DNA from: Thalassobaculum sp. OXR-137
GTDB lineage: Bacteria; Pseudomonadota; Alphaproteobacteria; Thalassobaculales; Thalassobaculaceae
Length of the DNA stretch: 64,000 nt
Direction of reading: 5' to 3'
Assembly: GCF_034377285.1 (NCBI RefSeq)
Contig: NZ_CP139715.1
Coordinates: 4,262,001-4,326,000, forward strand
The notes beneath the pieces were generated by a model that had not been told where the DNA came from, did no database searches, and was given only the letters and a program-made list of their open reading frames with translations. The position numbers and the translations under genes were made by a program. Below are positions 1 through 64,000 of this stretch, in pieces. Position 1 is the stretch's first letter, and each line of letters opens with the position of its first letter.

Positions 1-548
1 TGGCCGATCCGGAGGCGTCCATCAGGGTACAGGCAGCGACGGCGGCCAGCACCATCGAGGAGCGCTATCACGCCACCCGCATCGAGCTGGAGGATGCCGT
101 GCGCGCCGCGCCGCAGGATGCGGACGCCCTGCTGTCCCTCGCCCGGCATCTGGACGACTACGCCTATGCCGGCGTGCTGGACGACGACCGCCAGCGGTCG
201 GTGATGGCCGATGCGCTCACCGCCTATCGCGGCGCCAACCGGCGGCTGGGCGCGCGCGAGGATATCGACCTGGCGATCGGCCGGCTCATGCTGCGCCTCG
301 ACATGATCGACGAGGCGGAGATGCACCTATCCGGCCTGGCGATGCGCTGCGAGGACCCGCGGCCGACGCTCTGGCACGCGGAGTGCCTGTTCAGGCTGCG
401 CCGGTTCGACGACCTGCGGCTCGTGCTCGACGACCCGAAGCTCGCCCAGCTCGGGCTCAGCGAGGAGTACACGGGCATCAATCCGGTGATCAATCTCTGG
501 CAGATCTCGGCGCTCACGGCGTTCCAGCCGCTGGAGGCGGAACCGTGA
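1..548 (+). CDS. pelE: PelE-like protein, C-terminal part (5' end outside window)
   Basis: The reading frame is open from base 3 to the TGA at 546-548, so only the last 181 residues are visible. They are helical and rich in Ala, Arg, Leu and Asp, with a tetratricopeptide-like arrangement of short helices and the residue pattern A-E-x-H-L near position 110 of the visible part. The stop overlaps the GTG start of pelF (GTGA), and pelF and pelG follow directly. PelE is known as an inner-membrane protein with a cytoplasmic TPR tail that works with the PelD/PelF/PelG synthase complex, so position and fold both suit pelE. The identification rests mainly on gene order, because PelE sequences diverge strongly. 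The membrane segments expected at the N-terminus lie upstream of the window. Confidence 0.6.
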   Translation, partial: ADPEASIRVQAATAASTIEERYHATRIELEDAVRAAPQDADALLSLARHLDDYAYAGVLDDDRQRSVMADALTAYRGANRRLGAREDIDLAIGRLMLRLDMIDEAEMHLSGLAMRCEDPRPTLWHAECLFRLRRFDDLRLVLDDPKLAQLGLSEEYTGINPVINLWQISALTAFQPLEAEP

Positions 549-2122
549 GCCGCGCCGCCCTGCCCGAAGCCGATGTGTGTCTGATCCTGGAAGGCTCCTA
601 CCCCTATGTGGCGGGCGGGGTATCGACCTGGACCCACGACCTGATCAAAGCGCAGGCGCCGATGACCTTCTCCATCGTCGCCCTGACCTCCGACGACCAG
701 GAACGGGAGATGCGCTACGAGCTGCCGGACAACGTGGTCGGGGTGGTCAACGTGCCGTTGCGGGCGCGGGCGGACGGGCCGTCGGGGACGCTCGGCGCGC
801 CCCGCCTCATCCGGGAGCTGACCGACGCGCTGATCTCGATGCGCGACGATACCGCCCAGGCGGGCTTCCGGCGGGCGGTCTCGCTGATCGCGGATGCCCG
901 GGGCCGGCTCGGCACGCGGCTGCTGATGAACTCGCCGGCGGCCTGGGAGATGATCACCGCCATGTACCGCGAGGACGCGCCCGAGAGCTCGTTCCTGGAG
1001 TATTTCTGGACCTGGCGGGCACTATTCGGCGGGCTGTTCGCGACCCTGCTCTGCGATCTGCCGCGGGCCCGCGTCTACCATACGATCTCAACCGGCTATG
1101 CCGGGCTGGTCGCCGCCCGGGCCGCCATGGAGACCGGACGGCCCGCGGTGCTGACCGAGCACGGCATCTACACCAACGAGCGCCGTATCGAGATCACCAT
1201 GGCCGAGTGGCTCTACGATGCAGCCGACAGCTGGTATCAGATCGAGACCCCGCGCTGGGACCTGCGCCAGCTCTGGATGGCGGCGTTCCAGGCCTATGCC
1301 CGGGTCTGCTACGAGAGCTGCACCGCGATCACCACGCTGTACGGCGGTAACCAGATCCTGCAGCGGGCGGACGGCGCGCCGCCGGAGCGGATGCGGATCA
1401 TTCCGAACGGCATCGACGTGGCGCATTACAGCGCCCTGGTCCGCGATAGCGCCCCGCGGCGGCCGACCGTCGCCCTGATCGGCCGGGTGGTGCCGATCAA
1501 GGACATCAAGACCTACATCCGCGCCGCCGACGTGCTGCGCAAGACCGTGCCCGACGTGCTGTGCTGGATCATGGGACCGGCGGACGAGGACAAGGAATAC
1601 GCCGAGGAGTGCTTCGAGCTGGTGCGCTATCTCGGACTGGAGGAGACCGTGGTCTTCCTCGGGCGGGTCAAGATCGCCGAGTATCTGGGCCGGGTCGACG
1701 TCCTGGCCCTGACCTCGATCTCAGAGGCGCAGCCGCTGGTGATCCTGGAAGCGGGCGCCGCCGGCGTGCCGACCGTGGCGACCGATGTGGGCGCCTGCCG
1801 CGAGATGATCGAGGGCCATCCTGACGAGGCCCCCGCCCTCGGGGCCGGGGGCGAGGTGGTGCCGCTGTCCTCGCCCAATGCCGCCGCGGCGGCCATGGGC
1901 CGGCTGCTGATCGATCCGGACTGGTGGCGCCAGTGCAGCGACGGGATCCGCCGCCGCACCGAGCGCTACTACAACAAGCGCGAGATCGACCGGATCTACG
2001 GCGACCTCTACCGCGATATGATGGCGCGGCCCGATGGGTCCAAGATCGACGGGAAAGAAAACGACGGTGGCCGCGCACGGGCCGGCGCGCTGGCGCCGGT
2101 CGCCTCCACGGCACGGCGCTGA
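545..2122 (+). CDS. pelF: PelF, Pel polysaccharide glycosyltransferase (GT4 family)
   Basis: A protein of 525 residues, close to the usual PelF length of about 500. It begins with the PelF-typical stretch DVCLILEGSYPYVAGGVSTW, and the C-terminal half has a GT4 donor-binding domain with RIIPNGID, ALIGRVVPIKD and the E-x7-E motif in SEAQPLVILEAG near residue 392. PelF is the cytosolic transferase that polymerises UDP-activated hexosamine for Pel. The GTG start at 545 is chosen because it overlaps the stop of the preceding gene and starts right at the conserved N-terminus. The stop overlaps the ATG of pelG (TGATG), so the genes are translationally coupled. Confidence 0.93.
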   Translation: MSRAALPEADVCLILEGSYPYVAGGVSTWTHDLIKAQAPMTFSIVALTSDDQEREMRYELPDNVVGVVNVPLRARADGPSGTLGAPRLIRELTDALISMRDDTAQAGFRRAVSLIADARGRLGTRLLMNSPAAWEMITAMYREDAPESSFLEYFWTWRALFGGLFATLLCDLPRARVYHTISTGYAGLVAARAAMETGRPAVLTEHGIYTNERRIEITMAEWLYDAADSWYQIETPRWDLRQLWMAAFQAYARVCYESCTAITTLYGGNQILQRADGAPPERMRIIPNGIDVAHYSALVRDSAPRRPTVALIGRVVPIKDIKTYIRAADVLRKTVPDVLCWIMGPADEDKEYAEECFELVRYLGLEETVVFLGRVKIAEYLGRVDVLALTSISEAQPLVILEAGAAGVPTVATDVGACREMIEGHPDEAPALGAGGEVVPLSSPNAAAAAMGRLLIDPDWWRQCSDGIRRRTERYYNKREIDRIYGDLYRDMMARPDGSKIDGKENDGGRARAGALAPVASTARR

Positions 2123-3510
2123 TGGCGGGCATCGGCTTCACCCTGCGTCGGCTGACCCAGCGCGACGACCTGATCGGGGCGGTGATCGGCTACGGCCATT
2201 CGGTCTTCATCTCCGCCGGGCCGTGGCTGCTGACGGTGCTGGCGCTGATCGCCATCAACCTGATCCTGACCGACGCCATGCCGCGCGACAGCCTGGAGCT
2301 GTTCAGATCGATCATCGTCTATAATTTCTCGGTCAGCCTGGTGATCACCGGTCCGGTGATCCTGGTCGCCACCCGCTATCTGGCCGACCGGGTGTTTGAG
2401 AAACGGGTCGACACCGCTCCCGCTCTCATGGTGACGGCCATGGTGCTGGGCACCGCCCCAGGGCTGCTGCTGGCGGCGTGGTTCTATCTGGTCGTCTGTA
2501 CCATACCGATCCCGCTGGCCCTGCTGGCCCTGGCGAACTATGCGGTGATCTCGGCGATCTGGGTCGCCGGGCTGTTCCTGTCGGCGCTGAAGGCCTATGT
2601 GCGGGTTACGGTCTCCTTCGGGCTCGGCATGGCCGGGTCGGTGGCGCTGACCTACCTTGTCGGCGCGGCATACGGGCCGATCGGCGCGCTGGCGGCGTTC
2701 AGCGGCGGCCTGGCGCTGACGATGCTGGTGCTGATGGCCACGGTGCTGGCGGAATACCGCTACCCCATGACCCGGCCGGTCAACCTGCTGCGCTATTTCC
2801 GCGACTACTGGGAACTGGCGCTCGGCGGCCTCGTCTACAATCTGGCGATCTGGATCGACAAATGGGTGCTCTGGGCCACCCTCGACGACACCTCGGTGGT
2901 GGGCGGGGCGCTGGTGACCGCACCGTTGTACGACGGGGCGATGTTCCTCGCCTATCTGACCATCGTGCCGGCGCTGGCGATCTTCACCGTCGCGGTGGAG
3001 ACCCGGTTCTTCGAGGACTACCAGCGCTTCTACAGGCAGATCGGCGACCACTCGACGCTGGAGGCGATCCTGGAGAACCAGCGCGGCGTCGAACGGTCGG
3101 CGACCGACGGGCTGCGTTCGGTCATGGTGATCCAGATCGTGATCTCCGTTCTGGTGATCTTCTTCGCCCCGACGATCCTGGACGCGGCGGGCGGCGCCTC
3201 GCGGCAGATCGGCATGTTCCGCTTCGGCGTGCTGGGGGCGCTGTTCCACGTGCTGATGCTGTTCTGCGGCATCCTGCTGATGTATTTCGACGCCCGCCGC
3301 CCGGCCCTGACGCTCAACATCGTCTTCCTGGCGACCAACGGCGCCTTCACCTGGGCGACGTCGGAGCTTGGATTTCCCTATCTTGGATACGGTTATTTCG
3401 CGTCGACCCTGGTGTGTTTCGCCCTCGGCGTCGTGCTGCTGTTCAACGTCCTGCGCCACCTGCCCTACTACACCTTCGTGCGCAACAACCCCTCGGTCAC
3501 CGGGGCATAG
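2122..3510 (+). CDS. pelG: PelG, polytopic membrane subunit of the Pel synthase
   Basis: A 462-residue protein beginning MAGIGFTLRRL, the conserved PelG start, followed by about twelve hydrophobic segments across the whole length (for example around residues 30-50, 65-90, 100-130 and 370-455). PelG belongs to the MATE/Wzx-like superfamily and is the inner-membrane partner of PelF in making and exporting Pel. The length matches the family (about 455). The ATG overlaps the pelF stop by one base. With pelE and pelF it forms the 3' end of a pel operon whose earlier genes (pelA-D) would lie upstream of the window. Confidence 0.93.
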   Translation: MAGIGFTLRRLTQRDDLIGAVIGYGHSVFISAGPWLLTVLALIAINLILTDAMPRDSLELFRSIIVYNFSVSLVITGPVILVATRYLADRVFEKRVDTAPALMVTAMVLGTAPGLLLAAWFYLVVCTIPIPLALLALANYAVISAIWVAGLFLSALKAYVRVTVSFGLGMAGSVALTYLVGAAYGPIGALAAFSGGLALTMLVLMATVLAEYRYPMTRPVNLLRYFRDYWELALGGLVYNLAIWIDKWVLWATLDDTSVVGGALVTAPLYDGAMFLAYLTIVPALAIFTVAVETRFFEDYQRFYRQIGDHSTLEAILENQRGVERSATDGLRSVMVIQIVISVLVIFFAPTILDAAGGASRQIGMFRFGVLGALFHVLMLFCGILLMYFDARRPALTLNIVFLATNGAFTWATSELGFPYLGYGYFASTLVCFALGVVLLFNVLRHLPYYTFVRNNPSVTGA

Positions 3511-3522
3511 GAGACGTCCGCC

Positions 3523-5070
3523 ATGCGCCGGGGCATCCCCGTCTTCGAGTCCGTCATCCGCGACCCCGATCTCGCCTCGCTGCGCATCCTCCGCCACGGG
3601 CTCAAGGACGCTCTGGCCAGTTCCGACATCCCGCGCCGGCTGGTGCAGGACCTGCAGCTCGCCCTGCAGGAGCACACCACCAACCTGCTCAAGCACGGGG
3701 CGCCGGCGCCGACCGAAATCAAGGTTCACCTGCATAACGACGGCGCGGTCTGGGCGCTGGAGATCTTCGACGACGGCGGCGCGTTCCAGAATTTCGACGC
3801 CTATCTGGCGCTGGCGACCTTCGCCGACCGCCGCAAAGGACCGCGCACCCACGGCATGGGCATGAAGTTCATCGGCACCCGCTTCGCCGATTACGACTAC
3901 GATGCCGGCAACGGCCTGACCCGCCCGAACAGACTGTCGCTCTGCTTCCCGCCCCGCGCCGAGTTCATCACCCGGCCGGTGATCGTGGTGATCGAGGACG
4001 AGCCGCTGACCCGCCAGCTCCTCAAGTCGATCCTGCGGCAAAGTTTCCGAGTCTTCGACTTCGAGCTGCCGGGCCAGGCCCTGCGGCTGATCCGCAGCTA
4101 TCCGCCGGACCTGATCCTGTCCGATATCGGCCTGCCGGAAATGAACGGGATCGAGCTGCGCAAGGAGCTGGCACGCGATATCGAGACCGACATCGTCCCC
4201 TTCGTCTTCCTGTCGGCCCACGGGGACGACCGCACGATGGCGGAGGCCAGCGACCTGGGGATCGACGACTTCGTTCCCAAGCCGATCGACCCGCCGGTCC
4301 TGCTGCGCATCGCCCGCCGGCTGATCACCCGGTCGCGCAAGGTCCGCGAGGCGCTGATCGCGAAATCGGCCAAGGATCTCACGGAGGGACTGCGACCCAA
4401 TCTGCCGAAGCGGTTCGAAGGGTTCGATCTCGGATTCGCCGGGGAGACCGCGAGCCTGGGCGGCGGCGACCTGATCCAGTCGGGCATGGTGGGCGGACGT
4501 CTGATCGTCCTGCTGGCCGACGTCATGGGGCACGGGCTGGCGGCCCGGTTCTTCGCCCACGGGGTGGCCGCCTATTTCCGCTCGGTGATTCTCGGCGCCG
4601 ACGGCGAGCCCGGTATCGACGAGCTGATGACCCAGCTCTCCAACAGCCTGTTCGCCGATCCCACCTTCGAGCGGACCATCGTGTCGATCCAGCTCGTGGC
4701 GCTCGATGCGCAGGGGGGGATCGAGATCTGCTCGGCCGGCCACCCGTTCCCGATCGTGGTCAGCGGCACGACCGCGCGCTGGGCGGAGATCAGCGGCCCG
4801 CTTCCGGCCCTGGAACAGGACCTCCCCTTTCCGACCATGCACCTGACGCTGGAGAAGGGCAGCCGCCTGCTGCTCTATACCGACGGTCTGTCGGAGGTCG
4901 CCGCGGTGCGCCGGAACCCCGCCGCGGCCGGCGAGCGTCTGTTCGACCTGTTGCTGCGGCATGGGGAGACGCCGGTTTTCGACATGCCGGCGGCGGTGCT
5001 GCGCGACCACATCGGCACGACGCGCGTCCTGGAGGACGACACCAGCCTGATCGCGATCGGCCGGCGCTAG
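3523..5070 (+). CDS. Fused HATPase / receiver / PP2C phosphatase (RsbU-RsbW type regulator)
   Basis: This 515-residue protein has three domains. Residues 1-140 form an RsbW-type HATPase with N-box LQEHTTNLLKHG, G1 DDGG and G2 HGMGMKF. Residues 145-265 are a receiver with acidic EDEP, phospho-acceptor Asp in ILSDIGLP and Lys in PKPID. Residues 285-515 are a SpoIIE/RsbU PP2C phosphatase with ADVMGHG, LLLYTDGLSE and DDTSL. The usual GGDxxD motif reads GGGDLIQ, so its second acidic position is Gln. Such proteins phosphorylate and dephosphorylate a STAS antagonist; a STAS gene lies convergently just 3'. The start is 12 bases after pelG, so it is probably co-transcribed with pel. The HATPase-first order is less common than a C-terminal HATPase. 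Confidence 0.9.
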   Translation: MRRGIPVFESVIRDPDLASLRILRHGLKDALASSDIPRRLVQDLQLALQEHTTNLLKHGAPAPTEIKVHLHNDGAVWALEIFDDGGAFQNFDAYLALATFADRRKGPRTHGMGMKFIGTRFADYDYDAGNGLTRPNRLSLCFPPRAEFITRPVIVVIEDEPLTRQLLKSILRQSFRVFDFELPGQALRLIRSYPPDLILSDIGLPEMNGIELRKELARDIETDIVPFVFLSAHGDDRTMAEASDLGIDDFVPKPIDPPVLLRIARRLITRSRKVREALIAKSAKDLTEGLRPNLPKRFEGFDLGFAGETASLGGGDLIQSGMVGGRLIVLLADVMGHGLAARFFAHGVAAYFRSVILGADGEPGIDELMTQLSNSLFADPTFERTIVSIQLVALDAQGGIEICSAGHPFPIVVSGTTARWAEISGPLPALEQDLPFPTMHLTLEKGSRLLLYTDGLSEVAAVRRNPAAAGERLFDLLLRHGETPVFDMPAAVLRDHIGTTRVLEDDTSLIAIGRR

Positions 5071-5093
5071 AGCTTAACAGACCAGAGCGCGGG

Positions 5094-5432
5094 TCACGCC
5101 GCGCCGACGGCCTCGCGCGCTTCCCGGGGCGAGTCGAAAAACGCCATGAAACGGTCGAGCTGAGTGGCCTTCAGCAGTTCGAGCGGCTGGTCGGTGGCAC
5201 CGCAGACCGCCACCTTGGAACGCTTGGCGCTCAGGGCGCGAAAGGCGTGGACGATCAGGCCGATCCCGGAACTGTCGATGAATTCGACGCGGCTCAGGTC
5301 GAAAACCAGGGGCTTGCCTTCACCGATCAGGGCCTCGACCTCGCCGCGCGCCATCTGCACCTCGGCCGAATCCAGGTCTCCGTCGAAGGCGATCACCGAA
5401 TGGCTGTCCGCCCGTTCGATGGTGTAGCCCAT
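5094..5432 (-). CDS. STAS-domain anti-sigma factor antagonist
   Basis: A single STAS domain of 112 residues. It carries the motif FIDSSGIGL, whose Ser is the expected phosphorylation site, preceded by the central strand LVFDLSRVE. Proteins of this kind (SpoIIAA, RsbV) bind an anti-sigma kinase when dephosphorylated. I start at the ATG at 5432 because it has a G-rich ribosome site (GGGGG, 6 bases upstream) and gives normal STAS length. Upstream in-frame ATGs at 5465 and 5486 are also possible; the latter would leave only 3 bases from the stop of the upstream epimerase gene. It converges with the HATPase/REC/PP2C gene, its likely partner. Confidence 0.88.
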   Translation of the reverse strand: MGYTIERADSHSVIAFDGDLDSAEVQMARGEVEALIGEGKPLVFDLSRVEFIDSSGIGLIVHAFRALSAKRSKVAVCGATDQPLELLKATQLDRFMAFFDSPREAREAVGAA

Positions 5433-5489
5433 TTCAACCCCCGTCTGTGCCAATGTCGCTCGCATATCGAGCCGCCTTTCCATCATGTC

Positions 5490-6422
5490 CTAGTGCGGAA
5501 GGTCCACGGCGTAATCCGCGCTGAGCAGACGCCGCAAACCCTCCTCAAGACTCACGTCCGCCCGTATACCCATACGGCGGACCGCCACTGCCGGATCGCC
5601 GATCGACACTCGAATGTCGCCGGCGCGCGCCGGCCCGAAGACGATATCGCCCCGGTTTCCGGTCATCGCCCGCAGCGTCTCGGCGAGGCCGAGAACGGTT
5701 GTCGGCGCGCCGGTGCAGACATTCGCAACGGGTGCCGTGGTATCGGCCGCCTTCAGCGCCGCCAGGATGTGCGCCACCACGTCGCCGACATAGACGAAGT
5801 CGCGGACCTGCCCGCCGTCGCCATGGATGCTGACCCCCTGCCCCTTGGCGAAGCGCGAGGCGAAGATCGAGATCACCCCGGAATAGGGCGACGAGGGATC
5901 CTGGCGCGGACCGAACACATTGAAGAACCGCAGCCCGAAGCTCGGCACCCCGTGAATCCGCCCCGCCACCCCGGCATGCAGCTCGGAGCCGTATTTGTCG
6001 ACCCCGTAGGCGGTGAGCGGCGCCGGCGCCTCCCTCTCGGAAAGCGGGGTGTTGGCGTTGTCGCCGTAGATCGCGGCCGAGGAGGCATAGACCACCGGGA
6101 TCCGGCCGGCGTCCCGTGCCGCCTCCAGCACCTTCACCGTGCCGGTGACGTTGACCGCGTGGCTCTCGGCCCAGGTCTCATTGCATTTCTGGACCGAAGC
6201 GATCGCCGCCAGATGCACCACCGCGCCGCAGCCGTGGATCGCCTGGGCGACCGCGTCGGAATCCTCCACCGAGCCTTCGACGATCTCGACCCCGGACGGC
6301 ACGTTCGCGCGCCTGCCCGTGGACAGGTCGTCGAGGACAACCGGCTCGTGCCCGGCGGCCAGAAGGGCATCGACGACATGGCTGCCGATGAACCCGCATC
6401 CCCCTGTTACCAGGATCCTCAC
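5490..6422 (-). CDS. NAD-dependent sugar-nucleotide epimerase/dehydratase (UDP-hexose 4-epimerase type)
   Basis: A 310-residue extended SDR. The nucleotide-binding motif GGCGFIG is at 7-13, Ser114-Ser115 precede the catalytic pair Tyr139 and Lys143 (YGVDK), and DDLSTG at 31-36 suits NAD binding. Members interconvert C4 epimers such as UDP-Glc/UDP-Gal or UDP-GlcNAc/UDP-GalNAc. Pel contains GalNAc, and PelX in pseudomonads is a C4-epimerase, so this gene near pelFG could supply the precursor; that is inference from position. The start is GTG at 6422, at the first residue of the Rossmann fold. It is followed on the same strand by the STAS gene. Confidence 0.85.
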   Translation of the reverse strand: MRILVTGGCGFIGSHVVDALLAAGHEPVVLDDLSTGRRANVPSGVEIVEGSVEDSDAVAQAIHGCGAVVHLAAIASVQKCNETWAESHAVNVTGTVKVLEAARDAGRIPVVYASSAAIYGDNANTPLSEREAPAPLTAYGVDKYGSELHAGVAGRIHGVPSFGLRFFNVFGPRQDPSSPYSGVISIFASRFAKGQGVSIHGDGGQVRDFVYVGDVVAHILAALKAADTTAPVANVCTGAPTTVLGLAETLRAMTGNRGDIVFGPARAGDIRVSIGDPAVAVRRMGIRADVSLEEGLRRLLSADYAVDLPH

Positions 6423-6636
6423 GTATCGCTCCAGTCGGTGGGAACAAGTTGATACTTATGCAAACTTCACACTGATCGACGCCGTGTGCGACCGCAGAAA
6501 ACAACAAAACGACTTAATATTTGTTAAATTTCACAAAGATTCTTGCAGCCTGCAGCCATGGCGGAGTTTCCCCGGAACCCTGTTCGCGCAAGAGCGGTGG
6601 ACCCCAAGCGCCGCCCCTGAACCCGGAAACACGAAA
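6423..6636. other. Intergenic, AT-rich upstream region of the epimerase gene
   Basis: No gene is seen here. Bases 6500-6560 are markedly AT-rich compared with the surrounding GC-rich DNA (runs such as aatatttgttaaatttcac), which suits a promoter region for the minus-strand epimerase-STAS pair. I could not assign convincing -35 and -10 boxes. Confidence 0.4.
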
Positions 6637-6662
6637 CCCCTCCCCGGTCGCCCGGAGAGGGG
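6637..6662 (-). terminator. Stem-loop terminator of the BMP transporter operon
   Basis: The sequence cccctccccgg / ccggagagggg forms an 11-bp GC-rich stem, with one mismatched pair near its middle, around a 4-base loop. On the minus strand the stem is followed by a T-containing stretch (TTTCGTGTTT). It lies about 40 bases past the stop of the substrate-binding protein gene, the last gene of the importer operon. Confidence 0.65.
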
Positions 6663-6703
6663 TCGTTCCAGCAGCCCTGAAGGCTGGCAGGATTGCGGCA
6701 GAC

Positions 6704-7783
6704 TTACTGCGGCAGGCTGTCGTCAATGCCGCGCACGTACCAGTTCATGCCCAGCAGGGTGCCGTCGTCGAGGGTCTTGCCCTCTTCCACCGCGAGCGTG
6801 CCGTCCTGCTTGTAGATCGGGCCGGTGAACGGATGGAACGCGCCGGAGGTGATCTTGGCCTCGGTCTCCTGCGCCATCGCCTTCACGTCGTCCGGCATGT
6901 TCGTGTAGTCGGCCATGACGACCATCTTGGCGCCCATGCCGCCCCAGACGTCACCGGATTTCCAGGTACCGTCGAGCACCGCCTTGGTCCGCTCGATATA
7001 ATACGCCGACCAGTCGTCCACGATCGCGGTGAGCTGGGCCTTCGGCGCGAACTTGATCATGTCGGAGGCCTGGCCGAAGCCGACCACGCCCTGCTCCTCG
7101 GCGATCTGCAGCGGCGCCGTAGAATCGGTGTGCTGGGTGATGATGTCGGCACCCTGGCCGATCAGGATCTTGGCGGCATCGGCTTCCTTGCCCGGATCGA
7201 ACCAGGAATTCACCCACACGACTTTCAGCTTGAAGTCCGGATTGACCGACTGGGCGCCCAGCAGGAAGGCGTTGATGCCGCGGACCACCTCGGGAATCGG
7301 GAACGAGGCGACATAGCCGGCGACGCCGCTCTTCGACATCTTGGCGGCGATCTGGCCGATCACGTAGCGGCCCTCGTAGAACCGGGCCGAATAGGTGGCC
7401 AGGTTGTCGGCCTGCTTGTAGCCGGTGGCGTGCTCGAACTTGATCTCCGGGAACTTCTTGGCGACGGCCAGCGTCTGCTCCATGAAGCCGAAGGAGGTGG
7501 TGAAGATCAGGCCGGCGCCCTGACGCGCCAGACGGGTGATCGCCCGCTCGGCATCCGGGCCCTCGGCCACCTTCTCCACGTAGACCGTCTCGACCTTGTC
7601 GCCGAACTCCTTCTCGATGGCGAGACGGCCCTGGTCGTGCTGGTAGGACCAGCCGTGATCGCCGATCGGGCCGACATAGATGAATCCGACCTTGAGCGGA
7701 TCGGCCGCGCTGGCCGGCGCGGCGGCAAAAGCCCCGGCGGCGAGCATCGCGGCGACGACCGCGAGCTTGACTATCTTCCTCAT
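6704..7783 (-). CDS. BMP-family ABC transporter substrate-binding protein
   Basis: A 359-residue periplasmic protein with a signal peptide (MRKIVKLAVVAAMLAAGAF, cleavage near A26). The mature part starts DPLKVGFIYVGPIGDHGW, the hallmark of BMP/PnrA (Med-type) binding proteins. It then has FTTSFGFMEQ, a QHTDSTAPLQ stretch and FGQASDM. Known family members bind purine nucleosides or related compounds. No lipobox Cys is seen, so the protein should be soluble. It is the last gene of a four-gene importer operon (ATPase, permease, permease, binding protein). The exact ligand cannot be told from sequence. Confidence 0.92.
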   Translation of the reverse strand: MRKIVKLAVVAAMLAAGAFAAAPASAADPLKVGFIYVGPIGDHGWSYQHDQGRLAIEKEFGDKVETVYVEKVAEGPDAERAITRLARQGAGLIFTTSFGFMEQTLAVAKKFPEIKFEHATGYKQADNLATYSARFYEGRYVIGQIAAKMSKSGVAGYVASFPIPEVVRGINAFLLGAQSVNPDFKLKVVWVNSWFDPGKEADAAKILIGQGADIITQHTDSTAPLQIAEEQGVVGFGQASDMIKFAPKAQLTAIVDDWSAYYIERTKAVLDGTWKSGDVWGGMGAKMVVMADYTNMPDDVKAMAQETEAKITSGAFHPFTGPIYKQDGTLAVEEGKTLDDGTLLGMNWYVRGIDDSLPQ

Positions 7784-7820
7784 TGTCCCCGTCTCCTGTC
7801 CTGTTCTCGGGATGGCAGTC

Positions 7821-8741
7821 TCACCGGTCCGGCACGAAGGTCTGGCCGATGCACGCCGGTGTATTGATCTTGGTCAGCGTCCTGTTCCGCGAGATCAGGA
7901 CCAGCACCAGAATGGTTATCAGATAGGGGAAGGACGACAAGACCTGGGACGGGATGCCGATCCCCAGGGCCTGGGCGTACAGCCCCATGATCCAGACCGC
8001 GCCAAACAGATAGGCGCCGATCAGCACCCGTCGAGCGATCCAGGTGGCGAAAACCACGAGGGCGAGCGCGATCCAGCCGCGCCCGGAGGTCATGTTCTCC
8101 ACCCATTGCGGCGTGTAGGCGAGCGAGAGATAGGCGCCCGCCAGCCCGGCACAGGCGCCGCCGAACAGGATGCAGCCGTAGCGCACCGCGATCACGTTGT
8201 AGCCGAGCGCATGGGCCGAATGGTGGTTGTCGCCGACCGCCCGGATGATCAGCCCGGTGCGGGTCCGGGTCATCACATAGGAGACGCCGGCGACCAGGGC
8301 GAAGGAGGCGTAGACCAGCACGTCCTGGCCGAACAGGATCGGCCCCAGGAACGGGATGTCGCTCAGCACCGGGATGTCCAGCGGCTGCAGCTTCACCCCC
8401 GGCAGGCCGGTGAAGCTTTCCCCGATCAGCCCGGACAGGCCGAGACCGAGCAGGGTCAGGGCCAGGCCGGAAGCGACCTGATTCGTGGCCAGCGTCTGGG
8501 TCAGGAAGCCGAACAGCAAAGACATGGCCATCCCGGCCAGAACTCCTGCAAGCACCCCGAGATAGGGCGAGCCGGTCGTGTAGGCGGCGGCGAATCCGCA
8601 GACCGCCCCGACCACCATCATCCCTTCCACGCCCAGGTTCAGAACGCCGGAACGCTCCACCACCAGCTCGCCGATGGCGGCCAGCAGCAGCGGCGTGGAG
8701 GCCGTGATGATCGTCAGGATGACCGCTTCCAGACCCGTCAT
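7821..8741 (-). CDS. ABC transporter permease (BMP/nucleoside type, second subunit)
   Basis: A 306-residue hydrophobic protein of the BPD_transp_2 family with about eight to ten membrane segments. The motif ERSGVLNLGVEGMM near residues 28-41 and GLIIRAVGDNHHSAHALGYN near 145-165 are the cytoplasmic loop signatures of the NupQ/YufQ-like permeases. It pairs with the permease encoded directly upstream (10-base gap) to form the translocation channel, with the two-domain ATPase as motor. Confidence 0.9.
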   Translation of the reverse strand: MTGLEAVILTIITASTPLLLAAIGELVVERSGVLNLGVEGMMVVGAVCGFAAAYTTGSPYLGVLAGVLAGMAMSLLFGFLTQTLATNQVASGLALTLLGLGLSGLIGESFTGLPGVKLQPLDIPVLSDIPFLGPILFGQDVLVYASFALVAGVSYVMTRTRTGLIIRAVGDNHHSAHALGYNVIAVRYGCILFGGACAGLAGAYLSLAYTPQWVENMTSGRGWIALALVVFATWIARRVLIGAYLFGAVWIMGLYAQALGIGIPSQVLSSFPYLITILVLVLISRNRTLTKINTPACIGQTFVPDR

Positions 8742-8751
8742 CGCCCCGCCC

Positions 8752-9819
8752 TCATGTCGTTTGCGGGCGCAGCAGGCGAATCCGGTAGAGGATCAGCGTG
8801 TCGCAGGCCAGGACGAAGAACAGCAGGATGCCCTGGAACACCTGGGCGGTCTTGTCGGAGATGCCGAGGTCGATCTGTGCCGCCTCGCCGCCGAGATAGC
8901 TGATGCCCAGCATGATGCCGGCGACCAGAACGCCGACCGGGTTCAGGCGGCCGAGAAAGGCGACGATGATGGCGGTGAAGCCGTAGCCGGGAGAGATGGA
9001 CGGCTGCAGATGCCCGCTCGGCCCGGCCACCTCGCAGATGCCGGCGAGCCCGGCCAGCCCGCCCGACAGCAGCAGACAGAACCACACCATGCGCTTGGAG
9101 GAGAAGCCGGCGAAGGTGCCCGCCCGCGGTGCCGTGCCCACCACCCGCACCTCAAAGCCCTTCAGAGTGCGCGACATGACCACGTAGAGCACTGCCACCG
9201 CCACCAGGGCCAGCCCGGCGCCCAGATGGATGCGGCCGTCGCCCAGGGTCGGCAGAAGCTGCCAGCCATCGAACTGCACCGATTTCGGGAAGTTGAAGCC
9301 CTGCGGGTCGCGCCAAGGGCCGCGGATGAACCAGTCGGCGATGAGCTGGGCGACATAGACCAGCATCAGGCTGGTCAGGATCTCGTTGGTGCCGAACCGG
9401 GTGCGCAGGAAGGCCGGGATCGCGGCGTAGAGCGCGCCGCCCAGCGCGCCCATGGCCAGCATCAGCACCATGACCGGGAAGCTCTGGAACTCGTGCCACA
9501 GGATCGGCAGGGCCGAGCCGAACAGCGCGCCGATGGTGAGCTGGCCCTCCGCCCCGATGTTCCAGACATTGGCCCGGAAGCAGATGGCGAGCCCGACGCC
9601 GATCATCACCAGAGGTGCGGCCTTGACCACCAGTTCCTCCAGCGACCACCACCAGAGCACCGGTTCCAGGAAATAGACGTAGAGCGCATGGACCGGGTCG
9701 AGCCCCATCAGCGAGAAGATCACCGCGCCGGTCGCCAGGGTCAGCGCCACGGCGAGCAGCGGCGACAGCCAGGTCATCAGCTTGGAGCGCTCGGCCCGTC
9801 TCTCCAGCACCAGCCTCAT
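8752..9819 (-). CDS. ABC transporter permease (BMP/nucleoside type, first subunit)
   Basis: A 355-residue membrane protein of the same permease family (NupP/YufP-like). It has the typical FRANVWNIGAEGQLTIGALF loop near residues 83-102 and an internal loop GFEVRVVGTAPRAGTFAGFS. It is slightly longer than its partner because of an N-terminal cytoplasmic stretch before the first membrane helix. Its ATG overlaps the stop of the ATPase gene by 4 bases, showing translational coupling. Confidence 0.9.
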   Translation of the reverse strand: MRLVLERRAERSKLMTWLSPLLAVALTLATGAVIFSLMGLDPVHALYVYFLEPVLWWWSLEELVVKAAPLVMIGVGLAICFRANVWNIGAEGQLTIGALFGSALPILWHEFQSFPVMVLMLAMGALGGALYAAIPAFLRTRFGTNEILTSLMLVYVAQLIADWFIRGPWRDPQGFNFPKSVQFDGWQLLPTLGDGRIHLGAGLALVAVAVLYVVMSRTLKGFEVRVVGTAPRAGTFAGFSSKRMVWFCLLLSGGLAGLAGICEVAGPSGHLQPSISPGYGFTAIIVAFLGRLNPVGVLVAGIMLGISYLGGEAAQIDLGISDKTAQVFQGILLFFVLACDTLILYRIRLLRPQTT

Positions 9820-11336
9820 GACGCCGCCCTCTCGTGGGCGCCGGCCATCAGCAGGCCGATCGCCTCGCGGTCGAGGCTTGCGGTCGGCCGGGCCTCTGAC
9901 AGCTCGCCACGGGAGATCACGGCGATGCGGTCGGCGATGGCGAAGATCTCGTCCAGGTCCTGGCTGATCACCAGCACCGCCGAGCCCTCCTCCGCCAGAT
10001 CGATCAGCGCCTGACGGATCACCGCAGCCGCCCCGGCGTCCACGCCCCAGGTCGGCTGGTTGACCACCAGCAGCCGCGGCTTGCGGTCGAGCTCGCGGCC
10101 GATCACGAATTTCTGCAGGTTGCCGCCGGACAGCGACCTCGCCTCCGGGTCCGAATGGTAGGTGCGCACGTCGAAGGCGCCGGCCACCCGCCCGGCCACG
10201 TCGCCGGCCATGCCGAGATTGACCAGCCCGCGCCGCACCATGCCGTCATCCACGGCGAAGCGGGTCAGGATCACGTTCTGCGACAGCGGGAAGTCCGGCA
10301 CCGCGCCGTGCCCCAGCCGCTCCTCCGGCACGAAGGCGGCACCCAGTGCCCGGCGCGCCTTGATCCCCCGCGCCGCACAGACCTGGCCGGCGATGGTGAT
10401 GGCGCCGGTCAGCCCCTCCACCCGCTCGCCGCTGACCGCATCGAACAGTTCGGACTGGCCGTTGCCGGCGACCCCGGCGATGGCGACGATCTCGCCGGCG
10501 CCGATCCGCAGCGACACGTCGCGCAGGGCGGTGCCGAACGGTCCGTCCGCCGGCAGCGAGACATGGTCGAGGGTCAGGATAGGCTCTCCGGACACCGCGC
10601 CTGAGCGGGTCGAGACCACGGCCACGTCGACCCCGACCATGTGCCGGGCGAGCGAGGCGGCGGTTTCCTGCCGCGGATCGACGGTGGCGACCACCTTGCC
10701 CCGGCGCAGGATCGTCGCCTCGTGGCACAGCGCCTTCACCTCCTCCAGCCGGTGGGAGATGTAGAGGATGGCGCAGCCCTCCGAGGCCAGCCGGCGCAGG
10801 GTGACGAAGAGCTGGTCGGCCTCCTGGGGGGTGAGCACCGCCGTCGGCTCGTCCATGATCAGCAGAGCCGGCTCCTGCAGCAGGCAGCGCACGATCTCGA
10901 TCCGCTGGCGCTGGCCGACCGACAGGTCCGCGACCAGCGCATCCGGTTCCAGCGGAAGGCCGTATTCCCGCGACACCGAAGCGATCCGCGCGGCCAGTTC
11001 CTTCATGTCGGCGCTGCCCGGCAGGGCGAGCGCGATGTTCTCCGTGACCGTCAGCGCCTCGAACAGGGAGAAGTGCTGGAACACCATGCCGATGCCGAGC
11101 GCCCGGGCGGCGGCGGGATTGGCGATGCGCACCGGGGCCCCGCGCCAGCGCAACTCGCCCTCGCTCGGTTGCAGGGCGCCGTACATCATCTTGACCAGGG
11201 TGGATTTACCGGCACCGTTCTCGCCCAGCAGCGCGTGGATCGCGCCGGGCCTCAGGCGCAGAGTCACGTCGTCATTGGCGGCGAACTCGCCGAATTTCTT
11301 GGTGATATGGACGGCCTCCAGAAGGAAGTCGCTCAT
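9816..11336 (-). CDS. Two-domain ABC transporter ATPase (BMP/nucleoside importer)
   Basis: A 506-residue protein with two fused nucleotide-binding domains, as in RbsA/NupO. The first has a clean Walker A GENGAGKST (38-46), signature LSVGQRQRIE and Walker B LLIMDEPTAVL. The second is the usual divergent copy, with GVAGNGQSEL in place of Walker A, signature LSGGNLQK and LLVVNQPTWGVD. That asymmetry is normal for the family. It is the first gene of the importer operon. The promoter should lie in the 197-base divergent gap 11337-11533 shared with the SDR gene on the other strand, in which I recognise no clear boxes. Confidence 0.92.
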   Translation of the reverse strand: MSDFLLEAVHITKKFGEFAANDDVTLRLRPGAIHALLGENGAGKSTLVKMMYGALQPSEGELRWRGAPVRIANPAAARALGIGMVFQHFSLFEALTVTENIALALPGSADMKELAARIASVSREYGLPLEPDALVADLSVGQRQRIEIVRCLLQEPALLIMDEPTAVLTPQEADQLFVTLRRLASEGCAILYISHRLEEVKALCHEATILRRGKVVATVDPRQETAASLARHMVGVDVAVVSTRSGAVSGEPILTLDHVSLPADGPFGTALRDVSLRIGAGEIVAIAGVAGNGQSELFDAVSGERVEGLTGAITIAGQVCAARGIKARRALGAAFVPEERLGHGAVPDFPLSQNVILTRFAVDDGMVRRGLVNLGMAGDVAGRVAGAFDVRTYHSDPEARSLSGGNLQKFVIGRELDRKPRLLVVNQPTWGVDAGAAAVIRQALIDLAEEGSAVLVISQDLDEIFAIADRIAVISRGELSEARPTASLDREAIGLLMAGAHERAAS

Positions 11337-11533
11337 TCGGCCCTGCCCCCGCCGGGTAGATCGCGTATCGATCCTCCTGGGTAGAGGCTGGCAGCGCCGG
11401 AGTCGAGCATCTTGTTGCAGCGCACGCTGAACCTTTGGGGATGCGTCGCCCGGATGACGTGTCCTAGACTGCGGCCAACCGAGCCCGCGCCAGACGGGCC
11501 CACGACGGAACGATCGACCACAGGGAGAAACGC

Positions 11534-12313
11534 ATGGCGGCCGGCAGGGACAGGCTTGCAGGAAAGACCGCGCTCATCACCGGCGGCGCGTCGGGAATCG
11601 GCCGGTCGATCGCCGAGATCTTCCTCGACCAGGGGGCGACCGTCACCATCGCCGATATCGATGCCGAGCGCGGCAACGCGGCCGCCTCCGAGATCGGCGC
11701 GACCTTCTCTTTGCTGGACGTGCGCGACGAGGACGGCTGGCAGCGGGTCACCACAGAGCTCTTGGACCGCCACGGCCGGCTGGACGTGCTCGTGAACAAT
11801 GCCGGCACCGGCGGCTCGGGCGGGTCGATCGAGGACGCGTCGGTCGACGACTGGGACCGGGTGATGGACATCAACGGCAAGGGCGTCTTTCTGGGCTGCA
11901 AATACGGCGTGGCGGCAATGAAGGCGAACGCGGCCCCGACGGGCGGGTCCATCGTCAACATGTCGAGCATCGCCGGCCTGGTCGGCGCCCCGGCGATCCC
12001 GGTCTATTCCGCCTCCAAGGGGGCCGTGCGGCTGCTGACCAAGTCGATCGCCCTGCACTGCGCCAAGAAGGGCTACGGCATCCGCTGCAACTCGGTGCAC
12101 CCGTCCTATACCGACACGCCGATGGTCGACCGCATGGTCGACGGGCACCACAACCCCGAGCGCCTGCGCCAGGCGATCGTCGCCGCCGCCCCGCTGGGCC
12201 GCATGGGCGCGCCCGCCGATGTGGCCGGCGCGGTCCTGTATCTGGCGAGCGACGACAGCGCCTTCGTCACCGGCACCGAGCTGACGGTCGATGGCGGCAT
12301 CTGCGCGATGTGA
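11534..12313 (+). CDS. SDR-family oxidoreductase
   Basis: A classical short-chain dehydrogenase of 259 residues. It has the cofactor motif TGGASGIG (16-23), an acidic Asp after the second strand (ADID, suggesting NAD(H)), NNAG near 88 and the catalytic YSASKG near 157-162. The C-terminal part VTGTELTVDGG is typical of hydroxysteroid, cyclohexanol or 3-hydroxyacyl dehydrogenases. It starts a four-gene plus-strand run (SDR, SDR, APH kinase, tautomerase-like) with short gaps. The substrate is not predictable, but the context suggests a hydroxyacyl-CoA or alcohol intermediate. Confidence 0.88.
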   Translation: MAAGRDRLAGKTALITGGASGIGRSIAEIFLDQGATVTIADIDAERGNAAASEIGATFSLLDVRDEDGWQRVTTELLDRHGRLDVLVNNAGTGGSGGSIEDASVDDWDRVMDINGKGVFLGCKYGVAAMKANAAPTGGSIVNMSSIAGLVGAPAIPVYSASKGAVRLLTKSIALHCAKKGYGIRCNSVHPSYTDTPMVDRMVDGHHNPERLRQAIVAAAPLGRMGAPADVAGAVLYLASDDSAFVTGTELTVDGGICAM

Positions 12314-12347
12314 CGCCCGGCCGATTTCTTCTGGAGGAGACACGCAT

Positions 12348-13112
12348 ATGTTCGATCTGACCGGCAAGGTGGCGCTGATCACCGGCTCGTCCCGCGGCAT
12401 CGGCAAATCCATCGCCGAATGCATGGTGAAACAGGGTGCCAAGGTGGTGATCTCGTCGCGCAAGGCCGACGCCTGCACGGCGGTCGCCGAGGAGATCAAG
12501 GCGGCCGGCGGCGAGGCCGTGGCGATCCCCTGCAACATCGGCCGCAAGGAAGAACTGCAGGCGCTGGTCGACGGCAGCCGCAAGGCCTTCGGCAAGATCG
12601 ACGTGCTGGTCTGCAACGCCGCCACCAACCCGGTCTTCGGCCCGATGTCGGAGGTGTCGGACGACGCCTATGACAAGATCATGGACACCAACGTGAAGAG
12701 CGCGTTCTGGCTCTGCAACATGGTGCTGCCGGAAATGGCCGAACGCGGCGACGGGGCGGTGATCCTGATCTCCTCCATCGCCTCCATGTACGGCAACCGC
12801 AAGCTTGGCATCTACGGCATCTCCAAGGCGGCCGAGCAGCAGCTCGTGCGCAACCTCGCCGTCGAATGGGGGCCGAAGAACATCCGGGTCAACGCCATCG
12901 CCCCGGGCCTGATCCGCACCGACTTCGCCCGCGCCCTGTGGGAGGACGACAAGCGTCGCACCATCATGGAGAACGTCACGCCCCTGCAGCGGATCGGCGA
13001 GCCCGAGGATATCGGCTGGCTGGCGACCTATCTCGCCTCCGACGGCGCCCGCTTCGTGACCGGCCAGACCATCGTCGCCGATGGCGGGCGGACCATCGGC
13101 GATCCGTCCTGA
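12348..13112 (+). CDS. SDR-family oxidoreductase (DHRS4-like)
   Basis: A 254-residue classical SDR with TGSSRGIG at 13-20, SSRKAD after the second strand (Ser-Arg-Lys suggests NADP(H)), the N-box as CNAAT, and active site YGISKAAEQQ near 156. The motif VTGQTIVADGG ends the fold. Its sequence is close to the DHRS4-type carbonyl reductases often linked to acyl-CoA genes. The ATG at 12348 is chosen because ggagga lies 12 bases upstream and the protein then begins MFDLTGKVALITG. It follows the first SDR by 34 bases and precedes the APH kinase by 10. Confidence 0.9.
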   Translation: MFDLTGKVALITGSSRGIGKSIAECMVKQGAKVVISSRKADACTAVAEEIKAAGGEAVAIPCNIGRKEELQALVDGSRKAFGKIDVLVCNAATNPVFGPMSEVSDDAYDKIMDTNVKSAFWLCNMVLPEMAERGDGAVILISSIASMYGNRKLGIYGISKAAEQQLVRNLAVEWGPKNIRVNAIAPGLIRTDFARALWEDDKRRTIMENVTPLQRIGEPEDIGWLATYLASDGARFVTGQTIVADGGRTIGDPS

Positions 13113-13122
13113 GGGGATCGGC

Positions 13123-14181
13123 ATGACGAATCTCGGCCCGGTCACCGACGCCCACCGCTTCGACGAGGCGGGGCTGGCCCGCTACCTGGCGGATCAGGGG
13201 CTCGACGGCGCGGCCTCCGGCCTGACCGTGCGGCAGTTCCAGGGCGGCCAGTCCAACCCGACCTTCCGCCTCGACACCGCCGACGGCAACGCGTCCTACG
13301 TGCTGCGCAAGAAGCCGCCGGGAGACCTCCTGCCCTCGGCCCATATGGTGGAGCGCGAGTACCGGGTCATGGCGGCCCTGGCGCAGACCGACGTGCCGGT
13401 GCCGGTCATGCGACATCTCTGCGAGGATGCGTCGGTGATCGGCACGGCGTTCTACGTCATGGATTTCCTGGACGGCCGCATCCCGGACGAGCCCTCGCTC
13501 GATGAGGGCTACAGTCCGGAGGAGCGCGCAGCGATCTGGGACAGCGCCAACGCCGCCCTGGCCAAGCTGCACACCGTCGATGTCGAGGCGGTGGGGCTGG
13601 GGGACTTCGGTCGGCCGGCGAATTACTGCGGCCGCCAGATCGCGCGCTGGACCAAGCAGTTCGAAGCCACAAAGACCGACCCGATGCCGGACATGGACCG
13701 GCTGACCGAGTGGCTGAACGTCCATCCCGGCGTGCCGGACGAGGTGGCCATCGCCCATGGCGACTTCCGCCTCCCCAACATGATGCTGCACCCGACGGAG
13801 CCGCGGGTGATCGCCGTGCTCGACTGGGAACTGGCGACGCTCGGCCATCCGCTGGCGGATGTCGCCTATACCTGCATGCCCTATCACATGGTCCACGAAG
13901 AGAAGGCGCTGAAGGGCATGGTCGGCCTCGACCTGGAGGCCATGGGCATCCCGGCCGAGGCGGAATACCTGGAAAAATACCGCCAGCGCACCGGGCGGGA
14001 TGCGATGCCGGACATGCGGTACTTCTTTGCCCTCTCCTTCTTCCGGCTGGCGGCGATCTGCCAGGGCGTCTATTTCCGCGGGCTCAAGGGCAATGCCAGC
14101 TCGGCCAATGCGCTGGAAGTCGGGGCCAAGGCGCCGCGCCTGGCGGAGATCGGCTGGGCCATCGCCAGCCGGGGCGCCTGA
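13123..14181 (+). CDS. APH-fold kinase of the ACAD10/LvaA type (phosphotransferase family)
   Basis: A 352-residue aminoglycoside-phosphotransferase-fold protein. The catalytic Brenner motif HGDFRLPN is near 212-219 and the metal-binding DWE near 236, with an N-lobe containing YVLRKKPPG (ATP-binding Lys) and SAHMVEREYRV. It is the stand-alone version of the kinase domain of human ACAD10/ACAD11 and of bacterial LvaA, which phosphorylate 4-hydroxyacyl-CoAs so that an acyl-CoA dehydrogenase-like partner can remove the phosphate. It is not an antibiotic-resistance gene. An ACAD10/11-like dehydrogenase is encoded at 18447-19652. The ATG at 13123 has a gagggg ribosome site. Confidence 0.85.
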   Translation: MTNLGPVTDAHRFDEAGLARYLADQGLDGAASGLTVRQFQGGQSNPTFRLDTADGNASYVLRKKPPGDLLPSAHMVEREYRVMAALAQTDVPVPVMRHLCEDASVIGTAFYVMDFLDGRIPDEPSLDEGYSPEERAAIWDSANAALAKLHTVDVEAVGLGDFGRPANYCGRQIARWTKQFEATKTDPMPDMDRLTEWLNVHPGVPDEVAIAHGDFRLPNMMLHPTEPRVIAVLDWELATLGHPLADVAYTCMPYHMVHEEKALKGMVGLDLEAMGIPAEAEYLEKYRQRTGRDAMPDMRYFFALSFFRLAAICQGVYFRGLKGNASSANALEVGAKAPRLAEIGWAIASRGA

Positions 14182-14184
14182 TCC

Positions 14185-14574
14185 ATGGCCCAGATCAAGA
14201 TCCACGCCCGGCGCGCCTTCATCGACCGCCACCGCCAGGCCCTGTCCGACGCGATCCACGGGGTGATGATGGCGGCGCTGGGGCTGCCGGAGGACAAGCG
14301 GTTCCACCGGTTCATCGCCCTGGACGATGCCGATTTCATCCAACCCGCCGACCGGGGCGACGGCTATACGGTGATCGAGATCCTGATGTTCGAGGGTCGC
14401 AGCGACGCCGCCAAACGCGCCTGCCTGCGCGGGCTGATGCAGGCGGTGCCGGAAGCCGCCGGCATTCCGGTGGAGGCGGTCGAGATCACGATCATCGAGA
14501 CGCCGATGGCCAATTGGGGCATCCGCGGCAAGATCGGCGACGAGCTGGCGCTGAACTACAAGGTGCAGACGTAG
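14185..14574 (+). CDS. Tautomerase-family protein lacking the N-terminal proline
   Basis: A 129-residue protein of the Tautomerase_2 group. It shows ALSDAIHGVMMAALGLPEDK, FIALDDADF, VIEILMFEGRSDAAKRACLR and a C-terminal NWGIRGKIGDE, all at the expected spacing. The superfamily uses Pro-1 (after Met removal) as catalytic base. Here the protein begins Met-Ala-Gln-Ile, so the base is missing and no later ATG restores it. It lies 3 bases after the APH kinase stop and ends the four-gene run. It may be a hydratase-like or non-catalytic member. Confidence 0.8.
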   Translation: MAQIKIHARRAFIDRHRQALSDAIHGVMMAALGLPEDKRFHRFIALDDADFIQPADRGDGYTVIEILMFEGRSDAAKRACLRGLMQAVPEAAGIPVEAVEITIIETPMANWGIRGKIGDELALNYKVQT

Positions 14575-14604
14575 GAGAAGGTTTCTCCTCCCTTCCCCTC
14601 ATAC

Positions 14605-14706
14605 CACTTCCCGGACTTGTTCCGGGGCAATCCCATGCGCTTCGTGGTATCCGGCGAGTTCCACCCCTGGCTCATCCGATCGCCCCAGCACGAGGCCGGG
14701 GAGTGA
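14605..14706. repeat. Dispersed hairpin element (diverged copy)
   Basis: Two inverted arms, cacttcccggacttgttccg at 14605 onward and the near-complement ending ccggggagtg at about 14705, enclose about 50 bases. The same arm sequences occur at 43032-43150 and 43212-43329, so this is a diverged member of one intergenic repeat family. It fills the gap between the tautomerase-like gene and the end of glgA. Confidence 0.6.
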
Positions 14707-14742
14707 CGTTGGGTTTGGAGAGAGAGAGAGCGTCGCGCGCTC

Positions 14743-16212
14743 TCACATCGTCGCGCTGAATCGCCGCTGCCCCTCCTTCGCCGCCATCAGCCTTGCATAG
14801 AGGTCGACATAGCGCTCCGCCGGGCCGTCCCAGCCGACCGGGTGGCGCATGGCGTTGCGCTGCATCTGGCGCCACAGCCCCGGCTCGGAGAACACCGCGA
14901 AGACCTTGGCGATGGCGTTCGCGAACGCCTCGCGCGATCCCGGCTCGAACTGAAAGCCGGTGGCCACCCCGGCGCTGATCGCCGCCGAGTTCGCGTCGAT
15001 GATCGTGTCCGCCAGACCGCCGGTCCGCGCCACCACCGGCAACGCGCCATAGCGCATCGCATACATCTGGGTCAGCCCGCAGGGCTCGAACCGAGACGGC
15101 ACCAGGATCGCGTCGGCCCCGGCATAGATCCGATGCGCCAGATCCTCGTCGTAACCGATGCGCACCCCGACCGAGCCCTCATGGTCGCGGGCAGCGGTCT
15201 GGAACGCCTCCTCTAATCTACGGTCGCCGCTGCCCAGCAGCACCAGGGAGCCGCCGTTGCGCAGCATGTCCGGCAGGATTCCGAGCAGCAGGTCCAGGCC
15301 CTTCTGGTCGGTCAGGCGGCTGACGACGGCGAAGAGCGGCCCGGGCCGGTCGGCGTCGATCGAGAAGGCGTTCAACAGCGACTTGCAGGCCGAGCGCCGG
15401 CCGGACAGCGACCGGGTGGTGAAGGACGGCACCGCCGGATCCGTCATCGGATCCCACATCTCGGTATCGATGCCGTTCAGGATGCCGATCGCCCGCTCCT
15501 GCCGCGCGGCCAGGACCCCTTCCAGGCCCCAGCCGAAATCGGGGCTCTCCAACTCGCGGGCATAGGTCGGGCTGACCGTGGTTACCAGATCGGAATGGAT
15601 CAGGCCCGCTTTCAGGAAATTCACCTGGCCGTAGAACTCATAGCCCTGGGCGTCGAACCCCGCCTCGGGAAGCTTCAGGTCGCGGCGCAGATCGGCGCCG
15701 CACATGCCCTGGTAGGACATGTTGTGGATCGTCAGGATGGAGGCGACGTCGGGCACACCCCAATCCTTCAGATAGAGCGGAGCCAGGGCGGCCTGCCAGT
15801 CGTGGGCATGGACGATGTCCGGACGCCAGCCTCCTTCCAGCCCATCGCGGGCAATCGACGCCGCCACCCAGGCCAATGAGGCGAAGCGCACCGGGTTGTC
15901 CGGCCAGTCGGCCCCGTCCCGGGTCACGTACAGGCCGTCGCGCTCGTAGAATTCCGGGATATCCAGCGCCAGGACGTCGAGCCCGTCCACCGGCGCGCGG
16001 CGCACCACCGCCTGCCGCGAGAACACGTCGTCGGCGCGCCACACGACCTTCCCCTCGGCCATCCGCGCCATCACGCCGGTATAGCCCGGTACCAGGACGC
16101 GGACGTCGACACCCTTGCGGGTCAGGGCCTTGGGCAGCGCGCCAGCCACATCGGCCAGTCCGCCGGTCTTCACCAGCGGAACGCATTCCGAGGCGACGAA
16201 CAGAATTCTCAT
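14743..16212 (-). CDS. glgA: Glycogen synthase (ADP-glucose type, GT5)
   Basis: A 489-residue GT5 enzyme that adds glucose from ADP-glucose to glycogen in the cytosol. The N-terminal [20 protein letters not shown] contains the ADP-glucose-binding Lys15 of the KTGGL motif. Other family marks are [43 protein letters not shown], and the C-terminal [17 protein letters not shown] and RTGGLADT. The ATG at 16212 overlaps the glgC stop (ATGA), so glgC and glgA are coupled. A longer frame upstream exists but the conserved N-terminus fixes this start. Confidence 0.96.
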
Positions 16213-17480
16213 CGCGCGGCCATCCAGCGGTCGATCATGGGTTTTGTGATCAGGCAGGTCCCCGCCTCGGTGCGGCGGAACCACTTGGCGTCCTCGTCGG
16301 GATCCTCACCGACGACCAGACCCTCGGGGATCTCCACCCCGCGGTCGATGACCACCCGTTTCAGCCTTGCATGGCGGTTCACGACAACCTTCGGCAAGGC
16401 GACCACCTCGAACAGGTCGGAATAGGAATGGGTGTGGCACTTGGTGAACAGCAAAGAGCGCTCGATCGTCGTGCCGGATATTATGCAGCCGCCCGACACC
16501 ATGGAACTGACGGCCCGGCCGCGGCGGTTGTCCTCGTTGTGCACGAACTTCGCCGGGGGAACGACCTCGCCGTATGTCCAGATCGGCCAGTCCTCGTGGA
16601 ACAGGTCGAGACCGGGCACGAAGTCGGTGAGGTCGATATTCGCCTCCCAGAACGCGTCGACCGTGCCCACGTCGCGCCAGTACGGGGCGGGCTCCAGGCC
16701 GCTCATGACGCAGCTGTCGGAGAAGAAATGGGCGTAGGCCGAGCCGCCCTTCACCACGGAGGGGATGATGTCCTTGCCGAAATCGTGGCTGGAGGTCGGA
16801 TCGGCCGCATCCTCCAGCAGAAGCTCGCGCAGGACCGACCAGTTGAAGACGTAGATCCCCATGCTGGCGAGCGCCTTGTCCGGATCGTCGGGCAGCGGCG
16901 GCGGATCGGCCGGCTTCTCCACGAAGTCGACGATGCGGGAGCGCCCGTCCACCGCCATGACGCCGAAGGACGAGGCCTCCGACCGATCCAGGGTCAGGCA
17001 GCCCACCGTGACGTCGGCGCCGGTCTCCACGTGCTGGATCAGCATTACCTCGTAGTCCATCTTGTAGATGTGGTCGCCGGCCAGGATGACGACGTATTCC
17101 GGGTCGTAGCTGTCGATGATGTCGATGTTCTGGGTCACGGCGTCGGCGGTGCCCAGATACCAGTTCTCGCCGCCCGACTGCTGAGAGGCGGGCAGGATGT
17201 CCAGGTACTCGTTGCGCTCCGCCCGGAAGAAGCTCCAGCCGCGCTGCAGATGCCGGATGAGGCTGTGGGCGCGGTACTGGGTGGCGACACCGATGCGGCG
17301 GATGCCGGAATTGACCGCATTGGAGAGCGCGAAGTCGATTATCCGACTCTTGCCGCCGAAATAGACCGCCGGCTTGGCCCGGCGGTCCGTCAGTTCCATC
17401 AGCCGGCTGCCGCGCCCGCCTGCGAGGACAAAGGCCATGGTCTGCTGTGCAAGGCGCGTGGGCCCCGGAGTATGGACCAT
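16209..17480 (-). CDS. glgC: Glucose-1-phosphate adenylyltransferase (ADP-glucose pyrophosphorylase)
   Basis: A 423-residue enzyme making ADP-glucose, the committed step of glycogen synthesis. It has the nucleotide-binding loop [29 protein letters not shown], the substrate motif [20 protein letters not shown] and FVEKPADPP, followed by a left-handed beta-helix C-terminus. The start at 17480 (Met-Val-His) has AGGGGG nine bases upstream; the ATG five codons earlier (17495) lacks a ribosome site. It heads the glgCA operon. Upstream, about 70 bases before the start, GGAAC-N17-GGTT is a near-match to an EcfG promoter, one base off in the -10 box. Confidence 0.96.
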
Positions 17481-17645
17481 AGCTTTCCCCCTCATTGCTG
17501 GTTCGGACCGTCCGACACCATAATCCGACGCTGTTCCCGCGTCGTATGGTTAACCGACAAAGAATGGGGCGCGTTCCCGGAGATCACAGGCGTCACTTGC
17601 ATATTTGCAGCGCCCGCCCGGGGCCGGTTAGCCGGAGCGCGGTGT

Positions 17646-18362
17646 CTACACCGCCTCGGGCGACCGCAGATGGACCTCGACCTCGCGCTCCAGCCGCCGC
17701 CGGAGGTCGTCCGGCAGGCGCAGGGCGTCGCCCAGGCGCTGGCGGTACCGGGCATCGCCGGGGATGCCGGGATCCAGCACCACGAGAGAGGCCAGATACA
17801 CTTCCGTCGCCTGCGGCTCGTCGGCGCAGAGGGACGCGATGGCGATCGGGTCGGCCGGCCGGTCGAGCTGGTCGGAAATGAAGCGGCGCTCGTCCTCGGC
17901 CAGATCCGTCGCGCCGATCTGCTGATCGATCATCGCCTGCTCGCGCTCGTCGATATGGCCGTCGGCCAGCGACGCGCTGACCATGGCGCGAACGAGGGTG
18001 AGCCGGAAATCGTCGCCGCGGCTGTCGCGCAGCCGGGCCGGATCGAAGCCGCTGTCGGCCGGCGCCGCCGGGGGCGCGTCGGTGGCGGCCGCCTCCGGCC
18101 GGTTGGCGCGGTGGTCGCTCCACGCCTTGTAGGCGAGGCCGCCCAGGACCGCGAGACCGCCATAGGTCAGCGCCTTGCCGCCCAGCTTGCGGGCCTTCTT
18201 AGAGCTCAGCAGCGCCGCGACGAGACCGCCCGCCGCCGCTCCGCCCATCAGCCCGCCGGGCATCTTGTCGGCGAGGCCGCCTGCCATCCCGCCGAGCCCG
18301 GATTTCGATGTCGAGCCGGATCCGTTGCCCAGGAACCCGTCCAGCAGCCGTTGAACGTCCAT
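17646..18362 (-). CDS. DUF533 / TerB-like tellurite-resistance family protein
   Basis: A 238-residue protein in three parts: a Gly-rich N-terminus (1-55) with GGLMGGAAAGGLVAALL, which could insert in or touch the membrane; a short segment KALTYGGLAVLGGLAYKAW (63-81) followed by a Pro/Ala linker; and a C-terminal alpha-helical TerB-like domain (115-235) with VRAMVSASLADGHIDERE and acidic pairs. This layout is that of DUF533 proteins such as YebE, found widely in proteobacteria and often stress-induced, with no agreed biochemical function. It stands alone on the minus strand between glgC and the acyl-CoA dehydrogenase genes. Confidence 0.82.
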   Translation of the reverse strand: MDVQRLLDGFLGNGSGSTSKSGLGGMAGGLADKMPGGLMGGAAAGGLVAALLSSKKARKLGGKALTYGGLAVLGGLAYKAWSDHRANRPEAAATDAPPAAPADSGFDPARLRDSRGDDFRLTLVRAMVSASLADGHIDEREQAMIDQQIGATDLAEDERRFISDQLDRPADPIAIASLCADEPQATEVYLASLVVLDPGIPGDARYRQRLGDALRLPDDLRRRLEREVEVHLRSPEAV

Positions 18363-18446
18363 CGCCTCAGTACCTCGTCATAAATCTCGGTACTGGCGAA
18401 AAGGGGATTTGGGCGGTGGATTTCAATAGCGGCGGGATGCCGCCGG

Positions 18447-19652
18447 TCAGGCGTTCTTCTTCAGCTCCGACTTGGCGATCGATTCCAGATGCACCTCGTC
18501 CGGGCCGTCGGCCAAGCGCAGGGCGCGGCTGTGGCCATAGGCATGGGCCAGGTGGAAGTCCTGGGACACACCGCCGCCGCCATGCACCTGGATCGCCTTG
18601 TCGATGACGTCGCAGGCCATGCGCGGAGCGATGACCTTGATCATCGCGATCTCCTGGCGGGCCGCCTTGTTGCCGACCGTGTCCATCTTGTGGGCGGCGT
18701 AGAGCACCATCAGGCGGGCCTGGTCGATGGCGATGCGGCATTCGGCGATGGTGTGGCGCAAGGCGCCCTGGTCGGAGAGCGGCTTGCCGAAGGCGACGCG
18801 GGAGCGGGCCCGGGCCTTCATCGATTCCAGCGCGCGCTCGGCCTGGCCGATCAGCCGCATGCAGTGGTGGATGCGCCCCGGGCCGAGGCGGCCCTGCGCG
18901 ATCTCGAAGCCCCTGCCCTCGCCCAGCAGCACGTTGGTCACCGGTACACGGGCATTCTCGAAGGTCACCTCCGCATGGCCGTGCGGCGCGTGGTCGTAGC
19001 CGAACACCGTCAGCGCCCGCTTCACCGTCACGCCCGGCGTGTCGAGCGGCACCAGGATCATCGACTGCTGGCGGTACTTCTCCGCATCGGGATCGGTCTT
19101 GCCCATGAAGATCATGATCTTGCAGCGCTCATCGAGCGCGCCCGAGGTCCACCACTTGCGGGCGTTGATCACATACTCGTCGCCGTCGCGGGTGATCTGC
19201 GCCTCGATATTGGTGGCGTCGGAGGACGCGACCGCCGGCTCGGTCATGGCGAAGGCGGAGCGGATCTCGCCATTCAGCAGCGGGGTCAGCCACTTGGCCT
19301 TCTGCTCGTCGGTGCCGTAGCGGACCAGCACCTCCATGTTGCCGGTATCCGGGGCGGAGCAGTTGAACACCTCCGAGCCCATGGAGGACCGGCCCATCAC
19401 CTCGCAGATCGGGGCGTAGTCGCGGTTCGACAGGCCCGCCCCGAGGTCGCTCTCCGGCAGGAACATGTTCCACAGCCCGGCGGCCTTCGCCTTGGCCTTC
19501 AGCTCCTCCATGATCGGCGGGGCGGTCCAGCGGCTGGCGCCGGCGGCGATCTGCTCCTCATAGACGTGCTCGGCCGGATAGACATGCTCGTCCATGAAGG
19601 CCTGCACGCGGTTGCGCAGCTCGGCCGCCTTGTCGCTCATTTCGGGGATCAT
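18447..19652 (-). CDS. Acyl-CoA dehydrogenase (ACAD10/11-like)
   Basis: A 401-residue flavoprotein with the acyl-CoA dehydrogenase fold. It has [15 protein letters not shown] (FAD and acyl contacts), [26 protein letters not shown], and the C-terminal [13 protein letters not shown] and [22 protein letters not shown] in place of YEGTSE, together with the WWTSGA motif, marks the ACAD10/11 group. Members of that group act on phosphorylated 4-hydroxyacyl-CoAs in animals, and LvaC-type enzymes act with an APH-fold kinase in bacteria. An APH-fold kinase is encoded at 13123-14181. It is the last gene of a thiolase plus three-dehydrogenase operon. Confidence 0.88.
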
Positions 19653-19665
19653 GGAGGTCCTTCCC

Positions 19666-20796
19666 TTACGCCATGCCGACGATGCGGCTCAGATGATGGC
19701 CGGCATTGCCGAAGGTCACGTCGATCAGCCGAAGCCGCTTGAAATAGTGGCCGACCGCCATTTCGTCGGTCATGCCCATGCCGCCATGGAGCTGGACGGC
19801 CTCCTCGCCGACCATCTTGCCGGCGCGGCCGATCTCGGCCTTGATGATCGAGGCCGCGCGGGCACGCTCGACCCCTCCGACCGTGTCCATCAGCCCGGCC
19901 GTGCGGTAGCACAGGGCGTGGGCGAAGCGGGTCTCCGACAACATGTCGACCGCCCGGTGCTGCAGCACCTGGAAGCTGCCGAGCGGCTTGCCGAATTGGG
20001 TGCGGGTCTTCAGGTAGTCGGTGGTCAGGTCCACCGTCGCCTGCATCGCCCCGACCCCTTCGGCCGCCAGCGCCACGCAGGCCCGATCGGCCACACCTTC
20101 GACTATGTCCAGCGCATGCCCCATCTCGCCGAGCACCGCGTCGGGACCGACGCGCACGCCGTCGAACTCCAGATCGGCGCCGCGCATGCCGTCGATGGTG
20201 GGATAGGTCTTCTTGGTCAGCCCCTCGGCATCGCCGGGGACCAGGAACAGGGTGATGCCGTCGCGCTCGTCGTCGCGCCCGCCAGTGCGGGCCGAGACGA
20301 TCAGGGTGTCGGCGCTGTCGCCATGCAGGACGACCGCCTTGTGCCCGTCGAGGATCCAGCCCTCGTCGCCCTGGGTCGCCATGGTGGAGACCCGCGGCAG
20401 GTCGTAGCGGCTGTTCGGCTCGCTATGGGCGAAGGCCAGCAGATGTTCGCCGGCGGCCACCTGGGGCAGGATCTCAGCGGCCCGCGCCGGATCGGCCTTG
20501 GCGACAATCTCGGCGCCCAGCACGATGGTGGCCACGAACGGCTCGACCACCAGGGCCTTGCCGAACTGCTCCATCATCAGCGCGAGATCGACGGTCGTAC
20601 CGCCCAGCCCGCCATGCTCCTCGGCGATCGGCAGAGCGAGCCAGCCGAGCGCGGCGAACTCGGCCCAGATCTCCCGCGACCAGCCGCCGTCGCCCTTGCG
20701 GATCTTGTTGCGCTGCTCGAAGCCGTACTTGTCGGCGAGGAAGCGGGCGATGCTGTCCGCCAGCTGCCGCTGATCGTCGGTAAACGTGAAACTCAT
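19666..20796 (-). CDS. Acyl-CoA dehydrogenase, PimD-like small subunit
   Basis: A 376-residue protein of the acyl-CoA dehydrogenase fold resembling the small subunit of pimeloyl-CoA dehydrogenase. It carries [50 protein letters not shown] and [13 protein letters not shown]. The region that holds the catalytic Glu in ordinary enzymes (YEGTxE) reads [14 protein letters not shown] here, so this subunit probably does not carry the base, as expected of one half of a heteromeric dehydrogenase. The ATG overlaps the stop of the large-subunit gene by 4 bases. Both genes follow the thiolase. Confidence 0.87.
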
Positions 20797-21992
20797 AGTC
20801 CGAGCACCATCTTCGCCAGGATGTTCTTCTGGATCTCGTTCGATCCGCCGTAGATCGAGGCCTTGCGCCAGTTAAAATACAGCGGCGCCAGGGCCGGGCC
20901 GTAATCCGGGCCGACCGGCTCCTCGTTCCAGCCCTCGTCGCGGAACGCTTCCGGCTGATACGGGGCGGCGTAGGGGCCGATCGCCTCCATCAGCAGCTCC
21001 GTCAGGCCCTGCTGGATCTGCGTGCCCTTGATCTTCAGGAAGGACGGCTCCGCCCCCACCGGCTTGCCCTCGCTCTCGGCGTAGAGGGTGCGCAGCACCA
21101 GGCTCTCCAAGGACAGCAGGTCGATCTCGATCTGCGCCAGGCGGCGGGCATAATCGGGATCCTCGATGATCGGCTTGCCGCCGGCGAGCTCGACCTTGGC
21201 GATGCCCTTCAGCTTGCGCAGCTGCGCCTTGGAACGGCCGACCGCGGCGATGCTCGTGCGCTCATGGCCGAGCAGGTACTTGGCGTAGGTCCAGCCCTTG
21301 CCCTCCTCCCCGATCCGGTTCTCCACCGGCACGCGGACGTCCTCCAGGAAGACGCTGTTGATTTCGGCACTGCCGTCCAGGGTGGTGATCGGATGGACGC
21401 TGATCCCGGGGCTCTTCATGTCGATCAGCAGGAAGGTGATCCCCTCCTGCGGCTTGCCGGTGTCCTGGGTCCGCACCAGGGTGAACATCCAGTCGGCGTG
21501 CTGGGCGAGCGTCGTCCAGGTCTTCTGGCCGTTGACCACGTAATGGTCCCCGTCCAGCACAGCCTTGGTGCGCAGCGAGGCGAGGTCGGAGCCGGAACCG
21601 GGCTCGGAATAGCCCTGGCACCACCAGTCGTCGGAGCTGAGGATGCGCGGCAGGAAGCGCTCTTTCTGCGCCTCGTTTCCGAACTTCATGATCACCGGCG
21701 CCACCATGGTCACGCCGAACGGGATCACCATCGGTGCGCCGGCCAGCGCGCATTCCTCGTCGAAGATGTGCTTCTGCATCGGCGTCCAGCCGGTGCCGCC
21801 AAGCTCGGCTGGCCAGTTCGGGGCGATCCAGCCCTTCTCGTGCAGGATCTTCTGCCAGCGGACATGGTCCTGCTTGGAAATGCGGAAACCGTTGCCGGTC
21901 TTCTCGGCGATATCGGCGGGGAGCTTCTCGGCGAGGAAGGCGCGGACCTCCTGACGGAAGGCCTCCTCCTCGGGTGACAGAACCACGTCCAT
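20793..21992 (-). CDS. Acyl-CoA dehydrogenase, PimC-like large subunit
   Basis: A 399-residue flavoprotein with QGYSEPGSGSDLASLRTKA, YVVNGQKTWTTLAQHADWMF and EGITFLLIDMKSPGI, ending [20 protein letters not shown]. This matches the large subunit of pimeloyl-CoA dehydrogenase and related enzymes for dicarboxylic or steroid side-chain acyl-CoAs. The position corresponding to Glu in YEGTS is Gly (YGGSNE). It is coupled to the small-subunit gene by a 4-base overlap and lies 25 bases after the thiolase stop. Confidence 0.88.
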   Translation of the reverse strand: MDVVLSPEEEAFRQEVRAFLAEKLPADIAEKTGNGFRISKQDHVRWQKILHEKGWIAPNWPAELGGTGWTPMQKHIFDEECALAGAPMVIPFGVTMVAPVIMKFGNEAQKERFLPRILSSDDWWCQGYSEPGSGSDLASLRTKAVLDGDHYVVNGQKTWTTLAQHADWMFTLVRTQDTGKPQEGITFLLIDMKSPGISVHPITTLDGSAEINSVFLEDVRVPVENRIGEEGKGWTYAKYLLGHERTSIAAVGRSKAQLRKLKGIAKVELAGGKPIIEDPDYARRLAQIEIDLLSLESLVLRTLYAESEGKPVGAEPSFLKIKGTQIQQGLTELLMEAIGPYAAPYQPEAFRDEGWNEEPVGPDYGPALAPLYFNWRKASIYGGSNEIQKNILAKMVLGL

Positions 21993-22017
21993 GGCCTTGT
22001 TCTCCTATTGGTCTTTC

Positions 22018-23199
22018 TCAGGCGACCTCGAACAGCCCGGCCACGCCCTGGCCGCCGCCGACGCACATGGTGGTGACCACGTATTTCGCGCCGCGCCGCT
22101 TGCCCTCGATCAGGGCGTGCCCAACCATCCGCGCGCCGGTCATGCCGTAGGGGTGGCCGATCGAGATCGAACCGCCGTTCACGTTCAGCCTGTCGTTCGG
22201 GATACCGAGCTTGTCGCGGCAGTAGATGACCTGGCTGGCGAAAGCCTCGTTCAGCTCCCACAGGTCGATATCGTCGATCTTCAGCCCGGCGCGCTCCAGC
22301 AGGCGCGGGATGGCGAAGACCGGGCCGATGCCCATCTCGTCCGGCTCGCAGCCGGCGGCGACCAGGCCGCGATAGATGCCCAGGGGCTCGATGTTGCGGC
22401 GCTCGGCCGCCTTGGCATCCATCACCACGCAGGCCGAAGCACCATCGGAGAGCTGGCTGGCATTGCCGGCGGTGATGAACTGGTCGGGACCGCGCACCGG
22501 CTCCAGACCGGCCAGCGCCTCCGCCGTCGTTCCGGGCCGGTTGCCCTCGTCCTTCTCCAGGGTGACGGTCTTCTCGCTGACCTCGCCGGTCTCCTTGTCC
22601 TTGACCAGCATGGTGCTCTGCAACGGCACGATCTCCTCGGTGACCCGGCCTTCCGCCTGGGCGGCCGCCGTGCGGCGCTGGCTCTCGGCGGCATAGGCAT
22701 CCTGCGCCTCGCGGCTGATGCGGTAGCGCTGGGCGACGATGTCGGCGGTCTCGATCATCGACATCCACAGGGCCGGCTTGTGCTCCATGAGCCAGGCTTC
22801 GGTCAGGTGGACCTTGTTCAGGTTGGCCTGGGTGAGACTGATCGACTCCACGCCGCCGGCGACCATGGCCGGCACGCCGTCGACGATCACCCGCTGGGCG
22901 GCCATGGAGATGGTCTGCAGACCGGAGCTGCAGAACCGGTTCACCGTGGTGCCGGCGGTGCTGACCGGCAGGCCGGCACGCACGGCGGACAGGCGGGCGA
23001 TGTTCTGGCCGGTGGCGCCTTCAGGCAGGCCGCAGCCGATGATCGCGTCCTCGATCTCCGCCGGATCGAGCCCGGAGCGGGCGACCGCGTGGCTGATCGC
23101 GTGGCCGGCGAGAACCGCGCCGTGGGTGTTGTTGAAGGCGCCGCGAAACGCCTTGCCGATCGGTGTCCGGGCGGTGGACACGATGACCGCCTCACGCAT
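22018..23199 (-). CDS. Acetyl-CoA C-acyltransferase (thiolase)
   Basis: A 393-residue thiolase. The acyl-accepting Cys90 lies in [10 protein letters not shown], the His in [13 protein letters not shown], and the deprotonating Cys in [16 protein letters not shown]; all catalytic residues are present. Substitution of the usual GAR/GHPIGAS wording by GHPYGMTG is common in FadA-type degradative thiolases. It is the first gene of the operon leading into the three acyl-CoA dehydrogenases, and ggaggg precedes its ATG. The likely role is chain shortening of fatty, dicarboxylic or branched acyl-CoAs. Confidence 0.93.
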
Positions 23200-23439
23200 G
23201 AGGCCCTCCCTCTGTAATTCCCGTTGAGCGCCGGGCAGCGGCGCCGGGATATGGTTCTAGCATCGATAGCAGGAGCACGGTGGCACGGGAACCTTTCTCA
23301 TGCCAACGCCCGGCGGCAACTCGTCTCATCCAGGTCGGGGATCTGCATCCCAATCTTCAGCCCTTGCCAGGACGCCGCCCAGGCGGTCTCCTCGCGGTCG
23401 ACAAAAAGACTTCGGCCGGTTGCCTACGGGAGGACCTTC

Positions 23440-24597
23440 ATGACCGCATCGCCGCTCCTTTTCGAGCCCCTGACCATCAAGTCGACGACGCTGAACAACC
23501 GCATCGTCATCTCGCCGATGGACCAGTATTCGGCAGTCGACGGGATACCGAACACCTATCACCTGGTCCATTACGGCAAGTTCGCCATGGGCGGCGCCGG
23601 CGCCGTGATCGTCGAGGCGACCGGCGTGTCGGAGTCGGGGCGAATCACCAACGGCTGTCCGGGTCTGTACAATCAGGCACAGGTGGACGCCTTCCGACCG
23701 ATCACCGATTTCATCCGCCAGCAGCGCTCCGTGCCGGGCGTGCAGATCGGCCATGGCGGGCGCAAGGCCTCCACCCAGCGCCCCTGGGAGGGCGGCGGCC
23801 CGGTCGGCCCCAAGGAGATCGCCAACGGCGACAAGCTCTGGCAGCCCTACGGCCCGTCGGACCTGGCCCTGACCGACGGTTGGCTGACCCCGAAGATGAT
23901 GGACGACTCCGACCTGAAGCAGACCCGCCAGGATTTCGCCGACGCGGCCAAGCGGGCGCTGGATGCCGGGTTCGAGCTGATCGAGATCCACATGGCCCAC
24001 GGCTATCTGCTGCAGACCTTCCTGTCGCCGCTCTCCAATACCCGCAACGACGGCTATGGCGGCGATGTGGAGGGGCGGATGCGCTTCCCACTGGAGGTGG
24101 CCGAGGCGGTGCGCGCGGCCTGGCCGCAGGACAAGCCCCTCTTCGTGCGGATTTCCTCGGTCGACGGCATCGACGGCGGCTGGGAGATGGAGGACAGCGT
24201 TGTGCTGGCCAAGGCGCTGAAGGAGCGCGGGGTCGACGTGATCGACTGCTCTTCGGGCGGCAACTCGCCCAAGGGGGCGACCAACGCCAACCTGAAGCGC
24301 GGCCCGGGCTACCAGGTGCCCTTCGCCGAGCGTATCAAGACGGAGGTCGGCATCCAGACCATGGCGGTCGGCCTGATCCGCGAGCCGGAACTGGCGGAGC
24401 GGATCCTGCAGGAGGGACGCGCCGATCTGGTGGCCATCGGCCGTCAGGCCCTGGTCGATCCGTTCTGGGCCCTGCACGCGGCCCAGCATTTCGACATCGA
24501 TCCCGATTTCGAGAAATGGCCGCACCAGTACGCCTGGTGGCTGGAGAAATGGGACAAGGGCCTGCGTGCCTATGCCCGCGAGCAGGCGGCCGACTGA
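23440..24597 (+). CDS. NADH:flavin oxidoreductase, old yellow enzyme family
   Basis: A 385-residue TIM-barrel flavoprotein. Typical marks are SPMDQYSAVDGIPNTYHLVH near the N-terminus, QIGHGGRKAS, IEIHMAHGYLLQTFLSPLSN and the FMN phosphate site MAVGLIREPE ... VAIGRQALVDP. HMAHGYLLQTFLSP places it with the YqjM-like subgroup (H-x-A-H-G-Y-L-x-x-Q-F-L-S-P). Members reduce activated C=C bonds such as enones. The ATG at 23440 has gggagga six bases upstream. A 240-base divergent gap separates it from the thiolase start. Confidence 0.9.
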   Translation: MTASPLLFEPLTIKSTTLNNRIVISPMDQYSAVDGIPNTYHLVHYGKFAMGGAGAVIVEATGVSESGRITNGCPGLYNQAQVDAFRPITDFIRQQRSVPGVQIGHGGRKASTQRPWEGGGPVGPKEIANGDKLWQPYGPSDLALTDGWLTPKMMDDSDLKQTRQDFADAAKRALDAGFELIEIHMAHGYLLQTFLSPLSNTRNDGYGGDVEGRMRFPLEVAEAVRAAWPQDKPLFVRISSVDGIDGGWEMEDSVVLAKALKERGVDVIDCSSGGNSPKGATNANLKRGPGYQVPFAERIKTEVGIQTMAVGLIREPELAERILQEGRADLVAIGRQALVDPFWALHAAQHFDIDPDFEKWPHQYAWWLEKWDKGLRAYAREQAAD

Positions 24598-24611
24598 CGC
24601 TCAAAAACAAG

Positions 24612-24642
24612 AAGCGCTGGCGTCGGGGGAACGCCAGCGCTT
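24612..24642. terminator. Bidirectional stem-loop between the OYE gene and the 51-residue gene
   Basis: A perfect 12-bp stem aagcgctggcgt / acgccagcgctt with a 7-base loop lies 15 bases after the OYE stop. On the minus strand it is followed by CTTGTTTTTG, a good T-tract, so it can end transcription of the convergent small gene at 24702-24857; on the plus strand the tail is poorer in T. Confidence 0.75.
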
Positions 24643-24701
24643 GATACGGAGCGGATCTGTCGGGGAGAAGCTCACCACTCCGGCTTACCTTCGGGACGCG
24701 G

Positions 24702-24857
24702 TCACCGCTCGATCGGCGGCTTCTTGTCCTTGTGATTCTCTTCGTGATCGGTTTCGCCGGCGTCCGGGGCCTTCGGGCGCGGCGGCCTGGAAAACGGCAC
24801 CGTTCCCGGCTGCAACGGATCTACCGGATGATCCGGGGGATTCGACTTGTCTGCCAT
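24702..24857 (-). CDS. Small hypothetical protein (51 residues), EcfG-type promoter upstream
   Basis: A short frame that starts ATG at 24857 and ends TGA at 24702. The product is hydrophilic, proline- and charge-rich, beginning MADKSNPPDHPVDPLQPG and ending KKPPIER, with an acidic-basic stretch GETDHEENHKDKKPP. No domain is recognised and no membrane segment is present. Support for it being real comes from its surroundings: an EcfG-type promoter (GGAAC-N16-CGTT) ends 36 bases before the ATG, GAGAG precedes the start, and a T-tailed terminator follows the stop. Proline-rich, lysine/glutamate-rich small proteins of this kind are often general-stress products. Function unknown. Confidence 0.65.
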   Translation of the reverse strand: MADKSNPPDHPVDPLQPGTVPFSRPPRPKAPDAGETDHEENHKDKKPPIER

Positions 24858-24893
24858 GGATCTGTCTCTCGCACGGTTGCGTGTGACATTGGA

Positions 24894-24918
24894 AACGCGC
24901 GGTCACGACAGAGGTTCC
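24894..24918 (-). promoter_or_regulatory. EcfG-type (general stress sigma) promoter of the 51-residue gene
   Basis: Read on the minus strand: GGAAC, 16 bases, CGTT. This is an exact match to the alphaproteobacterial EcfG/SigT consensus. The -10 end lies 36 bases before the ATG at 24857. Confidence 0.75.
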
Positions 24919-25028
24919 CAACCGCAGGTGTGTATTCCTCGATGGCTGTCGAAGTCTTTGTAGAGTACCGGCTGAGATACCGGTTCCGGCTCTGCCTGAA
25001 AATTGACTTACGTCACTTACCCATCTCG

Positions 25029-25054
25029 GGAACCGGCAAATGGGGGTCTGCGTT
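25029..25054 (+). promoter_or_regulatory. EcfG-type (general stress sigma) promoter of csbD
   Basis: GGAAC at 25029-25033, a 17-base spacer and CGTT at 25051-25054 match the EcfG consensus. The ATG of the CsbD-family gene is 35 bases further on. CsbD genes are classic general-stress genes. Confidence 0.8.
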
Positions 25055-25089
25055 CTCCCAGTACCCCCCACCGAATACGAGGCAAAGCC

Positions 25090-25287
25090 ATGAATTGGGA
25101 TCAAATCGAAGGTAACTGGAAATCCTTCAAGGGTAAGGCGCAGCAGCAGTGGGGCGACCTTACCAACGACGAACTCGACAGGGTCGAGGGCAAGCAGACC
25201 GAGCTGGAAGGCCTGATTCAGGCCAAGTACGGCAAGTCTCGCGAAGAGGCGAAGCAGGAAGTGCGCGACTGGGCCGACCGCATCTGA
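25090..25287 (+). CDS. CsbD-family stress protein
   Basis: A 65-residue, highly charged helical protein starting MNWDQIEGNWKSFKGKAQQQ and containing GDLTNDELDRVEGKQTELEG. These are the defining stretches of the CsbD family (YjbJ of Escherichia coli, CsbD of Bacillus). Family members are abundant under osmotic, starvation or stationary-phase stress; the molecular role is not established. It is a single-gene unit: an EcfG-type promoter lies directly upstream and a strong terminator directly downstream. Confidence 0.95.
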   Translation: MNWDQIEGNWKSFKGKAQQQWGDLTNDELDRVEGKQTELEGLIQAKYGKSREEAKQEVRDWADRI

Positions 25288-25309
25288 TCGGCGCGCGCTG
25301 ATACACTGG

Positions 25310-25342
25310 AAGGCCGCATGGAAACATGCGGCCTTCTTTGTT
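25310..25342 (+). terminator. Rho-independent terminator of csbD
   Basis: An 11-bp perfect stem aaggccgcatg / catgcggcctt with a GAAA tetraloop is followed by ctttgttctt. It lies 22 bases after the csbD stop and before the convergent response-regulator gene. Confidence 0.85.
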
Positions 25343-25395
25343 CTTCGGACCTAGACTTTCAGAATTTCCGCCCGCAACCGGGTCGAAGCCGATTG

Positions 25396-25758
25396 CTATC
25401 TCGACGCGAGAAGGCGGCAGGCGTTCACGATGGTCTGGGGCCGGTAGGGCTTCTGGAAATACTGGCTACCGCTCACGTTGCGTTTCGGACGGACCGGATT
25501 TCCCGACGCATAGATCACATGGACGCCGGCATGGGCGACCCGCGCCTCCTCGGCCACATCCCACCCGTTCAGGACGCCGCCGAGGCGGATATCGGTGAAG
25601 ACCAGATCGATCTGCGATCCGTTGGTCAGGATCTCGACGGCCTGCTCGCCGTTCTCGGCTTCGAGCACGTCGTACCCGGCCTCGGTGAAGGCCTCACAGG
25701 TGGACAGGCGTACGAGGGGCTCATCTTCGACGACCAACACGGTTCGTACGTCCGTCAT
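25396..25758 (-). CDS. Single-domain response regulator (CheY-like)
   Basis: A 120-residue receiver domain with no output domain. It has the acidic pair EDE (11-13), phospho-acceptor Asp56 in LVFTDIRLGG, switch Ser in VIYASGNP and Lys in YFQKPYRP near 105. The YASG ... QKPY pattern resembles the single-domain regulators (FAT GUY group) that tune the general stress response in alphaproteobacteria. The ATG at 25758 has GAAGGG upstream. A match to the EcfG promoter consensus ends 37 bases before the start, so transcription is probably independent of the histidine kinase gene 107 bases upstream on the same strand. Confidence 0.9.
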   Translation of the reverse strand: MTDVRTVLVVEDEPLVRLSTCEAFTEAGYDVLEAENGEQAVEILTNGSQIDLVFTDIRLGGVLNGWDVAEEARVAHAGVHVIYASGNPVRPKRNVSGSQYFQKPYRPQTIVNACRLLASR

Positions 25759-25795
25759 GAAATCCCTTCTGCCGCGGAGCGGTCTAAAGAATTTA

Positions 25796-25820
25796 AACGA
25801 TCCACGGTGGCGGTGGTTCC
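25796..25820 (-). promoter_or_regulatory. EcfG-type promoter of the single-domain response regulator
   Basis: On the minus strand: GGAAC, 16 bases, CGTT, an exact consensus match in the gap between the histidine kinase stop and the response-regulator start. The -10 end is 37 bases from the ATG at 25758, the same geometry as the other two promoters of this kind nearby. Confidence 0.75.
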
Positions 25821-25865
25821 CTTGGCGGTTCGCTTTTTTTTTCGCAGGCACCGCCCGCGACCGCT

Positions 25866-26942
25866 TCAGGCCTGGATCGCGGCGAGAGGCTGTGGCTTGG
25901 AGACGGGCAGGTCGACCGTGAAGCAGATCGTGTCCACCTCGGAGGTCACCCTGATCTCCCCGCCATGGGCGGAGACGATCTGCGACGAGATGTAGAGGCC
26001 GAGACCCAATCCGTGCGGGCTGGAGTGGGGGTCGCCCTTGAAGAAGGGCTGGAACAGGGTCTTCAGGGTCTCCTGGGGGATCGGCTTTCCCTTGTTACAG
26101 ACCGAGATCGTCAGCCGGCTGTCCGACGATACGACATCCACCGTGATCGGTTGATTGCTGGCGCCGTGGGTGACCGCATTGCCGAGCAGGTTGGAGAGCA
26201 CCTGCATCGTCCGCGGTCCGTCGCAATACACGTCGCCGCGGATGTCGGTCTTCAGCTCGATCAGCGCGCCGACGAAGGCCGCCTGAACCTCCTGCACGAT
26301 GCTGGACACCCTGTCGGCGAAATCGGGGATCGAGGTCCGCTCCAGACCGATCCCGTCGCCCAGCCGGACCCGGGCGAAATCCATCATGTTGGTGATCAGT
26401 TCGGCCATCCGCATGCCGCTGGCCTGCATGTGCTGCAGAACCAAGAACGACCGCTCGCTCTGCTTCTCGCGCAGCAGCAGGCTGGTCCCGGAAATGATCG
26501 CGGCGAGGGGGTTGCGCAGATCGTGACCGAGGATGGCGAGAAACTGCTCCCTCAGTTCCGCCTCGTCGCGCTGATCGGCGATCGTCTGGTCGCGCTCCTT
26601 GTCGCCGGTCACGTCGCGGACGACGCAGTAGAAATAGTCGCCCTCCGGCACGGCGACCCAGGAAAACCAGCGGAAGCCGCCGTCCTTGGTCCGGTAGCGG
26701 TTCTCGAACCGCAGCACCGGGTTGCCGCTCTTCACCTCCTCGAAGGCCGCCATGGAGCGTTCGATATCGCCTTCGTGCAGCAGCTCAAGATAGGGCCGGC
26801 CGATGATCTCCGTTTCGGACCAGCCGAGGATCGGGGTCCAGGCCGGGTTGACGGCGACGAAGCAGCCGTTGCGGTCGATAATGCACATGGGATCGGGGCT
26901 GACACGCCACGTATGCGTTGTCGTGCGCTCGTGCTCCTGCAT
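25866..26942 (-). CDS. PAS-domain sensor histidine kinase
   Basis: A 358-residue kinase with no membrane segment, so it should be cytosolic. Residues 10-115 form a PAS/PAC sensor (MCIIDRNGCFVAVNPAW ... GGFRWFSWVAVPEGDYFY). A HisKA domain follows with phospho-acceptor His140 in LGHDLRNPLAAI. The HATPase has N-box NLLGNAVTHG and G2 HGLGLGLYIS, while the G1 box is weak (NKGKPI). The ATG at 26942 follows GGGAGG; an upstream in-frame start at 26984 has no ribosome site. The downstream single-domain regulator is its likely partner or modulator. Confidence 0.88.
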   Translation of the reverse strand: MQEHERTTTHTWRVSPDPMCIIDRNGCFVAVNPAWTPILGWSETEIIGRPYLELLHEGDIERSMAAFEEVKSGNPVLRFENRYRTKDGGFRWFSWVAVPEGDYFYCVVRDVTGDKERDQTIADQRDEAELREQFLAILGHDLRNPLAAIISGTSLLLREKQSERSFLVLQHMQASGMRMAELITNMMDFARVRLGDGIGLERTSIPDFADRVSSIVQEVQAAFVGALIELKTDIRGDVYCDGPRTMQVLSNLLGNAVTHGASNQPITVDVVSSDSRLTISVCNKGKPIPQETLKTLFQPFFKGDPHSSPHGLGLGLYISSQIVSAHGGEIRVTSEVDTICFTVDLPVSKPQPLAAIQA

Positions 26943-27111
26943 TGATCCCTCCCGTCCCCGACCCTGCCGTACGAAAAACGACACGTGCAGTCTAAAGGCC
27001 TGACATTCTCGGCCCTATCGATCAACCCACTAATGGGGATTTGCGAGAGCATCCCGGCCCGACCCCTCACTGCCGACGGATCGACAGGAGCGGCCGTGCC
27101 AGGCGCCTCGG

Positions 27112-27585
27112 TCAGGTCGAAACGATGTACTGTGCAATGGCGGAAGCGACACAGGCGGGCTTGTCGCCTTGGTCGGTCTCCACCGTGACGGTCATGTGCA
27201 CCCGGATCGTATCCGGCTTTACGCGCACCACCTGGTCGAGCACCACCCGTCCCCGGATCCGGCTTTCGGCCGGGACCGGCGCGATGAAGCGGACCCGGTC
27301 CAGGCCGTAGTTGATCCCGGCCACCCGCGGTTTCAGGGTGAACACCTCGGCGGTGATGCGGGGCAGCATCGACAGGGTGAGGTAGCCGTGGGCGATCGTC
27401 GTGCCGTAGGGGGATTCGGCCTCAGCCCGGGTCTGGTCCAGATGGATCCATTGCCGGTCGTCGGTCGCGTCGGCGAAGCGCAGGATCCGCGACTGGGACA
27501 TCTCGATCCAGCCGCTGACCCCGATCTCCTCGCCGACACAGGCTTCCAGAGCCTCGACCGTCTCGAAGCTCCGGGGATCAGTCAC
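27112..27585 (-). CDS. MaoC-family dehydratase (hot-dog fold)
   Basis: A 157-residue single hot-dog domain. The R-hydratase catalytic pair is in DATDDRQWIHLD and the conserved GTTIAHGYLTLSM forms the substrate loop. Such proteins hydrate 2-enoyl-CoA to (R)-3-hydroxyacyl-CoA. The start is GTG at 27585, which overlaps the end of the MDR oxidoreductase gene by 8 bases, so the two are coupled. It is the last gene of a GMC-MDR-MaoC run. Confidence 0.88.
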   Translation of the reverse strand: MTDPRSFETVEALEACVGEEIGVSGWIEMSQSRILRFADATDDRQWIHLDQTRAEAESPYGTTIAHGYLTLSMLPRITAEVFTLKPRVAGINYGLDRVRFIAPVPAESRIRGRVVLDQVVRVKPDTIRVHMTVTVETDQGDKPACVASAIAQYIVST

Positions 27586-28603
27586 GGGTCGGGTCCGCGG
27601 AGACGCGGATCAGCTGCTTGCCGAAATTCTTGCCCTTCAACAGGCCGACGAAGGTGTCGGGCGCGTTCTCCAGCCCCTCCACGATGTCCTCGCGATACTT
27701 CAGTTCGCCGGAGCGGATATAGCCGCCGACCTCCTTCACGAAGGCGCCGAAGCGGTCCCAGCGCTCGGTGACGATGAAGCCCTGGATGTGCAGCCGGTCG
27801 GTCAGGATCTGCCGCATCAGACTGGCCCGGCTCGGCCCGCCATCCAGGGACGTGGCGTTGTACAGCGAGATCATGCCGCAGACCGGGATGCGCCCGAACG
27901 GGTTCATCAGGGACAGGGCCGCATCCAGGGTCGCCCCGCCGACATTCTCGAAATACACGTCCACGCCGTTCGGACAGGCCGCCTTCAGGTCCTCCTTCAG
28001 CGTGTCGGAGCGGTGCGAGACGCATGCGTCGAAACCGAGCTCGTCCTTCACGAAAGCCACCTTCTCCGGCGACCCGGCAACGCCGACCACTCGCGCGCCC
28101 TTGATCCGGGCGAGCTGGCCGACGACCGAGCCGACCGCACCGGAAGCCGCAGAGACCACGACGGTCTCCCCCTCCTTCGGTTGGCCGATGTCCAGGAGGC
28201 CGACATAGGCGGTCAGCCCCGGCATGCCGAGCACGCCGACGGCAGTGGAGATCGGCGCGTCGGCCGGATCGAGTTTGCGCAGGCCCTTGGCGTCGACCAC
28301 GTCGGCGCTTTGCCAGCCGGACATGGAGAGCACGAAATCGCCCTCCTTGAACTTGTCGGAGCGCGACTGCACGACCTGGCAGACGGTGCCGCCGGTGATC
28401 ACGCCCCCGATCTCCACCGGCTGGGCGTAGGACCGGGCATCGCTCATCCGCCCGCGCATATAGGGGTCGAGCGACAGGTAGATGGTACGCAGCGCCACCT
28501 GCCCCTCCCCGACCTCGGGAAGATCGACCTCGACCTTCTCGAAATCTGCGGCGACGGGCTCGCCCTTCGGACGGGAGGCAAGGCGGATCTGGGTGGTCTT
28601 CAT
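27578..28603 (-). CDS. NADP-dependent MDR-family reductase (CurA / leukotriene B4 dehydrogenase type)
   Basis: A 341-residue zinc-independent medium-chain dehydrogenase/reductase. It has LSLDPYMRGRMSDARSY, the nucleotide-binding VSAASGAVGSVVGQLARIKG and VYFENVGGATLDA, all typical of CurA and prostaglandin/leukotriene reductases. No structural or catalytic zinc ligands are present. It would reduce the double bond of alpha,beta-unsaturated ketones or aldehydes with NADPH in the cytosol. It sits 11 bases after the GMC oxidoreductase and overlaps the MaoC gene. Confidence 0.9.
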   Translation of the reverse strand: MKTTQIRLASRPKGEPVAADFEKVEVDLPEVGEGQVALRTIYLSLDPYMRGRMSDARSYAQPVEIGGVITGGTVCQVVQSRSDKFKEGDFVLSMSGWQSADVVDAKGLRKLDPADAPISTAVGVLGMPGLTAYVGLLDIGQPKEGETVVVSAASGAVGSVVGQLARIKGARVVGVAGSPEKVAFVKDELGFDACVSHRSDTLKEDLKAACPNGVDVYFENVGGATLDAALSLMNPFGRIPVCGMISLYNATSLDGGPSRASLMRQILTDRLHIQGFIVTERWDRFGAFVKEVGGYIRSGELKYREDIVEGLENAPDTFVGLLKGKNFGKQLIRVSADPTRD

Positions 28604-28614
28604 GGGGAAATCCC

Positions 28615-30252
28615 TCAGTTCGGATGATCTTCGCGGATCATGTCGGAGGCTTTCTCCCCGATCATGATGGCCGCTGCGTTGGTATTGCCCGACACCATGG
28701 TCGGCATGATGGAGGCATCCGCAATCCGCAGGCCGGCGATGCCATGGACCCGCAGGCGGCTGTCGACGACGCAGTCCGGCCCCGGTCCCATGCGGCAGGT
28801 GCCGACCGGGTGGAAGGCGGTGTTGGCGGTGTTGCGCACGTGGTTCAGCAGGTCCTCGTCGCTGGTGGCGCCGGTGCCCGGCTCGACCTCCTCGCCACGC
28901 AGCGGATCCATGGGTGCGGCCTCCGCCACCTTGCGGATCAGCCGCAGCCCGTCGGTCATGGTCTGCCGGTCCAGGGCGTCGGACAGGAAGTTGAAGCGGA
29001 TCTCCGGATGCTCGCGCGCATCGGCCGAGCGCACATGGATGGTGCCCAGGCTTTCGGGGCGAAGCTGGTAGCAGGTCATGGTCATGCCTGGCCAGTCGTG
29101 CAGCAGCCGGCGTTTGGCGTCGCGGATGACATAGGGCATCACATGGACCTGGATGTCCGGCGTCTCAAGCTCCTGACGTGTTTTCAGGAAGCCGAGGATC
29201 GGGGCGGACGGCATCGCCATGAAGCCGCGCCGGGTGGTGAGATACCGCAGGAACTGCCAGCCGCGCGGGATCAGCCCGGACATGCGCTCGTTGTAGGATA
29301 CCCCGCGCTGCTTCAGCCGCCAGACCATCCGGGCGTTGATGTGGTCACGCAGGTTCTCGCCGACGGCAGGCAGCTCGTGCTTCACCTCGATGCCGAGGGG
29401 CTTCAGGACGTCGGGCCGGCCGATGCCCGAGAGTTCCAGAAGCTGCGGGGCCGCCACTCCGCCGCAGGACACGATCACCTCGCGCCCGGCGCGGACCTCC
29501 ACCTCCTCGCTGTTGGCGACCCGGTAGGCGACGCCGACGCAGCGCTTGCCCTCCAGGATCAGCCGGGTGGCGAGCGCGCCGGTGACGATCCGCAGGTTCG
29601 GCCGGTTGCGCGCCGGCTCCAGATAGGCCACCGCCGTGCTCTGCCGAATGCCGTTCTTGATCGTGGTCTGGGTGCGTACGAAGCCTTCCTGGTCGGCGCC
29701 GTTATAGTCCGGGTTGCGCCGGATGCCGACCGCCTCGCCGGCGCGGAAGATCGCCTCGTAGAGCGGGCTCTGGTCGTAGGACTCGCAGACATGCAGCGGG
29801 CCGCCCTGGGCGCGCATGTCGTCGGCGCCGTGCTCGTAATTCTCCATCCGCTTGAAGATCGGCAGGACGTCGTCGAAGCTCCAGCCCCGGTTCCCGCGCT
29901 GCGCCCAGGTGTCGTAGTCGAGCGGCTGGCCGCGCACATAGACCAGTCCGTTGATCGAGGACGACCCGCCGAGCAGCTTGCCGCGCGGGACGGGAATTTC
30001 CCGGTTCGCGGTCGCCGGCTCCGGCGCGGAGGTGTAGCACCAGTTCGCCGCGGGGTCGGAAATCAGCAGGCCGAAGCTCGCCGGCATGCGGCTGTACGGA
30101 TGGCTCGCCGCCCCCGCTTCCAGCAGCAGGACTTTGTGTTTTCCGCTTTCCGTCAACCGGTTGGCGAGGGCCGCGCCGGCCGATCCCGCCCCGACAATGA
30201 TGAAATCGACCTCGGCGGTCATCGCGTCCGAGTTCCCTTGCGCGTCTTGCAT
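28615..30252 (-). CDS. GMC-family FAD oxidoreductase (choline dehydrogenase-like)
   Basis: A 545-residue flavoprotein. The FAD motif VGAGSAGAALA starts at residue 20; GMC signature 1 reads PRGKLLGGSSSINGLVYVRG; the C-terminal active-site His lies in NTAFHPVGTCRMG. Length and motifs match choline dehydrogenase and alcohol dehydrogenases of the GMC group; the substrate is not predictable. The ATG at 30252 has GGAGGG nine bases upstream; an internal ATG at 30222 is closer to the fold but lacks a ribosome site. It is the first gene of a three-gene minus-strand operon and is divergent from the PcaB-like gene. Confidence 0.9.
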   Translation of the reverse strand: MQDAQGNSDAMTAEVDFIIVGAGSAGAALANRLTESGKHKVLLLEAGAASHPYSRMPASFGLLISDPAANWCYTSAPEPATANREIPVPRGKLLGGSSSINGLVYVRGQPLDYDTWAQRGNRGWSFDDVLPIFKRMENYEHGADDMRAQGGPLHVCESYDQSPLYEAIFRAGEAVGIRRNPDYNGADQEGFVRTQTTIKNGIRQSTAVAYLEPARNRPNLRIVTGALATRLILEGKRCVGVAYRVANSEEVEVRAGREVIVSCGGVAAPQLLELSGIGRPDVLKPLGIEVKHELPAVGENLRDHINARMVWRLKQRGVSYNERMSGLIPRGWQFLRYLTTRRGFMAMPSAPILGFLKTRQELETPDIQVHVMPYVIRDAKRRLLHDWPGMTMTCYQLRPESLGTIHVRSADAREHPEIRFNFLSDALDRQTMTDGLRLIRKVAEAAPMDPLRGEEVEPGTGATSDEDLLNHVRNTANTAFHPVGTCRMGPGPDCVVDSRLRVHGIAGLRIADASIMPTMVSGNTNAAAIMIGEKASDMIREDHPN

Positions 30253-30385
30253 CGTCCTTCCCTCCCATGCTGCCCTTATTTCCGGACAGCTTCGTGGAAT
30301 GCGAGCACGGCACGGATGATCTGTCGAGCCGCCAACCGCGCCGCGCTATGCTGACGAGGAACGACCAATCTCAAGGACGACTGGA

Positions 30386-31702
30386 ATGCCCGTTACCGCC
30401 TTCGACTCCGCCCTCACCGCCCCGCTCCTGTCCGATCCCGAAATCGCCGCCCTGATCGATGATGCCGCCGTGACCCGGGCAATGGTCGACGTCGAGCGCG
30501 CGCTGTCCCGGGTCGAGGGGCGGATGGGCGTGATCCCGCAGGAGGCGGCCGCGGCGATCGACGCCGCCCTGGACGGGTTCATGCCGGACATGGCGGATCT
30601 CGGCACCGGCATGCGGTCCGCCGGGGTGCCGATCGTGGCCCTGGTCAGCCAGCTCCGGGATCAGGTCGGAGCGGACGCGCGCGATCACATCCACGCCGGC
30701 GCCACCAGCCAGGACATCTACGACAACGCCCTGCTGCTCTGCTTCGCGGCGGCCACCGACCGGATCAAGGCGAAGCTGGACGCGGTGATCGCCCTGCTCT
30801 CGGTGATGGCCGACGACCACCGCTTCACGGTGATGGCCGGCCGCACCCGCACCCAGCAGGGCATCCCGATCAGCTTCGGCGCCAAGGTCGCCGGTTGGCT
30901 GGCACCCCTGAAGCGCCACCGCGAGCGGCTGATCTGGGTTCGCGAGGAACTGCTGGTCGTCCAGTTCGGCGGCGCCGCCGGAACCCTCGCCGCCATCGGT
31001 CCCCAGGGCATGGACGTGGCCGACATGCTGGCCGACGAGTTGGGGCTGGAGCGGGCCGTGTCGCCCTGGCATACGGCGCGCGACGGCATGCTCGGGCTGG
31101 GCGACTGGCTGTCCGGAATCACCGGGACCCTTGGCAAGATCGGCGCCGACCTGCTGCTCATGGGCCAGAACGAGGTGGGCGAGATCCGCGCCGGCGGCGG
31201 CGGCGGCTCCAGCGCCATGCCGCAGAAGGCCAATCCGATCGGCGTCGAGATGCTCGTCACCCTGGCGCGGGCGAACGCCACCAACCTGTCCGGCCTGCAC
31301 CACGCGTCGATCCAGGAACACGAGCGCGGCGGACCCGGCTGGACGCTGGAATGGATCTTCCTGCCGCCGATGGTCCTCGCCACGGCCGCGGCCCTGCGGA
31401 TCATGGGCGAGACGCTGTCCGGCCTCCACGTCGACACGGCCCGGATGCGGGCCAATCTGGACCTCGATACCGGACTGATCATGGCCGAGGCGGTGACCAC
31501 CGCCCTCGCCGCGCATATCGGCAAGGTGGAGGCCCAGGCCCTGGTGAAGCAGGTCTGCAAGGACGCGCCGGGCTCCGGCCGCTCGATCACCGACCTGCTG
31601 CGCGAGCGCTGCGACGCGCCGGTGGACTGGGACGCGGCGGCCGATCCGCTGAACTACCTCGGCGCCTCCCAAGAGATCGTGAACCGGGTGCTGGCGCTGT
31701 AG
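30386..31702 (+). CDS. Fumarase/adenylosuccinate-lyase superfamily protein, PcaB-like
   Basis: A 438-residue, mostly helical protein of the aspartase/fumarase superfamily. The three conserved regions are HIHAGATSQDIYDNALLL, TRTQQGIPISFGAKVAGW and the signature GSSAMPQKANPIGVEML. This wording and length are closest to 3-carboxy-cis,cis-muconate cycloisomerase (PcaB), used in protocatechuate breakdown. No other pca gene is nearby, so a related lyase of unknown substrate is equally possible. It is a single plus-strand gene followed by repeat elements. Confidence 0.8.
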   Translation: MPVTAFDSALTAPLLSDPEIAALIDDAAVTRAMVDVERALSRVEGRMGVIPQEAAAAIDAALDGFMPDMADLGTGMRSAGVPIVALVSQLRDQVGADARDHIHAGATSQDIYDNALLLCFAAATDRIKAKLDAVIALLSVMADDHRFTVMAGRTRTQQGIPISFGAKVAGWLAPLKRHRERLIWVREELLVVQFGGAAGTLAAIGPQGMDVADMLADELGLERAVSPWHTARDGMLGLGDWLSGITGTLGKIGADLLLMGQNEVGEIRAGGGGGSSAMPQKANPIGVEMLVTLARANATNLSGLHHASIQEHERGGPGWTLEWIFLPPMVLATAAALRIMGETLSGLHVDTARMRANLDLDTGLIMAEAVTTALAAHIGKVEAQALVKQVCKDAPGSGRSITDLLRERCDAPVDWDAAADPLNYLGASQEIVNRVLAL

Positions 31703-31723
31703 TTCTCATTGAAATCTCTCGAT

Positions 31724-31866
31724 GACCTCGCCCTGAGCAGGACCCCGTCCCGGATTAAATCCGGGATTGAGCCGGGGGACGTGTCGAAGGGCCTGGTGCA
31801 GCGGGCCGGTCCTTCGAAACGCTCCGGCCCGGATCCATCCGGGCCTCCGCTGCTGAGGACGAGGTC
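31724..31866. repeat. Dispersed long palindrome (copy 1)
   Basis: The outer arms gacctcgccctgagca (31724 onward) and tgctgaggacgaggtc (31851-31866) are inverted, with 14 of 16 matches. Inside are cccggattaaatccggg and the inner arms gtgtcgaagggcc / ggtccttcgaaac. The same arms recur at 38278-38386, so this is a family of structured intergenic repeats, here after the PcaB-like gene. Confidence 0.7.
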
Positions 31867-31886
31867 ATAGGCATTTTCAAAAAGTC

Positions 31887-31958
31887 GTCGTCCCGAACTT
31901 GTTTCGGGACCTTGATCTTTCCAAACGCCCGGAGGTCCCGAAACAAGTTCGGGATGAC
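31887..31958. repeat. GTCATCCCGAA-type inverted repeat
   Basis: Two 25-base arms (31887-31911 and 31934-31958) are inverted with one mismatch, starting gtcgtcccgaacttg and ending caagttcgggatgac. The loop is 22 bases. It is related to the palindromes at 38411-38456 and 40324-40358. It may act as a terminator between the two convergent genes. Confidence 0.7.
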
Positions 31959-31983
31959 TTGATTGGGTTTATGTAGGCCCCCC

Positions 31984-33636
31984 TCACCCCTTCGCGTAGG
32001 GCGGCGGGCTGTAGTAGCGCGGGTACGGTCCGATGGCGGCCATGTCGACTTCGACCAGCGCCGGACCGGGCACCGCCAGCGCCTCGCTCAGCGCCGCCTC
32101 CAGCGCGTCCATCGACTGCACGACGGCGTAGGGCATCCCGCTCCCCTCGGCGAGGCGCTTGAAGTCCGGCGGGGTCGGATCGGCGAAGTGGTGGCGGCCG
32201 CCATACAGGCTGTCCTGGATGTGCTTGATCACCCCGAAGCCGCGGTCGTTCATCACCAGGAACACCACGTCGGCCCGCTCGTCCGCCGCGGTCCAGAGCT
32301 CGCCCAGGTTCATGGCGAAGCCGCCATCGCCGCTGATGCAGAGCGTCTTGCGGCCCCCTGCCCCCAGGGCGGCGCCGATGCCCATAGACAGGCCCGGCCC
32401 GATAGCCGCGCCCACCGGATACAGCGTGTCGCGCGGCCCGTAGACCTCGAAGGCCCGGTGGCCCCAGGTGGTGTGCGACAGGGTGACGTCGCGCACGAAA
32501 ACCCCGTCGCGGGGCAGCGCCCGGCGCACGATCTCCGGCATTGCCGCGTAGCCGTCCAGGAAGGTGCTGTAGGCCGTCTTCGCCGCCTTGCGCGCCGCCG
32601 CCACATCGCCGGCCAGCGACGGGTCGATGGACAGGCCGCCGGCCAGCTTCTCGGCCAGGGCCGATAGGGTCGCCCCCGCCTCGCCCCGCACGAACAGGTC
32701 GGTGGTGTAGGTGCGCCCCTGCGCCTTGGCGTCGATGTCGATCTGCACCCGGCGGGCCGGTAGGGCGAGCGACTGGTCCTGGGTCTCATGCCCGCGCAGC
32801 CGCGAGCCGGCGACGATCAGCAGGTCGACGCTGTCGAGAAAGGACTGGATTTCCGGCAGGCCGGCCCCGGCCGCCAGCGACAGCGGATGATCCTCCGGCA
32901 CGGCCCCGCGGCCGTTCCAGCTGCTGATCACCGGGATGCCGAGATCGACCAGCGCCTGCACCGCACCCGTCGCGTGCTTGGCCCCGTTTCCGACCCAGAG
33001 CAGCGGGCGCCGGGCAGCCTTCACCGTCTCGACCAGCGCCGACATCGACGGCGCATCGGGCAGAACGGCCCCGGTGCGCGGCAAGCCGAGGGTCTCCAGC
33101 TCCGCTGGACGGGCAATCGGCGCGCGCTGCACGTCGATCGGGATCTCCACGGTGACCGGCCCGGTCGGCGCGGTCATCGCGTCGGTCACCGCCCGGGTGA
33201 GAATCCCCAGTGCCTGGTCCGGCGACAGGATGCGATAGGCGCTCTTGCAGACCGACGCGAGCATGGCCGACTGGCCCGGCACGTCGTGCACCGGCCCCAT
33301 GTCGCGGTCCAGCATGGCCGTCGGCGTCTGGCCGGTGATGTGCAGCAGCGGGGTCGAGGCGAAGGCGGCCTCCACCAGCGCCGGCACCGCATTCGCCGCC
33401 CCCGGCCCGGTGCTGGTGATCAGCACGCCGAGGCCGCCCTGCACCCGGGCATAGGCATCGGCCATGTGTCCGCCGCCGTACTCGCTGCGGGCGGTGACGA
33501 ACCGGATGGCGTTGCGGCGGCCGATGGCGTCCAGCGTGGGGATGTTGTGCACCGAGACGATGCCGAACACCGTCTCCACCTCCATGCGCTGCAGAAAATC
33601 GGCGACGAGGTCACCCACCCGATACGTCTCGGCCAT
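31984..33636 (-). CDS. Thiamine pyrophosphate-dependent enzyme (acetolactate synthase-like)
   Basis: A 550-residue protein with the three-domain layout of the IlvB/POX family. Glu52 (SEYGGGHMADAYAR) is the TPP-activating Glu; the central domain has WVGNGAKH and IDIDAKAQGR; and the TPP-Mg site GDGGFAMNLGEL ... NDRGFG is near residue 434. It probably decarboxylates a 2-oxo acid or condenses it with an acceptor; the family cannot be narrowed further. The ATG at 33636 has a GGGAGGAA ribosome site; a longer upstream frame runs through unrelated sequence. A FAD oxidoreductase gene lies 64 bases upstream. Confidence 0.88.
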   Translation of the reverse strand: MAETYRVGDLVADFLQRMEVETVFGIVSVHNIPTLDAIGRRNAIRFVTARSEYGGGHMADAYARVQGGLGVLITSTGPGAANAVPALVEAAFASTPLLHITGQTPTAMLDRDMGPVHDVPGQSAMLASVCKSAYRILSPDQALGILTRAVTDAMTAPTGPVTVEIPIDVQRAPIARPAELETLGLPRTGAVLPDAPSMSALVETVKAARRPLLWVGNGAKHATGAVQALVDLGIPVISSWNGRGAVPEDHPLSLAAGAGLPEIQSFLDSVDLLIVAGSRLRGHETQDQSLALPARRVQIDIDAKAQGRTYTTDLFVRGEAGATLSALAEKLAGGLSIDPSLAGDVAAARKAAKTAYSTFLDGYAAMPEIVRRALPRDGVFVRDVTLSHTTWGHRAFEVYGPRDTLYPVGAAIGPGLSMGIGAALGAGGRKTLCISGDGGFAMNLGELWTAADERADVVFLVMNDRGFGVIKHIQDSLYGGRHHFADPTPPDFKRLAEGSGMPYAVVQSMDALEAALSEALAVPGPALVEVDMAAIGPYPRYYSPPPYAKG

Positions 33637-33700
33637 GCTCTTCCTCCCGGGATCTTTTTGGTTTGTTGCCGGGAGTATGGCGAGACCGGCGGGGGCGTGC

Positions 33701-34777
33701 CTAGAGACGGAATCTCTCCGGCCGGCACGGCTGCAATGCATCGGCGGCACGACCGTCCAGGATCTCCGCCGCCGCCAACCGACCGACCACCGGGGCCAGA
33801 ACGATCCCCGCATGCATCGCCGCCAGGTACAGCCCGCCGATGCCCGGCGCGAAGCCGACGATCGGGGCGCCGTCCTGCGGCATCGGCCGCCAGCCCGGCA
33901 CCGCGTCGATCAGCTCGACGTCCTGCGCGCCGCGGATCCCTGACCGCACCGCCTCCAGGACGCGGCGGCCGATCGCCATCGGGCCGTGCTCCGGTGTGTC
34001 GTCGATATAATCGGCTGCCGACAGCATCAAAGTGTCCCCCGCCTGCCGCACCTCCAACGCTGGCGAACAGACGATGCCGCGCACCAGCGGGCCGGGAGTG
34101 CGCATCCGGATCAGGGTGGCGGGAGAGGCCCGCAGCGGCAGGGCGACACCCACACTTCGCGCCAGATCCGTCGACCCCACCCCGGCCGCGAGGACCACGG
34201 CCTCGGCGGCGATCTCCCCAGCCTCCAGCGCAAGGCCCGTCACCCGGCCGCCGGTCTCCATCAGTCCGACGACACGGGCACCGAACCGCAACTCCGCCCC
34301 GGCTTCCCGCGCGGCGGCACAGAGCGCGCGGGTTGCGGCGACGGGATCGACCGCCCCCTCGCCCGGAGCGTGGGCCGCACCGCGCGGCGGCTCGACCAGT
34401 CCGGGCTCCACCGCGGAGATTTCGGCCCGGCCGAGCAGGCGCACGTCATAGCCGGCCGCCACATGGTGCGCGACCAGCCGCTCGGTCTCTGCCGGATCCT
34501 CATCCCAACTCAGCGCGCCGCACCAATCCACGGTTACCGCCCCGCGAAGCTCCGCCTCGATCCGGTGCCAGTCGCCGATCGCCGCCTGCCGCAGCGCCTG
34601 ATAGGGATGCGGCCGGGTATGGGCGATGTTGATCCAGGAAAAGGCGCGCCCAGTCACGCCGGCCGCCGGCTCCGCCGCATCGACCAGGATCACCGCCGCA
34701 CCGCGCACGGCAAGATGATAGGCGATCGAGGCACCGACGATCCCCGCGCCGACAACGGCGATTCTGGGACCGCTCAT
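33701..34777 (-). CDS. FAD-dependent amino-acid oxidase-like protein (DAO family)
   Basis: A 358-residue flavoprotein. It starts MSGPRIAVVGAGIVGASIAY with the FAD GxGxxG motif at 9-14, has SAVEPGLVEPPRG, AVVLAAGVGSTDLA and a C-terminal second FAD contact GLYLAAMHAGIVLAP. These are marks of the D-amino-acid oxidase / glycine oxidase group. The substrate is probably a secondary or D-amino acid. The ATG at 34777 starts directly before the Rossmann fold. It precedes the TPP-enzyme gene and diverges from the TetR gene. Confidence 0.85.
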   Translation of the reverse strand: MSGPRIAVVGAGIVGASIAYHLAVRGAAVILVDAAEPAAGVTGRAFSWINIAHTRPHPYQALRQAAIGDWHRIEAELRGAVTVDWCGALSWDEDPAETERLVAHHVAAGYDVRLLGRAEISAVEPGLVEPPRGAAHAPGEGAVDPVAATRALCAAAREAGAELRFGARVVGLMETGGRVTGLALEAGEIAAEAVVLAAGVGSTDLARSVGVALPLRASPATLIRMRTPGPLVRGIVCSPALEVRQAGDTLMLSAADYIDDTPEHGPMAIGRRVLEAVRSGIRGAQDVELIDAVPGWRPMPQDGAPIVGFAPGIGGLYLAAMHAGIVLAPVVGRLAAAEILDGRAADALQPCRPERFRL

Positions 34778-34921
34778 CGGCCTGCGCCCGTCTTCGTGCT
34801 CATAGTCGACACCACGCGGTCCTCTCAATCTTCCCAGACACCCTGATAGCGTCCATCAGAGGCATTTCGATGACGCCGGCCGAGGCCGCAGATCGTTTGC
34901 GCTCCGGAAGACTGCCACTAT

Positions 34922-34937
34922 ATCGATCGTTCGGTAT
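34922..34937 (+). promoter_or_regulatory. Putative TetR operator upstream of tetR
   Basis: The near-palindrome atcgatcgttcggtat shares cgatcgttcggt with a second site at 35573-35584, before the glutathione transferase gene. It lies 13 bases upstream of the TetR start, overlapping the expected core promoter, which suits autorepression. Confidence 0.7.
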
Positions 34938-34950
34938 AAAGGAGCGCAGC

Positions 34951-35508
34951 ATGGCCCGACCCACCACCCCGCGCGAGGAGATCGTCGACAAGCTCGCCGA
35001 CGTATTCCGCCGGCACGGATACGATGGCGCCAGCCTGAAGCTGCTGTCCGATGCCACCGGGCTCGGCCGATCCAGCCTCTATCACTATTTCCCGAACGGC
35101 AAAGAGGATATGGCCCTCGCCGTCCTCGCCGGCGCCGAGCAGTGGATGGCGCAGGAAGTGGCCCCGCTGCTGCAGAGCGATGCCTCTCCACAGGAGAAGG
35201 TCCGAGGCCTGGTCGGTGCTCTCGATCGGTTCTATCTGGGCGGCAAACGCTCCTGCCTGCTGGAGCTTTTCGCCATCGGCGACGCCCGGACGGCGTTCGG
35301 GGCGCGGGTGGCGGAACGTCTGGCCAACCTGCGCACCGCCCTGGCCGGGGTCGCCCGGGAGGCGGGCCATCCGCCGGAGGAGGCCTTGCGCCGGGCGGAG
35401 GACGCGCTGATCGCAATCCATGGCGGGCTCGTGGTGTCCCGGGGCCTGGGAGACACCGCCCCGTTCCGGCGGGTTCTGGACAGGCTCGACCGCACCCTGA
35501 TCCTCTAG
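34951..35508 (+). CDS. TetR-family transcriptional regulator
   Basis: A 185-residue repressor. The N-terminal helix-turn-helix (residues 7-55) contains REEIVDKLADVFRRHGYDGA and GLGRSSLYHYFPNGKEDM, the typical TetR signature with the Y-x-Y-F recognition helix. The C-terminal ligand-binding half resembles TetR_C of the LfrR/YcdC-like group, with RSCLLELFAIGDAR. The ATG at 34951 follows aaaggagcgcagc. Matching palindromes before this gene and before the following glutathione transferase suggest that it controls both. Confidence 0.92.
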   Translation: MARPTTPREEIVDKLADVFRRHGYDGASLKLLSDATGLGRSSLYHYFPNGKEDMALAVLAGAEQWMAQEVAPLLQSDASPQEKVRGLVGALDRFYLGGKRSCLLELFAIGDARTAFGARVAERLANLRTALAGVAREAGHPPEEALRRAEDALIAIHGGLVVSRGLGDTAPFRRVLDRLDRTLIL

Positions 35509-35545
35509 TCTCGAGATCGTCACAAGCGTTACCGGGAAAATCTCC

Positions 35546-35588
35546 TTGACGTTTTGTCGGAGCGAATTATGTACCGATCGTTCGGTTC
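35546..35588 (+). promoter_or_regulatory. Promoter with overlapping TetR operator before the glutathione transferase gene
   Basis: A -35-like TTGACG (35546-35551) and a -10-like TATGTA (35568-35573) are separated by 16 bases. The palindrome accgatcgttcggt (35573-35586) begins inside the -10 box. The same motif lies before tetR, so a bound repressor would block RNA polymerase. Confidence 0.75.
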
Positions 35589-35610
35589 ATATCTTTGCAC
35601 GGAGCTTTCC

Positions 35611-36231
35611 ATGTCCCCGACGATCAGACTCTACGGTACTGCGCTCTCCGGCCATTCCCACCGGATTGCGCTCGCCCTCTCCCTGCTTGATCTGCCGTTC
35701 GAAAGCGTCGCCGTGGATATGCAGGCCGGCGGCAACAGGACGCCGGAGTTCCTGGCACTCAACCCATTCGGCCAGGTCCCGGTGCTCGACGACGACGGCA
35801 CCGTAATCCCGGACAGCAACGCCATCCTCGCCTATCTCGGCGCCAAGTATGACGACGGCACGCTGATGCCGCGTGACCCCGTGGAAGCCTCTGAAGTTCA
35901 GCGCTGGTTCTCGGTTGCCGCCGGAGAGATCAAGTACGGCCCTGCGACCGCCCGGTTGGTGAAAGTGTTCGGGGCGCCCCTGAACCACGCCGCCGCCTTG
36001 GCGATTTCGGCGAAAATCCTGCCCCTGCTCGACGCCCATCTGGCGCAGCGCGAGTATCTGGCCGCCGACCGCCTGACCTTCGCCGATGTGGCGATCTACA
36101 GTTATGTCGCCCATGCGCCCGAGGGGGATGTCGACCTCGCTCCGTATACCCATGTCGGGCGCTGGCTGGCGCGGATCGAGGCCCACCCGCGCTTCTTCCC
36201 CTTCCCCACCGCCGCCGAAATTCTCGGCTGA
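35611..36231 (+). CDS. Glutathione S-transferase
   Basis: A 206-residue GST. The N-terminal thioredoxin-like domain has IRLYGTALSGHSHRIALALS and NPFGQVPVLDDDGTVIPDSN (cis-Pro and the Asp-Ser glutathione contacts). The helical C-terminal domain contains LTFADVAIYSYVA (N-capping/hydrophobic staple). It conjugates glutathione to electrophiles in the cytosol. The ATG at 35611 is preceded by ggag. It sits behind an operator-bearing promoter and 30 bases before a large redox fusion gene, so the two form a TetR-controlled detoxification pair. Confidence 0.92.
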   Translation: MSPTIRLYGTALSGHSHRIALALSLLDLPFESVAVDMQAGGNRTPEFLALNPFGQVPVLDDDGTVIPDSNAILAYLGAKYDDGTLMPRDPVEASEVQRWFSVAAGEIKYGPATARLVKVFGAPLNHAAALAISAKILPLLDAHLAQREYLAADRLTFADVAIYSYVAHAPEGDVDLAPYTHVGRWLARIEAHPRFFPFPTAAEILG

Positions 36232-36261
36232 CCCACGGCCGGTCTGCGTCAGGAGCACGCC

Positions 36262-38265
36262 ATGTCCACGCCAGAGACCAATCGGACGCCTTTCCATGCG
36301 GGCGAGCTTGCGATGCAGGACCGGGCCGGCGTGCGCGAGCGCATCGCGGCCGTGGGCAGCCAGAACATCCGACGCTTCCTGCCGGACCAGCACCGGACGT
36401 TCTTCGCCGACCTGGACCTGCTTTTCGTGGGCTCCGTCGATTCGGACGGCAGGCCCTGGGCGACCGTGCTGGTCGGCGAGCCGGGTTTCATCGGCTCGCC
36501 GACCCGCACACGCCTGACTGTCGGGCTGCTGCCGGAAGCCGACGACCCGGCGTTTGCCGGAATGCAGGCCGGCGCGCCCTTGGGCCTGCTCGGCCTGATG
36601 CCGCAGAACCGTCGGCGCAACCGCGCGAACGGGCGGATCGCGGCGATCGGCAAGAATGGTTTCACGCTGGACGTACTGGAAAGCTTCGGCAACTGCCCGC
36701 AATACATCCACACCCGCAGCCGCGAGCCGGCAGCGATCGTGACCCGGCCCCCAGCCGAGCTCTCCGAGCGGATCGGCGACAAGGTCCGCGACAGGATCGA
36801 GCGGGCGGACACGTTCTTCATCGCCACCAATGCACCGGAAGGTGTGGACGTCTCCCACCGGGGCGGACGGGCGGGTTTCGTGACGGTGGCCGAGGACGGC
36901 GCGCTGCTCTGGCCCGACTTCTCCGGCAACAACTACTTCAACACGCTGGGAAATCTCGCGGTCGATCCCCGCGCCGGCCTGCTGTTCGCCGATTTCGAGA
37001 GCGGCGACCTGCTGCAGCTCACCGGCACGGCGGAAACGCTTTGGGACGGACCGGAACTAGCGGCCTTTCGCGGCGCGGAGCGGCTGGTGCGTTTCAGGCC
37101 GACCGCCGTCGTCCTGCGCCGGCGCGTCCTTCCGGTGCGGTTCGCTCCGCTCGAAGCGTCCCCCGTCCTGGCGGACACCGGCACCTGGGAGGAGGCGGAG
37201 CGGACCCGCGCGGCCCTGGCCGAGCGCGACACTTGGCGGCCCTTCACCGTCGCCCGCATCGACGCCGAGAGCGACAGCATCCGCTCGATCTACCTGACGC
37301 CGGCCGATGGCGACGGCATCGCACCTCACCGTGCCGGCCAGTATCTGCCGATCCGCCTGGCCCTCCCCGGAACCGACAAGCCGCTGCTGCGCACCTATAC
37401 GATCTCCGACGCGGCCCAGCCTGGGCACCTGCGGATCAGCGTTAAGCGCGAGGCGGGAGGGGCCGCGTCCGGGTTTCTGCACGCCAGCCTCCAACCCGGC
37501 GATACGGTGGAGGCGATGGCCCCGCGCGGCGATTTCGTGCTCGACGCGGCGTCCCGGCGTCCGGTGGTTCTGCTCTCCGCCGGGGTCGGCATCACGCCGA
37601 TGATCGCCATGCTCAACGAGCTGGTGCGCGAGGGCATCCGCCGCCGCGCCCCGCGCGAGGTGTATTTCATCCACGGCGCCCGCGATGGCTCCGAACAGGC
37701 GTTCGGCCCCCACCTGCGCCGCCTCGCCCTGCTTGCGCCGGGGGTGAACCTGCACATCCGGTTCAGCCGGCCGCGCCCGCAGGACGTGCTCGGGGCGGAC
37801 TATGCCAGCGTCGGACGGGTGGATCTCGAGCTGCTGCAGGGCCTGCTGCCGTTCGGGGATTACGACTTCTATCTGTGCGGACCGGGCGGATTCGTCGCCG
37901 ACCTGCATGCGGGCCTGCGCGGTCTGAACGTGGCCGCCGACCGGATCCACTACGAGTTCTTCGGGCCATCGACCCTGCCGAGTGCGGCGCCGGCGGCGGT
38001 GGCTGCCGAGCGGGCGCCGGTCACCTTCGCGGCAAGCGGCAAGACGGCGGAGTGGACCCCCGAGGCGGGCAGCCTGCTCGATCTGGCGGAAGCGTCGGGG
38101 GTACCGGTGGACTTCTCCTGCCGTTCCGGTCGGTGCGGCACCTGTGCGGTGAAGCTGCTGTCGGGCGATGTGGGGTATGCCGAAACGCCGGAGGCGGCGG
38201 TGCCGGACGGCTACGCGCTGACCTGCCAGGCGCATCCGGTAGGGCCGGTGAGCCTGGGTGTTTGA
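36262..38265 (+). CDS. Three-part redox fusion: PNPOx-like flavin domain, FAD/NAD reductase, 2Fe-2S ferredoxin
   Basis: A 667-residue protein. Residues 1-230 form a pyridoxamine-5'-phosphate-oxidase-like split barrel (DLLFVGSVDSDGRPWATVL ... FSGNNYFNTLGNLAVDPRAG). Residues about 325-560 are a ferredoxin-NADP reductase module (RTYTISDA for FAD, GVGITPMIAML for NAD(P)). Residues about 580-667 are a plant-type 2Fe-2S domain with all four Cys (620, 625, 628, 655; CRSGRCGTC). Electrons would run from NAD(P)H through FAD to 2Fe-2S and perhaps the barrel flavin. Fusions of this type are known but their substrates are mostly undefined. It is probably co-transcribed with the GST gene under the TetR operator. 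Confidence 0.9.
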   Translation: MSTPETNRTPFHAGELAMQDRAGVRERIAAVGSQNIRRFLPDQHRTFFADLDLLFVGSVDSDGRPWATVLVGEPGFIGSPTRTRLTVGLLPEADDPAFAGMQAGAPLGLLGLMPQNRRRNRANGRIAAIGKNGFTLDVLESFGNCPQYIHTRSREPAAIVTRPPAELSERIGDKVRDRIERADTFFIATNAPEGVDVSHRGGRAGFVTVAEDGALLWPDFSGNNYFNTLGNLAVDPRAGLLFADFESGDLLQLTGTAETLWDGPELAAFRGAERLVRFRPTAVVLRRRVLPVRFAPLEASPVLADTGTWEEAERTRAALAERDTWRPFTVARIDAESDSIRSIYLTPADGDGIAPHRAGQYLPIRLALPGTDKPLLRTYTISDAAQPGHLRISVKREAGGAASGFLHASLQPGDTVEAMAPRGDFVLDAASRRPVVLLSAGVGITPMIAMLNELVREGIRRRAPREVYFIHGARDGSEQAFGPHLRRLALLAPGVNLHIRFSRPRPQDVLGADYASVGRVDLELLQGLLPFGDYDFYLCGPGGFVADLHAGLRGLNVAADRIHYEFFGPSTLPSAAPAAVAAERAPVTFAASGKTAEWTPEAGSLLDLAEASGVPVDFSCRSGRCGTCAVKLLSGDVGYAETPEAAVPDGYALTCQAHPVGPVSLGV

Positions 38266-38277
38266 ACCGCGCTCTCC

Positions 38278-38386
38278 GACCTCGCCCTGAGCAGCCCTCG
38301 GACTTGATCCGGGGGCGTGTCGAAGGGCCGACGTGTTGTCGCCCGGCCCTTCGACACGTCGCTCCGCTCCTGCTCAGGGCGAGGTC
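38278..38386. repeat. Dispersed long palindrome (copy 2)
   Basis: A perfect 16-bp outer inverted repeat, gacctcgccctgagca / tgctcagggcgaggtc, encloses a second pair, gtgtcgaagggcc / ggcccttcgacac. It is the same family as 31724-31866. It lies just after the redox fusion gene and could fold into a cruciform or RNA hairpin. Confidence 0.75.
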
Positions 38387-38410
38387 TTACATCTCATTAA
38401 ACAATCGTCA

Positions 38411-38456
38411 TCCCGGCCGAGCCCCGGATCAAGTCCGGGGCTCGGCGGGATGACGG
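38411..38456. repeat. GTCATCCCG-type palindrome, likely bidirectional terminator
   Basis: gtcatcccggccgagccccg, a short loop (tcaag) and the complementary half ending gggatgac make a nearly perfect stem of about 20 bp. It lies between the convergent fusion gene and M20 peptidase gene. It is related to 31887-31958 and 40324-40358. Confidence 0.7.
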
Positions 38457-38477
38457 GTGTGGGAATAGATGGAGTGC

Positions 38478-39785
38478 CTACGCCGCCACCGGCTCCGTGC
38501 CGCACCAGTCGGCGATGAACAGGGCGATGGCCTTGGTCGACTCGCGAATCGACTGGATGCTCACCCGCTCGTCGAAGCCGTGCACGTTCTCCGCATGGGC
38601 GCCGTACACCAGGCACGGGATGCCCGCGTAGAGCACGAACACGCGGCTGTCGATATAGGCGGTGGCGATCCGCTCCTCGAGCGGCTTGCCGGACGCAGCC
38701 TCGTGCTGGCGCGCGAGGGTGAGTTCCGCCTCTGTCCCCGGCTCCAGGTCGTAGCCCTCGGTGAAGAAGCCGTTGAACTCGACCTCCGGCGGGCTGTTCG
38801 ACAGGAACGGGTGGTTGGCCGAGGCATTGCGGATCGTGTCCTCGATGTCGCGCGCCATCTCCTGGGGCTTGAAGCCCGGGAAGTAGGACACCCGGCAGTC
38901 GAAGGTGCACCACGCCGGCACCGAGGAGGCCCAGTCGCCGCCGACGATCTTGCCGACGTTCAGGTTCACCGGGTGCTTGGCGTCCTTGTAGTTCTTGGTC
39001 TCGCCCTTCTTGGCGTTCCAGCGGGCTTCCAGTTCCTTGAGGTCCTTCATGAGATCGTACGCCGCCATGATGGCGTTCGAACCGCTGCCGGCGGTCGCCA
39101 CATGGACCGGGAAGCCCCGCACATGCACCCGGAACCAGGTCACGCCCATGACGGCCCGGTTCACATGGCCGGAGGACGGCTCGCTGATCAGGCAGGCATC
39201 GGCGGTATAGCCGCGCACCAGCGTGGCGAGCGCGCCGTTGCCCGTGCTCTCCTCCTCGCAGACGCTCTCCAGATGCACCCGGCCTGCGGGCTGTACGCCG
39301 GCGGCCTTGAGCGCGTCGAGCGCGAACATGTTGGAAACCACGCCGGCCTTCATGTCGCCGGCCCCGCGGCCGTACATCCAGTCGCCCTCGATGCGCGGCT
39401 GGTAGGGCGGGCTGGACCACATGTCGAGGGGGCCTTCCGGCACCACGTCCACATGGCCGTTCAGCACCAGGGAGCGGCCGGTCTCGTTGCGCGGGCGGTG
39501 GGTGCCGACGACGTTCCACGCGTTCGCGTAGTCGACCTTGATCGGCGAGAAGCCTTCGTGGTGCTTGATGTCGTCCTCGCGGACCAGCCAGCGGTCGACC
39601 GCATAGCCGCGCTTGGCCATGGCTTCGGCCATGAGGTCCTGGGCGAGATGTTCCTGGCCGCGGATCGACGGACGGGAGACCAGCTCCTTGGTGAACTCGA
39701 TCTGGGCATCGAACGCGGCGTCGACCGCATCGGTGATGCGCTTGGCGAGGTCAGGGTCGAGTTTTCCGGGAGCGGAGGCAGTCAT
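38478..39785 (-). CDS. M20-family metallopeptidase / deacylase (ArgE/DapE type)
   Basis: A 435-residue zinc hydrolase. Metal ligands are in NGHVDVVPEGP (His, with the assisting Asp), GRGAGDMKAG (bridging Asp), CEEESTGNGA (catalytic and ligand Glu pair), and a C-terminal His in GAHAENVHGFDE. It would cleave an N-acyl group or peptide bond in the cytosol; acetylornithine or succinyl-diaminopimelate-like substrates are typical. The ATG at 39785 is preceded by GAAGGA. That ribosome site lies inside the 3' arm of a perfect 13-bp hairpin, which may restrict translation. Confidence 0.9.
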   Translation of the reverse strand: MTASAPGKLDPDLAKRITDAVDAAFDAQIEFTKELVSRPSIRGQEHLAQDLMAEAMAKRGYAVDRWLVREDDIKHHEGFSPIKVDYANAWNVVGTHRPRNETGRSLVLNGHVDVVPEGPLDMWSSPPYQPRIEGDWMYGRGAGDMKAGVVSNMFALDALKAAGVQPAGRVHLESVCEEESTGNGALATLVRGYTADACLISEPSSGHVNRAVMGVTWFRVHVRGFPVHVATAGSGSNAIMAAYDLMKDLKELEARWNAKKGETKNYKDAKHPVNLNVGKIVGGDWASSVPAWCTFDCRVSYFPGFKPQEMARDIEDTIRNASANHPFLSNSPPEVEFNGFFTEGYDLEPGTEAELTLARQHEAASGKPLEERIATAYIDSRVFVLYAGIPCLVYGAHAENVHGFDERVSIQSIRESTKAIALFIADWCGTEPVAA

Positions 39786-39836
39786 CGTACGATCCTTCAG
39801 CCATTTTGGGAGGGGGTCTGGCCGAAGGATCGTACG
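39786..39836 (-). promoter_or_regulatory. Leader hairpin sequestering the ribosome site of the M20 gene
   Basis: On the minus strand CGTACGATCCTTC and GAAGGATCGTACG form a perfect 13-bp inverted repeat around a 25-base loop, ending directly at the ATG (39785). The GAAGGA ribosome site is within the 3' arm. It could be a translational control element or a DNA operator. Confidence 0.6.
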
Positions 39837-39876
39837 GTGCGCGGCAAGCGCGCAAGACGCGGAAATCGAATTGGTA

Positions 39877-40203
39877 TCAGGCGGCGATATCGAGAAGCTG
39901 ACCGCGGCCCGAGCCGGCCGGGGGCGGCGGCGGGGTGGCGGTGGACGACGCGGTCTGGGACGTGCGGGTGTTGCCCGTTTCGGTCTCCTCGACCGCATTC
40001 GGCGTGATGTTGGTGGCCGCAGCCGACTGGGACGGGCCCTGGATGCGCACACCCTGGTTGCCGGCCTGCTGGGTGGCCTGGCTGCCGCCTTGGCCCGTGC
40101 CCTGCCCGCCGCTGGCGCCGGCGGCACCCGCCTGCAGGCCCTGAAGCTGGCTGAGGGCCTGGTAGCCCAAGCCGGTTCCGGATCCGATACCGCTGATCGC
40201 CAT
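39877..40203 (-). CDS. Hypothetical low-complexity protein (108 residues)
   Basis: A small protein beginning MAISGIGSGTGLGYQALSQL, continuing with Gly/Gln/Ser/Ala-rich low-complexity sequence (GGQGTGQGGSQATQQAG), then Thr/Glu/Pro-rich sequence with a run of five prolines, ending GQLLDIAA. There is no signal peptide, membrane segment or recognised domain. The start is well supported, with CAGGAGG eight bases before the ATG, and codon use is like that of its neighbours. It stands alone between the M20 peptidase and the ketopantoate-reductase-like gene. Function unknown. Confidence 0.65.
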   Translation of the reverse strand: MAISGIGSGTGLGYQALSQLQGLQAGAAGASGGQGTGQGGSQATQQAGNQGVRIQGPSQSAAATNITPNAVEETETGNTRTSQTASSTATPPPPPAGSGRGQLLDIAA

Positions 40204-40323
40204 GGGGCGTCCTCCTGGATACGTCTGTGTTGTTCTGAGCGGAGTATCGCCGGGCGGTCTAAAGATTCAGTAAACGCCGGAGCTATTTTTCGGTGGTGTT
40301 TGCCACGGATGCGCCCGCCCCTT

Positions 40324-40358
40324 CTTCGTCATCCCGAAACGAGTTCGGGATGACGAAG
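40324..40358. repeat. Short GTCATCCCGAA palindrome
   Basis: A perfect 15-bp stem cttcgtcatcccgaa / ttcgggatgacgaag with a 5-base loop lies downstream of the ketopantoate-reductase-like gene. It is a member of the intergenic palindrome family seen at 31887 and 38411 and a possible terminator. Confidence 0.7.
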
Positions 40359-40381
40359 GTCGGTAAATGCAGGACAGGCCC

Positions 40382-41356
40382 TCAATAACACCCCGCCGTG
40401 CGGCCCCGCATCTTCACCAGGCCGAGCACCATGTCGATGGTCGGGGTCGCCACGCCGGTCAGCCGGCCGAGCTCCTGGACGGAGGCGACCAGGGCGTCGA
40501 TCTCCATCGCCCGGCCGCGCTCCAGGTCCTGCAGCATCGACGTCTTGTGGGCGCCGACCGCCGCCGCTCCCTCGATCCGCTTGTCCACGTCGATGGCGAA
40601 CTTCACGCCCAGCGCTTCGCCGACCGCCTGGCCCTCCAGCATCATCGCCCGGGCCACCGCGCGGGTTTCCGGGTCGCCGCAGATCTGCTCAAGCGTGGCA
40701 CCGGTCAGCGCGCTGATCGGGTTGAAGGACAGGTTGCCCCACAGCTTCACCCAGATCTCGTCGCGGATGCGCGGCCGCACCGGCGCCTTCAGCCCGCCGG
40801 CCCGCATCGCCTCCGACAGCGCCTGCACGCGCCCGGTCTTCTCGCCCGACGGCTCGCCCAGGGTGAAGCGGTCGCCGTCCTGATGGGTGATCACCCCCGG
40901 CTCCTCGATCTCGCAGGCCGGATAGACCACGCAGCCGATGGCGCGCTCGGGGCCGAGCGTGTCCCACTGCACCCCGCCCGGATCCACACTTTCCAGCCGG
41001 GTGCCCTCCAGCTCGCCACCGAGACCGTGGAAATACCACCAGGGCACGCCGTTCACCGCCGTCACCAGGGACGTTTCTTCGTGGAACAGCGCCGTCATTT
41101 TCTTGGCGACCGCCGGCACGGAATGAGCCTTCAGCGCGACGATCACATGGTCCTGGGGGCCGAGTTCCGCCGGATCCTCCGACGCGTTGAGGCGCACCGT
41201 CTCCCGCGTGGCGTCCTGCAGCAGGGTCAGGCCGTTCTCCTTGATCGCCGCCAGGTGCGGACCGCGGGCCACCAGACTGACCTCGCAGCCAGCCCGCGCC
41301 AGGGCCACGCCGAGAAACCCGCCGATCGCCCCGGCGCCGTAGATGCAGACCCGCAT
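40382..41356 (-). CDS. 2-dehydropantoate 2-reductase family protein (ApbA/PanE)
   Basis: A 324-residue NADP-dependent reductase. The Rossmann motif GAGAIGG is at residues 7-13, SLVARG follows the second strand, and the catalytic region has RPRIRDEIWVKLWGNLSFNP, which holds the conserved Lys and Asn. True ketopantoate reductases are about 300 residues; many paralogues reduce other 2-oxo acids. No other pantothenate gene is near. The gene follows the acyl-CoA ligase by 3 bases, suggesting a catabolic rather than CoA-biosynthetic role. Confidence 0.82.
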   Translation of the reverse strand: MRVCIYGAGAIGGFLGVALARAGCEVSLVARGPHLAAIKENGLTLLQDATRETVRLNASEDPAELGPQDHVIVALKAHSVPAVAKKMTALFHEETSLVTAVNGVPWWYFHGLGGELEGTRLESVDPGGVQWDTLGPERAIGCVVYPACEIEEPGVITHQDGDRFTLGEPSGEKTGRVQALSEAMRAGGLKAPVRPRIRDEIWVKLWGNLSFNPISALTGATLEQICGDPETRAVARAMMLEGQAVGEALGVKFAIDVDKRIEGAAAVGAHKTSMLQDLERGRAMEIDALVASVQELGRLTGVATPTIDMVLGLVKMRGRTAGCY

Positions 41357-41359
41357 GCC

Positions 41360-42898
41360 CTATTCCTCCAGGCCGAGTTTCTTGGCCAGCCCGATACGCT
41401 GCAGCTTGCCGGTGGCACCCTTCGGAATCTCCTCCAGGATCACCAGCTTGCGCGGCACCTTGAAGTCGGCGAGCCGGGTGGAGACGAAATCCTTCAGCTC
41501 CTGCTCGGTGGCGCTCTTGCCTTCGCCCAGCACGACGGCGGCGCCGACCTCCTCGCCCAGCTTGGGATGGGCGACGGCGAAGGTCACCGCCTGGGCCACC
41601 GCGTCGTGGTCCATCAGCACTTCGTCGACCTCGCGCGGGGCGATCTTCTCGCCGCCGCGGTTGATGATCTCCTTCAGGCGGCCGGTGATGGAAAGATAGC
41701 CGTCCTCGTCGAGCCGCCCCTCGTCGCCGGTGCGGAACCAGCGGGCGCCACCGTCCGGATCGTCGGGGAAGTTCTCGGCATTGGCCTTGGGATTGTTCTC
41801 GTAGCCGGCGGTGACGTTGGGACCGCGGATCACGATCTCTCCCGCCTCGCCGGGCGCCGCAAACCGTCCCTCCGCATCCATCAACCGGATCTCCGGCCCG
41901 GCGGCGATGCCGACGGTACCAGGCTTGCGCGGGGCCGGCGGCAGCGGGTTGGAGGACATCTGGTGCGATGCCTCCGTCATGCCGTAGCTCTCGATCACCG
42001 GACAGCCGAACACCGCCTCCAGCTCGGTCATCACCTGCGGCGGCAGGGAGGAGGAGGACGAGCGGATGAAGCGCAGGCCGAGCCCGTCGATGACCGCCCT
42101 GTTGCGCGCCGCCCGGCCCAGGATCGCCTGGTGCATGGTCGGCACCGCCGTGTACCAGGTCGGTCGCACTTCCTCGAACTGCTGGAAGATGCGCAGGGCG
42201 TTGAAGCCGGGGGCGCAATGGACCGACGCGCCGGCCCGCATGGAGGCGCTGACCGCCGCCATCAGCCCGTGGATGTGGAACAGCGGCATGATGTTCAGGC
42301 ATCGGTCGGCGGGCTTCAGCGCCAGGGAGGCGGCAATGTGGCCGGCAGAGGCCGCCAGGTTGGCGCCGGACAGAGGGACGATCTTCGGCCGCGAGGTGGT
42401 GCCGGAGGTGTGCAGCACCAGGGCGATGTCGTCGGGATCGGCCGGGGGTGCTGCGTCGGGGACCGAGCCGCCCACGTCCAGGTTGAAGCTGCCGGCGGGG
42501 CCGCTCATGTCCTCTGCGAGCTCGATCAGGGTGGCGCCGTGCTTCTGGGCCACCGCCCGGGCGGGCGTGTCGTCACCGGCGGCGACGATCACCGCCTTCG
42601 CCTTCAGGTCGGAGATGTAGAAGTCGAACTCGTCCTCCCGGTAGCCCGGGTTCAGGGGGGCGGCGGTCGCATGGGCGGCGACGGCGAGGAAGCAGGAGGC
42701 CATCGCCGGGCCGTTGGCGAGCACGATGCCGACCCGGTCTCCAGGCCCGATCCCTGCCCCGGCCAACGCCCGGCCGGTCGCCTCCACCAGCTCGCGCAGC
42801 CCGGCATAGGTCAGATCGGTCCGGCCCGGCGCCCCGATCGCCGGATCGCCGCCGGCCCCCTGCTGCAAGAGTTCGTACACACTCCTCGGCGACGCCAT
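41360..42898 (-). CDS. Acyl-CoA synthetase, oxalyl-CoA synthetase (AAE3/Pcs60)-like
   Basis: A 512-residue AMP-forming ligase. The phosphate-binding loop is LHTSGTTSRPKIVPLSG, the A5 region YGMTEASHQMSSNPLP, A7 YLSITGRLKEIINRGGEKI and the C-terminal Lys in KGATGKLQR. The pair TSGTTSRPK and MTEASHQM-SNPLP is characteristic of the AAE3/Pcs60 group, whose characterised plant and yeast members activate oxalate. That assignment is inference; a general short-chain acid substrate is possible. The ATG at 42898 has GGGAGGA six bases upstream. It heads an operon with the ketopantoate-reductase-like gene. Confidence 0.85.
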   Translation of the reverse strand: MASPRSVYELLQQGAGGDPAIGAPGRTDLTYAGLRELVEATGRALAGAGIGPGDRVGIVLANGPAMASCFLAVAAHATAAPLNPGYREDEFDFYISDLKAKAVIVAAGDDTPARAVAQKHGATLIELAEDMSGPAGSFNLDVGGSVPDAAPPADPDDIALVLHTSGTTSRPKIVPLSGANLAASAGHIAASLALKPADRCLNIMPLFHIHGLMAAVSASMRAGASVHCAPGFNALRIFQQFEEVRPTWYTAVPTMHQAILGRAARNRAVIDGLGLRFIRSSSSSLPPQVMTELEAVFGCPVIESYGMTEASHQMSSNPLPPAPRKPGTVGIAAGPEIRLMDAEGRFAAPGEAGEIVIRGPNVTAGYENNPKANAENFPDDPDGGARWFRTGDEGRLDEDGYLSITGRLKEIINRGGEKIAPREVDEVLMDHDAVAQAVTFAVAHPKLGEEVGAAVVLGEGKSATEQELKDFVSTRLADFKVPRKLVILEEIPKGATGKLQRIGLAKKLGLEE

Positions 42899-43031
42899 GC
42901 GTGTTCCTCCCATGGGTGATTTTTCTTTGTTGGACACAGCATGGGACCGAAAGACGCCCGAACGCAACGGCAGGGCTTGGAGAGGTGTGGCGATCCAACA
43001 CCCTCGCTCGACTCCAAAGCCTTTCCCCTCT

Positions 43032-43150
43032 CACTCCCCGGCCGTGTGCCGGGGCAACGGCCAGGGTCGGCGACTGGCGGCGAGAACTGGGCATGATCGG
43101 GCAGCACCACACGAGCTTTTGGGATCACCCCGGCACAAGGCCGGGGAGTG
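43032..43150. repeat. Hairpin element, tandem copy 1
   Basis: A 119-base unit with inverted arms cactccccggccgtgtgccg (43032 onward) and its near-complement ending ccggggagtg (43150) around a loop of about 70 bases. A second diverged copy lies 62 bases further on; both sit in the 463-base gap between the acyl-CoA ligase and the SMP-30 gene, which otherwise holds no gene. Confidence 0.75.
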
Positions 43151-43211
43151 TTGAGGGGGAAGTGGGTGGAGAACACTTTACCTGCCGCTCTCGCCGTCTC
43201 CCGAGCCTCCT

Positions 43212-43329
43212 CACTCTCTGGCCTTATGCCGGGGTAACGGCAAGGGTCGGTGGCGGGCGGCGAAGCCTGGGCACCATCGGCAGCACCACGCGGGTTTGTG
43301 GGATCGCCCCGGCACAAGGCCGGGGCGTG
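43212..43329. repeat. Hairpin element, tandem copy 2
   Basis: A second copy of the same element: left arm actctctggccttatgccgg, right arm ccccggcacaaggccggggc, with loop parts aacgg-aagggtcgg and gcagcaccac shared with copy 1. Differences between the copies are scattered substitutions and small indels, so the duplication is old. Confidence 0.75.
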
Positions 43330-43361
43330 CCTTCGTCGTGGACCGTTCCGGACCACTCCCC

Positions 43362-44498
<1,137 letters not shown>

Positions 44499-44596
44499 GT
44501 CGTCCTCCCGAAGGTTCTTGTTATTCCGACATCCGCCGGTTCTTTGGACCGGTCGGACAGCCGGCTGGGAGAGCGTACACTATCTTTGCGTGTTGT

Positions 44597-45898
44597 TCAG
44601 GAATTTGCGACGGGCTTGATATCCTGGGTTCCGCGCCTGGCATCGAGCGCACTGTCCTCGAGATCGCAGTGCAGGGCGACGAAGGGGAATTCGGTCTTCA
44701 CCGCGTCGTGCATCCGGTGGGCGACCGTGCGCAGGGTGGCGTGCACCGTCTTGCCCGACCGCAGCTCGGCCACATAGGCCATCTGCCGCAGATCGTAGAC
44801 CACCCGGCACGGCACCAGCAGGCCGAGCGGCAGGTAGTTCTGGCGCTCCTCATCGGTGGTGGCGAGCGTCTCCGCCGCCGCCCGCAGCTCCGCCATCCGC
44901 GGCTCGACCGAGACACGGGTCGCCGCCGGCAGGCTCTCAAGATACCAGGGGTGGAAGCCGTGGGTCCAGCTCAGCAGCGGCATCTCGCAATAGCCGTTGC
45001 GGTGGCGCTGGATGTCGCGGAAGGACCCGAAATCCATCAGGAACTGGCACTCGAAGGAGGCGTAGGAGCCGGCCCGGCGCGGCAGCGGCTCGTATTTCGG
45101 CCGGTCGGTGAAGATCCGACGGTCCAGCAGGTCGATGCCCTCGCGATCGGCGGTGCAGACATAGGCGAAGGCCGGATGGTCGGGCTGTCCCCGGTAGTAC
45201 GCATCGCCGCCGGCGGTCATCGCCCGGTAGGCGGACTGGGCCGGGTAGTCCTTGTGGCTGAACGAGCCCGGATACTTCTCCTTCAGCTCGGCCAGGATCT
45301 TGGCCGCCACGTCGCGGGTCTCCGCCAGCGGATGCACCGCGAGGTCGCGCAGGTGATCGGCGGCCTGGCGCAGGTTGGTGGTCCAGGAGAGCTGGGAGTG
45401 GATTCCGGCCGGCAGGAAGCCGCGGGCGATGTCGAAGGCCCGGGCCTCCAGGGTCTTGGCCCAGACCCCTTCCTTCACCCCTTCCGGACAGGGCTGGGTG
45501 GCGGTCAGCTCCGCCAGGGTCTCGGCATTGACCTGGGCGTAGAGGTCGAGCCAGCCGCGGATGATCGCCTCGGACCCGGCGCTGCCCACCGGATCGCTGT
45601 GCCCCTGGGCGGAGAAGTCGAGGTAGCGGGTCGAGGTCTCCTGACCGAAATAGAGCGGCGTGTCCTGCACCGCCTTGCAGGTCAGAATGGACACATTCTC
45701 GATGAAGATGGTGGTGAAGCCACAGTCGCCGATCGATTCATGGCCGTAGCCGACATAGTAGCTTTCCATGAATTTGCGGAAGCCGCGCTCCTGGACGCGG
45801 GCGAGATGGTCGACGACGCTCGACGCCGACCGGCTGTACAGCGCCTGAAGCATGGCATTCGCCTCCGGCGCCACGCCGTCCTCGATCACGATCCGCAT
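44597..45898 (-). CDS. Double-length ThyX-like protein (FAD-dependent thymidylate synthase family)
   Basis: A 433-residue protein, about twice a normal ThyX subunit, with two ThyX-like halves. The N-terminal half has GYGHESIGDCGFTTIFIENV and YFGQETSTRYLDFS, corresponding to the ThyX helix and ExSxRY region. The C-terminal half has FLMDFGSFRDIQRHRNGYCE, with the RHR triplet near residue 297, and YVAELRSGKTVHATLR. The normal ThyX motif joins RHR and S-x-R-Y within 16 residues; here RHR is in one half and the ETSTRY part in the other. It is not certain that it makes dTMP. The ATG has GAGG upstream. It is divergent from the secretion operon. Confidence 0.8.
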   Translation of the reverse strand: MRIVIEDGVAPEANAMLQALYSRSASSVVDHLARVQERGFRKFMESYYVGYGHESIGDCGFTTIFIENVSILTCKAVQDTPLYFGQETSTRYLDFSAQGHSDPVGSAGSEAIIRGWLDLYAQVNAETLAELTATQPCPEGVKEGVWAKTLEARAFDIARGFLPAGIHSQLSWTTNLRQAADHLRDLAVHPLAETRDVAAKILAELKEKYPGSFSHKDYPAQSAYRAMTAGGDAYYRGQPDHPAFAYVCTADREGIDLLDRRIFTDRPKYEPLPRRAGSYASFECQFLMDFGSFRDIQRHRNGYCEMPLLSWTHGFHPWYLESLPAATRVSVEPRMAELRAAAETLATTDEERQNYLPLGLLVPCRVVYDLRQMAYVAELRSGKTVHATLRTVAHRMHDAVKTEFPFVALHCDLEDSALDARRGTQDIKPVANS

Positions 45899-46286
45899 TT
45901 CCGAAATCCTCGCGCGGCCCCACGTGCAACAGGATCGGTAGGCCGCCGACCGATCCGATCCGCAATATATAGCGGCGGATCACGACGCGCACCCCACTCG
46001 TAGATGGCCTCCCCTGTCGCCCGTCTCGCCGCCCCCTTCCCAACCTTCGGGTCGCAACGCAGGTCGGCGAATCGACTGAGGCGGGGCGAGGCGGGTGCCG
46101 CCCAACCCGGTTTCAGCACGAGGTCGTCCCCGAGATTGGAAGGCAGCGGACTCGCCCCAACGCTCAGGACCGAAATCGACCGAAAACGAATACACACAGA
46201 GAAACCAGGGCAATTGCATAAGAATTAGTTCAATTCACTTTGATTTGCGGTATGACTTCGACACTGGTGGGGGATGCTGGAACACA
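45899..46286. other. Intergenic region between the ThyX-like gene and the type I secretion operon
   Basis: These 388 bases hold no convincing gene. The first 300 bases are GC-rich. The last 90 become AT-rich (caattgcataagaattag) and contain the inverted repeat GAATT-N5-AATTC at 46222-46236, probably the promoter and operator region of the secretion operon. A frame continuing upstream from the ABC gene is open through the region but has no ribosome site or conserved sequence. Confidence 0.5.
46222..46236 (+). promoter_or_regulatory. Inverted repeat in the leader of the secretion operon
   Basis: GAATT agttc AATTC is a perfect 5-bp inverted repeat in an AT-rich island 50 bases before the first ABC gene. 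It is a candidate operator; no binding protein is known. Confidence 0.35.
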
Positions 46287-48017
46287 ATGATGGGCGCTGG
46301 CGAGGCAGGATTCGCAAAGGATATCGAGAGGATTCCGAGTGCGGCGACACCGTCCATCGTGCTGGCGTCGCTCATCTCCAATCTCATGGCCACCGGGCTG
46401 CCGATCGCGATCCTGATCATCTACGACCGGGTGCTGCCGAACGCGTCGGAGTATACGCTCAGCCTGCTGACCGTCGGCGTGCTCGGCGCCATCGCGATCG
46501 ACGTCGCCATCCGCATCGCCCGCGGCGCCATCGTCAGCCATCGGGCCGCCCGCTATAGCCATCGGGCGTTTCTCGGCGTCATGGAGAAGGTCTTCGCCGC
46601 CGACCCGCGCAGCTTCCAGGCGGAATCCACCGCCATGCACCTGGAGCGGCTGGCCGCCATCGACGCGATCCGGGAGTCCCGGGCCGGCTACCTGCCCCAG
46701 CTCATCGTCGATTTCCCGTTCTTCATCCTGTTCGTCGCCCTGGTCTTTCTGATCGGCGGACCGCTCGGCTTCGTGCTGCTGGCCTTCGTCGGCTTCACCG
46801 CCGTCGCCGCGATCCTCAGCGGCCTCACCGTGCGCAGCCGGATGGAGGCGCGCCAGGCGAACAACTCCGCCCAGTCAAACTTCCTGATGGAAGTGCTGAG
46901 CGGGGTGTCGACCATCAAGTCCTACGCCATGGAGCCGCTGATGAAGCGGCGCTACGAGCGGGTGATGGAGTCGAGCGCGACGATCACGGCCAACCTGATC
47001 CAGGGCAGCATCTCCGCCCAGGCGCTGACCAATCTGGTGACCCAGGCGGCCCAGATCGCCATCGTCGCCGCCGGCAGCCTCGCCGTGATCAACGGCAGCA
47101 TGACCATCGGCGGAATCGCGGCCTGCATGCTGCTGACCGGCCGGGCGCTGCAGCCGCTGAACCGGGCCTCGATGCTGTGGAGCCAGTATCAGTCCGTGCG
47201 CATCGCCAAGCAGCGCATCAAGGAACTGGCCGCCATGCCGACCATCGACAGCGGCGGCGGCATCGTGCGGGACTCGCTGCACGGCGCGCTGGAGTTCCGC
47301 GACGTGACCTTCAGCTATTCCAACGGCCGCCCCGTCTTCGAGAACCTGACCCTGGCGGTCGACGCCGCCGAGACCGTGCTGATCAGCACCCGGGGGAACT
47401 GGAGCGGGAAGTCCACCCTCCTGGCCCTGGCCGCCCATATCCTGCTGCCTGACAGGGGGTCGGTTCTCTACGACAACATCGAGGCCGAAGCGTTCGACGA
47501 CGAGTGGCTGCGCTCGCGCATCGCCTATCTCGGCCCGAACCCGTCGTTGTTCGAAGGCACGATCTTCGACAACATCACCGGCTTCGATCCGTCGCCGGAT
47601 CATATCGCCGAGGTCGAGGATGTGGCCGAGGAACTGGGCCTGACGGAGGCGGTCTCCAAGCTGCCCATGGGCTTCCAGACCGAGATACGGGCCGGTGCGG
47701 GCGACACCCTGCCGGCCTCGATCCGCCAGCAGATCCCGATCGTGCGGGCGCTGGCGCGGCAGCCCGACATCCTGCTGATGGACGAGTGCAACTCGAACCT
47801 GGACCGCGATGCGGACGACCGGTTCCGCGCCGCCCTTGCCCGCCGGCAGACCAGCACCACCATCCTGATGGCGACCCCGCGCCCGTCCTTCCAGGCGCTG
47901 GCCCATCGCGAGATCACCATCGGCGCCGATCCGCAGGCCGTCGGAGAGGACGGGGAGACGGCGCCGGTGGACGTGCATGCCGAACTTCGGGTGGTGAACG
48001 GCGGAGGCGGGGCATGA
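46287..48017 (+). CDS. Type I secretion ABC subunit with degenerate nucleotide-binding domain
   Basis: A 576-residue ABC exporter half: membrane domain at residues 15-300 (about six helices), ATPase domain from about 335. The ATPase motifs are eroded. The Walker A region reads TRGNWSGKST (369-377), where the first Gly is Arg; the signature is LPASIRQQ; the H-loop His is replaced by ATPRPS. Walker B (ILLMDECNSNLD) is kept. It probably pairs with the second ABC subunit (intact Walker A and H-loop) as a heterodimer, like RtxB/RtxE. No C39-like N-terminal domain is present. The start (ATG 46287 or 46290) follows GGGGG by about 13 bases. The next gene overlaps it by 4 bases. Confidence 0.88.
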   Translation: MMGAGEAGFAKDIERIPSAATPSIVLASLISNLMATGLPIAILIIYDRVLPNASEYTLSLLTVGVLGAIAIDVAIRIARGAIVSHRAARYSHRAFLGVMEKVFAADPRSFQAESTAMHLERLAAIDAIRESRAGYLPQLIVDFPFFILFVALVFLIGGPLGFVLLAFVGFTAVAAILSGLTVRSRMEARQANNSAQSNFLMEVLSGVSTIKSYAMEPLMKRRYERVMESSATITANLIQGSISAQALTNLVTQAAQIAIVAAGSLAVINGSMTIGGIAACMLLTGRALQPLNRASMLWSQYQSVRIAKQRIKELAAMPTIDSGGGIVRDSLHGALEFRDVTFSYSNGRPVFENLTLAVDAAETVLISTRGNWSGKSTLLALAAHILLPDRGSVLYDNIEAEAFDDEWLRSRIAYLGPNPSLFEGTIFDNITGFDPSPDHIAEVEDVAEELGLTEAVSKLPMGFQTEIRAGAGDTLPASIRQQIPIVRALARQPDILLMDECNSNLDRDADDRFRAALARRQTSTTILMATPRPSFQALAHREITIGADPQAVGEDGETAPVDVHAELRVVNGGGGA

Positions 48018-50149
48018 GCACCATGACCATCCGCGACGGACTCGCCGAGGCGCTGCGCCAGGAGGAGATGGGCCGGTTCGAACTGGCCTCGGACTTCGCG
48101 TCCTGCCTGATGCCGCTGCTCACCGCGCTCGGCTGGGTCCCGGATCCCGACAAGCTGCTGCGCGCCCTGCCCCATGTGGCCGAACGCATCGACCTGATCG
48201 ACTTCCGCAACGTCCTGGCCGAACTCGGCTATGTGAGCGTGCGGCATAAGGGCCGGGCCGCCGATATCGACGGGCGCCTGACGCCGTGCCTCTTCGTGTC
48301 GGAGACCGGCGTGCCGCTGGTGATCCTGACCCGCGTCGGCGGCGAGGTCACCGCCTTCGACAGCCGGACCCGCGAGGTGGTGCGGTTCCGCGCGGCCAAG
48401 GTGATCGGCTACTACTACACCTTCGCCCGCGACCAGCCGGAAGACGAGTCCGCCACGCCGGACACCTCCTTCGTCGGCACCTTGTTCCGCCGCTTCCGGC
48501 GCGAAATCACCATGGTGGCGATCACCAGCGTGATCGGCTCCCTGTTCGGCGTGATCGTGCCGATCTTCGTGATGACCGTGTACGACAGCGTCATCCCGGC
48601 CGCCTCGCCGGCCAGCCTCTACTGGCTGCTGCCGGGGGTGGCGCTGGCCCTGTTCGTCGATTTCTGCCTGCGCCAGATCCGCGGCGCCTCGGTCGCCCAT
48701 GTCGCCGGACGCATCGACTTCCTGCTGTCGACCGAAGTGTTCCGCAAGATCCTCTCCCTGCCGCCCAGCGGCGCCGAGGGCAACACGCTCGGCACCCAGC
48801 TCGCCCGGTTCCGCAACTTCCAGGGTCTGCGGGATGTCATGAACTCGCCGGTCATGACCCTGATCCTTGAGATTCCGCTGATCGTCACCTCGATCCTGGT
48901 GATCGCGCTGATCGCCCAGCCGATCGTGGTCGTGCCGCTGCTCGGCCTGGTGACCATCGGCTTCGTCGGCGCGCTGTTCGTCCCGGCGATCCAACGGGCG
49001 GAGCGCAACGCCGCGGCGGCCCGGGCGGCCCGCGACCAGGTGGCGACCGAAGTGATCTCCAAACAGCGCAGCATCCGGGCCACGGTGCTCGGCACCGCCT
49101 TCATGGACCGCCTGCGCCCGCTGTCCGCCCGCACCGCGCTGGAGCGCAACCGGGCGGCGCGGCTGAACACGGTCCTGCAGTCGCTGCTGCACGGCGTGCT
49201 GATGGCGACCGGGCTGATGACCCTCTTCTTCGGCGCCGAGGCGGTCATCGACCAGCGCATGACGACCGGCGCCCTGGTCGCCTCCATGGCCCTGGTCTGG
49301 CGTATTCTGGTCCCGGCCCAGGTCGGCTGCCAGAGCCTGCCGCGGCTGGTGCAGATGCGGGGCACCATCGCCCAGGTCGACCGGCTGATGCGCGCCAAGT
49401 CCGAAGACAGTTCGACCGATGCCCGGGTGTCCGATCACCGGTTCACCTCCAACATCGCCGTGCGCCGGGTCTCTGTGCGCTACAACCAGGAGGCCGATCC
49501 CGCCCTGCTCGCCGTCTCCCTGGACGTGAAGCCGGGCGAGATGGTGGCGCTGGTCGGGCCGAGCGGATCGGGAAAATCGACCCTGCTCAAGGTCATGGCC
49601 GGACTGCTTAAGCCGCAGGCGGGCACGATTTCCTTCGGCGGGGTGGAGATGCGCCATCTCGGGGCGGTCGAGCATCGCCGCAATATCGGCTACCTGTCCC
49701 AGAGCACCGACCTGTTCCACGGCACGATCGCCCAAAATCTGCGCCTCGCCCGTCCCGATGCCCCGTTCCAGGCGCTGCGCGACGCCTGCGACCGGGCCGG
49801 CGTGCTGGACGAGGTGGAGAGCCTGCCCGACGCCTTCGAAACGGTCATCGGCGACGAAAAGAGCGTCAGCCTGTCGGAGAGCTTCCGCCAGAAACTCTCC
49901 CTCGCCAGGATCTGGCTGAAGGACAGCCCGGTCATGCTGCTGGACGAGCCGGCCCAGAATCTCGACGACGCCGGCGACGCCGCCCTGACCCGCGAGCTGC
50001 AGGCCTTGAAGGGCCAGCGCACCATCTTCTTCGTGACGCACCGTCCGAGCGCCATGCGCCTGGCCGACCGCGTTTTCGAGCTCAACCAGGGGCGTCTCAC
50101 CGAGGCGAAGCGCGACTCCCTGACGATCTCCGGGATGCAGAACCCATGA
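48014..50149 (+). CDS. Type I secretion ABC subunit with C39-like domain
   Basis: A 711-residue exporter subunit. Residues 1-140 resemble the C39 peptidase-like domain of HlyB/RtxB exporters, without an obvious catalytic Cys-His pair, so it would dock rather than cleave substrate. The membrane domain spans about 155-440. The ATPase domain has Walker A GPSGSGKST (about 515-523), Walker B VMLLDEPAQNLD and H-loop FFVTHRPS. The signature, however, is SLSESFRQK instead of LSGGQ. It overlaps both neighbours by 4 bases, so the three genes are one operon. The convergent giant RTX gene is the likely substrate. Confidence 0.9.
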   Translation: MSTMTIRDGLAEALRQEEMGRFELASDFASCLMPLLTALGWVPDPDKLLRALPHVAERIDLIDFRNVLAELGYVSVRHKGRAADIDGRLTPCLFVSETGVPLVILTRVGGEVTAFDSRTREVVRFRAAKVIGYYYTFARDQPEDESATPDTSFVGTLFRRFRREITMVAITSVIGSLFGVIVPIFVMTVYDSVIPAASPASLYWLLPGVALALFVDFCLRQIRGASVAHVAGRIDFLLSTEVFRKILSLPPSGAEGNTLGTQLARFRNFQGLRDVMNSPVMTLILEIPLIVTSILVIALIAQPIVVVPLLGLVTIGFVGALFVPAIQRAERNAAAARAARDQVATEVISKQRSIRATVLGTAFMDRLRPLSARTALERNRAARLNTVLQSLLHGVLMATGLMTLFFGAEAVIDQRMTTGALVASMALVWRILVPAQVGCQSLPRLVQMRGTIAQVDRLMRAKSEDSSTDARVSDHRFTSNIAVRRVSVRYNQEADPALLAVSLDVKPGEMVALVGPSGSGKSTLLKVMAGLLKPQAGTISFGGVEMRHLGAVEHRRNIGYLSQSTDLFHGTIAQNLRLARPDAPFQALRDACDRAGVLDEVESLPDAFETVIGDEKSVSLSESFRQKLSLARIWLKDSPVMLLDEPAQNLDDAGDAALTRELQALKGQRTIFFVTHRPSAMRLADRVFELNQGRLTEAKRDSLTISGMQNP

Positions 50150-51504
50150 GCAATATCACCGTCTCCCCGCGTCCCGGACGTGCCGCCGGCACGCCAGCCG
50201 TGCGCCGCACCTCCTATCTCGCCCAGTCGATCCACCTGGAGGAGAGCAGTTCGCCGCGGCTGATCCGGCTGACGATCCTGCTGCTGGCGTTCGCCGTCGC
50301 CGGCGCGATCGTCTGGGCGGCGATGGCCCGGCTCGACCAGGTGGCGCGGGCCGACGGCAAGGTGATCCCGTCCTCCAACGTCACCGTGCTGCAGCACCTG
50401 GAAGGCGGGCTCGTCGAACAGGTGCTGGTGCGGCCCGGCGACATCGTCGAGCCCGGCCAGACCGTGATCAAGATGAGCGGTACGGGCGCCGGCTCCGAAC
50501 TGCGGCAGCTCCGCACCCGCGAGGCCTCCCTGGCGGCCCGGCTGGAGCGACTCTATGCCCAGATCCAGGACCGCGAACCCGACTTCTCGCCCTGGCGCGC
50601 GACCTATCCCGAACTGACCAAGGAGCAGAGCGAGCTCCTGGCGGCCAGCCGGGCGACCTCGAAGGACCGGATGCAGCTCTTCGACGAGCAGCTGAAGGAC
50701 CAGAACATCCAGCTCACCACCCTGCTCTCCCAGCGCAAGACCATCGAGGACAGCATCAAGCTGATCGAGGAGGAGGAGCGGCTGCGCAAGGAGCTGTTGG
50801 ACAAGGGGCTGACCCGGCGCTTCACCTATCTGGACGTGCTGCGCGACCTGAACCGTACCCGCGGCCAGCTTGTGCAGCTGGAAGGGCTGATCGCCCGCAA
50901 CCGCCAAGAGATCGCCGAGATCGAGGCCCGGCGGGTGTCGTTCGAGAGCACCAACGACAACCAGGCGCTGTCGGAGATCACCACGATCTCCGCCGAGCGG
51001 GCCGAGGTGGCGGAATCGATCAGCCGGTTCGAGGACCGCTTCGCCCGGCTCGACATCAAGTCGCCGATCCGCGGCGTGGTCCAGGACCTTACCGTGAGCG
51101 CACCCGGTTCGGTGATCGCGCCCGGAGCCGCGGTCGCGCAGATCGTGCCGATCGACGACGAGAACGTGGTGGAAGTGCTGCTGAACCCGAAGGACGTGGC
51201 CTTCGTCTCTCCGGGCCAGGAGGCCACGGTGCGGGTCACCGCCTATGACTTCGCCCAGTTCGGCGGCATGCCGGGCAAAGTGGAGCGGATCTCACCGACC
51301 ACGGTCGCATCCGGCACCGGCGCCAGCTTCTACACGGTGGTGATCCGGCTGGACCGCAACCATTTCGGCGAGGAGGCCGGCAAGCACATGATCCTGCCGG
51401 GCATGATCGTGCAGGCGGATATCCGCACCTCCGACCGCACCCTGCTGGATTACCTGGCCAAGCCGATCACCCGCGCCTTCCAGATCGGGTTTACGGAGCG
51501 GTAA
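50146..51504 (+). CDS. HlyD-family membrane fusion protein of the type I secretion system
   Basis: A 452-residue adaptor. A cytoplasmic N-terminus is followed by one membrane segment (about 41-65: RLTILLLAFAVAGAIVWAAM), a lipoyl-like half-motif VLQHLEGGLVEQVLVRPGD, a long coiled coil (about 115-310, rich in Glu/Arg/Leu heptads) and the second lipoyl half and beta-barrel (SPIRGVVQDL, VEVLLNPKDVAFVSPGQEA). It bridges the ABC pair to a TolC-type outer-membrane channel. No TolC gene is in the window. Its ATG overlaps the ABC stop (ATGA). Confidence 0.93.
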   Translation: MSNITVSPRPGRAAGTPAVRRTSYLAQSIHLEESSSPRLIRLTILLLAFAVAGAIVWAAMARLDQVARADGKVIPSSNVTVLQHLEGGLVEQVLVRPGDIVEPGQTVIKMSGTGAGSELRQLRTREASLAARLERLYAQIQDREPDFSPWRATYPELTKEQSELLAASRATSKDRMQLFDEQLKDQNIQLTTLLSQRKTIEDSIKLIEEEERLRKELLDKGLTRRFTYLDVLRDLNRTRGQLVQLEGLIARNRQEIAEIEARRVSFESTNDNQALSEITTISAERAEVAESISRFEDRFARLDIKSPIRGVVQDLTVSAPGSVIAPGAAVAQIVPIDDENVVEVLLNPKDVAFVSPGQEATVRVTAYDFAQFGGMPGKVERISPTTVASGTGASFYTVVIRLDRNHFGEEAGKHMILPGMIVQADIRTSDRTLLDYLAKPITRAFQIGFTER

Positions 51505-51510
51505 AGGCGG

Positions 51511-51540
51511 CCGGAAAGGTCGCCGCGCCTTTCCGGTTTT
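51511..51540 (+). terminator. Rho-independent terminator of the type I secretion operon
   Basis: A 9-bp perfect stem ccggaaagg / cctttccgg with an 8-base loop, followed by ttttctcctt, begins 7 bases after the HlyD stop. Confidence 0.8.
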
Positions 51541-51818
51541 CTCCTTCGGGAACTGCTCCCTGGGCAGGGGCCCGGCCATCCCCAGCCCGGAGGGCGGGAA
51601 ACCGCGTTTAAAGAAGAAGCGCGTTCCAACGTGGATCCGGGCACAAGGCCGAGAAGTGTCCAAGGATTATTGCGCCCGCGACCGGCCACGTCCGATCCCC
51701 GGCCCTGGGCCGGGACCGGAGCACCGCGTGCCGGGCCCGCCGGATCTCATCGACGCCGCGTCTACGCCCGGCGGTCCCGGCAGGGAGCCGGGACGCCGTC
51801 CGTGCCCGTAGAGAAGCC
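51541..51818. other. Convergent intergenic gap between the HlyD gene and the RTX gene
   Basis: No gene is seen. At about 51633-51660 the sequence gatccgggcacaaggccgag resembles one arm of the hairpin elements at 43032 and 43212, and ccccggccctgggccgggac at about 51697 is another short palindrome. This may be a decayed repeat copy. Confidence 0.4.
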
Positions 51819-54800
51819 TCACCCAAAGCCGGCGACCTGCATGTTGTCGTCGAGATCCTCGCCGGCGGGCGTCCCGCCGCCGGTATCTCCGCCGCCGCTA
51901 TCGCCGTCGTTCCAGCCGTCGCCAGCGCCATCGCCGCTCTCCCCGGCGCCGGCGCCCTCGCCACCATCGGTGATCGTATCGCCGCCGGCATCCTCGCTGA
52001 GCGAGACCCAGTCCTGGCTCTGCTCCGCGCCGCCGGATTCGACCTCGGCGAACAGGGCCGCGTCCTCGTCGGCGCCGTCACCGCCATAGAGCACATCGTC
52101 GTCATTGCCGCCGATCAGCGTGTCGTCGCCGTCGCCGCCGGCGACCGTATCCCGGCCGTTCCCGGCCGACAGGGTATCGTTCCCGTCGCCGCCGACCATC
52201 TGGTCGCTGTCGTTGCTGCCGTCAAGGAAGTCGTCGCCCGCCCCGCCGGAAAGGGTGTCGGCCCCGTTGCCGCCGGACAGCGTGTCGTTACCCTCCCCGC
52301 CGTCGAGCTGGTCGGCGTCCTGGCTGCCCTCCAGCCGGTCGTTGCCGGCCCCGCCGGAAAGCGTGTCGAGGCCGTTGCCGCCGGACAGCGTGTCGTTGCC
52401 CGCCCCGCCATCCAGCCGGTCGGCGTCGTTGCTGCCCTCAAGCTTGTCGTCGCCGGCCCCGCCGGAAAGCGTGTCGAGACCGTTACCACCGGACAGCGTG
52501 TCGTTGCCCGCCCCGCCGTCCAGCCGGTCGGCGTCGTGGCTGCCCTCGAGCTTGTCGTCGCCGGCACCGCCGGAGAGCGTGTCGAGGCCGTTGCCGCCGG
52601 ACAGGGTGTCGTTGCCCGCCCCACCGTCGAGCAGGTCGGCATCGTGGCTACCCTCCAACCGGTCGTTCCCGGCACCGCCGGAGAGCGTATCGAGGCCGTT
52701 GCCGCCTTTGAGAGTGTCGTCGCCCGCGCCGCCCTGGAGCGAGTCCGCCTCGTGGCTGCCGTCGAGCGAGTCGTTGCCGGCACCGCCGGACAGCGTGTCG
52801 CTGCCGTTGCCGCCGTTCAGCGTGTCGTCACCGGATCCGCCCGAGAGCAGGTCGTTGCCGTGGCTGCCGTTCAGCCGCTCGCCTTCGTTGCCGGCCTGCG
52901 GGGCCGGACCGACAGGGGCCGCACCCGAGACGATCCCGCCCCGGCCCCCGCCGCGGCCGGACGAGAAGCGCTCGCGGGCGATCTCCTCGTCGGATCCGCT
53001 ACCGCCTGCGCCATTGTTCGAGGAGCCGGTGTCGACATAGTCGGCACCCCCGGACCCGTTGCCGGCTCCGTTCGGGCCCGCACCGAATCTCAGGTCCGTC
53101 GTCTCTCCGTTGGTGGAGGTCGTGACCGACGCGAAATCGCCGTCCAGGGAGAAGGCCCCGTCGCCCTGACCGTCGCCGTCGAGATCGATGCTGACCTCGG
53201 TGGTGGTCCCATTTGAGTTCAGGACGACATTGTCGCCGCCGACGCTGGCGTTGATGCGGACGACGTCCTGGGTTTCGTAGTCGGTGATCCGGTCGCCATC
53301 GGTGGCCATGAACGTGTCGCGGCCGTTGCCGCCGATCATGGTGTCCGCGCCCGACCCGCCGTCGAGATAATCGTCGTTCTCGCCGCCATAGAGCGTGTCG
53401 GCGCCGGACCCGCCGTAGAGCCGGTCGGATCCGTTGCCGCCGACCAGAAGATCGTTGCCGTCCTCCTGCGGCGCCGGCGAGTCCTCTCCCGCATCGCCGG
53501 AGAGCGTGTCGTTCCCCGCGCCCCCGGTGAGGGTATCGGCTCCGGCATCGCCGGAGACGGTGTCGTTGCCGGCACCACCGGACAGGGTGTCGCTGCCCGC
53601 ATCGCCGGAGACGCTGTCGTTGCCGGCACCACCGCTCAGCGTGTCGCCGCCAGCATCGCCGGAGACGGTGTCGTTGCCCGACCCGCCGCTCAGCGTGTCG
53701 CCGCCCGCATCACCGGAGACGGTGTCGTTGCCGGCACCGCCGCTCAGCGTGTCGCCGCCCGCATCACCGGAGACGGTGTCGTTGCCAGCGCCGCCGCTCA
53801 GCGTGTCACCGCCCGCATCGCCGGACACGGTGTCGTTGCCGGCACCGCCGCTCAGCGTGTCGCCGCCCGCATCGCCGGAGACGCTGTCGTTCCCAGCGCC
53901 GCCGCTCAGCGTATCGCCGCCCGCATCGCCGGAGACGGTGTCGTTGCCGGCACCACCGGACAGGGTGTCGTCGCCCGCACCGCCGCTCAGGGTGTCCGCA
54001 CCGGCACCGCCCGTCAGCGTATCGTGGGCCCCGCCGCCGCTCAGGGTATCGGCGCCGTCGCCCTCCACCGGTTCCGGCCGGTCGTCGTCGATGGCGAGAT
54101 CCGCCGTGGCCGCCTCGTTGCGGGCGCCGTGCTCGTCTTCCACCACGACGCTGATGCGCGCCTCGCTGTCGCCGGACGGGGTCTCCGACAGGCTGAGCGA
54201 CACCGACCGCAGGGCCTCGGTGTAGCGCGAAGGCGGGGCGTCGCCCTCGAAGGTCACGACGACGCTGCCATCCTCCTGGGTCGCCACCGAGGCGGTGATC
54301 CCGCCGATCCCGGTGCCGACCGTAACCGTGCCCGCCCCGCCCAGATTTTCGATCCTGACTTCGGCGCGGCTGATGCTGTCCTCGCGGTCGGCATCGCTGA
54401 CGGTCACCTGGGACAGCAGTGCGATGCTGCCGGGACTGCCGTCGGCCGCGCCGGAGCCGACAGCGAGATCGGAGGCGTTGCGGCCGCCGCCGACGGTCGC
54501 GCCGTCGAACCCGCCGTCCTCGCCGATGGACAGGCTGACCGGCTGCACGCCGGTGACGACCGGGCCGCGGTTGAGGTCGGCGACCGCGCCGTCGACCACG
54601 AACTGGACGTCCTCGAAACTGTCGATGGTGAGGTCGAGCCCGTCGAAGCTCCGGCTGGTCTCGGAATCGGCCAGGCCGTCGCGGATGTCCTGGAAATGAT
54701 CCTTCAGCGCGAACAGATCGTCGCCTGCATTCCCCTCCAGGCGATCGGAGGAGACCTCCACCCGCAGGGTGTCGCGCCCCGACCCGCCCTGATAGCTGTC

Positions 54801-57800
54801 GGTGCCGTTCGTATTGCGGTTGGCGTCGACATCGAAGACCCCGACGTCGTTCCCGGCGCCGAGATCCACAGTATCCGCGCCAGAGCCGCCGGCCACCGTG
54901 TCGTTGCCGTCACCGGCGAGGATCCGGTCGTTGCCGGCACCGCCGGACAACGCGTCGCGGCCGCTTCCGGCGCTGATCGTGTCGTGGCCCGATCCGCCCT
55001 CGACCTGGTTGTCGCCATTGCCCGCGCGCAGCAGGTCGTTGCCGTCGCCGCCGGACAGGGTGTCGCGGCCGGAGCCGGTGCTGACGCTGTCGTCGCCGCT
55101 GCCCGCCGCCACGCTGTTGTTGCCGTCCCCGACCCGAATCGTGTCGTCGCCCGAGCCGGCGGAGACCGTGTCCGATCCCCCCGCCGCGCTGACGAAATCA
55201 TCGCCGGACCCGGCATCGATCCGGTTGGAGCCGCCGGCGCCATAGATCGTGTCGTCGCCTGACCCGGAGGAGATGACGTCGTCGTCCCGTCCGGCGCTCA
55301 CATAGTTGTCGCCGTCGCCGGCATCCACCGTGTTGCGCCCGTCGCCGACGACCAGACGGTCGTCGCCCGACCCGGCCGTCACCCGGTCGGAACCGGAGCC
55401 GGCGGTCACCTCGTTGTCGCCCCTGCCGACATCGATGTCGTTGTTGCCGTTCCCGGCCCGCACCGTGTCGTCGTCCTTGCCGGCGCGGATCGTGTCCGAG
55501 CCGGTGCCCGACGAGATCAGGTTCTCGCCGTCCCCGGCGACGACGCTGTTGTTGCCGTCGCCCGCCCGGATCGTGTCATCGCCCGAGCCCGCCGAGATCG
55601 TGTCCCAGCCAGAGCCGGCCGACAGCAGGTTGTCGCCGCCCCCCGCTTCCACCCGGTTCGCGCCCTCGCCGCCATAGATCGTGTCGTCACCGCTGCCGGC
55701 AGTAATGACGTCACCGTCCCGTCCGGCGCTCACATAGTTGTCGCCATCGCCGGCAGCGACGGTATTGCGACCGTCGCCGACGACCAGACGGTCGTCGCCG
55801 GAGCCTGCCGTCACCCGGTCGGAACCGGAGCCGGCGGTCACCTCGTTGTCGCCTCGGCCGACATCGATGTCGTTGTTGCCGGACCCTGCCCGCACCGTGT
55901 CGTCGTCCTTGCCGGCGCGGATCGTATCCGAGCCGGTGCCCGACGAGATCAGGTTCTCGCCGTCCCCGGCGACGACGCTGTTGTTGCCGTCGCCCGCCCG
56001 GATCGTGTCATCGCCAGAACCCGCCGAGATCGTGTCCCAGCCGGATCCGGCGCTGACGAAGTTATCGCCCGAACCAGCCTCGACCCGGTTCGAGCCGTCG
56101 CCGCCATAGATCGTGTCGTCGCCGGACCCGGAGGAGATGACGTCGTCGTCCCGTCCGGCGCTCACATAGTTGTCGCCGTCGCCGGCATCCACCGTGTTGC
56201 GCCCGTCGCCGACCACCAGACGGTCGTCGCCGGAGCCTGCCGTCACCCGGTCGTAGCCCGAACCGGCAGTCACCTCGTTGTCGCCTCGGCCGACATCGAT
56301 GTCGTTGTTGCCGTTGCCGGCCCGCACCGTGTCGTCGTCCTTGCCGGCGCGGATCGTGTCCGACCCGGTGCCGGACGAAATCAGGTTCTCGCCGTCCCCG
56401 GCGACCACGCTGTTGTTGCCGTCGCCAGCCCGGATCGTGTCGTCGCCAGAACCCGACGAGATCGTGTCGCTGCCCGAGCCAGCAGACAGCAGGTTGTCGC
56501 CGCCCCCCGCTTCCACCCGGTTCGCGCCCTCGCCGCCATAGATCGTGTCGTCACCGCTGCCGGCAGTAATGACGTCACTGTCCCGTCCGGCGCTCACATA
56601 GTTGTCGCCATCGCCGGCAGCGACGGTGTTGCGACCGTCGCCGACGATCAGCCGATCGTCCCCGGAGCCTGCCGTGACCCGGTCGGAACCGGAGCCGGCG
56701 GTCACCTCGTTATCGCCTCGGCCGACATCGATGTCGTTGTTACCATTGCCGGCCTGCACGGAATCGTCGTCGTTCCCAGTCCGCACCGTGTCGGAACCCG
56801 ACCCCGCCGTGATCTGGTTCTCGCCCTGACCGGCGGAGATGACGTTGTTGCCGTCGCCTGCGCGGATCGTGTCGTCGCCCGACCCGGCAGAGATCGTGTC
56901 GCTGCCCGAGCCGACAGAGAGCAGGTTGTCACCGCCTCCAGCCTCAACCCGGTTCGAGCCATCGCCGCCGTAGATCGTGTCGTCGCCGCCCTCGGCGCTG
57001 ATCACGTCGTTGTCGCGTCCGGCGCTCACAGAGTTGTCGCCGGAACCGGCATCCACCGTGTTGCGTCCGTCGCCGACAACCAGACGGTCGTCGCCCGATC
57101 CGGCCGTCACCCGGTCGGAGCCGGAGCCGGTACTGACCGTGTTATCGCCACCGCCGACATCGATGTCGTTGCTGCCGTTGCCGGCCCGCACGGAATCGTC
57201 CTCGTTGCCCGTCCGCACCGTATCGGCGCCGGAGCCTGCCGTGATCTGGTTCTCGCCCTGGCCGGCGGAGATGACATTGTTGCCGTCACCCGCGCGGATC
57301 GTGTCGTCCCCCGACCCGGCAGAGATGGTGTCGCTGCCCGAGCCGACAGAGAGCAGGTTGTCACCGCCTCCAGCCTCGACCCGGTTCGAGCCGTCGCCGC
57401 CATAGATCGTGTCGTCGCCGCTGCCGGCGCTGATCACGTCGTTGTCGCGGCCGGCGCTCACATAGTTGTTGCCGTCGCCGGCATCCACCGTGTTGCGCCC
57501 GTCGCCGACCACCAGACGGTCGTCGCCGGAGCCTGCCGTCACCCGGTCGTAGCCCGAACCGGCAGTCACCTCGTTGTCGCCCCTGCCGACATCGATGTCG
57601 TTGTTGCCGTTCCCGGCCCGCACCGTGTCGTCGTCCTTGCCGGCGCGGATCGTGTCCGAGCCGGTGCCCGACGAGATCAGGTTCTCGCCGTCCCCGGCGA
57701 CGACGCTGTTGTTGCCGTCGCCCGCCCGGATCGTGTCATCGCCCGAGCCCGCCGAGATCGTGTCCCAGCCAGAGCCGGCCGACAGCAGGTTGTCGCCGCC

Positions 57801-60800
57801 CCCCGCTTCCACCCGGTTCGCGCCCTCGCCGCCATAGATCGTGTCGTCACCGCTGCCGGCAGTAATGACGTCACCGTCCCGTCCGGCGCTCACATAGTTG
57901 TCGCCATCGCCGGCAGCGACGGTATTGCGACCGTCGCCGACGACCAGACGGTCGTCGCCGGAGCCTGCCGTCACCCGGTCGGAACCGGAGCCGGCGGTCA
58001 CCTCGTTGTCGCCTCGGCCGACATCGATGTCGTTGCTGCCATTGCCGGCCTGCACGGAATCGTCGTCGTTCCCAGTCCGCACCGTGTCGGAACCCGACCC
58101 CGCCGTGATCTGGTTCTCGCCCTGACCGGCGGAGATGACGTTGTTGCCGTCGCCTGCGCGGATCGTGTCGTCGCCCGACCCGGCAGAGATCGTGTCGCTG
58201 CCCGAGCCGACAGAGAGCAGGTTGTCACCGCCTCCAGCCTCAACCCGGTTCGAGCCATCGCCGCCGTAGATCGTGTCGTCGCCGCCCTCGGCGCTGATCA
58301 CGTCGTTGTCGCGTCCGGCGCTCACAGAGTTGTCGCCGGAACCGGCATCCACCGTGTTGCGTCCGTCGCCGACAACCAGACGGTCGTCGCCCGATCCGGC
58401 CGTCACCCGGTCGTAGCCTGACCCGGCACTGACCGTGTTGTCGCCGCCGCCGACATCGATGTCGTTGCTGCCATTGCCGGCCTGCACGTAATCGTCGTCG
58501 TTGCCCGTCCGCACCGTGTCGGAACCCGATCCGGCCGTGATCTGGTTCTCGCCCTGACCGGCGGAGATGACGTTGTTACCGTCGCCAGCCCGGATCGTGT
58601 CGTCCCCCGACCCGGCGGAGATCGTGTCGCTGCCCGAGCCGGCAGACAGCAGGTTGTCGCCGCCTCCGGCCTCGACCCGGTTCGAGCCGTCGCCGCCGTA
58701 GATCGTGTCGTCGCCGCCCTCGGCGCTGATCACGTCGTTGTCGCGGCCGGCGCTCACAGAGTTGTTGCCGGAACCGGCATCCACCGTGTTGCGCCCATCG
58801 CCGACGACCAGGCGGTCGTCGCCGGAGCCTGCCGTCACCCGGTCGTAGCCCGAACCGGCACTGACCGTGTTGTCGCCGCCACCGACATCGATGTCGTTGC
58901 TGCCATTGCCGGCCTGCACGAAATCGTCGTCGTTGCCCGTCCGCACCGTGTCGGAACCGGAGCCTGCCGTGATCTGGTTCTCGCCCTGACCGGCGGAGAT
59001 GACGTTGTTACCGTCGCCCGCCCGGATCGTGTCGTCGCCCGAACCCGCAGAGATCGTGTCGCTGCCCGAGCCGACCGACAGCAGGTTGTCGCCTCCCCCC
59101 GCTTCCACCCGGTTCGAGCCGTCGCCGCCATAGATCGTGTCGTCGCCGCCCTCGGCGCTGATGACGTCGTTGTCACGGCCGGCGCTCACATAGTTGTTGC
59201 CGGAACCGGCATCCACCGTGTTGCGCCCATCGCCGACGACCAGGCGGTCGTCGCCGGAGCCTGCCGTCACCCGGTCGTAGCCCGAACCGGCACTGACCGT
59301 GTTGTCGCCGCCACCGACATCGATGTCGTTGCTGCCATTGCCGGCCTGCACGAAATCGTCGTCGTTGCCCGTCCGGACCGTATCGGAGCCGGAGCCTGCC
59401 GTGATCTGGTTCTCGCCCTGACCGGCGGAGATGACGTTGTTACCGTCGCCCGCCCGGATCGTGTCGTCGCCCGAACCCGCAGAGATCGTGTCGCTGCCCG
59501 AGCCGACCGACAGCAGGTTGTCGCCTCCCCCCGCTTCCACCCGGTTCGAGCCGTCGCCGCCATAGATCGTGTCGTCGCCGCCGTCGGCAGTAATGACGTC
59601 ACCGTCCCGTCCGGCGCTCACATAGTTGTCGCCGTCCCCGGCAGCGACGGTGTTGCGACCGTCGCCGACGATCAGCCGATCGTCCCCGGAGCCTGCCGTC
59701 ACCCGGTCGGAACCGGAGCCACCGGTCACTTCGTTGTCGCCTCGGCCGACATCGATGTCGTTGTTGCCGTTGCCGGCCCGCACCGTGTCGTCGTCCTTGC
59801 CGGCGCGGATCGTGTCCGAGCCGGTGCCCGATGAAATCAGGTTCTCACCGTCCCCGGCGACCACGCTGTTGTTGCCGTCACCCGCCCGGATCGTGTCATC
59901 GCCAGAACCGGCGGAGATCGTGTCCCAGCCAGATCCGGCGCTGACGACGTTATCGCCCGAACCAGCCTCGACCCGGTTCGAGCCGTCGCCGCCGTAGATC
60001 GTGTCGTCGCCGCTGCCGGCAGTAATGACATCACCGTCGCGGCCGGCGCTCACATAGTTGTCGCCATCGCCGGCAGCGACGGTGTTGCGCCCGTCGCCGA
60101 CGATCAGCCGATCGTCCCCGGAGCCTGCCGTCACCCGGTCGGAGCCGGAGCCGGCACTGACGGTGTTGTCGCCGCCGCCGACATTGATGTCGTTGCTGCC
60201 GTTGCCGGCCCGCACGGAATCGTCGTCGTTCCCCGTCCGCACCGTATCGGAGCCGGAGCCCGCCGTGATCTGGTTCTCGCCCTGGCCGGCGGAGATGACG
60301 TTGTTGCCGTCGCCCGCCCGGATCGTGTCGTCCCCCGACCCGGTAGAGATCGTGTCCCAACCAGATCCGGCGCTGACGAAGTTGTCCCCGGAACCAGCCT
60401 CGAACCGGTTCGAGCCCTCACCGCCATAGATCGTGTCGTCGCCGCCCTCGGCGCTGATCACGTCGTTGTCGCGTCCGGCGCTCACATAGTTGTCGCCCGA
60501 ACCGGCATCCACCGTGTTGCGCCCGTCGCCGACGACCAGACGGTCATCGCCGGAGCCTGCCGTGACCCGGTCGGAACCGGAGCCGGCACTGACGGTGTTG
60601 TCGCCGCCGCCGACATTGATGTCGTTGCTGCCGTTGCCGGCCCGCACGGAATCGTCGTCATTGCCCGTCCGCACGGTGTCGGAGCCGGAGCCGGCCGTGA
60701 TCTGGTTTTCGCCCTGACCGGCGGAGATGACGTTGTTACCGTCACCCGCGCGGATCGTGTCATCGCCAGAACCAGCCGAGATCGTGTCGCTGCCCGAGCC

Positions 60801-62672
60801 GGCGCTGACGAAGTTATCGCCGCGCCCGGCATCGACGCGGTTGTTGCCTTGACCCGCCAAGATGCGGTCGTCGCCGGCGCCGGTCTCGATTGAATCATGG
60901 CCGGCACCGCCCGTGACGGTCTCGTCCTGGGTGCCGCTGCCAGTGCCGCCGCCGGGTGTGTTATGGCCCGAGGCCGGCGTCTCGGATCCGCCCGAGGTCG
61001 TGTCCTCCCCACCAGAAGTTGTGTCCGCACCGCCGTTGGTCGTGTCCTCACCAGACGAAACGGTGTCAGCGCCGCCGGAGGTCGTGTCTTCGCCCGACGT
61101 CACCGTGTCGGCACCGCCGGAGGTCGTGTCCTCACCCGACGTCACCGTGTCAGCACCGCCGGCGGTCCTGTCCTCACCCGACGTCACCGTGTCGGCGCCG
61201 CCGGAGGTCGTGTCCTCGCCGGACGTCACCGTGTCGGCGCCGCCGGAGGTCGTGTCCTCGCCGGACGTCACCGTGTCCGCACCGCCGGAGGTGGTGTCCT
61301 CGCCGGAGGTCACCGTGTCGGCACCGCCGGAGGTCGTGTCCTCGCCCGACGTCACCGTGTCGGCGCCGCCGGAGGTCGTGTCCTCGCCCGAGGTGACCGT
61401 GTCGGCGCCGCCGGAGGTCGTGTCCTCGCCCGAGGTGACCGTGTCGGCGCCGCCGGAGGTCGTGTCCTCGCCCGAGGTGACCGTGTCGGCGCCGCCGGAG
61501 GTCGTGTCCTCGCCGGACGTCACGGTATCCGCGCCGCCGGTGGGGGGAGCGGTCGGGTCCGTGGCGGGGCCGGAGAGCGGGCTGGTGCCGGTCTCGTCGA
61601 CCACGTCCTCGGTGCTGGTCCCCCGGGTGGTCGCCGCCGGCTCTGCGTCCCCGGCGGACTCTGTCGCCGACGAGGTGGTGCCGGTGGATCCCGTCTGGCC
61701 GCCGGTCTGCTGGCCTGTGGTCCCGCTGCGCGCGTTCGTACCGGTGCCGATGGCCGCATCCGTGCCCGCGTTGGTCCCGCCGATCCGGCCGTCATCCGCC
61801 GTCGAGCCGGAGTCGCCGTCGATCCGCCGGGCGGTGGTATCCCGCGCCGGCTCCCCGGTGTCCCGAGCATCCGCCTCAGAGCCGGCCGAAGCGCGTTGTT
61901 GCGGCCCAGCCTGGACGGCACCGTCGCCGCCGGCCCCGCCGCCCAGCCCATCGGATGCCGCGCCGCCGAGGACGGAGGTGGCGCCGCCTCCCGTGCCGTC
62001 GCTCGCCCCGCCATTGCCGGCCCCGGCCTCGGTGGTGCCGGGCTGCTGTGCCGGCGCCTCGCCGCTCGCGGACTCGCCGCCGTCAGGCTGCGCCCCGCCC
62101 CCGGCATCCGCCGCAGGCCGGCCCGAGGCGGTGGCCGCCAGATCGCCGGAGCCTGCAGCCCCCGAGGCTACGCCGCCGGTATCGCCGGCGCCGGTATTCT
62201 GGCCCGAATTCTGCTGTCCGCCGCTGCCGGCCGGTCCGTCGCCGGTCGGGGCGCCGCGCTCGTTGCCGCCGATCCGGCCTTCGCCGCGATCGCCGCCGCC
62301 ACGTTCGCCACCGTCGCGTCCTCCGCGTGCCTGGTCGTTGCCGCCCTGGGCCTGGGACTCGCCGCTTTCGTTCTGTCGCTCGGAGTCGGAGCCGCGGCCG
62401 GTACGCCGTGCCTCGGCCTCGCGGACGCTCACATCCTCGTTCTGGACGGTGCGCCGGTCCGTCTGCTCGACGGTGGACGTGTCCGGGTTGCGCTGGGAGC
62501 CGAGATGGACGTTGCCGTCGGCCGATCGGGGATCGTCTCCCTGGCCGCCGGTGCCCGACGAGTCGCCCTCGTTCGCGCCGGGACGCTGTCCCCGCGGCGA
62601 TTCCTGAGTCGAGCCGCGTTCGCCGTTGCCGGTACCCGCTTCGGCGTCCTGGTCCAGTCTATCGTCGGCCAT
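51819..62672 (-). CDS. Giant RTX protein, 3,617 residues, putative type I secreted adhesin
   Basis: The largest gene here. Start ATG 62672, preceded by GGGGGGG. Layout: 1-375 low-complexity Gly/Thr/Asp/Gln; about 375-565 thirteen 14-residue repeats; about 580-2480 thirteen 144-residue units, each 16 RTX-type nonapeptides; about 2610-2870 RTX remnants and a beta-sandwich-like segment (VTVSDADREDSISRAEVRIE); about 2880-3060 an 18-residue RTX array; about 3065-3260 linker and beta segment; about 3265-3525 a 36-residue RTX array; last 90 residues very acidic and Gly-rich, a possible secretion signal. RTX repeats fold as calcium-bound beta-rolls after export. No signal peptide, cysteines, enzymatic domain or LapA-like retention module is recognised. 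The secretion operon lies convergently. Confidence 0.9.
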   Translation of the reverse strand: MADDRLDQDAEAGTGNGERGSTQESPRGQRPGANEGDSSGTGGQGDDPRSADGNVHLGSQRNPDTSTVEQTDRRTVQNEDVSVREAEARRTGRGSDSERQNESGESQAQGGNDQARGGRDGGERGGGDRGEGRIGGNERGAPTGDGPAGSGGQQNSGQNTGAGDTGGVASGAAGSGDLAATASGRPAADAGGGAQPDGGESASGEAPAQQPGTTEAGAGNGGASDGTGGGATSVLGGAASDGLGGGAGGDGAVQAGPQQRASAGSEADARDTGEPARDTTARRIDGDSGSTADDGRIGGTNAGTDAAIGTGTNARSGTTGQQTGGQTGSTGTTSSATESAGDAEPAATTRGTSTEDVVDETGTSPLSGPATDPTAPPTGGADTVTSGEDTTSGGADTVTSGEDTTSGGADTVTSGEDTTSGGADTVTSGEDTTSGGADTVTSGEDTTSGGADTVTSGEDTTSGGADTVTSGEDTTSGGADTVTSGEDTTSGGADTVTSGEDRTAGGADTVTSGEDTTSGGADTVTSGEDTTSGGADTVSSGEDTTNGGADTTSGGEDTTSGGSETPASGHNTPGGGTGSGTQDETVTGGAGHDSIETGAGDDRILAGQGNNRVDAGRGDNFVSAGSGSDTISAGSGDDTIRAGDGNNVISAGQGENQITAGSGSDTVRTGNDDDSVRAGNGSNDINVGGGDNTVSAGSGSDRVTAGSGDDRLVVGDGRNTVDAGSGDNYVSAGRDNDVISAEGGDDTIYGGEGSNRFEAGSGDNFVSAGSGWDTISTGSGDDTIRAGDGNNVISAGQGENQITAGSGSDTVRTGNDDDSVRAGNGSNDINVGGGDNTVSAGSGSDRVTAGSGDDRLIVGDGRNTVAAGDGDNYVSAGRDGDVITAGSGDDTIYGGDGSNRVEAGSGDNVVSAGSGWDTISAGSGDDTIRAGDGNNSVVAGDGENLISSGTGSDTIRAGKDDDTVRAGNGNNDIDVGRGDNEVTGGSGSDRVTAGSGDDRLIVGDGRNTVAAGDGDNYVSAGRDGDVITADGGDDTIYGGDGSNRVEAGGGDNLLSVGSGSDTISAGSGDDTIRAGDGNNVISAGQGENQITAGSGSDTVRTGNDDDFVQAGNGSNDIDVGGGDNTVSAGSGYDRVTAGSGDDRLVVGDGRNTVDAGSGNNYVSAGRDNDVISAEGGDDTIYGGDGSNRVEAGGGDNLLSVGSGSDTISAGSGDDTIRAGDGNNVISAGQGENQITAGSGSDTVRTGNDDDFVQAGNGSNDIDVGGGDNTVSAGSGYDRVTAGSGDDRLVVGDGRNTVDAGSGNNSVSAGRDNDVISAEGGDDTIYGGDGSNRVEAGGGDNLLSAGSGSDTISAGSGDDTIRAGDGNNVISAGQGENQITAGSGSDTVRTGNDDDYVQAGNGSNDIDVGGGDNTVSAGSGYDRVTAGSGDDRLVVGDGRNTVDAGSGDNSVSAGRDNDVISAEGGDDTIYGGDGSNRVEAGGGDNLLSVGSGSDTISAGSGDDTIRAGDGNNVISAGQGENQITAGSGSDTVRTGNDDDSVQAGNGSNDIDVGRGDNEVTAGSGSDRVTAGSGDDRLVVGDGRNTVAAGDGDNYVSAGRDGDVITAGSGDDTIYGGEGANRVEAGGGDNLLSAGSGWDTISAGSGDDTIRAGDGNNSVVAGDGENLISSGTGSDTIRAGKDDDTVRAGNGNNDIDVGRGDNEVTAGSGYDRVTAGSGDDRLVVGDGRNTVDAGDGNNYVSAGRDNDVISAGSGDDTIYGGDGSNRVEAGGGDNLLSVGSGSDTISAGSGDDTIRAGDGNNVISAGQGENQITAGSGADTVRTGNEDDSVRAGNGSNDIDVGGGDNTVSTGSGSDRVTAGSGDDRLVVGDGRNTVDAGSGDNSVSAGRDNDVISAEGGDDTIYGGDGSNRVEAGGGDNLLSVGSGSDTISAGSGDDTIRAGDGNNVISAGQGENQITAGSGSDTVRTGNDDDSVQAGNGNNDIDVGRGDNEVTAGSGSDRVTAGSGDDRLIVGDGRNTVAAGDGDNYVSAGRDSDVITAGSGDDTIYGGEGANRVEAGGGDNLLSAGSGSDTISSGSGDDTIRAGDGNNSVVAGDGENLISSGTGSDTIRAGKDDDTVRAGNGNNDIDVGRGDNEVTAGSGYDRVTAGSGDDRLVVGDGRNTVDAGDGDNYVSAGRDDDVISSGSGDDTIYGGDGSNRVEAGSGDNFVSAGSGWDTISAGSGDDTIRAGDGNNSVVAGDGENLISSGTGSDTIRAGKDDDTVRAGSGNNDIDVGRGDNEVTAGSGSDRVTAGSGDDRLVVGDGRNTVAAGDGDNYVSAGRDGDVITAGSGDDTIYGGEGANRVEAGGGDNLLSAGSGWDTISAGSGDDTIRAGDGNNSVVAGDGENLISSGTGSDTIRAGKDDDTVRAGNGNNDIDVGRGDNEVTAGSGSDRVTAGSGDDRLVVGDGRNTVDAGDGDNYVSAGRDDDVISSGSGDDTIYGAGGSNRIDAGSGDDFVSAAGGSDTVSAGSGDDTIRVGDGNNSVAAGSGDDSVSTGSGRDTLSGGDGNDLLRAGNGDNQVEGGSGHDTISAGSGRDALSGGAGNDRILAGDGNDTVAGGSGADTVDLGAGNDVGVFDVDANRNTNGTDSYQGGSGRDTLRVEVSSDRLEGNAGDDLFALKDHFQDIRDGLADSETSRSFDGLDLTIDSFEDVQFVVDGAVADLNRGPVVTGVQPVSLSIGEDGGFDGATVGGGRNASDLAVGSGAADGSPGSIALLSQVTVSDADREDSISRAEVRIENLGGAGTVTVGTGIGGITASVATQEDGSVVVTFEGDAPPSRYTEALRSVSLSLSETPSGDSEARISVVVEDEHGARNEAATADLAIDDDRPEPVEGDGADTLSGGGAHDTLTGGAGADTLSGGAGDDTLSGGAGNDTVSGDAGGDTLSGGAGNDSVSGDAGGDTLSGGAGNDTVSGDAGGDTLSGGAGNDTVSGDAGGDTLSGGAGNDTVSGDAGGDTLSGGSGNDTVSGDAGGDTLSGGAGNDSVSGDAGSDTLSGGAGNDTVSGDAGADTLTGGAGNDTLSGDAGEDSPAPQEDGNDLLVGGNGSDRLYGGSGADTLYGGENDDYLDGGSGADTMIGGNGRDTFMATDGDRITDYETQDVVRINASVGGDNVVLNSNGTTTEVSIDLDGDGQGDGAFSLDGDFASVTTSTNGETTDLRFGAGPNGAGNGSGGADYVDTGSSNNGAGGSGSDEEIARERFSSGRGGGRGGIVSGAAPVGPAPQAGNEGERLNGSHGNDLLSGGSGDDTLNGGNGSDTLSGGAGNDSLDGSHEADSLQGGAGDDTLKGGNGLDTLSGGAGNDRLEGSHDADLLDGGAGNDTLSGGNGLDTLSGGAGDDKLEGSHDADRLDGGAGNDTLSGGNGLDTLSGGAGDDKLEGSNDADRLDGGAGNDTLSGGNGLDTLSGGAGNDRLEGSQDADQLDGGEGNDTLSGGNGADTLSGGAGDDFLDGSNDSDQMVGGDGNDTLSAGNGRDTVAGGDGDDTLIGGNDDDVLYGGDGADEDAALFAEVESGGAEQSQDWVSLSEDAGGDTITDGGEGAGAGESGDGAGDGWNDGDSGGGDTGGGTPAGEDLDDNMQVAGFG
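52170..52830 (-). repeat. C-terminal RTX array, 36-residue (108-bp) period
   Basis: About six copies of a four-nonapeptide unit (GGNGLDTLS, GGAGNDRLE, GSHDADLLD, GGAGNDTLS) recur every 108 bases, for example gtgtcgttgcccgcc near 52390, 52498 and 52606. All ladder positions are Asp, the canonical calcium-binding form. Confidence 0.9.
53500..53970 (-). repeat. RTX array, 18-residue (54-bp) period
   Basis: About eight copies of GGDTLSGGAGNDTVSGDA recur exactly every 54 bases (gtgtcgccgcc at 53641, 53695, 53749 and so on). Each unit is two nonapeptides, one beta-roll turn, with Asp at both ladder positions. Confidence 0.9.
55240..60856 (-). repeat. Thirteen tandem 432-bp units in the RTX gene
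   Basis: The codons for the IYG-type strand (tagatcgtgtcgtc on the plus strand) occur thirteen times from about 55243 to 60427, each exactly 432 bases apart. Each unit is 144 residues or sixteen nonapeptides. No unit is shorter or longer. Two sequence subtypes alternate irregularly along the array. The ladder residue runs Asp, Asp, Asn, Asn through all units. Confidence 0.92.
61005..61550 (-). repeat. N-terminal array, 14-residue (42-bp) period
   Basis: About thirteen copies of GGADTVTSGEDTTS, nearly identical at DNA level (gaggtcgtgtcctcgcc, ending accgtgtcggcgccgcc), encode a Thr/Ser/Asp/Gly-rich stretch. It is not an RTX nonapeptide; one unit reads EDRTA in place of EDTTS and the last units drift. 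Confidence 0.9.
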
Positions 62673-62710
62673 GCTCGTCCCCCCCAAACCTGGGAGGACA
62701 GTACTGCATT

Positions 62711-62730
62711 TTAGATAAAATACAATCTAA
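62711..62730 (-). promoter_or_regulatory. Perfect inverted repeat upstream of the giant RTX gene
   Basis: TTAGAT, 8 bases, ATCTAA lies 39-58 bases before the RTX ATG within an AT-rich island that continues to about 62820. Its symmetry and position suit an operator over the promoter. I cannot name the binding protein. Confidence 0.5.
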
Positions 62731-62874
62731 TTACCCGCGCCGCCGTGAGTTCTCCCACGTTCAGCAAGGATAAAGACCCCAATTCCAAGTATTCATTCAT
62801 AAACGCATATATACATATGCATAAAGCGCCGCAGTCCTTCCCCGCCCGTCCACCACGGTGGCGTCCGACGCGAC

Positions 62875-62902
62875 GCGGCCCCGTCCGGGAAGACGGGGCC
62901 GC
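62875..62902 (-). terminator. Stem-loop after the OmpW-like gene
   Basis: A perfect 11-bp stem gcggccccgtc / gacggggccgc with a 6-base loop lies 25 bases past the stop of the porin gene on the minus strand. No T-tract follows, so termination may be partial. Confidence 0.5.
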
Positions 62903-62927
62903 GCAGTCCACCTCAATTCGGTGGGGA

Positions 62928-63593
62928 TCAGAAGCGGTAGCCGACGCCCACGCCGAATACCCAGGGATTGAGGTCCGCATCGACCTTGACCGGGCCGGCG
63001 CCGAGATCGGCGGTCACCTTGGTGTCGAGGAAGACCTTCTTGACGTCGACATTCAGCGACCACGGACCGGAGATCGCGTAGTCGAAGCCGGCCTGCAGCG
63101 CGTAGCCGATGCTGTTGTCGTAGGAGATCGACTGCGCCGCCCCCGACTTCTCGTTGTAGAACAGCGTGTAGTTCAGGCCCGCGCCGATATAGGGGCTGAA
63201 GCGCTCCTTCGGCATGAAGTGATACTGCACGGTCAGGGTCGGCGGCAGCAGCCAGACCGAGCCCAGATCGACGTCCGGATTGTTCCAGGTCAGGTCGTGC
63301 TTGGTGGTCGCCGCGATCAGCTCCACGGCGATGTTGTCGGTGATGAAGTACGAGAAGTCGACTTCCGGAACGTAGTCGTTGGTCAGCTCGCCCTCGCCGG
63401 TGGCGATGTCGCTGGTGGAGGTGCTCTCGTCCGGCACCATCGCGATGCCGCGGGCGCGGATGACGAAATCGCCGGCCGACTTCGGCTTGAACTCGTCGAA
63501 GCTCTGCGCCTGGGCGCTACCGCCCGCCACCGTGAGAGCGCCCACCACCGCCGCGGTGGCCGCCATGACCGTCAGTTTCCCGGAGATACTCAT
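62928..63593 (-). CDS. OmpW-family outer-membrane beta-barrel protein
   Basis: A 221-residue precursor with a signal peptide (about 1-29, MSISGKLTVMAATAAVVGAL, cleavage after AQA). The mature part starts FKPKSAGDFVIRARGIAMVP and has alternating beta strands: VPEVDFSYFITDNIAVELIA, VWLLPPTLTVQYHF, FSPYIGAGLNYTLFY, and a C-terminal aromatic strand VFGVGVGYRF ending in Phe, as required for barrel insertion. OmpW forms an eight-stranded barrel for small hydrophobic compounds. The ATG at 63593 has AGGAAAG upstream. It is transcribed toward the RTX gene, but a stem-loop and a 255-base gap separate them. Confidence 0.92.
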   Translation of the reverse strand: MSISGKLTVMAATAAVVGALTVAGGSAQAQSFDEFKPKSAGDFVIRARGIAMVPDESTSTSDIATGEGELTNDYVPEVDFSYFITDNIAVELIAATTKHDLTWNNPDVDLGSVWLLPPTLTVQYHFMPKERFSPYIGAGLNYTLFYNEKSGAAQSISYDNSIGYALQAGFDYAISGPWSLNVDVKKVFLDTKVTADLGAGPVKVDADLNPWVFGVGVGYRF

Positions 63594-63831
63594 GATCCGT
63601 TCTTTCCTGGTGAGACATTCGATGACGGCTACTTGCGCCTGTCCGATCTCCCCGGCTTTGACACAGATCAACAGTTCGTGATCGAAACCCCGGAAATTTT
63701 TAGGGCCGGCGTAAGAGGGTGCCGGCCGGATGGGAAAATCGGCCGCCTAAGCCGGGTCTCGGATGGAACCGACGATCCAGCGGCCCTCTGTCTGGATCTC
63801 GGCGCAAGGCCGGTAAGACGCGCAACGCCCT

Positions 63832-64000
63832 TTAGTACTGAACCATGAAGATCCGGGTCACGGCGATGGTGATGAGCTCCAGATAGAGGATCATCGCCGC
63901 CAGCATGCCGTAGCGCTGCACGTCGCTCATCGCCTTCGACTTACGCCGCCGGGCGGCGGTGGCGAAGCTCGACCATTTCGCGGTGACGAAGGCGATCTTC
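63832..64000 (-). CDS. Unidentified membrane-associated protein, C-terminal end only
   Basis: The minus-strand frame is open from the window end to TAA at 63832-63834, giving the last 55 residues. They contain a basic stretch (TAARRRKSKAMSD) followed by one hydrophobic segment, GMLAAMILYLELITIAVTRI, and end FMVQY. The basic-then-hydrophobic order suggests a cytoplasmic loop before a final membrane helix. No family is recognised from so short a piece. Codon use is like that of its neighbours. The start lies beyond the window. Confidence 0.55.
   Translation of the reverse strand, partial: KIAFVTAKWSSFATAARRRKSKAMSDVQRYGMLAAMILYLELITIAVTRIFMVQY

Follow-up and report, generated by a model that had tools for sequence, protein, structure and literature searches.

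A strong conserved hairpin over the ribosome-binding site of an M20 peptidase gene in Thalassobaculum: a possible fold-back silencer of read-through mRNA

Ribosome-binding sites that are hidden or exposed according to where transcription starts have been described in phages. In the T4 genes e, soc, 49 and I-TevI, an RNA helix hides the ribosome-binding site; for e and I-TevI, late promoters lie immediately upstream and give rise to translated transcripts from which the 5′ part of the structure is missing (PMC3014915, PMC2988022). In gene e the structure lowers synthesis 100-fold, and mobE of phage Aeh1 is a further case of start-dependent sequestration (PMC3014915, PMC2988022). If an internal transcription start exists, the leader of a bacterial M20 peptidase gene may work like the T4 cases. 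The mechanism is a known one; the member and the lineage are new, and among the literature matches listed for Thalassobaculum none concerns the M20 leader by its title.

The DNA analysed (the window) is a stretch of 64,000 nucleotides from Thalassobaculum sp. OXR-137 (contig NZ_CP139715.1, positions 4,262,001 to 4,326,000 of the forward strand), whose genome comprises 5.65 Mb in three contigs. The features that matter here all lie on the minus strand and are given in the order in which a transcript would meet them:

39877..40203, minus strand: open frame of 108 aa, rich in Gly, Gln and Ala; ends 91 bases upstream of the M20 gene
39850..39855, minus strand: TTGCGC, possible weak −35 element; first bases of the conserved block
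39838..39854, minus strand: HP1, small hairpin UGCGCG-N5-CGCGCA; a single base (C) separates it from HP2
39829..39834, minus strand: TACGAT, possible weak −10 element within the 5′ arm of HP2; spacer 15
39819..39836, minus strand: HP2 5′ arm, CGUACGAUCCUUCGGCCA; its outer 13 bases (39824-39836) are invariant in four species
39804..39818, minus strand: HP2 loop, GACCCCCUCCCAAAA, 15 nt and C-rich; 15-16 nt in relatives, with the C-rich run kept
39786..39803, minus strand: HP2 3′ arm, UGGCUGAAGGAUCGUACG; its final base is −1 of the ATG
39793..39798, minus strand: Shine-Dalgarno GAAGGA, read from the sequence, entirely within the HP2 3′ arm
38478..39785, minus strand: M20 family ArgE/DapE-type deacylase, 435 aa (NCBIfam PRK06837 subfamily, 644.6 bits; Pfam Peptidase_M20)

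The leader carries a real, strong and conserved lock on the ribosome-binding site, of a known kind. Its main element, HP2, is an 18-bp hairpin in which the arm 39836-39819 pairs with the arm 39803-39786. The 13 outer pairs are perfect: CGTACGATCCTTC (39836-39824, minus strand) is the exact complement of GAAGGATCGTACG (39798-39786), and the latter directly adjoins the M20 ATG (39785-39783). The inner stem contains a single G-U (17 Watson-Crick pairs plus 1 G-U overall), and in the window sequence the stem is uninterrupted by bulges or internal mismatches. A preliminary description of the locus had reported a perfect hairpin of 13 bp whose 3′ arm holds the Shine-Dalgarno and ends at the AUG. That description was accurate in each respect (GAAGGA is inside the arm and the arm ends at base −1), and the stem is even longer than was claimed: 18 pairs with a 15-nt loop.

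The M20 product looks metabolic. One relative (L051) has a 12-nt insertion immediately after the M20 ATG that is in frame, whereas the length changes of the hairpin (49, 50, 51 and 51 nt in four species) are not multiples of three, which shows this ATG to be the right start codon. The 108-aa frame upstream has no Pfam or NCBIfam match. Besides the window, it stands next to the M20 gene in three of 68 fetched orthologue loci (68 of 69 were surveyed, L118 being left out, and some flanks were short), and these are the same three that have the hairpin; since this co-occurrence is confined to one clade, it may reflect one event. In two loci of a related genus (L055 and L057), the M20 gene is preceded by a same-strand frame that ends 81 and 95 bases before it, and the hairpin is absent, so neither an upstream neighbour nor read-through by itself requires one. 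A search of 39600-40400 gave no terminator, which makes read-through from the 108-aa gene plausible.

The presence of HP2 over the M20 ribosome-binding site is not a chance structure. Folded in isolation, the hairpin has −32.8 kcal/mol (z −9.3 relative to dinucleotide shuffles), and the fold of the whole leader has a z of −6.8. When the upstream bases were shuffled and the ribosome site was held fixed, none of 20,000 shuffles reached 13 Watson-Crick pairs (the largest had 12), in line with the earlier statement that such a stem is not expected by chance. According to the folding model, opening bases −15 to −1 of the M20 start costs 28.7 kcal/mol, above every one of 353 other predicted starts of the same genome (median 7.6, maximum 24.1), and the earlier expectation that the stem should block initiation agrees with this modelled cost. 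The model gives 27.9-30.9 kcal/mol for the three relatives that have the hairpin and 6.3-8.3 kcal/mol for five orthologues that lack it (L053-L057).

The genomic background was drawn from 354 genes called by our own script, with starts as predicted, in 464 kb of the same genome, made up of the window and 20 further stretches. Stems over the ribosome site of these genes match the shuffled expectation up to 10 pairs, and stems of 8-10 pairs were therefore taken as chance; three of the 354 lie above that length (M20, L134 and L128). At least 13 Watson-Crick pairs cover the ribosome site in only two, the M20 gene and L134:15327; the latter is a palindromic repeat with a loop of 4 nt, and its predicted start is doubtful. 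Perfect inverted repeats of at least 13 bp with a loop of at most 60 occur 14 times in the 464 kb.

Several other repeats and stems were seen along the way. Palindromic repeats at 31887-31958 and 40324-40358 share GTCATCCCGAA, which matches the window 3 times where 0.07 would be expected; these are perhaps a dispersed palindromic element or terminators. Elsewhere in the genome, two long palindromes starting with ACTCCCCGGATT (L121:15154-15264 and L122:6148-6226, with arms of 28 and 22 bp) are possibly members of a dispersed repeat family. Large tandem repeats at 54886-61540 (a 432-bp period in 13.3 copies and a 42-bp period in 12.4 copies) probably lie within the gene of a long repetitive protein, perhaps an RTX-like one. 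An ankyrin-repeat gene (L128:17711) has its predicted start in a stem of 15 pairs, 12 of them Watson-Crick and 3 G-U, with a loop of 20 nt; this stem exceeds the shuffled expectation.

The sequence, conservation and uniqueness of the M20 hairpin are matters of direct observation. Six genomes of the genus were compared: the hairpin is present in all four that have the M20 gene (window included), while G001 and G005 (1.5-Mb, without a close orthologue) count neither for nor against. The preliminary description had raised the possibility that the pairing might not be conserved; it is kept in all four of these close relatives. The conserved block begins abruptly at TTGCGC (base −70) and extends to the ATG, and conservation is poor between the stop codon of the upstream gene and TTGCGC. 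From TTGCGC to the HP2 loop there is no length change in four species, and variable columns of the block are rarer among paired positions (5/48) than among unpaired ones (9/21; Fisher p 0.007). The stem of HP1 is kept across the relatives, although L051 has lost the outer pair; the HP1 loop is variable. A CTTGC...GCCGC string resembling HP1 seems to be present about 70 bases before the same M20 gene in the related genus (L055-L057).

Outside the genus, the hairpin is absent from all 64 orthologous starts examined; this survey covered 67 of 69 loci, the two others being L118 (33% identity), which was omitted, and L058, for which no start codon was obtained. Of the other stems seen at those starts the longest, in L104, comprises 9 Watson-Crick and 4 G-U pairs. 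On neither strand of its own genome does the 13-base arm recur with one mismatch or fewer. A covariance model of the leader, searched against 61 genomes, returned the four known copies and their mirror strand, and otherwise only matches with E of 0.147 or weaker (with stricter filters). A hairpin in Tistrella mobilis (L059, upstream of 5001), with 10 pairs (3 of them G-U) of different sequence over the Shine-Dalgarno, was considered as a convergent case and is not claimed, because its opening cost of 12.5 kcal/mol falls inside the background range.

The reading that we tentatively prefer, with a rough probability of 0.42, is that the M20 leader is a fold-back silencer of read-through mRNA and that productive mRNA starts inside the 5′ arm. 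Transcripts that include the 5′ arm, chiefly those from the 108-aa gene, would fold into the 18-bp stem; the stem would bury the Shine-Dalgarno up to the AUG, leaving the long transcript untranslated. Expression of M20 would then depend on transcripts without the 5′ arm. These could come from a weak promoter, TTGCGC-15-TACGAT, with its −10 element within the 5′ arm, which would place the mRNA start near base −38 and leave the ribosome site free. The fold, its blocking strength and the relief given by a start located downstream of roughly −40 are modelled: shifting the 5′ end from −52 first to −40 and then to −38 lowers the predicted opening cost from 28.8 to 8.0 to 5.1 kcal/mol, the last value being close to that of an ordinary gene, and an RNA starting 6-8 bases past TACGAT is predicted to free the site. 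The purpose of the device, like read-through and the internal promoter, is inferred. The start-dependent reading is preferred because shifting the 5′ end cuts the opening cost and because TTGCGC-15-TACGAT is conserved, a thermometer and a leader frame being disfavoured; a transcript start inside the 5′ arm may belong to the mechanism itself.

The candidate promoter counts against this fold-back reading. It was picked by eye and is poor against consensus (3/6 bases in TTGCGC, 4/6 in TACGAT, spacer 15), and a strict promoter scan found no promoter in the leader. A promoter model built by expectation maximisation from 221 upstream regions of the same genome converged on a coding-like motif, which is uninformative, and did not pick TTGCGC-15-TACGAT. 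Conservation of the HP1 stem, which promoter elements do not account for, also counts against the fold-back reading.

A different possibility is that all M20 mRNA has the full hairpin and that a protein, a small RNA or an RNase III cut opens it, perhaps acting through the conserved C-rich loop or HP1. Several features are consistent with such a switch: the C-rich run of the loop is kept in four species despite variation in loop length, HP1 is conserved too, and the conserved block has no clear promoter. However, opening would need about 29 kcal/mol in the model, the element is single-copy, and no Rfam family matches the leader (a search of Rfam 15 at gathering score gave no match, and two chance microRNA matches fell far below, with E of 3.7 and 4.1). 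The lack of a second arm site in the genome (again with at most one mismatch) likewise speaks against it, since a small RNA complementary to 12 of the 13 arm bases is therefore absent. We consider this switch unlikely, although it survives better than the other alternatives. Its most ambitious form is a two-hairpin RNA element private to Thalassobaculum, in which an 18-bp lock and a C-rich, anti-Shine-Dalgarno-like loop would be served by a dedicated trans-acting opener and make the amidohydrolase responsive to a signal, an undescribed riboregulatory route; we regard that form as distinctly improbable.

Both of these readings suppose that the hairpin functions at the RNA level, which is probable. 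The arms could instead be an operator pair, as the preliminary description had allowed: a transcription factor would bind the inverted arms, which overlap the candidate promoter and the ribosome site, and repress transcription. In favour of this, the arms are nearly perfect, invariant dyads, HP1 is likewise a 17-bp dyad, and there is a TetR-type gene (34951-35508) at a distance of 4.3 kb. Against it, the start-to-start distance of the arms is 38, 37, 36 and 38 bp in the four species, so that the half-sites are not at a fixed spacing and the DNA helical phase is not kept. The arm has no other copy in the genome at the same mismatch limit, which argues against a regulon (a regulator with a single target would fit too), and no regulator gene is directly adjacent. 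The 3′ arm runs right up to the AUG, and the complementarity continues inward by way of sense-strand wobble pairs, which break a DNA dyad: the two inner pairs that vary without loss of pairing are G-U when read in the sense RNA, and an antisense RNA would have A-C there.

The drift in arm spacing, the inner G-U pairs of the sense strand, the greater variation of the loop and the end of the 3′ arm at the AUG together point towards RNA pairing, and an operator appears less likely; we rate it as somewhat more doubtful than a switch opened in trans. The evidence is not all on one side. Two of the four sequences lack the innermost pair (column 48 with 64), which counts against RNA, and identical arms are equally expected from a strict operator with a single target. 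Compensatory change, which the preliminary description had proposed looking for among relatives, did not materialise: none of 24 pairs changes on both sides in the four species, because the four sequences are too alike and the arms hardly vary. In T. litoreum the innermost pairs are perhaps replaced by a different 5-pair run past a one-base bulge; the alignment is ambiguous there and the case was not counted.

The remaining explanations can be treated briefly. The genome does carry scattered palindromic repeats, and an inert or selfish palindrome might sit at the start codon by accident; this is very improbable for a single copy found at the same place in four genomes, with 26 of 26 outer-arm bases identical across the four species against 91 of 212 fourfold sites of M20 (43%) unchanged. 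A mobile palindrome was also considered and rejected, as there is one copy per genome and none in viral contigs. So was a leader peptide, an N-terminal extension or translational coupling: a TTG frame crosses the hairpin in four species, in three phases and with different stops. The suggestion that ribosome transit opens the stem is not supported as far as a conserved upstream frame is concerned, this being the only open frame that crosses the hairpin in all four. An RNA thermometer is the least credible reading of all, and the earlier idea that temperature might be the opener is not supported: the Shine-Dalgarno is indeed masked, but the modelled site stays more than 99% paired from 4 to 65 °C, and the stem is, as noted above, free of bulges and internal mismatches.

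Among described bacterial systems, the protection of IS10 and Tn5 against outside transcription also relies on fold-back, in that read-through RNA folds and hides the transposase start; the M20 locus differs in being single-copy and chromosomal, without a transposase or mobile element. RNA thermometers such as ROSE and fourU hold the Shine-Dalgarno in a hairpin, whereas HP2 is too stable, has no weak spots and finds no match in Rfam. Translational riboswitches have a structured leader and a masked ribosome site as well; the M20 leader shows no aptamer-like conserved unpaired core, competing stem or Rfam match. If the fold-back reading is right, the M20 case warns against taking every hairpin that masks a ribosome site for a sensor.

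The T4 genes remain the closest comparison. As far as the cited articles describe them, their Shine-Dalgarno is buried in a stable stem on long transcripts, as it is predicted to be in the M20 leader, and loss of the 5′ arm frees the ribosome site, as the model suggests for M20 (PMC3014915, PMC2988022). The 5′ half of the M20 stem, too, lies where the gene's own promoter would be if the candidate is real, so that short transcripts would escape. The two differ in that the T4 promoters and 5′ ends were mapped and the effect measured, whereas the M20 promoter is a weak candidate. Because the stem is so strong, measured expression of M20 would reveal productive 5′ ends, and the case is easy to test. 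The T4 examples are phage genes, whereas M20 belongs to a free-living bacterium and has the look of a metabolic gene. If the fold-back reading is right, the T4 late-gene strategy of silencing messages that start too far upstream would be under strong selection in a bacterial chromosome, at a metabolic-looking gene.
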